Of a DNA stretch of 44,570 nucleotides, positions 1 to 44,570 are shown in pieces. The DNA lies in contig OMIC01000033.1 in assembly GCA_900298995.1 (NCBI GenBank), forward strand, positions 1 through 44,570. Direction: 5' to 3'. The stretch is from Hyphomicrobiaceae bacterium. Lineage in GTDB: Bacteria; Pseudomonadota; Alphaproteobacteria; Rhizobiales; Aestuariivirgaceae. Each line of letters opens with the position of its first letter. Position 1 is the first letter of the stretch. The notes below the pieces were generated by a model. The model searched no databases. It was given only the letters and a program-made list of their open reading frames with translations, and was not told where the DNA came from. The position numbers and the translations under genes were made by a program.

Positions 1-119
1 CCAGACTCCGCCAGAACCTTCGTGATCGCCGCCGTCAGCGACGTCTTGCCATGATCAACGTGGCCAATCGTGCCAATGTTGCAATGCGGCTTGTCGCGGT
101 TGAATTTCTCTTTGGCCAT
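1..119 (-). CDS. tuf: Elongation factor Tu, N-terminal part (cut by window edge)
   Basis: The complement of the first 119 bases starts with ATG and reads [20 protein letters not shown], followed by the P-loop sequence [14 protein letters not shown]. This is the EF-Tu N terminus with its G1 motif (GHVDHGKT). EF-Tu is the cytosolic GTPase that delivers aminoacyl-tRNA to the ribosome. About 39 residues are inside the window and the rest lies to the left. It is the last gene of a str operon (rpsL-rpsG-fusA-tuf), 25 bases after fusA, the classical arrangement. Identification is secure although only the first tenth of the gene is visible. Confidence 0.97.
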
Positions 120-144
120 CGGATGTCTCCGTTCTCAGCTGAAC

Positions 145-2217
145 TTAGGCGTATTTCTTTTTGATTTCCTCGGCCACCTGGCCCGGAACCTGGGCATAGT
201 GGTCGAACTGCATCGTGTAGGAAGCACGGCCCTGGCTCATCGAGCGCAGGTTGTTGATGTAGCCGAACATGTTGGCGAGCGGCACCAGAGCATTGATGAT
301 GTTGGCGTTGCCGCGCATCGAGGTGCCGACGATCTGGCCACGACGAGAGTTGAGGTCTCCGATCACGGAACCCACGAACTCTTCAGGCGAGGTCACTTCC
401 ACCTTCATCATCGGCTCGAGCAGGACAGCACCAGCCTGCTCGAAGGCCTCGCGCATCGCGGCGCGGGTCGCGATTTCGAACGCGATCGCCGAGGAGTCGA
501 CCTCGTGATAGGCGCCATCGATCAAGGTCACCTTCATGTCAACCACGGGGAAGCCGATCAGCGGGCCAGACGACAGAACCGAATTGAGGCCCTTTTCGAC
601 ACCGGGGATGTATTCCTTCGGAACCGTGCCGCCGACAATCGCCGACGAGAAGGTATTGCCTGCACCGGTCTCGTTCGGCTCGACCTCAAGGATCACGCGC
701 GCGAACTGACCCGTACCACCGGTCTGCTTCTTGTGGGTGTAGTCCTTGGTCACCTTGCGGGTAACGGCCTCGCGGTAGGCCACCTGCGGCGCGCCGACCT
801 GAACCTCGACCTTGTGGGTGCGCTTCAGGATATCGACCTTGATGTCGAGATGAAGCTCGCCCATGCCCTTAATGATGGTTTCGCCCGACTCCGAGTCGGT
901 GGAGACGCGGAAGGAGGGATCCTCGGCAGCCAGCTTGTAGAGAGCAACGGCCATCTTTTCCTGGTCGCCCTTGGTCTTGGGTTCGACCTTCATTTCGATG
1001 ACCGGATCCGGGAATTCCATCTTCTCGAGGATGACGGGCTTGGCGGGATCGCACAGCGTGTCGCCGGTCCGGGTGTCCTTCAGGCCGACGAGCGCCACGA
1101 TGTCACCGGCATATGCTTCCGAGATTTCCTCACGGTTGTTGGCGTGCATGAGAACCATGCGGCCGACACGCTCGGTCTTCTCGCGCGTCGAATTCAGCAA
1201 GCCAACACCCTTGCTGAGGACGCCGGAATAGATGCGGCAGAAGGTCAGAACGCCGTACTGGTCGTCCATCAGCTTGAAGGCCAGGAGCGACAGCGGCTCG
1301 GAGTCGGACGACTTGCGAACAGTCTCCTCACCGGTCTTCGGGTCGACGCCCTTGATCGGCGGACGGTCCAGCGGCGAGGGCAGATAGTCGACAACGGCGT
1401 CGAGCAGCGGCTGCACGCCCTTGTTCTTGAATGCCGAGCCGCACAGCACGGGGAAGAAGTGACCTTCCACGACCGCCTTGCGGAGCAGCTTCTTGATGGT
1501 CGCGTTGTCGAGTTCCTTGCCATTGAGGTAATCTTCCATGGCCTGGTCGTCGAGTTCGGCACAGGCTTCCACCATCTCGGCGCGGGCCTGCTGGGCGGCT
1601 TCGAGAAGGTCAGCCGGAATCTCTTCGTCGTGGAATTTGGCGCCCAGCGCCTCGTCTTCCCAGACGACGGCCATCATGCGCACCAGATCAATGATGCCCT
1701 TGAAATTGGACTCGGCACCGATCGGCAGCTGGATCGGAACCGGCTTGGCGCCGAGGCGCTCCTTGATATCCTTGATGCACTGCTCGAAGGACGCGCCGGT
1801 CTTGTCCATCTTGTTGCAGAACACGATGCGCGGAACGCCGTACTTGTCGCCCTGACGCCACACGGTCTCGGTCTGGGGCTCGACACCCTGGTTCGAATCC
1901 AGCACGCAGACCGCGCCGTCCAGCACGCGCAGCGACCGCTCGACTTCGATCGTGAAGTCAACGTGGCCGGGCGTGTCGATGATGTTCATCCGCTTGCCGT
2001 TCCAGAACGCGGTCGTGGCAGCCGACGTGATGGTGATGCCGCGCTCCTGCTCCTGCTCCATGAAATCCATGGTCGCGGCGCCGTCATGCACTTCGCCGAT
2101 CTTGTGGCTCTTGCCGGTATAGTAAAGGATGCGCTCGGTGGTCGTCGTCTTACCGGCATCAATGTGGGCCATGATGCCGAAGTTACGATAGTCCTCGAGT
2201 TGGTGGGCGCGGGGCAT
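145..2217 (-). CDS. fusA: Elongation factor G
   Basis: This 690-residue protein has the normal EF-G length. It is the GTPase that drives ribosomal translocation and, with RRF, ribosome recycling. The start [24 protein letters not shown] carries the G1 motif AHIDAGKT near residues 17-24, followed by DTPGHVDF (G3) and NKMD (G4). The C-terminal domains contain the typical GRGQIVG-like and [10 protein letters not shown] segments and end in EEIKKKYA. It lies between rpsG (21 bases upstream) and tuf, so it is expressed as part of the str operon. Nothing in the sequence suggests the spdFusA/recycling-only paralogue. Confidence 0.99.
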
Positions 2218-2238
2218 TTTCGTGGTGTCCTGTATCTC

Positions 2239-2712
<474 letters not shown>

Positions 2713-2728
2713 TCAATTCTCCCGGATC

Positions 2729-3100
2729 TTACTTCGGACGCTTGGCGCCGTATTTGGAACGGCGCTGGCGGCGCTTGACGATGCCCTGCGTGTCCAGCAC
2801 GCCGCGGATGATGTGGTAGCGAACGCCCGGCAGGTCCTTGACGCGGCCGCCGCGGATCATGACCACCGAGTGTTCTTGAAGGTTATGGCCCTCGCCGGGG
2901 ATGTAGCTCACCACTTCGAAGCCATTTGTCAGGCGAACCTTGGCCACCTTGCGGAGAGCCGAGTTCGGCTTCTTCGGCGTGGTGGTGTAGACGCGCGTGC
3001 ACACGCCGCGCTTCTGCGGGCAGGCCTGCATCGCCGGGACCTTGTTGCGATAGGTCGGCGCCTGGCGCGGCTTGCGAATGAGCTGGTTGATCGTCGGCAT
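2729..3100 (-). CDS. rpsL: 30S ribosomal protein S12
   Basis: A 123-residue S12 beginning [16 protein letters not shown] much longer open frame continues upstream to 3295, but the conserved S12 start is at 3100. S12 lies in the decoding centre. The two segments that change in streptomycin-resistant strains read [13 protein letters not shown] and [13 protein letters not shown], so both lysines are the wild-type residues and no resistance change is visible. It is the first gene of the str operon; its promoter should lie in the 390 bases between it and the divergent TauE gene. Confidence 0.98.
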
Positions 3101-3491
3101 TGTGGCCTTGTCTCTACCTTCGAACCCGATTGCACATAACAAAAACACCGACGCAATCCGGGCTCTTGGATCGCGCAGTGCTCCAAAACCAGAGGACCCA
3201 CGGGGCCAATCGGGCCTCAGGGTCGTGACCTTGAATGTTCCGTCTTCGCCGTCCCCGGAAGCGTTTCGATGCGCGAAGCACCGACTGCCTGCCATTGGAA
3301 AGCGTGCGCCTTCTAGCCCCCGGGAGCGCGCGCGTCAACAGCAAAATCGCTGAAATCCGGGCAATTTCACGGCCTCAGACCGGGGTCCCGAAACTTGGGC
3401 CTTGGCCTGCCGTCTGACCAGCCCTTTTCGGGTGTCTGGCGCTAGGCATCAAGTGCAAATCGCTGTTATCTCGGACAAAAGGAACACCGCC
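3101..3491. other. Divergent intergenic region between rpsL and a TauE-like gene
   Basis: This 391-base stretch must hold the promoter of the str operon (leftward) and that of the TauE-like gene (rightward). I looked for well-spaced -35/-10 pairs on both strands and found none I would defend. Several short open frames cross the region, but none has a recognisable product or a convincing ribosome binding site. Confidence 0.5.
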
Positions 3492-4232
3492 ATGCCCGGC
3501 CTCCTGACCATCATCCTGGCGTCGGGCCTGATTTTTCTGGCTGCGATCGTTCGCGGCTACTCCGGCTTCGGCTTCTCGCTCCTGTCGATCACCGCCCTGT
3601 CGCTGATCCTGACGCCTGCACAGGTGATTCCCGTCATCTTTCTTCTTGAGGTTGCAGCAAGCCTCCATCTGCTACCGTCAATATGGCGGGACGTGCACTT
3701 GCGCTCCCTCGGGTTCCTCATGCTCGGGGGCCTGATCGGCACACCGGTCGGCGTCCATGCCCTTGCCAATGTACCGCAGGCCCCGATGACGCTGGCGCTC
3801 GCGGGCTTCGTTCTTGCCGCAACGGCTTTGCTGTGGCGGGGCTTCGTCCTGCAGTCCATGCCCTCCGCTCCCGCCACCCTGGCGGTCGGGACGGCCACCG
3901 GCCTGGCCAACGGCGCCTTCGGCATGGGCGGCCCGCCGGTTGTCCTTTTCTACTTTGCAAGCCCCGCCGGCCATGCAGCGGGCCGGGCCTCGCTCATCGC
4001 CTATTTCCTGTTCACCGATGTTATCGGCCTCGGGTTCCTCGCCCGCGAGGGCCTTGTCACGCGGGACTCCGGAATGCTGGCGCTGGCTTTCCTGCCCGCT
4101 CTTGTCGCGGGCATCTGGCTTGGCGCCCGGAGCTTCAGGACAGCCGACCCGGTGCGCTTTCGCAAGATCGTGCTAGCCGTCCTGGCCTGCCTTGCGGTGA
4201 TCACGGCAGGGAAGGCACTGCTCGAACTCTGA
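3492..4232 (+). CDS. TauE/SafE-family membrane transporter
   Basis: A hydrophobic protein of about 246 residues with roughly eight predicted membrane segments. It begins MPGLLTIILASGLIFLAAIV followed by RGYSGFGFSLL. The pattern of two hydrophobic repeats, with the second opening GLANGAFGMGGPPVVLFYF, is that of the TauE/SafE (sulfite exporter, DUF81) family. That family includes proposed exporters of sulfite, sulfoacetate and other organic anions. I chose the ATG at 3492 because the frame upstream of it is not hydrophobic and lacks family character. It is convergent with parE, with only seven bases between the stop codons. A second TauE-like gene sits at 35760-36503. The substrate cannot be inferred from context. 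Confidence 0.85.
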   Translation: MPGLLTIILASGLIFLAAIVRGYSGFGFSLLSITALSLILTPAQVIPVIFLLEVAASLHLLPSIWRDVHLRSLGFLMLGGLIGTPVGVHALANVPQAPMTLALAGFVLAATALLWRGFVLQSMPSAPATLAVGTATGLANGAFGMGGPPVVLFYFASPAGHAAGRASLIAYFLFTDVIGLGFLAREGLVTRDSGMLALAFLPALVAGIWLGARSFRTADPVRFRKIVLAVLACLAVITAGKALLEL

Positions 4233-4239
4233 GTCTGCT

Positions 4240-6282
4240 CTAGATATCCAGCCCCTCCTCGCTCACGAACTGGGCGCGTTCGGAGATGAAGGCGAAGCGG
4301 TCTTCGGGCTTGTTGCCCATCAGTTGCTCGACGGTCCGGGCGGTCGCGGCGCGGGCCGCATCCTCCAGTCCGATGCGCAGCAGGTGGCGCTTCCCCGGAT
4401 CCATCGTCGTCTCTTTAAGCTGACTAGGAAGCATCTCTCCCAAGCCTTTGAAACGGCTTACATCCACCTTACCGCGCCCAGACATCTCGGTACGCAGCAA
4501 TTCCTCGCGGTGACGGTCGTCTCGGGCATAGGCCACCTTCGGACCCTGAGCGAGCTTGTAGAGCGGCGGCACCGCCAGATAGAGGTGGCCGTCATCGATG
4601 AGCCGCGGCATCTCGCGATAGAAGAAGGTCATCAGAAGCGAGGCGATGTGGGCGCCATCGACGTCGGCGTCGGTCATGATGATGATCTTGTCGTAGCGCA
4701 GATCCTCGGCGCGGTAGGATGAACCCGTGCCGCAGCCAAGCGCCTGCATGAGATCGGCCAGCTGCTGGTTCTGGGCGAGCTTGTCACGGGTGGCGGAGGC
4801 GACATTGAGGATCTTGCCGCGCAGCGGAAGCACGGCCTGGGTCTCGCGATTGCGCGCCTGCTTGGCGGAGCCGCCGGCCGAGTCACCTTCCACGATGAAC
4901 AGTTCCGAGCCCTCCTTCTGCGAGGCCGAGCAGTCGGCGAGCTTCCCCGGAAGCCTCAGCTTGCGCACCGCCGTCTTGCGCGAGACGTCCTTCTCCTGGC
5001 GCTTGCGGATGCGCTCCTCGGCACGGTCGATGATGAAACCCAGCAGACGGTCGGCCTGTGCGGGATGCCCGGTCAGCCAATGGTCGAAATGGTCGCGCAC
5101 GGCGTTCTCGACGATGCGCTGCGCCTCGACGGTTGCAAGCTTGTCCTTGGTCTGGCCCTGAAACTCCGGCTCGCGGATGAAAACCGAAAGCAACGCCCCT
5201 GATGCCACCATCACGTCATCGGCGGTGATGACGGCGGCGCGCTTGTTCTGGGTCAGATCGGCATAGTTGCGGATGGAACGGGTGAGAGCGGTCCGCAGCC
5301 CCTGCTCATGCGTGCCGCCCTCGGGCGTCGGAATGGTGTTGCAGTAGGAGGAAGAGAACCCGTCATCACCGCCGAACCAGGCGACCGCCCATTCGACCGT
5401 GCCGTGGCCGCCCTCCTTCTCAACGCGCCCGGCAAAGATATCGTCAACCACCCGCGTCCTGCCTTCCAGCCGCTCGGCCAGAAAATCCTTGAGGCCGCCG
5501 GGGAAGTGAAGCACCGCCCTTTCCGGCGTCTCCTTGTCCCGGATGAGAGAAGGGTCACAGGACCAGCGGATCTCGACCCCGCCGAACAGATAGGATTTGG
5601 AGCGCGCCATCTTGTAAAGGCGCGCGGCGGAGAAATCGGTGTTGCCCTTGCCGAAGATCTGCTCGTCGGGATGGAATGCGACCTTCGTGCCGCGCCGGCC
5701 CGAGACCTTGCCAAGATTTTCGATCTTGCCCGTGGGTTTGCCGCGCCGGAATTCCTGCCGATAGAGTTGCTGGCCGCGCGCGACTTCGACGACGACATGA
5801 TCGGAGAGCGCATTCACCACCGACACGCCGACGCCATGGAGTCCGCCCGATGTCTCATAGGCGCCGGAGTCGAACTTCCCGCCGGCATGCAGCGTGGTCA
5901 TGATGACTTCGAGCGCGGACATGTCCCGGAACTTCGGATGCGGGTCGACCGGAATGCCGCGGCCGTTGTCGGTAACAGCAAGGTAGCCATCCGCCGTATA
6001 AGACACTTCGATCCACGTGGCATGACCCGCCACCGCCTCGTCCATGGCATTGTCCAGAACCTCGGCGAAGAGGTGGTGCAGCGCCTTCTCGTCCGTGCCC
6101 CCGATGTACATGCCGGGCCGGCGGCGGACGGGCTCAAGCCCCTCCAGCACCTCGATGTCGGCCGCGGTATAGCTGTCCTCACCGCGCGACCTAGCAGGTC
6201 CCTTTGCCGACCTCACCTTCGCCGCGGCGGGGAGGTCGTCAAACAGGCTGGCGGATTTCGAGGGCTGGGCGGGCTTTGCCAT
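4240..6282 (-). CDS. parE: DNA topoisomerase IV subunit B
   Basis: A type IIA topoisomerase ATPase subunit of 680 residues from the ATG at 6282 (MAKPAQPSKSASLF). A longer frame upstream is not conserved in character. In order it has a GHKL ATPase domain (EVLDNAMDEA near residues 74-83, then GGLHGVGVSVVNAL), a transducer domain, and a TOPRIM domain with FIVEGDSAGGSAKQ and MTDADVDGAHI. ParE works with ParC to decatenate daughter chromosomes. The length (GyrB is usually near 800) and the alphaproteobacterial N-terminal style (VRRRPGMYIGGTDEKALHHL) favour ParE over GyrB. parC is not in the window. Confidence 0.93.
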   Translation of the reverse strand: MAKPAQPSKSASLFDDLPAAAKVRSAKGPARSRGEDSYTAADIEVLEGLEPVRRRPGMYIGGTDEKALHHLFAEVLDNAMDEAVAGHATWIEVSYTADGYLAVTDNGRGIPVDPHPKFRDMSALEVIMTTLHAGGKFDSGAYETSGGLHGVGVSVVNALSDHVVVEVARGQQLYRQEFRRGKPTGKIENLGKVSGRRGTKVAFHPDEQIFGKGNTDFSAARLYKMARSKSYLFGGVEIRWSCDPSLIRDKETPERAVLHFPGGLKDFLAERLEGRTRVVDDIFAGRVEKEGGHGTVEWAVAWFGGDDGFSSSYCNTIPTPEGGTHEQGLRTALTRSIRNYADLTQNKRAAVITADDVMVASGALLSVFIREPEFQGQTKDKLATVEAQRIVENAVRDHFDHWLTGHPAQADRLLGFIIDRAEERIRKRQEKDVSRKTAVRKLRLPGKLADCSASQKEGSELFIVEGDSAGGSAKQARNRETQAVLPLRGKILNVASATRDKLAQNQQLADLMQALGCGTGSSYRAEDLRYDKIIIMTDADVDGAHIASLLMTFFYREMPRLIDDGHLYLAVPPLYKLAQGPKVAYARDDRHREELLRTEMSGRGKVDVSRFKGLGEMLPSQLKETTMDPGKRHLLRIGLEDAARAATARTVEQLMGNKPEDRFAFISERAQFVSEEGLDI

Positions 6283-6380
6283 TCGCGGTTCCGAATCGTT
6301 GCAAAGCCTGAGTATCCGCCCAGGGGGTCTACTGGCAACTCTTGACTTGCCGCCCCCTCGGAGCGCCAATCACCTTCACC

Positions 6381-6902
6381 ATGCCCGCACCGGTCATCAT
6401 CGAGAACCGCCCCCTGCTGCCCCGGCTTCTGCTGCTGTTCTGGATCGCGTCGGCGGCCATGGGACTGCTGTTCGCCGTGGCGGGACTGAGACTGCTGGGG
6501 CCGGGCGAGAAGGGAGGCGCCATCGCGCTGCTTCTGCTTGGTATGACGCTCACGGCAAGCGGCATCATAATGGGTGGGCTGTGCTGGCGTATCAGCCGCA
6601 TCCGCGGACCTGCCGTGGAACTGACGTCGGAGGGTCTGCTGGACCATCGCCTGTCGCCCAGCCGGATCGCCTGGCAGGCCATCCAATGGAAAATTGTGTT
6701 CAACGGCCGCACCCACAACGTCCAGTTCGACGTCACCCCGTCAGCACGTCGGGATCTCGGGATCTACTGGCCGCAGCGGGTGCTCAGCCTGTTCAGCCGA
6801 TTGCTGGGGCGACCCGCCTTCACGGTTGTCGCACTGGGTACCGGACACTCGACCCACCAGCTGGCAGCGCTGATGGAGGGGTTCAAGCCGCCCGCGCCGT
6901 GA
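6381..6902 (+). CDS. Small membrane protein, possibly STM3941-like
   Basis: A 173-residue protein from the ATG at 6381 with two N-terminal membrane helices (about residues 12-37 and 46-68). A soluble C-terminal domain follows, with the sequence ELTSEGLLDHRLSPSRIAWQAIQW. The layout of two helices followed by a small beta-rich domain with a conserved Ile-x-Trp segment resembles the STM3941 family of uncharacterised membrane proteins; this is from memory only. It is divergent from parE, with about 100 bases between the starts. No function can be assigned. Confidence 0.6.
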   Translation: MPAPVIIENRPLLPRLLLLFWIASAAMGLLFAVAGLRLLGPGEKGGAIALLLLGMTLTASGIIMGGLCWRISRIRGPAVELTSEGLLDHRLSPSRIAWQAIQWKIVFNGRTHNVQFDVTPSARRDLGIYWPQRVLSLFSRLLGRPAFTVVALGTGHSTHQLAALMEGFKPPAP

Positions 6903-7054
6903 CGGTCCAGACCGCAACTGTCATGCTTGCTTGACATCGGCCCCAAAGCATCGTTTCCTCCCACTTAACAATATTGCTTCGCAGCAAACGATTCACCAAG
7001 GGGGATTGGCCCAGCCTGCTGCGAGGACAAAGGCTGGCCAATGGGAGAAAACGC

Positions 7055-7339
7055 ATGTCTGACCTCAATCAACGCATTGAGGCCATGTACCAGGGCGATC
7101 GCCGGGGTGCATGGCTGTTCGTGATAGCCTTGTGGGTTGTCATCCTCTTCGTCCTTTTCATGTCCTGGCCTCACATCCCTGATCAGGGTGTGCGCATCGT
7201 CGTGCTGATCGCGGCCGCCGCCGTGCTCATCTTCAACACAGCTTCGGTCGGCGCCATGCTGCGCCACTATGCCGAGGACAAGGAATTCATCTACGGGCTT
7301 GACATCAAGCACCTCGACGAAATGCGGAAGGGACATTAA
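7055..7339 (+). CDS. Small two-helix membrane protein, first gene of a permease module
   Basis: A 94-residue protein starting at the ATG at 7055 (MSDLNQRIEAMYQGDRRGAW), preceded by a good Shine-Dalgarno run GGGAGAAA. Two hydrophobic helices lie near residues 20-40 and 50-75, and the tail is charged (EDKEFIYGLDIKHLDEMRKGH). The next gene starts two bases after its stop. Three small membrane genes and a permease follow with the same tight spacing, so all four are very likely one transcript. I do not recognise a family. The gene order suggests an accessory subunit of the transporter, but that is inference. Confidence 0.75.
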   Translation: MSDLNQRIEAMYQGDRRGAWLFVIALWVVILFVLFMSWPHIPDQGVRIVVLIAAAAVLIFNTASVGAMLRHYAEDKEFIYGLDIKHLDEMRKGH

Positions 7340-7341
7340 TC

Positions 7342-7728
7342 ATGGCGCGCTACCAACCTCCGCAACAGAGCAAGTTCATGCAGTGGGTGGACATCATCTT
7401 CGTGGTGGCCGCCATTTTCCTTGCCCTCTGGCTGCCTCTCCAGGCCGGATGGGCCGGCGTCTCGCGGGCAATCGTCCCGATCGAGAACCCCACCTGGGAA
7501 GCCCTCGGGCAGACACCTGCCCAGGTAGAGCAGTGGGTGAAGCTCGGCTTCGCCGATGCCGCCGCCGCCCATGACATCATCCAGAACAAGTTCGATTACA
7601 CCATCGACTGGGTTCAGCTGATCATCATGACGGTCGTCATTGCCGGTTACTTCATCTTTCTCTTCCGCGCCTCCGACAAGGAGTACCGCGAGGTGATCGA
7701 TGAGAAGTTCAACGGCAACGGCAAGTAG
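7342..7728 (+). CDS. Small two-helix membrane protein, second gene of a permease module
   Basis: A 128-residue protein beginning MARYQPPQQSKFMQWVDIIF. One hydrophobic helix lies near residues 13-36 and a second near 91-113 (VQLIIMTVVIAGYFIFLFRA). Between them is a mostly polar loop of about 55 residues with the segment TWEALGQTPAQVEQWVKLGF. It starts two bases after the preceding gene and is followed after 11 bases by a 53-residue membrane protein. No known family is recognised. Its position between two other small membrane genes and a transporter suggests a role in the same complex. Confidence 0.75.
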   Translation: MARYQPPQQSKFMQWVDIIFVVAAIFLALWLPLQAGWAGVSRAIVPIENPTWEALGQTPAQVEQWVKLGFADAAAAHDIIQNKFDYTIDWVQLIIMTVVIAGYFIFLFRASDKEYREVIDEKFNGNGK

Positions 7729-7739
7729 GGAGACCCGCC

Positions 7740-7901
7740 ATGTGGATCATGATTGCCAACATCGGCTGGATCGTCTCCGCCGCGCTCATCCTTTGGATGC
7801 TCTATGACTGGTTCCGTACCGACACAACCTATTCCGAGGAGACCCTGACCTCGTCCCGCGAGGGCGAGATCGAGGCCGTCCAGGAACAACATCGGGTTTG
7901 A
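7740..7901 (+). CDS. 53-residue single-helix membrane protein, third gene of a permease module
   Basis: A very short gene read directly from the sequence: ATG at 7740, TGA at 7899-7901. It encodes 53 residues, starting MWIMIANIGWIVSAALIL. A single membrane helix (about residues 3-22) is followed by an acidic, soluble tail (TTYSEETLTSSREGEIEAV). A Shine-Dalgarno GGGAGA lies just before the start, directly after the stop of the previous gene. Its stop codon is followed at once by AGGAGGAAAA, the ribosome binding site of the permease. The tight packing and good start signals argue for a real gene although it is below usual annotation cut-offs. It resembles small transporter subunits in shape only. 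Confidence 0.75.
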   Translation: MWIMIANIGWIVSAALILWMLYDWFRTDTTYSEETLTSSREGEIEAVQEQHRV

Positions 7902-7912
7902 GGAGGAAAAAC

Positions 7913-9316
7913 ATGTCAAGCAAGTCCGCAGCGGCCGGCACGCCGGTCCAGAAAGTCTCCCTGCTTCGCATCCTGGGACCGGCCCATGTCTGGGCTCTCG
8001 GTGTGGGCATCGTTCTCGTCGGCGAATACACCGGCTGGAACTTCGCCGCCGACAAGGGCGGCACGCTCGCCGCACTGATCATCTGCTGGGTGATCGGCCT
8101 CCTCTATACCTCGGTCGCCATGATCGACTCCGAGGTGACGTCCACGGTAGCCGCCGCTGGCGGCCAGTATGCCCAGGCGAAGCACATTGTCGGGCCGCTC
8201 ATGGCCTTCAACGTGGCGCTCTATCTCGTGTTCGCCTACACCATGCTGGAAGTGTCCAACGCCATCCTGATCGGCGACACCATCAAGGCCTATGCCGGCG
8301 ATGGCTTCAGCGACTGGCACTACAAGGGCATCATCGCCACGGTCATCGTGGTGCTTGCCGCGCTCAACTACCGCGGCGTGCTGATGACCCTGAACGTCAA
8401 CTTCGTCATCACCGCGATCGCCTATGTGGCGATCATCGTCCTGTTCTTCTCGGTGCAGCCCTGGAGCCAGGGCACCATCCTGAAGCTCAACGAAATGGTG
8501 ACGCCGGAGAACGCTCTGCCCTACGGCTGGATCGGCGTGATAGCCGCTTTCCACTGGGGCATCTGGTACTACCTCGGCATCGAGGGAACAACGCAGGCGG
8601 CCGAGGAAGTTCGTTCACCGGCCCGCTCGCTCCCCTATGGCACCATGGCCGGAATGATCACGCTGCTCATCGGCGCGTCGCTCACCTGGTATGTCTGCGC
8701 CTCGCTGATGCCCTGGCAGTATCTGGGCTTCACCTACTATCCGCTGCTGGATGCCGGCAAGCTGACGGGCAGCGCCATGCTCGAGAACCTGATGTTCATC
8801 GCGACCATCCTTGCGGCCCTGGCCTCGGCCAATGGCTGCATCAACGATGCCGCGCGGGCCTGGTTCTCACTCGGGCGCGACCGCTACCTGCCGACCTGGT
8901 TCGCAGCTGTACATCCGAAGTTCCGCACGCCCTACCGCTCGATCGTGTTTCTTGTTCCCATCGCCCTGGCATTCGCCTTCATCGCGAACCTCGGGCAGGC
9001 GATCACCTTCTCGATCCTGTCGGGCGTGCTGCACTACACCTTCATGAGCGTGAACATCATCATGTTCCGGAACAAGTGGCCGCTGGGCACGATCCGGCGC
9101 GGATATACTCATCCGTTCCATCCGCTTCCCGCCATCGTGCTGCTGGCGCTCTGTGTGGTGACCTACTTCGCCATCTTCCTCGGCTATGGCGCACAGCTCA
9201 CGGCCATGGTGGTGTTCTATGTCATCATGTCGCTGTGGTTCCACTTCTACCGCTACCGCTATGTGAAGCGTGGCGACCAGTTCACCATGCCCTGGCCGAA
9301 GCCCCAGGGTTACTGA
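7913..9316 (+). CDS. APC-superfamily permease, ethanolamine-permease-like
   Basis: A 467-residue polytopic membrane protein with about 12 hydrophobic segments. Near the N terminus it reads GPAHVWALGVGIVLVGEYTG followed by WNFAADKGG. That resembles the GVGYVISGxYFGWN signature of ethanolamine/amino-acid permeases (APC superfamily, EAT-type). Segment IEGTTQAAEEVRSPARSLPYG fits the conserved cytoplasmic loop of the family. The chosen ATG at 7913 follows an ideal ribosome binding site (AGGAGGAAAA); an upstream in-frame start at 7898 is less likely. It is the fourth gene of a run with three small membrane proteins and is followed by a strong hairpin. No ethanolamine lyase genes are present, so the substrate is uncertain. 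It is an amine or amino acid by family. Confidence 0.85.
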   Translation: MSSKSAAAGTPVQKVSLLRILGPAHVWALGVGIVLVGEYTGWNFAADKGGTLAALIICWVIGLLYTSVAMIDSEVTSTVAAAGGQYAQAKHIVGPLMAFNVALYLVFAYTMLEVSNAILIGDTIKAYAGDGFSDWHYKGIIATVIVVLAALNYRGVLMTLNVNFVITAIAYVAIIVLFFSVQPWSQGTILKLNEMVTPENALPYGWIGVIAAFHWGIWYYLGIEGTTQAAEEVRSPARSLPYGTMAGMITLLIGASLTWYVCASLMPWQYLGFTYYPLLDAGKLTGSAMLENLMFIATILAALASANGCINDAARAWFSLGRDRYLPTWFAAVHPKFRTPYRSIVFLVPIALAFAFIANLGQAITFSILSGVLHYTFMSVNIIMFRNKWPLGTIRRGYTHPFHPLPAIVLLALCVVTYFAIFLGYGAQLTAMVVFYVIMSLWFHFYRYRYVKRGDQFTMPWPKPQGY

Positions 9317-9334
9317 ACACCACACCTCAACGCG

Positions 9335-9358
9335 CGGCCCGCCTCCCGAGGCGGGCCG
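9335..9358 (+). terminator. Hairpin terminator after the permease gene
   Basis: A perfect 10-base-pair stem (CGGCCCGCCT at 9335-9344 with AGGCGGGCCG at 9349-9358) and a four-base loop lie 18 bases after the permease stop. It is followed by TGTCCTTT, a weak U-rich tract. This ends the four-gene permease module. Confidence 0.75.
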
Positions 9359-9380
9359 TGTCCTTTGCGGGCTGAAATCC

Positions 9381-10061
9381 ATGTGGCAGACCATTCTCGG
9401 CAGCTTGCTGGCGCTCGTCCTCGCTCTGCTGCTTGCGCGGCAACTTATCCGGCGCTCGCGCCAGCAGGCCGACGAACCACAAAGGCTGTTCGGCGCCGCG
9501 CAGTCCATACTCGAAAGTCCCCTTATCACCGATGGCCAGACTGCCGGCACCTTCAGGCTTACAGGGCGCTACAAGGGATACGATGTTCTGGCAAAGGCGG
9601 TCACCGACACGCTTGCGCTGCGCAAGCTCCCCAGCCTCTGGCTGTTGGTCACGCTGCCCGGGCCGGTCCCCGTCGGCGCCACGCTCGACCTGATGATGCG
9701 TCCCACAGGCCCGACCACGTTTTCCAATTTCGATGACCTTCCTTCCAGCGTCCCCACGCCAGCGGGATTTCCCGAGCACGCGGTCATCCGCAGCGACAAT
9801 CCCGCGCTGATGCCCCCCACCGACCTCGTGCGCCCGCTGCTGCCATTGTTTTTTGGCTCGCGCGCCAAGGAGCTCCTGATCACCCCTAGAGGCGTCCGCC
9901 TCGTTGTCCTGCTGGCTGAAGCCGACCGCGCCCGCTACGGCGTTTTCCGCCAGGCGGATTTCGGCGAGGTCTCCGTTGATCCCGACCTGCTCAGGGACTG
10001 CATCGAGCACCTCATCACCTTGCGCTCCGCCATCGACAACTGGCAAAAGCAGCCATCATGA
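9381..10061 (+). CDS. Unassigned protein with one N-terminal membrane helix
   Basis: A 226-residue protein from the ATG at 9381 (MWQTILGSLLALVLALLLAR). The N-terminal helix (about residues 3-20) is followed by a basic stretch and a soluble domain of about 200 residues. The soluble part contains ADEPQRLFGAAQSILESPLI and ends near LIDDCIEHL-like acidic helices. The cytosolic or periplasmic side is not clear. I do not recognise a family. Its stop overlaps the start of the next gene (ATGA at 10058-10061), so the two are translationally coupled. It lies after the permease terminator and probably has its own promoter. Confidence 0.65.
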   Translation: MWQTILGSLLALVLALLLARQLIRRSRQQADEPQRLFGAAQSILESPLITDGQTAGTFRLTGRYKGYDVLAKAVTDTLALRKLPSLWLLVTLPGPVPVGATLDLMMRPTGPTTFSNFDDLPSSVPTPAGFPEHAVIRSDNPALMPPTDLVRPLLPLFFGSRAKELLITPRGVRLVVLLAEADRARYGVFRQADFGEVSVDPDLLRDCIEHLITLRSAIDNWQKQPS

Positions 10062-10360
10062 CCCCACAACCGATGAACCCCCGACTGGTGCTGGCCGCGT
10101 CCCTGATCGTTCCCGGCCTTGGCCACGTGCTGCAAGGCAGGACGCAGCGGGGACTGATGTTCCTGTTCTTCACCGTCATTCTTGGCTGGGTGAGCGTACG
10201 GCTCATGCCGGAGACGGCAAGCTTCTTCTCGCGCCATGCTGGCGGCATCTTCATCTACGGACTCTCAGTGATCGATTCCTACAAGATCGCGCGGGTCAAC
10301 TGGGAAACCTGGAAGTATGCTTCAAATAACAAAGCCAACGGAAGCCAGACGCAGGATTGA
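10058..10360 (+). CDS. Small membrane protein of unknown function
   Basis: A 100-residue protein (MTPQPMNPRLVLAASLIVPG...) with two or three hydrophobic stretches: about residues 8-22, 30-48 and 62-75. The opening PRLVLAASLIVPGLGHVLQGRTQRGLMF has the proline/glycine pattern of short membrane proteins of the TM2/DUF5683 kind (PGxGhxxxGxxxrG). That resemblance is suggestive only. It overlaps the previous gene by four bases (ATGA). The homospermidine synthase gene follows after a gap of about 80 bases that contains a candidate promoter. Confidence 0.65.
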   Translation: MTPQPMNPRLVLAASLIVPGLGHVLQGRTQRGLMFLFFTVILGWVSVRLMPETASFFSRHAGGIFIYGLSVIDSYKIARVNWETWKYASNNKANGSQTQD

Positions 10361-10386
10361 GTAGACCCTCAAGTTTTCACTATAAG
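10357..10386 (+). promoter_or_regulatory. Candidate promoter of the homospermidine synthase operon
   Basis: TTGAGT at 10357-10362 and TATAAG at 10381-10386 are separated by 18 bases, a sigma-70-like arrangement. This would start transcription about 50 bases before the hss start codon. A second TTGACA at 10387-10392 overlaps the start site but lacks a matching -10. Confidence 0.35.
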
Positions 10387-10442
10387 TTGACAGTCGTCGT
10401 CGCTATACCGCCCTGCGACAGTCTGACAGGAGTTTGGATGAC

Positions 10443-11873
10443 ATGATAAACTGGCCCATTCACGCCAACTGGAACGGCCCCATTGTCATGATCGGCTTCG
10501 GGTCAATCGGCCGCGGCACCCTTCCTCTCATTCTCCGGCACATCAAGTGCGACCCCCGCCGGATCACCGTCATCGATCCCGATGAATCCAAGAGCACGCT
10601 GGTCGAGAAGCAGGGCGCGTCCTTCATCAACGAGGGCCTCTCACGCAAGAACTACCGTCAACTCCTGAAGCCGCTACTCACGGCGGGTCCAGGCCGCGCC
10701 TTCATCGTCAACCTGTCCGTGGACGTGGACAGCCTCGCCATCATGCGGCTGGCACGCGAGACCGGTGCGCTCTACATCGACACCGTGATCGAACCGTGGC
10801 CCGGCTTCTACTACAACACCAATCTGCCTCAGGGCGAACGCACGAACTACGCCATGCGTGAACACATGCTGGCGCTGAAGCGCGAACTCGGGCCCGGACC
10901 CACCGCTGTCTCCTGCTGCGGGGCCAACCCCGGAATGGTGTCGTGGTTCGTCAAAAAGGCCCTCATGGACATTGCCCGCGACACAGGCGTCAAGGTGAGC
11001 GAGCCACGGTCCCGCGAGGACTGGGCGAAGCTCATGAAGCGGCTTGGGGTCAAGGGCGTCCATATCGCAGAACGTGATACCCAGCGGGGCAAGAAGCCGA
11101 AGCCCTTCGGCACCTTCGTCAACACCTGGTCGGTCGAGGGCTTCATATCCGAAGGCCTGCAGCCCGCCGAGCTCGGCTGGGGTACGCACGAGAAGAAGCT
11201 TCCCGCCCTCGGCCGCCGTCACAGGACGGGATGCGGCGCAGCGATCTATCTCGAACGGCCCGGCGCCGACACCCGCGTGCGCACCTGGACACCCACCGAG
11301 GGACCTCACTTCGGCTTCCTCGTTACCCACAACGAAGCGATCTCGATTGCCGACTATTTCACCGTGCGCGATGGCCGCAAGGTCGTCTACCGCCCCACCT
11401 GCCACTATGCCTACCACCCCAGCAATGACGCCGTGCTCTCCTGGCAAGAACTGCTGGGGGCTGGCGGTCGCCGTCAGAAGGAAAGTTATGTCATCGACGA
11501 GGCCGACATCGCCGACGGCCGTGATGAACTCGGCGTTCTGCTCTACGGCCACAAGAAGAACGCCTACTGGTACGGCTCCCAGCTGTCGATCGAGGAAGCC
11601 CGCAAGCTCGCGCCCTATCAGAGCGCAACCGGGCTGCAGGTCACGTCCGCCGTCCTCACCGGCATGATATGGGCCATCGAGAACCCGGATTGCGGCATCG
11701 TGGAGACCGACGAGATGGACTACCGCCGCTGCCTGGAGATCCAGACGCCCTACCTGGGCCCGGTCCGCGGCATCTACACCGGCTGGACGCCGCTCGACTC
11801 CATCGTTGAACTCTTCGCGCCCGACCTCGACAGGCGTGATCCCTGGCAGTTCCAGAACATCCTCGTGCGTTAG
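10443..11873 (+). CDS. hss: Homospermidine synthase
   Basis: A 476-residue protein, the usual length of the bacterial enzyme, which uses NAD+ to make sym-homospermidine from putrescine units. It opens MINWPIHANWNGPIVMIGFG followed by SIGRGTLPL, a Rossmann dinucleotide motif (GFGSIGRG). The segment TAVSCCGANPGMVSWFVKKA is typical of the family. The ATG at 10443 is preferred because AGGAG lies ten bases before it; a TTG at 10434 is too close to that ribosome binding site. The gene is followed after 12 bases by a solute-binding protein gene and then by three more genes without real gaps. Hss is common in alphaproteobacteria, where homospermidine replaces spermidine. Confidence 0.95.
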   Translation: MINWPIHANWNGPIVMIGFGSIGRGTLPLILRHIKCDPRRITVIDPDESKSTLVEKQGASFINEGLSRKNYRQLLKPLLTAGPGRAFIVNLSVDVDSLAIMRLARETGALYIDTVIEPWPGFYYNTNLPQGERTNYAMREHMLALKRELGPGPTAVSCCGANPGMVSWFVKKALMDIARDTGVKVSEPRSREDWAKLMKRLGVKGVHIAERDTQRGKKPKPFGTFVNTWSVEGFISEGLQPAELGWGTHEKKLPALGRRHRTGCGAAIYLERPGADTRVRTWTPTEGPHFGFLVTHNEAISIADYFTVRDGRKVVYRPTCHYAYHPSNDAVLSWQELLGAGGRRQKESYVIDEADIADGRDELGVLLYGHKKNAYWYGSQLSIEEARKLAPYQSATGLQVTSAVLTGMIWAIENPDCGIVETDEMDYRRCLEIQTPYLGPVRGIYTGWTPLDSIVELFAPDLDRRDPWQFQNILVR

Positions 11874-11885
11874 GGAGACCCCGTC

Positions 11886-13664
11886 ATGCGCCGCTCAGTC
11901 CCGATCCTTGCCGCTGCCCTGCTGGCGCTGACCTCTGTGGCATCCGCCGAACCCCGCCCCGGCATCGCCATGCTCGGCGAACCCGCGCTCGCGCCCGACT
12001 TCGCCAGCCTCCCCTATGCCAATCCCGACGCGCCCAGGGGCGGCATCCTGCGCCAGGCGGTGACGGGGTCCTTCGACAGCGTCAACCCGTTCATCGTCAA
12101 GGGACAGGCCGCAGCGGGCCTGCGTGCCTATGTGTTCGAAAGCCTGCTCGGGCGCAACTGGGCGGAACCCTTCTCGCTCTATGGCCTGATTGCCGAAACC
12201 ATCGATGTGTCGGATGACCGGCAGACCTTCACCTTCAGGCTGCGGCCCGAGGCGAAATTCTCCGATGGCAGGCCGATCACCACGGCGGATGTCGTGTTCT
12301 CGATGGAAACGCTGCGCGACAAGGGCCGCCCGAACTTCAAGAACTCCTACTCCAAGATCACCGGCGTCAAGACGCCTGACGCACACACCATCACCTTCAC
12401 CCAGGAGTCGGGAGACCGTGAACTTCCGCTGATCGTCGGCCTGATGCCCATCCTCTCCAAGGCCTATTGGGAGGGCAAGGATTTCGCCCTGACGACACTC
12501 GACCCCATCACGGGGTCCGGTCCCTATGTGATCGCCACCGTGAAGCCGGGCGAAACCATCACCTACCGTCGCAACCCGGATTATTGGGGCAACAACCTGC
12601 CGCTCCAGAAGGGGTTGTGGAATTTCGACGAGGTGCGCTTCGACTACTACCGAGATGCCAACGCGGCGTTCGAAGCCTTCAAGTCCGGGCTGGCCGATAT
12701 CCGCGTCGAGGCCGACCCCGTGCGCTGGAACACGGGCTATGACTTCCCGGCCGCCAAGTCCGGCAAGATCATCCTCGAGAAGATCCCCCAGAAGACGCCT
12801 GCCCCGACAACCGGCTTTGCGTTCAACACCCGACGCGACATCTTTGCCGACCCGCGCGTACGCGAGGCCCTCGTCATGGCCTTTGATTTCGAATGGGCCA
12901 ACGCAAATCTCTTCGCCAATGCCTACCGCCGGACCTATGGCTACTTCGGCGGATCGGAGCTCTCCTCGGAAGGCCGGGCCGTGGACGAGGCGGAAAAGGC
13001 CGTTCTGGGCGACGCCCTGTCGAGGCTGCGCGCCGATTTCGCGGATGGAACCTACCGGCTGCCGGTCAGTGATGGATCCGGGCGCGACCGCAAGGTTCTG
13101 CGCAAGGCGGTGGAACTTCTCGCCGAGGCGGGATGGAACGTGACAGACGCCGGTCTGGTCAACGCTCAAGGAAAGCCCTTCACCTTCACGATCACGGTAC
13201 AGAACAAGGATCAGGAGAAGATAGCACTTCACTACCAGCGGACCCTCGAGACCATCGGCATAAAGGCCGCCGTCCGGGTGGTGGACTCTGCGCAGTTCGC
13301 ATCGCTCCAGACCAACTATGACTATGACATGATCCCGGTCAGCTGGTTCAACTCGCTGTCGCCCGGCAACGAGCAGATGCTCTACTTCGGCTCGGCCGGC
13401 CGGACCACCGACGGCACCCGCAACTATCCCGGCATTGCCGATCCCGCCGTCGATGCCGCGATCCAGGCGATGCTGAACGCCAAGACCCGGGAAGATTTCG
13501 TGGCGGCAGTGCGTGCAGAGGACCGTCTGCTGATGTCGGGCTTCTACATCGTTCCTTTCTATGACGCCGGCGGCCAGTGGATGGCGCGCTGGACGCACAT
13601 CGGACGCCCGGAGGCCCAGCCGCTTCCTGGCTTTGAGACGACGACGCTCTGGCGTCAGCCGTGA
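11886..13664 (+). CDS. Periplasmic solute-binding protein, family 5, YejA-like
   Basis: A 592-residue exported protein. A signal peptide (MRRSVPILAAALLALTSVAS-A) is followed by FASLPYANPDAPRGGILRQA and GSFDSVNPFIVKG. These are hallmarks of the YejA branch of family 5 binding proteins (dipeptide/oligopeptide/microcin C uptake). The body has RLRPEAKFSDGRPITTADVV and ITGSGPYVI, also typical. The gene is not followed by permease or ATPase genes (yejB, yejE, yejF), so it must use components encoded elsewhere. It starts 12 bases after hss and its TGA stop overlaps the GTG start of the next gene, implying co-expression. Confidence 0.9.
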   Translation: MRRSVPILAAALLALTSVASAEPRPGIAMLGEPALAPDFASLPYANPDAPRGGILRQAVTGSFDSVNPFIVKGQAAAGLRAYVFESLLGRNWAEPFSLYGLIAETIDVSDDRQTFTFRLRPEAKFSDGRPITTADVVFSMETLRDKGRPNFKNSYSKITGVKTPDAHTITFTQESGDRELPLIVGLMPILSKAYWEGKDFALTTLDPITGSGPYVIATVKPGETITYRRNPDYWGNNLPLQKGLWNFDEVRFDYYRDANAAFEAFKSGLADIRVEADPVRWNTGYDFPAAKSGKIILEKIPQKTPAPTTGFAFNTRRDIFADPRVREALVMAFDFEWANANLFANAYRRTYGYFGGSELSSEGRAVDEAEKAVLGDALSRLRADFADGTYRLPVSDGSGRDRKVLRKAVELLAEAGWNVTDAGLVNAQGKPFTFTITVQNKDQEKIALHYQRTLETIGIKAAVRVVDSAQFASLQTNYDYDMIPVSWFNSLSPGNEQMLYFGSAGRTTDGTRNYPGIADPAVDAAIQAMLNAKTREDFVAAVRAEDRLLMSGFYIVPFYDAGGQWMARWTHIGRPEAQPLPGFETTTLWRQP

Positions 13665-15106
13665 ACGGAACTGCAGCGCACCCCCCGCCGCAACTCAATC
13701 TCGCCCGTCACTGCCTCTCTGGCAAACCGCCGGAGAAGACTGCGCTGATCGTGGCGGCTGCATCCGTGGGGCGCTGGAGCTATGGCGCGCTGGAAGACGC
13801 GGTGCTGCGGCTCGCCGAGGGGCTCCGGCGCGAAGGTCTGGAGCCCGGCGACCGTCTGCTGATCCGCATGGGCAATTCCCTCGACTATGCGCTCGCCTTC
13901 TTCGCAGCCAACGCCGCCGGCGCCATTCCGATCCCGGCCTCGCCCATGCTCACCACGCGCGAAGTGGCCGGGCTCCTCGCCAGCAGCGGCGCCCGGTTCC
14001 TGGCGTGGGACGGGCTCCTTGCCCTGCCGGAGGTGACGGATGTCCGCCTCCTCACACCGCCAGACATCGCCCGGTTGAAAACTTCGCCGCGGGGTGATTA
14101 TGCCGCTACGGCGGCAGACGATCCCGCTTATCTGATCTACACATCGGGAACTTCGGGCGCGCCCAAGGGCGTGCTTCATGGCCAGCGCGCCATCTGGGGA
14201 CGGCGTCCCATGTATGCGGGATGGTCCGGGCTCGGCACGGGCGACGTGCTCCTGCATACCGGTGCACTCAACTGGACCTACACGCTTGGCGTCGGGCTCT
14301 GCGATCCCTTCGTCAATGCCGCCACCGCCGTCGTCTATACCGGTCCCCCTGATCCCTCCGTATGGCAACGCCTTGTTCACGATCATGGAGTGACGATCAT
14401 GGCCTCGGTGCCGGGACTCTACCGCCAGAGCCTGCGCGCCGGTTTCCACGGTGCACCGGGCCTTCGTCATGGCCTCAGCGCAGGCGAGGCCCTGGCGCCG
14501 TCCATCCTCACACAGTGGCGCGACACGACCGGCTGCGACCTCTACGAAGCCCTCGGGATGAGCGAAATCTCGACCTACATTTCTTCCGGCCCGTCGGTGC
14601 CCGTGCGCCCGGGCTCCCCCGGAAGGCCGCAACAGGGACGCAGGGTTCGCCTTCTGGCAGATGGGGAACTCGCCGTTCACCGCAGCGACCCTGGCCTCTT
14701 CCTCGGCTACTGGGGCGAGCACGACCCCGGCGACAGAGAATGGTTTGCAACCGGCGACACGGCCGAAATCGATGCGGACGGTTATGTGTGGTATCATGGA
14801 CGTTCGGATGAACTCATGAATGCCGGCGGTTTCCGCGTCTCGCCGCTCGAGGTCGAAAGTATCCTGCTGCAGCACCCGGCGGTTGCAGAAGCGGGTGTGC
14901 GGGAGTGGGCGGTGTCGGACTCTGCCAGCATCATCGCCGCGTTCATCGTACCGCAGGGAACGGCCACACCTGACGAGACCGCCATTCAGGCCTTTGTGCG
15001 CGAGCGGCTGGCAGCCTATAAATGTCCGAGACAGATCTGGTTCGTGCCCGCGCTTCCACGGACCGCCAACGGCAAGCTTATCCGGAAAGCGCTGGAGAAG
15101 CCCTGA
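13661..15106 (+). CDS. Acyl-CoA ligase of the ANL (AMP-forming) superfamily
   Basis: A 481-residue adenylate-forming enzyme. Motifs appear in order: the P-loop-like YTSGTSGAPKG at residues 160-170, YEALGMSEIS (A5), TGDTAEIDADGYVWYHGR (A7), and the C-terminal catalytic lysine region PRTANGKLIRKAL. Such enzymes activate a carboxylic acid with ATP and transfer it to CoA. The short length and the SPMLTTREV segment resemble benzoate/2-aminobenzoate-type ligases, but the substrate cannot be fixed. The start is a GTG that overlaps the stop of the binding-protein gene (GTGA at 13661-13664), indicating translational coupling. The next gene begins three bases after its stop. Confidence 0.88.
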   Translation: MNGTAAHPPPQLNLARHCLSGKPPEKTALIVAAASVGRWSYGALEDAVLRLAEGLRREGLEPGDRLLIRMGNSLDYALAFFAANAAGAIPIPASPMLTTREVAGLLASSGARFLAWDGLLALPEVTDVRLLTPPDIARLKTSPRGDYAATAADDPAYLIYTSGTSGAPKGVLHGQRAIWGRRPMYAGWSGLGTGDVLLHTGALNWTYTLGVGLCDPFVNAATAVVYTGPPDPSVWQRLVHDHGVTIMASVPGLYRQSLRAGFHGAPGLRHGLSAGEALAPSILTQWRDTTGCDLYEALGMSEISTYISSGPSVPVRPGSPGRPQQGRRVRLLADGELAVHRSDPGLFLGYWGEHDPGDREWFATGDTAEIDADGYVWYHGRSDELMNAGGFRVSPLEVESILLQHPAVAEAGVREWAVSDSASIIAAFIVPQGTATPDETAIQAFVRERLAAYKCPRQIWFVPALPRTANGKLIRKALEKP

Positions 15107-15109
15107 GCC

Positions 15110-15757
15110 ATGCCCGGCCCTTTCGTGATCGATGTGATTTCCGATGTCATCTGCCCCTGGTGTTTCCTCGGCAAGCGACGGCTCGACGCCGCGCTTGCGG
15201 AATTTGAGGATCTCGAGATCCTTGTGCGCTGGCGCCCGTTCATGCTCGACCCCACCATTCCGGCCGACGGGCTCGACCGTCAGGACTACCTGCTCTCCAA
15301 ATTCGGGCCGGAAAGGCTGAAGACCCTCCACGACCCCATCATCGAGGCCGCCCGCGACCTTGCTGTTCCCTACAATTTCGATGCCATCACCCGGACGCCC
15401 AACACGCTCGATGCCCATCGTCTCATCCGCTGGTCACACACGGCCGACCGCCAGAACCAGGTGGCCGAGCAACTGTTCACAGCCTACTGGAACGAGGGTC
15501 GCGACATCGGCCAGCACGCCGAACTTGCCAGGATAGCAGGAGAGGCCGGCCTTAACCCCGCTCAGATCGCCGAGCTTCTTGCCAGCGATCAGGATGTCGA
15601 GTCCACCCGGACGGAGATTGCCCACGCGACACAGATTGGCGTCACCGGCGTTCCCACCTTCATTCTGGCCCAGCGCTTCGCGCTTCAGGGAGCCCAGACG
15701 CCCGAGGTCATCGCCGACGCCATTCAGCGCACCATCGATGCCGACTCGAATGAGTGA
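15110..15757 (+). CDS. DsbA-family thioredoxin-fold oxidoreductase, FrnE-like
   Basis: A 215-residue cytosolic protein without a signal peptide (MPGPFVIDVISDVICPWCFL). The redox motif CPWC is at residues 15-18. Further on come TRTPNTLDAHRLIRW and IGVTGVPTFILAQRFALQGA, with the cis-proline motif VPTF. This is the FrnE/2-hydroxychromene-2-carboxylate isomerase-like branch of the DsbA superfamily, whose members act as disulfide oxidoreductases or glutathione-dependent isomerases. It starts three bases after the ligase gene and overlaps the next gene by eight bases. Confidence 0.9.
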   Translation: MPGPFVIDVISDVICPWCFLGKRRLDAALAEFEDLEILVRWRPFMLDPTIPADGLDRQDYLLSKFGPERLKTLHDPIIEAARDLAVPYNFDAITRTPNTLDAHRLIRWSHTADRQNQVAEQLFTAYWNEGRDIGQHAELARIAGEAGLNPAQIAELLASDQDVESTRTEIAHATQIGVTGVPTFILAQRFALQGAQTPEVIADAIQRTIDADSNE

Positions 15758-16235
15758 CGCCGAGACCCACAGCGGCGGCTGCCAGTGCGGTGCCGTGCGC
15801 TACCGCATCGACGGACACCTCCGGCCCGGTGGCTTCTGCCATTGCAGGATGTGCCAAAAGGCCTTTGGAAATTTTGGCGCCGCGCTGACGAGCGTGCCAC
15901 GCGACCGGCTGCACTGGACCCGTGGCGCGCCTGCCACGTTCCGCTCCTCAGCTATTGTGGCGCGGGGCTTTTGCCGCGATTGCGGCACGCCGCTGTTCAT
16001 GCTCGAAGACGGCTGGCCGATCTACGAAATTGCCATCGGCACGCTCGACGATCCCTCGGCGTGCGCGCCTGACCATGTCGTGGGGACCGAGAGCAAGCTT
16101 TCATGGGCCGACAGCCTGCCGGGGCTACCCGGCCACAGCACGGCAGAGGACCGCACCCCGGCCGATCTCGTGAAACTCGCCTCGCTCCAGCACCCTGATC
16201 ACGACACCGCGCAGTGGCCCGAAACGGACGCCTGA
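15750..16235 (+). CDS. GFA-family (glutathione-dependent formaldehyde-activating-like) protein
   Basis: A 161-residue protein (MSDAETHSGGCQCGAVRYRI...) with the zinc-binding cysteine pattern of the GFA/CENP-V domain: CQCG near residues 11-14, CHCRMCQK near 30, and GFCRDCGTPLF near 75. The start at 15750 overlaps the FrnE gene by eight bases. The founding member, Gfa of Paracoccus, was proposed to help form S-hydroxymethylglutathione, but most relatives have no known activity. Last gene of the run beginning at hss. It is convergent with alaS, 74 bases away. Confidence 0.85.
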   Translation: MSDAETHSGGCQCGAVRYRIDGHLRPGGFCHCRMCQKAFGNFGAALTSVPRDRLHWTRGAPATFRSSAIVARGFCRDCGTPLFMLEDGWPIYEIAIGTLDDPSACAPDHVVGTESKLSWADSLPGLPGHSTAEDRTPADLVKLASLQHPDHDTAQWPETDA

Positions 16236-16309
16236 ACGCCAGGCTTCTCCACAACCTTCGCCATGGGACGACGGACCGCCCGAAGCCTCCGTCGCTGGGC
16301 GAAGAACGA

Positions 16310-18967
<2,658 letters not shown>

Positions 18968-19065
18968 GTGACGCCCGGCTAAAGAGTGAAAATCGACGGG
19001 ACGTTTAAGGCGCGAAGCCGATCCTGTCCAGAATATCCCACCCGGGGCCATATCCGGACGCAACA

Positions 19066-19092
19066 GCGCCCTCCGGGGGTGGCGGAGGGCGC
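19066..19092 (-). terminator. Inverted repeat between recA and alaS
   Basis: A perfect 10-base inverted repeat (GCGCCCTCCG at 19066-19075 and CGGAGGGCGC at 19083-19092) has a seven-base loop. It lies about 90 bases after the recA stop. There is no clear U tract, so it may be a weak or Rho-assisted terminator, or simply stabilise the 3' end of recA mRNA. Confidence 0.5.
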
Positions 19093-19130
19093 AGTCTGCC
19101 AAGCGGTGTGGGGCAACACCGTAAGCGGCC

Positions 19131-19152
19131 GGTGCCCTGGGGCAAGGGCGCC
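19131..19152 (-). terminator. Hairpin downstream of recA
   Basis: An eight-base stem (GGTGCCCT at 19131-19138 and AGGGCGCC at 19145-19152, with one G-U pair) and a six-base loop lie 30 bases after the recA stop. With the longer inverted repeat at 19066-19092 it forms a double hairpin that probably ends the recA transcript. Confidence 0.45.
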
Positions 19153-19182
19153 GGAGTCTGGATGCGAAAGGCTGGACGAGAC

Positions 19183-20250
<1,068 letters not shown>

Positions 20251-20314
20251 CGGTTTACTCCCTCATTCTTGGTGGGTCCATAAAAGCCCAGGCTGCTGGC
20301 CCGACGCTTTCGAT

Positions 20315-20349
20315 GTTCAGACTATGTTCTATTTCCGTTCGTATTGCAA
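20315..20349 (-). promoter_or_regulatory. recA promoter with overlapping LexA (SOS) boxes
   Basis: On the plus strand GTTC occurs at 20315-20318, 20326-20329 and 20337-20340, each pair separated by exactly seven bases. GTTC-N7-GTTC is the alphaproteobacterial SOS box. Here three half-sites in a row give two overlapping boxes. On the recA strand TTGCAA (20349-20344) and CATAGT (20326-20321) are 17 bases apart and form a plausible promoter. The LexA sites cover its spacer and -10, so bound LexA would block polymerase. Confidence 0.8.
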
Positions 20350-20356
20350 GAGGAAA

Positions 20357-20392
20357 ATTGTGAACACACAACACCTTGTTATTATTCACAAT
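20357..20392. repeat. AT-rich inverted repeat between cckA and recA
   Basis: ATTGTGAA at 20357-20364 and TTCACAAT at 20385-20392 form an eight-base inverted repeat with a 20-base spacer. It lies in an unusually AT-rich stretch directly upstream of the recA promoter. It could be a binding site for a dimeric regulator or a hairpin at the end of cckA mRNA. No function is shown. Confidence 0.4.
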
Positions 20393-20476
20393 AGTGTAAA
20401 CATTCCCGGAACAGACCGGAACATCCGCAACCGGGATCAATCCTGACGCGAAGCCGGCAGCCAGGGCCCACCCCGG

Positions 20477-23005
20477 TCAGCCTTCCATGGCTTCCTTGAC
20501 CTTCTCGACCAGTTGCTTGAGCGAGAACGGCTTGGGCATGAAACTGAAGCCGCGGTGGCCTTCGAGGTCCTGCTCGAACTGCTCGCCGGGATAGCCGGAC
20601 ACGAAGACGAACCTGGTGTCGATGCCCCGCTTTCTCAGTTCACGGAGCAATGTGGGCCCGTCCATCTCGGGCATGACCACGTCCGAAATGATCAGATCGA
20701 AGCCTTTCTCGTCGGCCTCGATCTTCTCGATGGCGCTCTCCCCCGAATTGGCCTCGACCACCGTGTAGCCGCGCGAGGCGAGCGCCCGGAGCGCGAAGGC
20801 GCGCACCGCATCCTCGTCCTCGACCAGCAGGATGCGCTCCTTGCCCGTATAGTCGCGCTTTGGTGTTTCCGCGGGCTTTTCCTCGACCACCGCCTCCCCT
20901 GCCCGCTGCGGGTAGTAGCGGGGCAGATAGATCCGGAAGGTGGTGCCGACGCCGACTTCGCTGTCGCAGAAGATGAACCCGCCGGTCTGCTTGACGATCC
21001 CATAGACCGTTGAAAGCCCGAGGCCCGTCCCCTTGCCCACATCCTTGGTCGAGAAGAACGGCTCCCAGATCTTGTCCCGGATTTCCTTCGGAATTCCACT
21101 TCCCGTGTCGGCAACCTCGCAGGCGACATATTCGCCCGGAGGCATCAGCGAGGGCATAATACCGCGCGAGGCCTCGATCGGCACGTTGTAGGTCCGGACC
21201 GTCAGCGTGCCGCCGTTGGGCATGGCGTCGCGGGCGTTGACGGCGAGGTTGATGATCACCTGCTCGAACTGGTGGATATCCACCAGAACAAGGCCGAGGT
21301 CACGCTCATGCGCGATGCGCAGCTCGACCTTCTCGCCCAGCACGCGGCCCAGCAGATTGCCGAGATCGGAGAGCGCCTCGGTGAGCGCATGCACCCTCGG
21401 CTGCAGCGTCTGCTTGCGCGAGAAGGCCAGCAGCTGCCGCACGAGGTTGGCCGCGCGGTTGGCATTCTGCTTGATGTTCATGACATCGGCGAAGGCGGGA
21501 TCGGTGGGCCGCATCTTGGCGAGCAGCAGATCGGCGAAGCCGATGATCGGCGTCAGCACATTGTTGAAGTCATGCGCGATGCCCGAGGCGAGCTGACCCA
21601 CCGCCATCAGCTTCTGGCTCTGCGCCAGCTGAACCTCGAGCGACTTGCTCTCGGTCTTGTCGACCGCGAACACCACCGCCGTGTCGTCATCCGCCGACAG
21701 CCGCGTGAAGGTGAACAGCACGTTCCGCGGGCTCTCGCCCTCGACGGTGGCCTCGATCTGGTGCTGGCTGCCCTCGTGCTGGAGCGCGGCGGCCAGCGTC
21801 TGCTGCAGGCGGGCGCAGTCGCCCGGCATGGCGGCGGCCGCAAGTTCGGCACCCCGGCGCGCCCGCGGCGAGAGTTCGATGAAGGCGGCATTGGCCATGC
21901 GGATCAGCCCGTCCTGGCCGATCTCGGCGATGCCGATGGGGGCGTTGTTGATGAAGCGCGCCAGGCGCGGGGCGGAGATCGCAGCAGCCGATCCGGCACC
22001 GCCTGCGAGATCGCGCGGGACCACCACGGTGCGCGCGGGCGCAGGCTGGCCCTCGGCGTCAAAGCCGGCGTGATGGATCAACTGCACGGGGAAGAGCCGG
22101 CCCGTCGCGGCATTGCGGAGGTCGATGCTGAAACTCTCCGTGACCGCAGCGCCGGGGCGCACCGCAATGCCCGAGATGAGCCGGGCGGCACTGGCCCCCA
22201 GCAGGTCGGCTAGTGTCAGGCCAGCGGTCTGCACCTGCGCCAGATCAACGCCCAGCCATTGCGCCAGCGTGACATTGACATAATCCACCCGGCCATCGGC
22301 CAGCGTCGAGAAGAAGCCGACCGGCGCAGTGTCGAGATAGGTGATGATGAACTGCAGCCGGGTGAAGGCCTGCTCCTGCCGCGCCCGCTCGGCGCTCACA
22401 TCCTCGAACTGCCACAGCCGCAGCGCGCGCGTTCCGGCGCGCATCGGAGCAACCGAGAGCCTGATCCACACCGGCTGATCAGGCGGAGCGAAGGGAGCGG
22501 CGGACCCCGGCGCGACCCGCAACTCGCGGATGTCGCCACGCCCGGCAATCACCGCTTGCGTAAGCTGATAGAGCGGCGTCGCGAAATCCGCATAGGGCGT
22601 CAGCAGCACGTCGAGCGGCACCAGCCGTCGGTTTCCGGTCCGGTTCAGAAGGTCGTGATAGGCCGGATTGGCATAGAGTGCGCGTCCCTCCGCGTCTGTC
22701 ACAACCATGGGGTGGCCCACCGCGCCGGTGAGCGCATCGAGGAACAGCCGCTCGCTCTTCCCGCTTCCCAACCGCAGCACGCCAGCCAGCAGGGCGTAGA
22801 GCGCCAGCAGGCCCAGTCCGGCCAGCGCTGCCCCGGACCACATGATCCAGCGCGGATAGACAGGCGCAATATCGCGAAGACCAAAAACCACGGTGAGCGC
22901 CACCAGCGCGGCCAGAGCCACCACGAAGGCTGCCCTCAGGCCACCCTGCGCGGACACCGCCGGTTCCACGGCCTCGCCCCCTGCCGGCGGGTTGCTGTCG
23001 TCCAT
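20477..23005 (-). CDS. cckA: Hybrid sensor histidine kinase CckA
   Basis: An 842-residue hybrid kinase. Two membrane helices lie at about residues 23-44 and 53-76, followed by PAS-like domains (about 85-200, 215-310 and 345-450). The H-box is [20 protein letters not shown] with the phospho-accepting His near 478. The ATPase domain has [24 protein letters not shown] and [22 protein letters not shown]-terminal receiver ([14 protein letters not shown] onward) has its phospho-accepting Asp near 775 in [11 protein letters not shown]. This architecture is that of CckA, which passes phosphate via ChpT to the cell-cycle regulator CtrA. The gene is followed by recA on the same strand and faces an orphan FliO-like gene. 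Confidence 0.93.
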
Positions 23006-23135
23006 CCCTGCTCACCCCGAATCAAAAGCAGTATAGGCCAAATGGTGTGCGGCGGAATCGTTCCGGGGGCTGGCATCCCGGCTTTACAAATGCCGGTCCA
23101 GGGGTCAGAGTTTCCCTTGAGCAAGGACACGATCG

Positions 23136-23540
23136 ATGGAATTTCTCACCCAGAACATGCAACTCGTCACCGCCGCCGCCACTGTCGCGGCAGCGTTGTT
23201 GCTGTCCGTCGGATTGTGGCGCGGACTCCGCCCCCGTCTTCTGGCGCGGCGCAGCCACCGCCTCGGGATCACCGAGTACTATGAGATCGACCGCACCCGG
23301 CGGCTGGTGCTGGTGCGCCGCGACAACGTCGAACATCTCGTGATGATCGGGCCGCAGCATGATCTGGTGATCGAGAGCGGCATCTCGGCCGGCAGCACTG
23401 CCGAGGGTTACTCGGCCCCCGCCACGCCGCCTGCGGGACCTGCGCCGGGCTCTGGCAGGCCAGCGCCGCGTCCGCCAGTCTTCGGCGATCGCAAGCCGCC
23501 TCCTCCGCCTGCGGCGCCCCGCGAGGAACCCCAGATCTGA
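23136..23540 (+). CDS. FliO-like single-helix membrane protein
   Basis: A 134-residue protein (MEFLTQNMQLVTAAATVAAA...). One membrane helix (about residues 10-27) is followed by a basic stretch and a small domain reading RRLVLVRRDNVEHLVMIGPQ and HDLVIESGI. This matches the FliO/MopB signature, in which a positively charged segment is followed by (R/K)-hydrophobic-G repeats. The C terminus is proline-rich and probably disordered. FliO assists flagellar export-gate (FliP) assembly, but no other flagellar gene is nearby, so this copy may have another role. It is divergent from cckA, 130 bases apart. Confidence 0.72.
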   Translation: MEFLTQNMQLVTAAATVAAALLLSVGLWRGLRPRLLARRSHRLGITEYYEIDRTRRLVLVRRDNVEHLVMIGPQHDLVIESGISAGSTAEGYSAPATPPAGPAPGSGRPAPRPPVFGDRKPPPPPAAPREEPQI

Positions 23541-23572
23541 AAAACCAGGCGCCCGGTCTCGCAACTGGGCGT
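23541..23572 (-). terminator. Hairpin between convergent FliO-like and DUF2852 genes
   Basis: A nine-base stem (GCGCCCGGT at 23549-23557 and ACTGGGCGT at 23564-23572, two G-U pairs) has a six-base loop. On the minus strand it is followed by a short run of T (complement of AAAA at 23541-23544). It would end the DUF2852 transcript and may also serve the FliO-like gene. Confidence 0.6.
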
Positions 23573-23594
23573 CCGGATACCCTGCTGTCGCAGT

Positions 23595-24047
23595 TCAGGA
23601 TGTGGCGGTGGTCCGGCGTTCGGCCATGAAGCGGTCGAACTCATCTTGGTCCTTGGCGCGGCGCAGACGATCCAGGAAATCCCGGAAGGCCCGCTGTTCC
23701 TCATCCAGACGGCGGCGCTCCTCATCCAGCCGCTTGAGCTGCTCGCGCTTGTAGGCGTCGAAGGCGGCATTGCCTGAACCAGCGGCCGCTGCCTGCCAGC
23801 CCCAGGTCGAAAGATCGGGCATCGCAAGACCCGCCCAGGGCGCGGCACCCTGCGCCGAACCCTTCCACATCTGGCCGAATTTCCATTTGGCGAAGATCGC
23901 GAGCAGGCCCAGGGGCCAGAACACGACGAAACCGGCGACCATCGCGCCGATCTCCCAGGCCGACCAGCGGCTCAGGCCGCCCCACTTGCAGCTCCGCCCG
24001 GTGCTGCGTGCCGTTTCACCAGGTTCTGCAGATGCAATATAGGTCAT
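23595..24047 (-). CDS. DUF2852 membrane protein
   Basis: A 150-residue protein with one central hydrophobic stretch (WSAWEIGAMVAGFVVFWPLG and following residues, about 28-52). A charged helical C-terminal half follows, rich in Arg, Glu and Lys (KREQLKRLDEERRRLDEEQR). This is the layout of DUF2852, a family largely confined to alphaproteobacteria. The second half should form a coiled coil. The function is unknown. It is convergent with the FliO-like gene and divergent from the phosphofructokinase gene. Confidence 0.85.
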   Translation of the reverse strand: MTYIASAEPGETARSTGRSCKWGGLSRWSAWEIGAMVAGFVVFWPLGLLAIFAKWKFGQMWKGSAQGAAPWAGLAMPDLSTWGWQAAAAGSGNAAFDAYKREQLKRLDEERRRLDEEQRAFRDFLDRLRRAKDQDEFDRFMAERRTTATS

Positions 24048-24190
24048 CGTTCGTCCTTTCCTGTCTCGTAGGCCATGAAGACATGGGAAGCCCGGGCTGC
24101 GGCTTCAATGAAAATCGGACAGTCACCGCAGCGGTTCCATCACAACGGATTTTCCTCTAATCAGAACCGACATTTCCGGAGACACCCATC

Positions 24191-25396
24191 ATGACCCGTC
24201 ACCACAGGATTGCCATGCTGACCGCTGGAGGCCTCGCCCCCTGCCTGTCCTCGGCAGTGGGCGGCCTCATCGAGCGCTATTCGGAACTGGCGCCGGAGGC
24301 GCCGATCATCGGCTATCTCGCGGGCTACAAGGGTCTTCTTCAGGGAAAATCGATTTCAGTCACGCCCGAAGTACGCCGCCGCGCCCATGTGCTGCATACG
24401 CATGGCGGCACCCCGCTCGGCAACAGCCGCGTGAAGCTGACCAATGTCGCCGACTGCGTGAAGCGCGGCCTTGTGCGCGAAGGCGAGGACCCGCTCAAGG
24501 TGGCCGCCGGCCAGCTCGTGAAGGACGGCATTACGATCCTCCACACCATCGGTGGTGACGACACCAACACGACGGCGGCCGATCTCGCACACTACCTGAA
24601 GTCCAACGGCTATCAGCTGACCGTCGTGGGCCTGCCCAAGACCATCGACAATGATGTCTCGCCCATCCGGCAGACGATGGGCGCATGGACCGCTGCGGAA
24701 CAGGGTGCCCTGTTCTTTGAGAATGTCGTCAACGAACAATCCACCTCTTCACGCCAGCTCGTCATCCATGAAGTCATGGGCCGCAACTGCGGCTGGCTCA
24801 CCGCCGCCACGGCGCGCACCTGGCGTGAGCGGCTCGATGCCCATGAGTTCCTGCCCGAGTTCAACCTGTCGCGCCGACACAAGGACATTGACGCGGTCTA
24901 TGTTCCCGAATTGCCGATCGACATCAACGCCGAGGCTGCCCGCCTGCGCAGGGTGATGGACGACAAGGACTCGGTCTCGATTTTCGTGAGCGAAGGCGCC
25001 TGTGTGAGCGAGATCGTGGCCGAGATCGAGGGACAGGGCGGCAGTGTCGAGCGCGATGCCTTCGGTCATGTCCGTCTCGACCAGATCAAGGTGGGCGACT
25101 GGTTCGGCAAGCAGTTCGCGAAGAAGATCGGCGCCGACAAGACCCTGGTTCAGAAGTCCGGCTATTTCGGCCGCTCTGCCGCAGCCAACAAGGCGGATCT
25201 CGAACTGATCCGCGCCATGGTGCACGTGGCAGTCGAGTCCGCGCTCGCGGGCATATCAGGTGTTGCGGGCCACGACGAGGAACGTGGCGACGAACTGCGC
25301 GCCATCGAGTTCCCGCGCATCAAGGGCGGCAAGCATTTCGACCCGGCCACGGCCTGGTTCCGTGACATGCTGCGCGACATCGGTCAGCCGTCATGA
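24191..25396 (+). CDS. Phosphofructokinase, pyrophosphate-dependent type
   Basis: A 401-residue PfkA-superfamily enzyme (MTRHHRIAMLTAGGLAPCLS). The substrate loop motif is GGDDTNTTAADLA at residues 121-133; the Asp in place of Gly after GGD is the mark of PPi-using enzymes rather than ATP-using ones. PKTIDND follows at 149-155 and EVMGRNCGWLTAATAR later. It interconverts fructose 6-phosphate and fructose 1,6-bisphosphate, reversibly with PPi. The next gene, for a cytochrome c, overlaps by four bases (ATGA). The length and motif are close to the symbol pfp, but I leave the symbol blank. Confidence 0.9.
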   Translation: MTRHHRIAMLTAGGLAPCLSSAVGGLIERYSELAPEAPIIGYLAGYKGLLQGKSISVTPEVRRRAHVLHTHGGTPLGNSRVKLTNVADCVKRGLVREGEDPLKVAAGQLVKDGITILHTIGGDDTNTTAADLAHYLKSNGYQLTVVGLPKTIDNDVSPIRQTMGAWTAAEQGALFFENVVNEQSTSSRQLVIHEVMGRNCGWLTAATARTWRERLDAHEFLPEFNLSRRHKDIDAVYVPELPIDINAEAARLRRVMDDKDSVSIFVSEGACVSEIVAEIEGQGGSVERDAFGHVRLDQIKVGDWFGKQFAKKIGADKTLVQKSGYFGRSAAANKADLELIRAMVHVAVESALAGISGVAGHDEERGDELRAIEFPRIKGGKHFDPATAWFRDMLRDIGQPS

Positions 25397-25815
25397 TCCG
25401 GTGCACCCCTGCGGTCCTCCTGGCACTGGCGCTGACTGCCCTGCCCGCCTGCGCCGACGCTCTGCTCGAACAGGCGCAAGCAGATTTCATGACGCTCTGC
25501 GCGCCATGTCACGGGGATGACGGCAGGGGGCATGGCCCGAAAGCCGCCAGCCTGTCCGCTCATCCCGCAGACCTCACCCAGATTGCAGCGAGGTACGGCA
25601 GCTTTCCGGAGGACAAGGTTTTTGCCACCATTGCCGGTCTCGACATGCCCGAGGGTCATGGCACCCGCGCCATGCCCATCTGGGGTGATGTGTTCGTGAC
25701 CGAGGGCGTGGGCAAGAGCACGACGCTCGCTGATGCAATGAAGGCCTCCGATGACGCATCGCGGCGCATCGCCGCGCTGGTCCGCTACATCGCCTCGATA
25801 CAGGCGGCGCCTTGA
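25393..25815 (+). CDS. Periplasmic c-type cytochrome (class I)
   Basis: A 140-residue exported protein. A signal peptide (about residues 1-22, ending ALTALPACA-D) precedes the haem-binding CAPCH at residues 36-40 in the segment TLCAPCHGDDGRGHGPKAAS. The likely axial Met lies in GHGTRAMPIWGDVF near residue 95. A monohaem cytochrome c would carry electrons in the periplasm. Its start overlaps the phosphofructokinase stop (ATGA) although the two have no obvious common pathway. The next gene begins with a TTG overlapping this stop. Confidence 0.88.
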   Translation: MIRCTPAVLLALALTALPACADALLEQAQADFMTLCAPCHGDDGRGHGPKAASLSAHPADLTQIAARYGSFPEDKVFATIAGLDMPEGHGTRAMPIWGDVFVTEGVGKSTTLADAMKASDDASRRIAALVRYIASIQAAP

Positions 25816-26546
25816 CTCTCTTCAAGGATGATCCCCGCCTGGCGCGCCATCCGCTTCGGGCAGACCTGCAGTTCTCCGTCTCGTCGCCCGCCGCCATCAT
25901 GTGGAATCGGATCGGCGGTCTTCTCACTGCTGCGGGTCGCGCTTCCCGGTTGCCGCCCGCCGTGATGCTCGCCGTGTGGAGCGTCGAATGCGGCGGTCTG
26001 CCATTCCGCCGCGGCCGACCTGTGCTGCGGTTCGAGCCCCATGTGTTCTTTGCCCGCTGGGGCGCACGGCATGAAAGACTGTTCGACGAGCATTTTCGCT
26101 ACGGCGGCCGGGCGGGCGTCGAGGGCGCCAAGTGGCAGGGCCACATGCTGCGCGCGGCACCGGGCAAGGACTGGCAGCGGTTCCACGGCGATCAGGCGGC
26201 GGAATACCGCGCCCTTGAACTGGCCACTCGCCTCTCCGATCCGGACACGGCACGGCAGTGTGCCAGCTTCGGCGGTCCCCAGATCATGGGGTTCAATCAC
26301 GGAGCCTGCGGCTACGACAGCGCCTCAGCCCTGTTCAGCGCCTTTGCACGCTCGGAGCGCTGGCAGGTGCTGGCCTTCTTCGACTTCTGCGCCCAAAAGG
26401 ATCTGCTCGGCGCGCTGGCCGCAGGTGATTGGCTGGGCTTTGCAACAGCCTACAATGGCCCGGGCAACGCGCCTGCCTATGCCGCGAAGATCGCCACCGC
26501 GCATGACGACGCCGTCAGCCTGCTTGCAGGCCGCAGCCAAGTGTAA
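25812..26546 (+). CDS. N-acetylmuramidase-domain protein (DUF3380 type)
   Basis: A 244-residue protein from a TTG overlapping the cytochrome stop (TTGA); an ATG at 25899 is an alternative start. The catalytic region reads PPAVMLAVWSVECGGLPFRR and continues RPVLRFEPHVFFARWG. The Glu after SV is in the position expected for the acid of DUF3380 muramidases. FGGPQIMGFNHGACGYDSA and AYNGPGNAPAYAAKI follow, also family-typical. These domains are best known from phage endolysins (peptidoglycan glycosidases), but no phage genes are near. There is no signal peptide, so its route to the wall is unclear. It lies between the cytochrome gene and modB. Confidence 0.75.
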   Translation: MTLFKDDPRLARHPLRADLQFSVSSPAAIMWNRIGGLLTAAGRASRLPPAVMLAVWSVECGGLPFRRGRPVLRFEPHVFFARWGARHERLFDEHFRYGGRAGVEGAKWQGHMLRAAPGKDWQRFHGDQAAEYRALELATRLSDPDTARQCASFGGPQIMGFNHGACGYDSASALFSAFARSERWQVLAFFDFCAQKDLLGALAAGDWLGFATAYNGPGNAPAYAAKIATAHDDAVSLLAGRSQV

Positions 26547-26549
26547 TAG

Positions 26550-26566
26550 TCGTTTGGCTATAACGA
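26550..26566. promoter_or_regulatory. Dyad TCGTT-N7-AACGA before modB, possible ModE-type operator
   Basis: TCGTT at 26550-26554 and AACGA at 26562-26566 form a short dyad, with CTATAACG reading into the right arm. ModE/Mo-box sites in other bacteria contain CGTTAT...ATAACG halves but with a longer spacer. Its place 25 bases before modB and the ModE-like gene two genes away make a molybdate-responsive operator possible. The spacing mismatch makes it weak. Confidence 0.3.
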
Positions 26567-26590
26567 TGATCAAGGGGCTCATGTCTGGCA

Positions 26591-27286
26591 ATGTCCTGGT
26601 TCAGCCTCACCGCTGATGAGTGGGAGGCGGTGCGCCTCAGCCTCAGAGTAGCCACCGTGGCGATGCTGGCGAGCATGCCATTCGCTGTTGCGATGGCCTG
26701 GCTGCTGGCGCGGCGCGACTTCTGGGGAAAGTCGCTGGTGAACGGACTGGTGCATCTGCCGCTGGTGCTGCCGCCGGTTGTCACGGGCTATCTGCTGCTG
26801 CTGGGATTTGGCACACGCGGGCCCCTCGGCTCCTTTCTCGCGGAGTTCGGCATCGTCTTCGCCTTTCGCTGGACGGGTGCGGCGCTGGCCTGCGCCATCA
26901 TGGGATTTCCGCTGATGGTGCGCGCAATCCGCCTGTCGATCGAGGCTGTTGACATGCGACTGGAACAGGCTTCGGCAACCCTCGGCGCCAATGCCGTATG
27001 GGTGTTTCTTACCGTGACCCTGCCGCTGACCCTGCCCGGCATCATCGCCGGGATGATCCTGTGTTTTGCAAAGGCCATGGGTGAATTCGGCGCCACCATC
27101 ACTTTCGTCTCGAACATCCCCGGAGAAACCCAGACCCTGCCGTCCGCCATCTACACCCTGACCCAGGTGCCGGGAGGTGACGCGGGCGCGCTCCGACTGA
27201 CCGCGATTTCGGTGGTCATCTCGCTTGGCGCACTCATGGTCTCGGAATATCTCGCCCGCCGCGCCGGACAACGGATCGCAGCATGA
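26591..27286 (+). CDS. modB: Molybdate ABC transporter, membrane permease
   Basis: A 231-residue ABC permease with five or six membrane helices (MSWFSLTADEWEAVRLSLRV). It has LPLVLPPVVTGYLLLLGFG and the EAA loop region ASATLGANAVWVFLTVTLPL followed by PGIIAGMILCFAKAMGEFGA. These are typical of ModB. Its stop overlaps the modC start (ATGA), confirming a two-gene unit. The usual first gene, modA for the molybdate-binding protein, is absent; a muramidase gene occupies its place. Confidence 0.93.
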   Translation: MSWFSLTADEWEAVRLSLRVATVAMLASMPFAVAMAWLLARRDFWGKSLVNGLVHLPLVLPPVVTGYLLLLGFGTRGPLGSFLAEFGIVFAFRWTGAALACAIMGFPLMVRAIRLSIEAVDMRLEQASATLGANAVWVFLTVTLPLTLPGIIAGMILCFAKAMGEFGATITFVSNIPGETQTLPSAIYTLTQVPGGDAGALRLTAISVVISLGALMVSEYLARRAGQRIAA

Positions 27287-28377
27287 GCCTCCTCGTCGAT
27301 GTCGAAATGATTCTGGGCGATTTCAGCCTGGCAGCCAGATTTGACAGTCCCGGCCCTGTGACCGCCATCTTCGGCGCCTCGGGCTCCGGCAAGACGAGCC
27401 TCGTCAATGTCATTGCAGGTCTCAGGAGACCTGAAAGGGGTCAGGTTCTGCTCAATGGCGAAGCCCTGCTCGACACCGCGCGGCACATCGACCTCCCGCC
27501 CCACCGGCGGCGCATCGGCTATGTGTTCCAGGATGCGCGGCTGTTTCCCCATCTCACGGTCAGCGCCAACCTGGCCTATGGGGAATGGTTCACGCCGCGC
27601 GCCGCGCGCTATGCCCTTCGCCTGCAGATTCTCGATCTTCTTGGCATCGGCCACCTTCTGGCGCGACGGCCGCGCGATCTCTCCGGCGGCGAGAAGCAGC
27701 GCGTGGCCATCGGACGGGCACTGCTGGCCTCGCCCCGGCTGCTGCTGATGGATGAGCCACTGGCGTCGCTTGATGCCGCCCGCAAGGCCGAGATCATGCC
27801 TTATCTCGAAAGGCTGCGCGATGAGATCCGCATTCCCATCGTCTATGTGAGCCACTCCGTGAACGAGGTGATGCGGCTTGCCAGCACGATCGCGGTGATG
27901 GAGGGCGGCCGGCTGAAGGCCTTCGGACCGGCATCGGACATCGCCCAGCGCCTCGACCTCGTGCCGGAGGAAGAGCGCGAGGAAGCTGGCGTCATCCTCG
28001 ACATGACCGTGAAGCAGCATGATCCCGCAACGGGGCTCACGGAACTCGCCTCGGCCGCCGGACGTTTCTTCGTGCCGGGAACCATTGCCCCGGGCGGAGC
28101 GACGGCACGCGTGAGAATCCGCGCGCGGGACGTGATGCTCGCCGCAGAGGAGCCGCGCCACATCAGCGCGCTGAACATCGTCCCAGGCATCGTTGCCGAA
28201 GTCCTCGCTGCCGGGCCGCATGCCGTGACCGTCCGGCTCGACTGCAATGGCGAGGCGGTGATTGCCCGCATCACCCGCCACTCCGCCGGACAGCTCGGGC
28301 TTCGTCCAGGCACACGTGCCTTTGCCATCATCAAGGCGGTGTCGGTGGCAGGCCCGGCCGCCCGCGCCCGTCCCTAG
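27283..28377 (+). CDS. modC: Molybdate ABC transporter, ATP-binding protein
   Basis: A 364-residue ABC ATPase. Walker A is GASGSGKTSLVNVIAG (about residues 30-45), the signature is LSGGEKQRVAIGRALLASPR and Walker B is LLLMDEPLASLD. A C-terminal TOBE/MOP domain from about 290 (SALNIVPGIVAEVLAAGPHA) identifies ModC rather than a general importer ATPase. The first beta strands are shifted (MSLLVDVEMILGDFSLAARF), as in ModC. Its TAG stop shares the CTAG with the stop of the convergent ModE-like gene. Confidence 0.93.
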   Translation: MSLLVDVEMILGDFSLAARFDSPGPVTAIFGASGSGKTSLVNVIAGLRRPERGQVLLNGEALLDTARHIDLPPHRRRIGYVFQDARLFPHLTVSANLAYGEWFTPRAARYALRLQILDLLGIGHLLARRPRDLSGGEKQRVAIGRALLASPRLLLMDEPLASLDAARKAEIMPYLERLRDEIRIPIVYVSHSVNEVMRLASTIAVMEGGRLKAFGPASDIAQRLDLVPEEEREEAGVILDMTVKQHDPATGLTELASAAGRFFVPGTIAPGGATARVRIRARDVMLAAEEPRHISALNIVPGIVAEVLAAGPHAVTVRLDCNGEAVIARITRHSAGQLGLRPGTRAFAIIKAVSVAGPAARARP

Positions 28378-28721
28378 GCGCGCGCCTTCGCCATGTCTCT
28401 TGCCAGAGCCGCAAGATGCGGCGCACTGGCAGCAGCGGCGGCCCGCTCCATGGCCCGGTAGCGCGTGATCAGGCTGCGTCCGAAGGGCGTGAGGGTTGCG
28501 CCACCACCCCTCTTGCCACCGCTGCGCGAGTGAACCACGGGCTTTCCGAAAATCGTGTTCAGCTCCTCGATCAATTCCCAGGCCCGACGATAGGACATGC
28601 TCATCGCCCGTCCGCCCGCCGAGATCGATCCCAGCTCGGCAATCTGCTCCAGAAGCTCGATCTTGCCGGGTCCGACCCGCCGGTCCGGCCCGAAGTCGAT
28701 GCGGATACTGAGATCGGTCAT
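28374..28721 (-). CDS. ModE-like winged-helix regulator (DNA-binding domain only)
   Basis: A 115-residue protein from the ATG at 28721 (MTDLSIRIDFGPDRRVGPGK). The helix-turn-helix region reads LLEQIAELGSISAGGRAMSM and SYRRAWELIEELNTIFGKPV, then GGGATLTPFGRSLITRYRAM, the pattern of the ModE N-terminal domain. The molybdate-binding MOP domains are missing, so metal sensing must be done otherwise, or the protein needs a partner. It is convergent with modC and shares its stop-codon bases. It is probably a regulator of the adjacent modBC. Confidence 0.88.
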   Translation of the reverse strand: MTDLSIRIDFGPDRRVGPGKIELLEQIAELGSISAGGRAMSMSYRRAWELIEELNTIFGKPVVHSRSGGKRGGGATLTPFGRSLITRYRAMERAAAAASAPHLAALARDMAKARA

Positions 28722-28804
28722 CGGATTCACCCTTTGCTCGCCGCGCCATGATCGGCGAAACTGGTGCATAAATCCAGTGGCGGTCCGCCGGGGAGATCAG
28801 GCTC

Positions 28805-29731
28805 ATGACCAGCATCGTGACGGTCACGCTCAACCCCACCATCGATGTCTTCGGCGAAGCCGAGGCCGTGCGACCCACGCACAAGGTGCGCCTCGGCGGC
28901 ACGACCTATGAACCGGGCGGCGGCGGCATCAATGTGGCCCGCATGATCCGGGAATTGGGTGGCGCCACGACGGCCATCGCCCTGTGCGGCGGCGAAATGG
29001 GGTCCTTCCTCGCACGCCTGCTGACAGAGGAAGGCATTGCGCTCCAGCCCGTAGCCATCTCCGGTCAAACTCGGGTGGCCTTCATGGTGCGCGATCGTTC
29101 GAGTGGGCTCGAATACCGGTTCGTGCCGGAAGGACCGCGCGTCGAGATCGCCGATGTCGAGCATTGTGTGGCCGCCATTAGCCTGCATCGTGAGGGTTAT
29201 GTGGTGGCGAGCGGCAGTCTTCCGGCCGGCGCACCCTCGGATTGCTATGTCAGGCTGGCCAAGGCTGCGCAGCGAAACGGGCTTGCCTTCGTGCTCGACA
29301 CCTCGGGTGAAGCCCTCCGCGCCGCGCTCGAACATGGCGGGCTGTTCCTGGTCAAACCGAGCCGCAGCGAACTCGAGGCCTATTCCGGGGGACCGCTGGA
29401 CGAGACCGGCCTCGCACGGGAGGCGCAGAAGCTGGTCGAGGCCGGCAAGTCCAGATTCGTGGCCCTGACGCTGGGAGCCGACGGCGCCCTGCTGGCCTCG
29501 CCTGAGGGCGTGTTGCGCCTGCCCGCCATTCCGGTTCCCGTGCGCTCGGCAGTCGGCGCGGGCGACAGCTTTCTCGGCGCCATGGTCTGGGCCCTCACCG
29601 AGAACTGGAGCACGGCGGATGCCTTTCGCCTCGGCCTTGCCGCAGGTTCGGCCGCAGCCGGCAACATCGGCGCCACGCTGTGCACTCGGGAAGATGTCTT
29701 CACGCTTTACCAACGGGTCCATGCATGCTGA
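28805..29731 (+). CDS. PfkB-family sugar-phosphate kinase
   Basis: A 308-residue PfkB/ribokinase-family enzyme (MTSIVTVTLNPTIDVFGEAE). TLNPTID and the glycine-rich GGGGINVARMIRELGGATTA are typical of the 1-phosphofructokinase/tagatose-6-phosphate kinase/Pfk-2 branch. The catalytic base lies in VGAGDSFLGAMVWAL near residue 255. It phosphorylates a hexose phosphate, probably fructose 6- or 1-phosphate. No PTS or sugar-uptake genes are next to it, so the true substrate is open. This is the second phosphofructokinase-like gene in the window. Confidence 0.88.
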   Translation: MTSIVTVTLNPTIDVFGEAEAVRPTHKVRLGGTTYEPGGGGINVARMIRELGGATTAIALCGGEMGSFLARLLTEEGIALQPVAISGQTRVAFMVRDRSSGLEYRFVPEGPRVEIADVEHCVAAISLHREGYVVASGSLPAGAPSDCYVRLAKAAQRNGLAFVLDTSGEALRAALEHGGLFLVKPSRSELEAYSGGPLDETGLAREAQKLVEAGKSRFVALTLGADGALLASPEGVLRLPAIPVPVRSAVGAGDSFLGAMVWALTENWSTADAFRLGLAAGSAAAGNIGATLCTREDVFTLYQRVHAC

Positions 29732-29763
29732 AAAGAGCGACCGTTTCAAAACCGGAGAGATCC

Positions 29764-30807
29764 ATGCGCAAGTCCCTGACCGCTCTCGCCGCCCTTTCGT
29801 GTGTCGCCCTGACAGCCCCTCTGGCCGACGCCTGCACCCGCATCCTCTATGAAGGTGGCAGCGCCTTCATGGTGGGCCGCACCATGGACTGGGCGGAAGA
29901 GACCGGAACTGACCTCTGGGCCTTTCCCGCAGGCCTGGCGCGCGACGGCGGCGTCGGCCCAGGATCAATCAGCTGGACATCGAAGCATGGCTCGGTGATC
30001 GCGAGCTTCTACAATGTCGGGACGGTGGACGGCCTCAACGACGCAGGGCTGACCGGCAATGTTCTCTATCTTGCTGAAAGCGATTACGGCGACGCCAAGG
30101 CCTCCGGGAAGCCGCTGCTCTCGGTTGGTGCCTGGCTGCAATATGTGCTGGACAACTACGCTACCGTGGCCGAGGCCGTGGAAGACCTGTCCAAGGAGCC
30201 CTTCGCGATCGTCGCTCCGGTGCTGCCCAACGGCAAGGCCGGCGCGGGCCACCTGGCCATTGCCGACAAGACCGGCGACTCCGCCATCTTCGAATACATC
30301 GGCGGCAAGCTGCACATTCATCACAGCCCGCAATACACCGTGATGACCAACTCGCCGACCTTCGACCAGCAGCTGGCCATCAACACCTACTGGAATACCG
30401 TCGGCGGCATCAATTTTCTGCCCGGCACCATCCGTGCCTCCGATCGCTTCGCGCGCATGAGCTGGTTGCTGGACGCCGCACCGAAGGAGAAGCAGCCCGA
30501 CTTGGCCTCGGCGACGGTTATGTCATTGATGCGGGCCATTTCCGTGCCCCTCGGCATCGCTGCTCCCGGCCTCCCGAACATCGCCGCCACGCGCTGGCGC
30601 ACGGCCGCCGATCTTGGCGCGGGGCGCTATTTCTTCGACAGCGTCCACACCCCGGCGGTGTTCTGGGTCGACCTCGACAAGCTCGACCTCAAGCCTGGTT
30701 CACCCTCGCTCAAGCTCGACCTGCAGTCCGACCCCCGCCCCATGGGCGAGGTGTCGGGCGCCTTCAAGCCCGCGGAACCCTTCAAGTTCCTCGCGCCGAA
30801 GGACTGA
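29764..30807 (+). CDS. Exported Ntn hydrolase, choloylglycine hydrolase/penicillin V acylase family
   Basis: A 347-residue protein from the ATG at 29764. A signal peptide (MRKSLTALAALSCVALTAPL-ADA) ends directly before Cys24 in CTRILYEGGSAFMVGRTMDW. In this family cleavage exposes an N-terminal Cys nucleophile, so export may also activate the enzyme. The GRTMDW segment and ASFYNVGTVDGLNDAGLTGN further support linear amide C-N hydrolase function in the periplasm. Substrates of relatives include bile salts, penicillin V and acyl-homoserine lactones. A longer upstream frame overlaps the kinase gene and is not used. Confidence 0.88.
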   Translation: MRKSLTALAALSCVALTAPLADACTRILYEGGSAFMVGRTMDWAEETGTDLWAFPAGLARDGGVGPGSISWTSKHGSVIASFYNVGTVDGLNDAGLTGNVLYLAESDYGDAKASGKPLLSVGAWLQYVLDNYATVAEAVEDLSKEPFAIVAPVLPNGKAGAGHLAIADKTGDSAIFEYIGGKLHIHHSPQYTVMTNSPTFDQQLAINTYWNTVGGINFLPGTIRASDRFARMSWLLDAAPKEKQPDLASATVMSLMRAISVPLGIAAPGLPNIAATRWRTAADLGAGRYFFDSVHTPAVFWVDLDKLDLKPGSPSLKLDLQSDPRPMGEVSGAFKPAEPFKFLAPKD

Positions 30808-30829
30808 GAAGGGCCTTTACAGGCAAGCC

Positions 30830-30859
30830 CCGGGCGGGAGATAGTCAGCCCCCGCCCGG
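30830..30859 (+). terminator. Hairpin after the Ntn hydrolase gene
   Basis: A perfect nine-base stem (CCGGGCGGG at 30830-30838 and CCCGCCCGG at 30851-30859) with a 12-base loop lies 22 bases after the stop. There is no U tract. It probably limits transcription into the next gene. Confidence 0.5.
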
Positions 30860-30903
30860 CCCATGATCCCAGGGTGTCGCGGGCGGCAAGGCTGGGAGCG
30901 AAT

Positions 30904-31254
30904 ATGATGAAAAAAGCCCTTTTGTTCTGCATGATTACACTGGCCGCGCCGGCTTTCCTTGCGTCGCCGGGGCATGCTGTCCTATCGAAACAGGAGCAGC
31001 GCTACTGCGAGCGCAAGGCGCGGGACTATGCCGATGACCGCTCGGTCGGCAACACGGTGGGCGGCGCCATCGGCGGCGCGGTGGTCGGCGGCATCCTCGG
31101 CGGCGTGATCGGCGGCCCCAGCGGGGGCAGCATCGGAACGGGAGCTGCAATCGGTGCCGGTGTAGGTGCCGTCAGCGGGTCGGTGCGCAGTTCGCACCGC
31201 TGGAAGGACTACTACTGGTCCGAGTACAACCGCTGCGTCAAGAAGTACCGCTAA
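30904..31254 (+). CDS. Exported glycine-zipper protein
   Basis: A 116-residue protein from the ATG at 30904 (a second ATG follows at 30907). A signal peptide (MMKKALLFCMITLAAPAFLA-SPGHA) is followed by a short Cys-containing segment and a long glycine-rich stretch (GGAIGGAVVGGILGGVIGGP and on to about residue 95). The C terminus is basic and aromatic (WKDYYWSEYNRCVKKYR). Glycine-zipper repeats occur in outer-membrane and stress-related proteins such as the 17 kDa antigen family. Two cysteines flank the zipper and could pair. The function is unknown. Confidence 0.8.
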   Translation: MMKKALLFCMITLAAPAFLASPGHAVLSKQEQRYCERKARDYADDRSVGNTVGGAIGGAVVGGILGGVIGGPSGGSIGTGAAIGAGVGAVSGSVRSSHRWKDYYWSEYNRCVKKYR

Positions 31255-31283
31255 ACAACGGTTATCCGGCGGTTTTCGGAAGT

Positions 31284-31359
<76 letters not shown>

Positions 31360-31375
31360 GCCCGAAAAGGACGTT

Positions 31376-31396
31376 CGGCCCCGCAAAACGGGGCCG
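31376..31396 (-). terminator. Hairpin downstream of leuA
   Basis: A perfect eight-base stem (CGGCCCCG at 31376-31383 and CGGGGCCG at 31389-31396) with loop CAAAA lies about 35 bases after the leuA stop. On the minus strand it is followed by AACGTCCTTTTC, a weak U-rich tract. It probably terminates leuA and separates it from the tRNA gene. Confidence 0.65.
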
Positions 31397-31431
31397 ATGC
31401 CGGGCTTCCTACATCGCCCGCCCGGCCCTGT

Positions 31432-33102
31432 CTACTGTCTTTTCAGCGCCCGGTTGACGCCCGAGAGCACGGCCTTGAGCGAGGCGGTAACGATATTCTT
31501 GTCGATGCCGACGCCAAATATGTTGCCGCCGTTGACCAGCCGTAGCTCGACATAGGCAACCGCCGCCGCGTTGGCGCCCATGCCGATCGCATGCTCGCGG
31601 TAGTCCGCGACGTCGAAGGCCAGACCCGACTCCTTGCGCATCGCATCCACGAAGCCGTCGACCGGCCCCGTGCCATGGCCGAGGATGGTCTTGAGGTGAC
31701 CGTCCACGGTGATCTTGGCCACGACGTCCTGATGACCATGGTCGCTGCTGGCGCTGTGCGAGACGAAACCATAGCGGCCATTGCCGTCGAGATACTCCGC
31801 CTCGAAGGCACTCCACAGGCGCTCGGCGGGAAGCTCCACGCCCTCGCCGTCGGCAATGGCCTGCACCACCTTCGAGAACTCGATCTGCAGGCGCCGCGGC
31901 AGCTCGATCCCATGTTCCTTCTCGAGGATATAGGCAATGCCGCCCTTGCCCGACTGCGAATTGATGCGGATGACCGCCTCATAGCTGCGGCCGAGATCCA
32001 TGGGGTCGATGGGCAGATAGGGCACCTCCCAGAGCGGCGCATTCGACGCCGCCATGGCCTTGAAGCCCTTGTTGATCGCATCCTGGTGCGATCCCGAAAA
32101 GGCGGTGAACACCAGCTCACCCGCATAGGGATGGCGCGGATGCACCGGCAGCTGGTTGCAGTATTCGGCCATGCGCACCAGATCATTGATGTTCGAGCAA
32201 TCGAGCCCGGGGTCGACACCCTGGCTGTAGAGGTTGAGCGCCAGCGTCACGAGGTCGACATTGCCGGTGCGCTCGCCATTGCCGAACAGCGTGCCCTCGA
32301 CACGGTCGGCGCCCGCCAGCAGGCCCAGCTCGGTCGCCGCCACGGCGCAGCCGCGGTCATTGTGCGGATGCAGCGAAATGGTGAGGCAGTCGCGATTCTT
32401 GATGTTGCGGCAGAACCATTCGATCTGGTCGGCGTGGACATTGGGCGTCGACATCTCGACAGTAGCGGGTAGATTGAGGATCAGCTTCTTCTGCGGCGTG
32501 GGGTTGTAGCAATCGATCACCGCCTCGCAGATCTCCTTTGCGAAGTCGAGTTCGGTGCCGGTGAAGCTCTCGGGCGAATATTCATGGCGGATGACATCCT
32601 CCATGCCGAGCTCGCGCTCGAGCCGGTGGATGAGCGTGGCGCCCTTCACGGCGATGTCGATGATGCCGGCGCGGTCGAGCTTGAAGACCACGCGCCGCTG
32701 CAGCTCGGAGGTCGAATTGTAGAGATGGACGATGGCGCTCTTCACGCCCCTCAGGCTCTCGAAGGTGCGGCGGATCAACTCCTCGCGGGACTGGGTGAGC
32801 ACCTGGATGGTGACGCCGTCCGGGATCTTCCGGTTGTCGATCAGATAGCGGACGAAATCAAAGTCGGTCTGCGAGGCCGAGGGAAAGCCCACCTCGATCT
32901 CCCTGAAGCCCATGCCCAGCAGGGCGTCGAACATGCGCATCTTGCGGTCGAGGCCCATGGGTTCGATGAGCGACTGGTTGCCGTCGCGCAGGTCCACCGA
33001 GCACCAGACGGGCGGGCGGGTGATAGTTCGGTTTGGCCACTGCCGATCGGGCAGGCTGACGGGTGGAAACGGGCGGTATTTTTCGCGGGGCGACATCATC
33101 AT
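31432..33102 (-). CDS. leuA: 2-Isopropylmalate synthase
   Basis: A 556-residue enzyme of the LeuA2 type ([20 protein letters not shown]). The metal-binding and catalytic segment [18 protein letters not shown] is near residues 32-49. [20 protein letters not shown] carries the HxH metal ligands. A C-terminal regulatory domain (about 430-556, ending [11 protein letters not shown]) binds leucine in relatives. It condenses 2-ketoisovalerate with acetyl-CoA, the first step of leucine synthesis. A leucine-rich leader peptide gene and a good promoter lie upstream, indicating attenuation. Three consecutive ATGs leave the exact start slightly uncertain. Confidence 0.95.
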
Positions 33103-33159
33103 GGCTGTGAACTTCCGGACTTGCCTTGCTTAGCGGGTTGTCTTGGTATCCGTTCCCCC

Positions 33160-33190
33160 GAGAGCCAGGGCATGTGCCCGGCCGGCCCTC
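33160..33190 (-). promoter_or_regulatory. Stem-loop between the leu leader and leuA
   Basis: On the minus strand GAGGGCC (33190-33184) can pair with GGCTCTC (33166-33160). Inside lies a second stem GGGCA/TGCCC (33079-like arms at 33079+100: 33079 is not involved; arms are 33179-33175 and 33072+100, that is 33172-33168). The stem begins at the leader stop codon. There is no U tract, so any attenuation is more likely translational or Rho-linked than intrinsic termination. CTTAGC in leader codons 25-26 (33203-33198) is also fully complementary to GCTAAG at 33134-33129, close to the leuA start. Confidence 0.4.
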
Positions 33191-33275
33191 AGGGGCAGCT
33201 AAGAAGGAGGCGGCCCAGCGCGCGCGGCAGCAGAGCGGCTGCGGACAAACCCGGATTGAGGCGCACATTGGACAT
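33189..33275 (-). CDS. Leucine-rich leader peptide upstream of leuA
   Basis: A 28-codon frame, ATG at 33275 and TGA ending at 33189. Eight of 28 residues are Leu, including a Leu-Leu pair (codons 15-16) and three in a row (codons 23-25, CTC CTT CTT) just before the end GRLLLSCP. This is what an attenuator leader for a leucine biosynthetic gene should look like. A sigma-70-like promoter ends six bases before the ATG, which predicts that the mRNA begins at or next to the A of ATG, so the leader would be leaderless. The same frame continues upstream without a stop, but the promoter fixes the likely start. leuA begins 87 bases downstream. Confidence 0.65.
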   Translation of the reverse strand: MSNVRLNPGLSAAALLPRALGRLLLSCP

Positions 33276-33281
33276 GACGGT

Positions 33282-33310
33282 CCTATAGAGCAGACCCCGA
33301 TCGGGGTCAA
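33282..33310 (-). promoter_or_regulatory. Promoter of the leu leader-leuA transcript
   Basis: On the minus strand TTGACC (33310-33305) and TATAGG (33287-33282) are separated by exactly 17 bases. The -10 ends six bases before the leader ATG at 33275. A perfect 16-base palindrome, GACCCCGATCGGGGTC (33308-33293), begins inside the -35 hexamer and fills much of the spacer. It may be an operator for a second layer of control. Confidence 0.65.
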
Positions 33311-33727
33311 ATGCCGGGGGAGACAGGCCCGAATGGGGCATGCAACCTTGCAACCGGCTGAGCACGTCGACTGGCTGCATTACTACAACCGTCTCGCATC
33401 GGGTCAGCCTCGAAAAAAGAAGGCGCGAGGCTCGATCCGTGCAAGGACACTATGGTCCAGGAAATGTCCATGCGGCCGTGTTCCTGCTGGAATGCCCGGA
33501 TGGCGCCCTCCAGGGTCGGCGTTTCGTCTGCGGCCGCGATCGCCTGGCCGGCGGACAGGCCCCAAAATGACACCCGTGGCCTGAGCCGCCCCACCACGCA
33601 AGCCCCGCAGCCCCTGAGCACTCAGCCAACTTTGTTTTTGCTCATTACGCCCGCGCGGATTGCCTCATTAAGCTGAGTTGGTCATCAGTTGAGCCGTTAA
33701 AAGACAGGGCGACCATCCGGGGGCAGA
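33311..33727. other. Non-coding stretch between the leuA promoter and a pseudogene
   Basis: About 417 bases with no gene I can support. Two overlapping minus-strand frames (within 33311-33621) show protein-like bits such as TLEGAIRAFQQEH, but they lack a plausible start, family or ribosome binding site. The region may contain decayed coding sequence, consistent with the pseudogene next to it. Confidence 0.4.
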
Positions 33728-34276
33728 ATGAAGCGCGGTTTGGCGAGTCTTCTGCTTGCTCTTCTGGCATTGCTCTTAATCACACCGTCTTGCTGCGGCG
33801 AGAACGAGCAGATCGGCAGCTACACGCCAATGGAAACGCCGTCGCCGTCTGCGCAGCCGGTCACTGTCGGGTTCTATCCGGTTTCGGTCTATCAAGTCGA
33901 CATGACGGCCAGTCGCTATTACCTCGACGCATTCGTCTGGTTTGATTGGACAGGGCCGCTCGATCCGCTGTCCAGCCTCAAGCTCACCTAACTCGTTGTG
34001 CAGCGGAGCAGGCAGATGGCTCCGCTCTATCCGGAACGTCAGGTCCTCGCTGATGGATCAAAGCAACAGGTCTAGCGGGTGAAGGGCCGCATCATGCAGC
34101 CGTTCCTGCTCAAGGATTATCCACTCGAACGCCAGAAGCTGGCGATCATGATCGAGGACATAATTCACACCAATCAGCAGCTGGCCTATGTGGCGGACAC
34201 GGAAGCAATGGGCATTTCGGCCCTCCTCGTCCGGACCCAGTTTCTGGATTTCCGAACCGCTCCAACAGGAATCTGA
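33728..34276 (+). pseudogene. Decayed gene for a pentameric ligand-gated-channel-like extracellular domain
   Basis: One reading frame from the ATG at 33728 runs to 34276 but is broken by in-frame TAA (33989-33991) and TAG (34073-34075). A signal peptide or lipoprotein-like start (MKRGLASLLLALLALLLITP-SCC) is followed by VTVGFYPVSVYQVDMTASRY and YLDAFVWFDWTGPLDPLSSL. After the stops the same frame gives KGRIMQPFLLKDYPLERQKL and AIMIEDIIHTNQQLAYVADT. The order resembles bacterial Cys-loop receptor homologues such as GLIC: a first strand, a Trp-containing beta strand (AFxxFxW), then the YPFDxQ-like loop (DYPLERQ). The four-helix channel domain is missing. A nonfunctional remnant is most likely; the family call is from memory of motifs. 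Confidence 0.65.
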
Positions 34277-34383
34277 AGATCCTACTGATGAGCGTATTTG
34301 TGGTTGCCAAGACGCTCGTCATTGCGTTTGGGCAAGGAGACCGCCGATGCTGGCGCTGTTCACGTGCGGCTGCGTCCCGCGTG

Positions 34384-35763
34384 TCAGCTCTCGAAGGCAA
34401 GCACCGCAAGGATGATGGCGGCCAGCGCCGACATCCAGACCCCCGACACGAGGAGTTCGAGGCGCGGGTAGAGCGACTGGTCGCCCGAGCGCGCCATCCG
34501 GCCCGCGGTCATGCGGGCAAGGCCGTGACACAGCGTGAGCAAGATCACGAAGCCCAGCTTGACCACAAACCAGACATTGGGCCCTTCCGCCGACGGCAGG
34601 TTGAGCCACAGGCCGATACCGGTGATCCAGATGGCGAGGATCACGACATCGGCGATGCGCGCCAGAACCCGGCGCAGGAAAGCGAGAGCGGCACGCCGCT
34701 CGCCCTGCTCGCCTGCAGCGATTCGGATGTTGATGTAATTGGCGATGCTCATGCCGGTGCCGGTGGCGATGGCAATGAAATGCGCGATCAGCAAAATCGT
34801 CTTCATCGGCGCGTGGCCCTCCCCTGGCCGGAGCCGTCCGTTCCCGTGTCCCCGTCCGAGTTCTAGCACACCCGCCGCAATTTGCACGGCCTGTCCCGCC
34901 ACCCGCACGGCAGTCAGCTTCGCACCCGCAACATCGGCCTCGAGCCACAGGTCGGAGGGACGGCCCATCTCATAGCCCTGCTCCAATTGCCAGCGGTGGG
35001 TGCCGTCCCCGAGCGCGTCCGACGCAAGCAACTGGGCGGCGAGGATCGCCGTGGCGGAGCCGGTTGCGGGGTCTTCAAACGTGCCGGTTTCCGGCGCAAA
35101 CATGCGACCGCGATACAAGGTCGCTGCATCATCTCCACCGCTGACATAGACATAGGCCATCTGGCAACCGAGCGGCCGCAGCATGGCCGACCACTGGGGC
35201 TCCAGAGGCCTCGCCCGGGCCAGCGCCTCGCGGCTGGCCAGCGGCACATAGAGGAAGCGGGGGCCTCCCTGAAAAAGCCCGATGCCGTGGCCGCCGAAGC
35301 CAACCTCCGCCGCATCAATGCCAAGCGCCTGCGCAGCCACTTCCCGAGAGGGAAGCGGCAAATCCACGGCAAAGGGCACAACGGGCGCGGTGAACTGGGC
35401 GCGCGGAACGTCGCCGATGCGCGAGACCTTCACCGGCACGAGGCCCGCCACCTCCTCGAGCCGGATCTCGGTCTCGAAGGAACATCCGGGCTTGTATTTC
35501 TTCTGGGCCAGATGGATGGCGCACCCAATCGTCGGGTGCCCAGCAAAGGGAATTTCCGCCGTCGGAAAGAAGATCCGGACGCTCGCGGTGTTGCCCTCCT
35601 GCTGCGGCCTGCGCACGAAGATTGTTTCGGAGAGATTGAACTCGCGCGCGATCGCCTGCATCTGCGCGGTGCTGAGTGCGTCCGCCTCCTCGACGATGGC
35701 CAGCGGATTGCCGCCGAAGCGGCGGTTGGTGAACACATCATAGGTCGTGAAGGGAAGCTTCAT
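34384..35763 (-). CDS. PhzF-family protein fused to a four-helix membrane domain
   Basis: A 459-residue frame with two parts. Residues 1 to about 302 are a complete PhzF/epimerase-like protein: MKLPFTTYDVFTNRRFGGNP, FNLSETIFV, FFPTAEIPFAGHPTIGCAIH, and RMFAPETGTFEDPATGSATA. This family is isomerase-like with a conserved Glu in the LSETIF segment. After LELGRGHGNGRLRPGEGHAP a second part begins at Met320 (ATG at 34806), with four membrane helices (MKTILLIAHFIAIATGTGMS...) to the end. PhzF proteins normally end near VLEL, so the stop between two adjacent genes appears lost. A GGGGAG run lies about 13 bases before the internal ATG, so separate translation remains possible. The start overlaps the TauE stop (ATGA). 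Confidence 0.82.
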   Translation of the reverse strand: MKLPFTTYDVFTNRRFGGNPLAIVEEADALSTAQMQAIAREFNLSETIFVRRPQQEGNTASVRIFFPTAEIPFAGHPTIGCAIHLAQKKYKPGCSFETEIRLEEVAGLVPVKVSRIGDVPRAQFTAPVVPFAVDLPLPSREVAAQALGIDAAEVGFGGHGIGLFQGGPRFLYVPLASREALARARPLEPQWSAMLRPLGCQMAYVYVSGGDDAATLYRGRMFAPETGTFEDPATGSATAILAAQLLASDALGDGTHRWQLEQGYEMGRPSDLWLEADVAGAKLTAVRVAGQAVQIAAGVLELGRGHGNGRLRPGEGHAPMKTILLIAHFIAIATGTGMSIANYINIRIAAGEQGERRAALAFLRRVLARIADVVILAIWITGIGLWLNLPSAEGPNVWFVVKLGFVILLTLCHGLARMTAGRMARSGDQSLYPRLELLVSGVWMSALAAIILAVLAFES

Positions 35764-36503
35764 GTGAACAGCGCCTCGTAGATGAGCTTCAGCGATATCA
35801 GGAGCAGCGCCGCTTCCACAACACGATAAAACAGCTTTTCAGGTATGACAGTGGTGAGCTTGTAACCGATCAGCGCGCCTGCGACCGCGATTGGTGAGAG
35901 CATGGCGGCCACTTCAAGATTGCCGGGGTTGAACTGGCCCAGAGCCCAGTAGGGTACAAGCTTCACCAGGTTGATGACGGCGAACACGATGGTGCTGGTG
36001 CCGGCAAACATCATCTTGGGGAGTTTCTGGGGCAGCACATAGGCCTGGTAGGGCGGCCCGCCGGTGTGGGAGACGAAACTGGTGAAGCCCGCGATCATGC
36101 CCCAGAACACGCCGCGCGGAATGTCGGCAGGTCGGGGCGGCGCACGGGTGTTCCGGAACACCACCGTGATGCAATAGTACAGTCCGATAACGCCCACCAG
36201 CAGCGTCACCATCCATTCCTCGGTGATGCGCGCCGTTGCCCATCCGAGACCCACGCCAAACACCATGGCCGGAATGAGGATGGCAAGATTGCGCGGACTG
36301 TATTCCTTCCGGTAGGCCCAGAGCCCGACCATGTCGCTGACGATATAGACCGGCAGCAGCAGTGCCGCAGCGGCAACGGGCGGCATGACCAGCGCAAGCA
36401 GCGGCACGCCCAGCACGCCGACCATGGGAAGCCCGCCCTTCGAGGCGCCGACAAAGAACGCCGCAGCACCCGCCACCGCGAAGAACAGCAGGCTGAATTC
36501 CAT
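35760..36503 (-). CDS. TauE/SafE-family membrane transporter
   Basis: A 247-residue protein from the ATG at 36503 with about eight membrane helices (MEFSLLFFAVAGAAAFFVGA). SKGGLPMVGVLGVPLLALVM and GFTSFVSHTGGPPYQAYVLP are the two repeat signatures of the TauE/SafE (DUF81) family of anion exporters. It overlaps the UPF0303 gene upstream (ATGA at 36505-36502) and the PhzF gene downstream (ATGA at 35763-35760), so the three are translationally coupled. It is distinct in sequence from the TauE-like protein at 3492. Substrate unknown. Confidence 0.9.
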   Translation of the reverse strand: MEFSLLFFAVAGAAAFFVGASKGGLPMVGVLGVPLLALVMPPVAAAALLLPVYIVSDMVGLWAYRKEYSPRNLAILIPAMVFGVGLGWATARITEEWMVTLLVGVIGLYYCITVVFRNTRAPPRPADIPRGVFWGMIAGFTSFVSHTGGPPYQAYVLPQKLPKMMFAGTSTIVFAVINLVKLVPYWALGQFNPGNLEVAAMLSPIAVAGALIGYKLTTVIPEKLFYRVVEAALLLISLKLIYEALFT

Positions 36504-37006
36504 CACGCGGCTTCGGGACCCAGCGCCAGCGCGCCATAGTCGGCCTTGAGATGGAGGCACAGCATCTCGACCACGAATTCATGATCCTGGCGCTGCGGCA
36601 CGCCCGAGACGGTGACCGCTCCGACAATGCCCGTGCCCGCGAGGTGAATGGGAAAGCCGCCGCCGGCAGGCGCGTGATCGATGGGCGTGATGCCACGCGA
36701 CTCGTCGAAGGCCTTGCCCTGCAGCTGGTGCTCGCGGCCTACTCGGTAGGAGGACTTGTGGAAACGGTAGACGGTGTTGACCTTGCGGCGCACCCAGTCG
36801 GGGTTCTCGGGCGTGGACCCCGGAAGGGCCGCGTAGAACAGCGGCCGGTTGCCGATGCGGATGTCGATGACGAAGGGCAGCCTGCGCTCCTCCGCCACCT
36901 GCCGCATGAGGCAGCCGAGCGCCCAGGCATCGGCCTCGCTGAAACTCACGAAACGCAGGGCTTCCTCCTGCCGGGCGATCTGCGCGATGTCGGTTTCGAG
37001 ACTCAT
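36503..37006 (-). CDS. UPF0303 / haem-degrading-domain-like protein
   Basis: A 167-residue cytosolic protein from the ATG at 37006 (MSLETDIAQIARQEEALRFV). DIRIGNRPLFYAALPGSTPE, NPDWVRRKVNTVYRFHKSSY and FPIHLAGTGIVGAVTVSGVP are characteristic of the UPF0303 family (yeast YBR137W-like), a GlcG/HbpS-fold group. The biochemical role is not established. It is the first gene of a unit with the TauE transporter and the PhzF fusion, with four-base overlaps, which hints at a shared pathway. Confidence 0.85.
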   Translation of the reverse strand: MSLETDIAQIARQEEALRFVSFSEADAWALGCLMRQVAEERRLPFVIDIRIGNRPLFYAALPGSTPENPDWVRRKVNTVYRFHKSSYRVGREHQLQGKAFDESRGITPIDHAPAGGGFPIHLAGTGIVGAVTVSGVPQRQDHEFVVEMLCLHLKADYGALALGPEAA

Positions 37007-37090
37007 GGTCGGTTCTCCCCGTTTGCCGTCCGTTTTCCCACCATCGGGGTCGCATGGCAAATCATGGGAGCTTCAGACCCCCTTTCGCCA

Positions 37091-37214
37091 GTGCCCGACT
37101 CCGAGCGGGCAATCCTTTTCGCCGCACGAAAGAAGTTGCCACGGTCAATCCGTGGCATGACGAAACTGAGGGCCCCAAACAGAGATGCCCGGGTCAAACC
37201 CGGGCATGGTGAGA
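37091..37214. repeat. Palindromic intergenic repeat cluster, copy A
   Basis: Three palindromes lie in the gap between ilvC and UPF0303. The best is at 37185-37207: ATGCCCGGG and CCCGGGCAT around TCAAA. The second pairs TTGCCACGG-like and CCGTGGCA arms (37137-37157) and the third GCCCG/CGGGC (37093-37110). The 31 bases at 37184-37214 match 43294-43324 at 28 positions. These look like REP-type elements of rhizobial genomes and may also act as terminators. Confidence 0.7.
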
Positions 37215-37241
37215 ATGCGTGGAGTGGACGAAGGCGTGAAA

Positions 37242-38954
<1,713 letters not shown>

Positions 38955-38965
<11 letters not shown>

Positions 38966-39695
38966 CGATCGCAGCCCTGAACCGCCGCACGGCTTCCGCC
39001 ATGCCATACATCAGCGCGTCGGCAGTCACCGCATGGCCGATCGACACCTCCTGCAATTGGGGCAGCGCGGCCACGAGCGCGGGCAGATTGGCGCAGGTCA
39101 GGTCATGACCGGCATTGAGGCCAAGACCCGACCTTGTCGCGGCCTGGCCGGTCGCGACGACCTTGTCGAATTCCCGCCGGGCATCTTCGGGGTTGGCTGC
39201 ACCACCATAAGGGCCGGTGAATATCTCGACACGGTCGGCCCCGGCCTCACGCGCCTGTTCGACAAGGTCCGGGACGGGATCGATGAACAGCGACACCCGC
39301 ATGTTGCCGTGGTGGAGCCGCGCGATCACCGAGCGCAGCCGGTCACGGTTGGCGGCGATGTTCCAGCCATGATCCGAGGTCGTCTGGGCGGGATCGTCGG
39401 GAACCAGTGTCACCTGATCCGGCCGGGCGTCCTCGACCAGCCGCAGGAAGCTCTCGTCGGGAAAGCCCTCGATGTTGAACTCGCGGCCCGGATACTGTTT
39501 GCGCAGCAGGCGGCAGATATCGGTTACATCCGTGCGGCGGATGTGGCGCTCGTCAGGCCGCGGATGCACCGTAATACCCGCCGCCCCGGCATCCAGAGCC
39601 ACCCGGCACAGGTCCTCGACCGACGGCCAGGGAAGATTGCGGCGGTTGCGCAGATAGGCGATGGCGTTGACGTTGACGGACAGCTTGCAAGGCAC
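38955..39695 (-). CDS. pdxJ: Pyridoxine 5'-phosphate synthase
   Basis: A 246-residue TIM-barrel enzyme ([20 protein letters not shown]). The motifs [25 protein letters not shown] and the C-terminal [16 protein letters not shown] are those of PdxJ. It condenses 1-deoxyxylulose 5-phosphate with 3-amino-2-oxopropyl phosphate to form the vitamin B6 ring. The phosphate loop near the end (GHAVTADAL) is intact. It lies 51 bases after ilvN and overlaps the LysE gene by 11 bases. Many aminotransferases of branched-chain synthesis need PLP, which may explain the neighbourhood. Confidence 0.95.
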
Positions 39696-39746
39696 GGTGA
39701 AATCCTTCCCCAGGAACGGACGGCGCGCAGTTAGAGGGCGCCGGGC

Positions 39747-40307
39747 CTAGACCTTCATGCCCTCGGCGCCACGGGTGATGCCGGCGACACCGGTGCGGGC
39801 CACCTCGACGAGACCGAGTGGCACCATGAGCGTGATGAACTGCTCGACCTTGTCGGTCTTGCCGGTGATCTCGAAGATGAAGCTCGCAGTGCTGGCGTCG
39901 ATGACCCGGGCGCGGAATGCCTCCGCAAGCCGCAACGCCTCGACACGCTTCTCGCCGGTGCCCGCCACCTTGACCATCGCAAGCTCGCGCGTGATGGAAT
40001 TTCCGCTCACGGTGAGGTCGGCCACCGAATGCACCGGCACCAGCCGCTCGAGCTGGTTCTTGATCTGCTCGATCACGCCGGGCGTTCCGCTGGTCACGAT
40101 GGTGATGCGCGAGACGTGCTTCTCATGCTGGGTCTCGGACACGGTGAGCGAGTCGATGTTGTAGCCGCGTCCCGAGAAGAGACCGATGACACGGGCGAGG
40201 ACGCCCGGCTCGTTGTCGACAATCACCGCCAGCGCATGGGTCTCGACGAGAGGCTTGGCGGTGTCGATGAAATAGGCGGAGCCCGAAGGCTGAAGTTGCG
40301 CGTTCAT
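39747..40307 (-). CDS. ilvN: Acetolactate synthase small subunit
   Basis: A 186-residue regulatory subunit from the ATG at 40307 (MNAQLQPSGSAYFIDTAKPL). The ACT domain reads HALAVIVDNEPGVLARVIGL and FSGRGYNIDSLTV, the canonical valine-binding pattern. The C-terminal ALS_ss_C domain follows (EAFRARVIDASTASFIFEIT). It activates and gives valine feedback to the large subunit, encoded 13 bases upstream. Some genomes call it ilvH. A longer upstream frame overlaps ilvI and is not used. Confidence 0.96.
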   Translation of the reverse strand: MNAQLQPSGSAYFIDTAKPLVETHALAVIVDNEPGVLARVIGLFSGRGYNIDSLTVSETQHEKHVSRITIVTSGTPGVIEQIKNQLERLVPVHSVADLTVSGNSITRELAMVKVAGTGEKRVEALRLAEAFRARVIDASTASFIFEITGKTDKVEQFITLMVPLGLVEVARTGVAGITRGAEGMKV

Positions 40308-40320
40308 GTCCTGAGGCTCC

Positions 40321-42090
40321 TCAAACCAGCATCTTGCCCTTGGCGTCGATGGCCGAACCCACTTCCTCGTCGGGAACGTCCTCGCCCATGAGCATTTCAT
40401 TGTGCGCCTTGCCCGAGGGGATCATCGGGAAGCAGTTTGTGAGATTGGCCACCCGGCAGTCGAACAGCACCGGGCGCGGCGTGTCGATCATCTCCTTGAT
40501 CGCAGCGTCGAGCTCGGAGGGCTTCGTCGCCCTGATGCCGACGCAGCCATAGGCCTCGGCGAGCTTCACGAAGTCAGGAAGCGCCTCGGTGTAGGAATGC
40601 GACAACCGGTTGCCGTGCAGGAGTTGCTGCCACTGGCGGACCATGCCCATGTACTGATTGTTCAGGATGAAGATCTTGATCGGCAGCTCATACTGGATGG
40701 CGGTGGACATCTCCTGCATCGTCATGAGCACCGAGGCATCGCCCGCGATGTCGATGACCAGCGACTTGGGGTGCGCCTGCTGGACGCCGACGGCGGCAGG
40801 AAGCCCATAGCCCATTGTCCCGAGCCCGCCCGAAGTCATCCAGCGGTTCGGCTCGTCGAAGCGGTAGAACTGCGCGGCCCACATCTGGTGCTGGCCCACT
40901 TCCGTCGTGATGTAGGTGTCGCGGTCCTTGGTCAGCGCATAGAGCCGCTCGATCGCGTATTGCGGCATGATGACGTCGGGATTCTTCTTGTACCGCAGAC
41001 AATCGCGGGCCTTCCACGCCTCGATCTGCTTCCACCACTGATCCATCGCCTTCTTGTCGAGGGAGAGCGACTTCGACTTCCACAGCCGGATCATGTCCTC
41101 CAGCGCATGGGCCACGTCGGCCACGATGGGAATGTCGACACGCACCGTCTTGTTGATGGACGACGGGTCGATGTCGATGTGGATCTTTCTCGAATTGGGC
41201 GAGAAGGCATTGAGCCTGCCGGTGATGCGATCATCGAAGCGGGCGCCGACGTTGATCATGACGTCGCAGTCATGCATGGCCATGTTGGCCTCATACATGC
41301 CGTGCATGCCCAACATGCCAAGCCAGTTCTTGCCGGACGCCGGATAGGCCCCGAGACCCATCAGCGTCGAGGTGACGGGAATGCCCGTCATGGCGGCAAA
41401 ATCGCGCAGCAGCTTGGAGGCCGTGACACCGGAGTTGATGACACCACCCCCGGTGTAGAGGATCGGGCGCTTGGCCGAAGCGATGAGCTCCACCGCGGCG
41501 CGGATGGCGTCCTGCTCGGGCTTCACGCGCGGCCGGTAGGTCTTGTGCTCGATGTTCTTGGGGCCGACATACCGGCCCTTCGCGAACTGAACATCCTTCG
41601 GAATGTCGACCACGACCGGGCCGGGACGGCCGTGGGTGGCGACATAGAAGGCCTCGTGCAGGATGCGCGCGAGGTCGTTCACGTCCTTGACCAGATAATT
41701 GTGCTTGGTGCAGGGCCGGGTGATGCCGACCGTGTCGCATTCCTGGAAGGCATCATTGCCAATGAGGTGCGTTGGCACCTGCCCGGTGATGCAGACCATG
41801 GGGATCGAGTCCATCAGCGCATCGGTCAGCCCGGTGACGGCATTGGTGGCTCCGGGACCGGAGGTGACCAGAACGACGCCGCATTTGCCGGTGGAGCGGG
41901 CATAGCCCTCGGCAGCATGGGTCGCGCCCTGCTCGTGGCGGACCAGAATGTGCTCGACCTTCTCCTGCTGGAAGATCTCGTCATAGATCGGCAGCACCGC
42001 ACCGCCCGGATACCCGAACACATGCTCGACCCCCTGATCCTGCAACGCCTTGAGCACGATCTCCGCGCCTGTCATCTCCGCCGTGGCCAT
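40321..42090 (-). CDS. ilvI: Acetolactate synthase large subunit
   Basis: A 589-residue thiamine diphosphate enzyme (MATAEMTGAEIVLKALQDQG). The catalytic Glu lies in ILVRHEQGATHAAEGYARST. The C-terminal ThDP/Mg2+ motif is DIAGDASVLMTMQEMSTAIQ and ILNNQYMGMVRQWQ. It condenses two pyruvates to acetolactate, or pyruvate with 2-oxobutyrate. It is followed by the small subunit ilvN. An Ile-Leu-Val-Val leader peptide and a hairpin-plus-T-run attenuator lie upstream, so it is controlled by charged branched-chain tRNAs. The alternative name is ilvB. Confidence 0.96.
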   Translation of the reverse strand: MATAEMTGAEIVLKALQDQGVEHVFGYPGGAVLPIYDEIFQQEKVEHILVRHEQGATHAAEGYARSTGKCGVVLVTSGPGATNAVTGLTDALMDSIPMVCITGQVPTHLIGNDAFQECDTVGITRPCTKHNYLVKDVNDLARILHEAFYVATHGRPGPVVVDIPKDVQFAKGRYVGPKNIEHKTYRPRVKPEQDAIRAAVELIASAKRPILYTGGGVINSGVTASKLLRDFAAMTGIPVTSTLMGLGAYPASGKNWLGMLGMHGMYEANMAMHDCDVMINVGARFDDRITGRLNAFSPNSRKIHIDIDPSSINKTVRVDIPIVADVAHALEDMIRLWKSKSLSLDKKAMDQWWKQIEAWKARDCLRYKKNPDVIMPQYAIERLYALTKDRDTYITTEVGQHQMWAAQFYRFDEPNRWMTSGGLGTMGYGLPAAVGVQQAHPKSLVIDIAGDASVLMTMQEMSTAIQYELPIKIFILNNQYMGMVRQWQQLLHGNRLSHSYTEALPDFVKLAEAYGCVGIRATKPSELDAAIKEMIDTPRPVLFDCRVANLTNCFPMIPSGKAHNEMLMGEDVPDEEVGSAIDAKGKMLV

Positions 42091-42147
42091 CTCAACACCT
42101 CGTTACCTTTGCCGTTCCGTCAAACACGCCCGATCCGTCCGGGCAAC

Positions 42148-42170
42148 AAAAAAGGCCCCCGAGGGAGCCT
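42148..42170 (-). terminator. Attenuator terminator before ilvI
   Basis: On the minus strand AGGCTCC pairs with GGGGCCT (one G-U pair) in the span 42170-42154 and is followed directly by six T residues (42153-42148). It is a classical intrinsic terminator, lying between the leader peptide stop (42205) and ilvI (42090). A competing upstream stem, GGGAGG/CCTCCC, overlaps the leader end (42215-42197). Confidence 0.85.
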
Positions 42171-42204
42171 GATTTCCGCGCAGCACCACCCGGTTCGGGA
42201 GGTT

Positions 42205-42252
42205 TCAAGCCTCCCCGGTGCCGCGCTTTCCTACTACAAGAATAGAGTTCAT
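42205..42252 (-). CDS. Branched-chain leader peptide (ILVV) upstream of ilvI
   Basis: A 15-codon frame, ATG at 42252 and TGA at 42207-42205, encodes MNSILVVGKRGTGEA. Ile, Leu, Val and Val are consecutive (codons 4-7), covering all three branched-chain amino acids. It overlaps the first stem of an attenuator whose terminator lies 35 bases downstream. There is no Shine-Dalgarno; instead the -10 hexamer of a good promoter ends six bases before the ATG, so the mRNA should start at the ATG. Stalling at codons 4-7 would leave the later stem free to form and prevent termination. Confidence 0.85.
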   Translation of the reverse strand: MNSILVVGKRGTGEA

Positions 42253-42258
42253 GAGCTT

Positions 42259-42287
42259 TTTGTAGGGGTGTGGAGGCTGGGCGTCAA
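42259..42287 (-). promoter_or_regulatory. Promoter of the ilv leader-ilvIN transcript
   Basis: On the minus strand TTGACG (42287-42282) and TACAAA (42264-42259) are exactly 17 bases apart. The -10 ends six bases before the leader ATG at 42252. The -35 contains the TGA stop of the upstream SDR-like gene (42286-42284), so the two genes are packed with no spare sequence. Confidence 0.7.
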
Positions 42288-43228
42288 GAGGGTGTGACGC
42301 TGGCAGCCTGCACCGTGCGCCGTGCGCCGTCCTCGTAGGGCGTCTTGGCGAGGCCCGGAAGCAGCGCGCGGAGCTTGGCGTCGTCGAGCAGAATAGGGGT
42401 TTCGCTGAGGTAGCGGACGTCCTTCAGTTCACGGAGCACCGGCATGAAGAGGCCGACTAGCGACTGCTGCCAGGGCGGCATGACGCGCAGCTTCGGCTCC
42501 CGGCCCGCGGCGCGGTAGAAAAGTTCGGCGAGCTTGCGCTGGGTAATGACCCCGGCGCCGGCAAGGTTATAGGCGCCCGCAACCGGACCCTCATGGACAG
42601 CCAGCGCCCGCACCACGGGGCCCACATCCGGCGTGAATACGAATTCGTGAGGGGTATCCGCGGGACCGAGCAGCATGCCTGTGGTTCCCGCCGCGGCGGC
42701 TTTCGCGGCGAGGGTAAGCAGGCTGTTCTCGACTCCGGGACCATAGAAATCCGGCAGGCGGAGCGAGATCGTCTCCATCCCGGGCGAGGACGCGGCGAGC
42801 AGGATGTCCTCCTGCGACTTGCGATATTCGCCCTTGGCCATGACCGGGTCGCGCGGGTGCGTCTCCGCGACGAGAGGCGTCAGCGGCCGTCCGTAGGGGT
42901 AGACATTGGTGATGAGCACGATGCGCTTCACCCCCTTCTCGCGCGCCGCGGCAACGAAGGCCTCCATCATCGGCGGAAAAGCCGCGAAACCAGCATTGGT
43001 GTAGGGAAGACCCAGCGCATAGACAGCGGCATCGCAGCCCTCGATCGCGCTGCGGCAGCCAGCAGGCGTGGACACATCCGCCAGCACGATCTCGTCGCCC
43101 GGCGCAGCGAGAGCGGCGAGCGGAGCCTCTCGGCGGCCGACGAGGCGGATGGGAAGGTTAGCGTCATGGCAGGCGGTGGCGATGGACCGGCCGATGGCGC
43201 CTGCGGCTCCGATGATGGCGAGGGTCAT
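42284..43228 (-). CDS. NAD(P)-binding SDR-type epimerase/dehydratase-like protein
   Basis: A 314-residue atypical short-chain dehydrogenase (MTLAIIGAAGAIGRSIATAC). The Rossmann motif GAAGAIG is at residues 7-13. AVYALGLPYTNAGFAAFPPM and KRIVLITNVYPYGRPLTPLV resemble the NAD-dependent epimerase/dehydratase group, with a YxxxK-like segment KGEYRKSQEDIL. The substrate is not evident. It lies immediately upstream of the ilv leader promoter, which overlaps its stop codon. Confidence 0.82.
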   Translation of the reverse strand: MTLAIIGAAGAIGRSIATACHDANLPIRLVGRREAPLAALAAPGDEIVLADVSTPAGCRSAIEGCDAAVYALGLPYTNAGFAAFPPMMEAFVAAAREKGVKRIVLITNVYPYGRPLTPLVAETHPRDPVMAKGEYRKSQEDILLAASSPGMETISLRLPDFYGPGVENSLLTLAAKAAAAGTTGMLLGPADTPHEFVFTPDVGPVVRALAVHEGPVAGAYNLAGAGVITQRKLAELFYRAAGREPKLRVMPPWQQSLVGLFMPVLRELKDVRYLSETPILLDDAKLRALLPGLAKTPYEDGARRTVQAASVTPS

Positions 43229-43293
43229 GCACGGGGCTCCCTGATGTGATATCTAAAAAGCTTTACCGGAGTTGCGGGTGGACAGCAACGAAG

Positions 43294-43400
43294 GATGCCC
43301 GGATCAAGCCCGGGCAAGGTGAGAGGGTGAGAGAGGAATGCACGACCATACCTTCACCTGTGCCGGCTTTGACCCGGCAATCCTTTTTGCTTGACGAATG
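43294..43400. repeat. Palindromic intergenic repeat, copy B
   Basis: The 31 bases at 43294-43324 differ from 37184-37214 at only three positions, and their palindromic core is TGCCCGG/CCGGGCA. A second palindrome, TGCCGG...CCGGCA followed by ATCCTTTTTGC (43360-43390), has a relative at 37106-37120 (CGGGCAATCCTTTTCGC). The region lies in the gap between miaA and the SDR gene, both leftward. Confidence 0.7.
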
Positions 43401-43426
43401 TGTGAGAATGAGATGCGGCTGCGCCC

Positions 43427-44284
43427 CTATCCCCAGTGCTTCATCTGCCCGCGCCACCAGGTGAGCTGGCGCTTGATGAAGTTGCGCGTCGCCGTCTTCG
43501 CCCGTGTGGCCGCCTCCTCCAGCGGGATTTCGTCCCGCAGGTGGGCGATCAATTCTGGCAGGCCGATGGCCTTCATGGCGGGGAGCAAGGGATCGAGATG
43601 CATCAGGGCGCGGGCTTCCTCCAACGCGCCGGCAGCGATCATGGAGTCGAAGCGGGACTCGGCGCGGGCGTAGAGTTCCTCGCGCGGCACGTCGAGAACC
43701 ACCCGCTCCACGGCAACCCCCGTAAGGGGCGCTTGCGCCGCCCCCTGCTGCTGCCAGTCGCGAAGCGACCGGCCGGTAGCCTCGATCACCTCCAGCGCGC
43801 GGGTCAGCCGCTGCCGGTCGCCGGGCTGGAGGCGCAGGGCCATGGCAGGGTCGCGGCGGGACAGTTCGGCATGGAGATCGCCATCGAAGCTCCGCCAACG
43901 GTCACGCACGGCCTCCGGAATTGGAGGCACCGGCGCCAGCCCCTGCTCCAGCGCCTTGAAATAGAGCCCCGTGCCGCCCGTGACGATGGGCAGACGGCCC
44001 TCGGACCAGGCGGCGGCGAGCGCCCGTTCGGCCTCCGTCAGCCAGGCAGCGACAGAATAGGCTGTCACGGCGGGCACATGGCCATAGAGCTGGGGGGGTG
44101 CGGCTGCCTCATCCGCGGCCTCGGGCCTTGCCGAGAGGATGCGAAGCTCTCGGTAGACCTGGATCGCATCGGCGTTGATGACGACGCCATTGCGCTCGCG
44201 CGCCAGCGCCAGAGCCAGCGCGGACTTGCCGCTGGCGGTGGGGCCTGCAATAAGCAGCGCGCGTTTCTGTCGATCGGCCATCAT
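43427..44284 (-). CDS. miaA: tRNA dimethylallyltransferase
   Basis: A 285-residue enzyme from the ATG at 44284 ([20 protein letters not shown]); the second ATG at 44281 is equally plausible. The P-loop GPTASGKS and the motif [20 protein letters not shown] are the MiaA signatures. [20 protein letters not shown] follows. It adds a dimethylallyl group to A37 of tRNAs reading UNN codons. Near the C terminus is [12 protein letters not shown], a typical family end. Its start codon overlaps that of the divergent serB gene, so the two promoters must lie inside each other's coding sequences. Confidence 0.93.
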
Positions 44285-44570
44285 GGATTCCGTACTCGTC
44301 CTCATAGCAGCACCGGGCGCACACGCAATCGACGCGCGCGTGACCGAGCGGATGCGCGCCCTTGGCGGCGGCGCACCTCACTGGCTGGCCGAGGGCGAGG
44401 CATGCGAGGTGGCGACCTTCGAGCGCCTGCCCGAGTTTCTGGTCGATATCCGCAACCTTCCCATCGATGCTGCCGTGGTCTCGATCCACAACCGGCGCAA
44501 ACGGCTGCTGATCGCGGACATGGATTCCACCATGATCGAGCAGGAGTGCATCGACGAGCTGGGCGCCGCG
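44283..44570 (+). CDS. serB: Phosphoserine phosphatase, N-terminal part (cut by window edge)
   Basis: The frame opens at the ATG at 44283 and runs off the window: 96 codons, no stop. It reads [20 protein letters not shown] at the N terminus and reaches [20 protein letters not shown]. The latter is the HAD nucleophile motif DMDST with the SerB-specific continuation. SerB makes serine from phosphoserine. It is divergent from miaA with overlapping start codons (CATG at 44282-44285). The order serB/miaA is common in Hyphomicrobiales. Confidence 0.92.

Follow-up and report, generated by a model that had tools for sequence, protein, structure and literature searches.

To our knowledge, bacterial carriers of the APC superfamily are usually regarded as functioning on their own, as single proteins. 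In the animal LAT-4F2hc pair, one helix of the partner protein packs against the APC/SLC7 carrier. The crystal structure of the APC/SLC7 carrier GkApcT (PDB 5oqt) provides a precedent for a small single-helix partner, as the single helix of MgtS packs against TM5 according to the part of the structural report consulted (PMC5803215). The preliminary description of the DNA considered here, which was made from the sequence alone, had known of no accessory small subunit for APC permeases, a view that is superseded by the GkApcT-MgtS pair as presented in that part of the report (PMC5803215). MgtS, however, is an E. coli host protein in the crystal, whereas five partners are encoded together with the carrier at the locus described below. 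A membrane transporter of another type, MmpL3, is reported to be in complex with TtfA (PDB 6t84) in the excerpt of the respective study (PMC6593404).

With regard to methylated amines, the mgs/gmaS operon of P. aminophilus is described in the consulted section of PMC4543880. For Methyloversatilis universalis FAM5, the accessible part of a further paper names amino-acid permeases among the methylamine-responsive functions; its table, as far as contained in that part, lists no such permease and the N-methylglutamate (NMG) pathway genes are up 6- to 13-fold at q-values of 0.65-0.75 (PMC5023235). The mode of methylamine uptake is called still unclear for strains without known oxidation pathways in a passage of PMC6794327.

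Here, we describe a six-gene module for which no description was found among the matches listed in a search of the open-access literature, with most subscription papers lying outside the search. We propose, with a probability of roughly 0.6, that the six genes together encode an uptake system whose substrates are small alkyl-ammonium ions, the most likely one being methylammonium that feeds the methylamine (NMG) pathway. The module is located in the window, i.e., the whole analyzed stretch of 44,570 nt, which is contig C33 of a genome of 2.99 Mb. Gene short names are S1 to S3 for the small proteins, PER for the permease and D1 and D2 for the genes 3' of PER, and the features are arranged as follows:

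7055-7339, forward strand: S1, 94 aa, two predicted TM helices
7342-7728, forward strand: S2, 128 aa, two predicted TM helices
7740-7901, forward strand: S3, 53 aa, one predicted helix
7913-9316, forward strand: PER, 467-aa APC-superfamily permease (Pfam AA_permease)
9332-9361, forward strand: GC-rich hairpin in the PER-D1 gap, no T run here, probable attenuator
9381-10061, forward strand: D1, 226 aa, N-terminal hydrophobic helix and soluble domain predicted to have a TtfA/CCDC47-like fold
10058-10360, forward strand: D2, 100-aa small membrane protein, DUF6677-like (Pfam PF20382, 27.4 bits versus a cut-off of 24.3)
10434-11873, just 3' of the module: saccharopine-dehydrogenase-type gene (Pfam)

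The preliminary description had recognized the first four genes (94, 128, 53 and 467 codons with gaps of 2, 11 and 11 bases between S1, S2, S3 and PER), and these open reading frames (ORFs) were confirmed to the base. Its remarks on good ribosome binding sites and on one or two membrane helices per small protein are equally borne out, as a purine-rich stretch is found 5' of each of the four start codons and hydropathy analysis yields two TM segments each for S1 and S2 and one for S3, in addition to one in D1 and at least one in D2. The extent of the module was underestimated, since the unit S1-S2-S3-PER-D1-D2 spans positions 7055-10360 and includes D1 and D2, which overlap by 4 nt in the window.

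The conservation of this arrangement was analyzed in 87 loci, comprising the window, 80 contigs kept from 182 relatives (40 of which are titled Mesorhizobium) and six plasmid loci. The search for the six proteins was restricted to the strand of PER, and a distant permease of the window's own genome (L002) was excluded from the PER orthologue count. With profiles started from the window proteins, S2, S3 and PER were present in all 87 loci and S1 in 86, the sole gap (L045) being a contig end. D1 and D2 were found in 85 loci, and both missing pairs (L032 and L099) likewise coincide with contig ends. The gene order is constant over the 87 loci, which belong to Alpha- and Betaproteobacteria. Median gaps within S1-S2-S3-PER amount to 11, 14 and 13 nt and the PER-D1 median to 45 nt, calculated without three loci whose gene starts were cut or badly placed (L082, L107 and L112); a 4-nt overlap between D1 and D2 is seen in 59/82 loci. 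As the genes retain their order and short distances in all 87 loci, the grouping goes beyond chance, and chance neighborhood was ruled out.

Co-occurrence was also observed in genome samples. S2 was present in 25 of 61 related genomes, S1 adjoined it in the same 25, and a PER orthologue was identified in 23 of these and in none of the others. In one of the two exceptions (G012), the contig breaks inside PER; the other assembly (G040) carries an S1-S2 pair at a contig edge, the contig starting just past S2, and contains neither PER elsewhere nor a gmaS orthologue. Among 289 genomes of the class, S2, PER (E 1e-60) and D1 were all detected in exactly the same five. A sample of 398 genomes of the phylum contained S2 in 14, and every S2 locus inspected, a set that excludes G472 and G634, possesses S1 as well as S3 and PER where the contig permits. 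Consequently, no S1 or S2 in an unrelated context was seen in the inspected loci, and no PER orthologue was seen without the small genes except at contig ends; these were the two checks that could have spoken against the module first proposed. The small genes keep their order beside the permease as suggested, with G040 as a possible case of S1-S2 without PER. Of 207 plasmid records with a permease match, 22 show 60-80% identity, and S2 is carried by exactly these 22. The remaining 185 lack S2 at E 0.01; permease identity is about 29% or less in the 18 that were listed, and several of these are named ethanolamine permease. This distribution indicates that the association belongs to this permease clade rather than to APC permeases in general. 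Thus, the module is real, wider than first reported and, in the loci and genomes analyzed, regular apart from contig ends and one assembly (G040), and it is rare and patchy in its distribution.

A hairpin terminator had been proposed to end the group behind PER. The hairpin itself was verified as a stem of 13 pairs spanning 9332-9361 (9317-9380 has z = -4.1 against shuffled controls, determined for the window only). Its role as a terminator was not, as no T run follows the stem in the window, it is missing from the output of the terminator scan and D1 and D2, which are about as constant as S1 to S3, lie downstream. An end of the group at this position was therefore ruled out. Folding of 30 loci chosen from the 85 with D1 revealed a PER-D1 hairpin with an energy of -17.7 kcal/mol or lower in 26, while the four loci without it have gaps of 1-10 nt. 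T residues follow the hairpin in some relatives (L037, L046 and L102). Taken as a whole, the element resembles an internal attenuator more closely than the end of a group, and it would lower the dose of D1 and D2.

The small proteins were compared in an alignment of 35 loci including the window, with one representative per group at 85% identity. S1 contains the invariant residues Y72, D75, I79, Y80, D83 and D88 near its C-terminus, and its charges suggest that both termini are probably cytoplasmic. In S2, the two predicted TM helices flank a loop of about 56 residues, which is probably periplasmic; conserved motifs are TW..L.Q in this loop and EY..VI.E.F in the tail. S3 exhibits a near-invariant SSREGE motif after its predicted helix. 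The window proteins S1, S2, S3 and D1 do not reach any Pfam or NCBIfam cut-off, a single Pfam match of S2 remaining below it. FixQ, BCCT, DUF4153 and other Pfam matches of S1 to S3 (best E about 2e-4; cut-offs compared for the window proteins only, and 25 of 31 families listed in the scan of the 35 S1 members) were judged to be chance matches of TM helices. The small-subunit families of sodium:solute symporters, which we take to be DUF4212/DUF485, were absent from the families listed for S1 to S3, both for 35 members of each protein at E 0.1 and for the three proteins of the window at E 1. A single ORF covers S3 and PER in one Sinorhizobium meliloti plasmid. The two are separate in four other Sinorhizobium plasmid loci, so that the single ORF may be a peculiarity of a strain or of sequencing, and the fusion was dropped as proof of contact.

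PER shows a mean column identity of 72% across the 35 representatives and passes the models of the APC superfamily (AA_permease with 104.6 versus 24.6 bits, AA_permease_2 with 102 versus 27 bits), and its profile matches GkApcT with an E of 1.2e-19. The AF2 model of PER is too poor for use (mean pLDDT 59.6). The best-scoring NCBIfam model is TIGR00908, the ethanolamine permease Eat, and the acidic residue E38 in TM1 is common to PER and three annotated ethanolamine permeases in the alignment. The likeness to ethanolamine permeases noted in the preliminary description is thus justified, whereas equivalence is not, since PER stays far below the equivalog cut-off (173.6 versus 381.75 bits; two orthologues reach 184.7 and 186.9) and shares only 26-28% identity with the three proteins. 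A further difference is that S2 was missing at E 0.01 from the 185 plasmid records whose permease match is more distant. In the profile alignment, G37 of PER corresponds to G44 of GkApcT, with E38 next to it, and G44 is listed among the residues contacting the substrate carboxylate in the consulted part of PMC5803215. The position of E38 beside a glycine of the carboxylate site is consistent with a substrate that has an amine but no carboxylate, and methylammonium is our best guess. The annotation of the TMAO permease TmoP (NF053774) likewise places it in the APC family, with a methylated amine compound as substrate. TmoP is, however, a distinct protein whose gene lies some 10 kb away from the module on pAMI6, a plasmid of P. 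aminophilus that carries both: a 601-aa permease there passes NF053774 (834.8 versus 690), whereas the PER orthologue is unmatched at E 1e-20. The model gave no match to PER at E 1 or to two orthologues at E 1e-20, which rules out PER as TmoP. Amt/Mep/Rh channels have methylammonium/ammonium in common with the substrate proposed for PER, from which they differ in that PER matches APC models and no Amt/Mep/Rh ammonium-transporter model of Pfam at E 1.

The identity of the neighboring genes gave a further indication of the substrate. Clustering of neighbors first showed glutamate-synthase-like and glutamine-synthetase-like genes. The loci were then searched with the MgsABC and GmaS proteins of P. 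aminophilus, presumably the published ones, at a threshold of 45% identity or more. At least one NMG gene was detected near the module in 56/80 loci, i.e., in 40/40 Mesorhizobium loci and 16/40 others (mgsA in 53, mgsB in 54, mgsC in 53 and gmaS in 42 of the 80). In the Mesorhizobium loci shown, these genes are located downstream and are co-directional; L032 and L035 have them upstream in divergent orientation, and betaproteobacterial contigs (e.g., L093, L100 and L101) have them upstream and co-directional. The six plasmid loci were viewed with 10-14 kb per side, and mgsABC-gmaS-type genes are present in two of them. Orthologues of gmaS, defined by an E of 1e-120 or better, were identified in 24/25 relatives with S2 and in 12/36 without it (p = 6e-7), and in 23/23 versus 6/14 within the window's genus, Fisher tests of both comparisons ignoring relatedness. 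In the class sample, canonical mgsA occurs in 3/5 genomes with S2, about 5 kb away, and 35/38 genomes with mgsA lack the module (mgsA-module p = 0.017, Fisher test with relatedness ignored). This module is clearly dispensable for the NMG pathway.

The same neighborhoods bear on a reading that we consider rather unlikely, namely that the module is just as obligate and transports another amine, such as ethylamine, ethanolamine, isopropylamine or polyamines, with the NMG link reflecting shared regulation or local clustering. Among the annotated relatives viewed, the nearest are ethanolamine permeases encoded next to eutBC or to a primary-amine oxidase, and GmaS matches TIGR03105, named glutamate-ammonia ligase, which leaves room for other amines. 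NMG genes are absent from the fetched DNA in 24/80 loci, 17 of which had about 6 kb on both sides. The window genome contains gmaS beside soxB/soxA/soxG-type genes, with gmaS and mgd-like genes located on a contig other than that of the window; canonical mgsABC was not found there, only a GATase (36% identity) and a fused GXGXG/Glu_synthase protein (43%). In the Aestuariivirga-like group, the saccharopine-dehydrogenase-type gene, which we take to encode homospermidine synthase, is a neighbor in 13/80 loci. A gyrase-B-type gene, also in 13/80, accompanies it in nearly the same loci, so that both may merely reflect local gene order, and the saccharopine-dehydrogenase-type gene was set aside as a weak substrate clue. 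Against another amine stand the recurrence of NMG genes by the module in several arrangements and in both Alpha- and Betaproteobacteria, and the lack of any annotated eut gene in the six plasmid module loci viewed, where annotation is incomplete. We retain methylammonium as the most likely substrate.

In contrast to PER, D1 yields a confident AF2 model (pLDDT 91.4, pTM 0.87), comprising an N-terminal hydrophobic helix at about residues 5-23 and a soluble domain. Among the fold matches listed, the best is TtfA (PDB 6t84), which likewise has a predicted N-terminal helix and a soluble domain, and translocon chains, presumably CCDC47, are matched as well. Sequence comparisons did not recover either protein: 35 D1 members searched against Pfam at E 0.1 gave three families with one member each, none of them translocon or TtfA, and the D1 profile gave a single match to PDB sequences (E 0.45), a protein other than TtfA or CCDC47. 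D1 is thus predicted to be a membrane-anchored domain of TtfA/CCDC47-like fold without membership in the sequence families, and sharing a fold does not show a function. The partner of TtfA is moreover an RND-type mycolate transporter, whereas CCDC47 belongs to the PAT complex/multipass translocon of the eukaryotic ER and is ribosome-bound; an Asterix-like partner was not recognized. The match to both proteins suggests that D1 and D2 may act in assembly.

This resemblance to a translocon factor and to an accessory protein of MmpL3 also suits the idea that PER alone makes up the mature carrier, from which S1 to S3, D1 and D2 depart after acting as biogenesis or regulatory factors. GkApcT without MgtS melts at 58 compared with 57 °C, a nearly equal value in the excerpt consulted (PMC5803215). 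Five dedicated partners for one carrier nevertheless suggest more than general chaperoning, and S1 to S3 are tightly spaced with PER, which makes this alternative fairly improbable. A very improbable one is that the module serves as a sensor (transceptor) with the D1 domain as output instead of a bulk importer. It draws on the membrane-anchored domain, the conserved tails, a Usp-family gene inserted between PER and D1 in five loci (L087, L089, L091, L092 and L106) and an HTH-cupin regulator nearby in 41/80 loci, while PER retains the sequence of an APC carrier and domain scans of S1 to S3, D1 and D2 found no signaling domain.

The multi-subunit amine transporter envisaged in the preliminary description is partly supported by the linkage data, although its six-gene extent and the methylamine neighbors had been missed, and a physical multi-subunit transporter is likely. 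In this uptake system, PER would be the APC-fold carrier that moves the amine, to which S1 to S3 would add five predicted TM helices, the periplasmic loop of S2 and the conserved tails of S1 and S3. The three small proteins probably bind PER permanently in the membrane as stabilizing or gating subunits. D1 and D2, mostly situated 3' of the hairpin, are probably made in smaller amounts and would serve as assembly or regulatory factors. A more specific version is held only tentatively, with the odds against it: an obligate hetero-oligomeric APC carrier with three dedicated small subunits and its own CCDC47/TtfA-fold factor would be the methylammonium permease of NMG bacteria, and D1 would be the prokaryotic counterpart of an ER multipass-protein biogenesis factor, by ancestry or convergence. 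No paper naming both TtfA and CCDC47 was found in the open-access literature searched.

With five partners tied to one carrier, the need of an APC permease for accessory subunits becomes directly testable, and the neighboring genes supply methylammonium as the first substrate to try. D1 would be a bacterial CCDC47-fold protein tied to a single client and would thereby offer a simple system for the function of this fold.

The six-gene module (S1-S2-S3-PER-D1-D2) is flanked in the window by two genes:

4240-6369, gyrase-B-type gene
10434-11873, saccharopine-dehydrogenase-type (homospermidine-synthase-like) gene

Each of these was found near the module in 13 of the 80 loci kept from its relatives, the loci being mostly identical for the two genes. 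Within the module, a universal stress protein (Usp-family) gene occupies the interval between the permease gene PER and D1 in five loci (L087, L089, L091, L092 and L106), where this gap measures approximately 450-615 nt, and in Paracoccus sp. MA an annotated Usp-family gene lies immediately 5' of S1. In the record of Sinorhizobium meliloti Ak57 pSymB (L112), a single ORF spans S3 and PER, whereas the two are separate in four other Sinorhizobium plasmid loci.

Another contig of the window's own genome, C24, carries the following genes:

L123:5650-8513, GATase and fused GXGXG/Glu_synthase protein

Both proteins are distant from MgsA and MgsC of the N-methylglutamate pathway, and their genes possibly represent a separate amidotransferase system. 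They are adjoined by histone-deacetylase-like, KduI/IolB and PfkB-DUF2090 genes.

In the related genome G040, S1 and S2 are situated at the edge of contig C9 (L124), with a divergent HTH-cupin regulator gene adjoining S1; neither PER nor an orthologue of gmaS was found in this assembly.

Across the 80 loci, an HTH-cupin regulator, exemplified by a relative of L112:8065-8796, is encoded near the module in 41, and this recurrent neighbor can be considered a candidate amine-responsive regulator.
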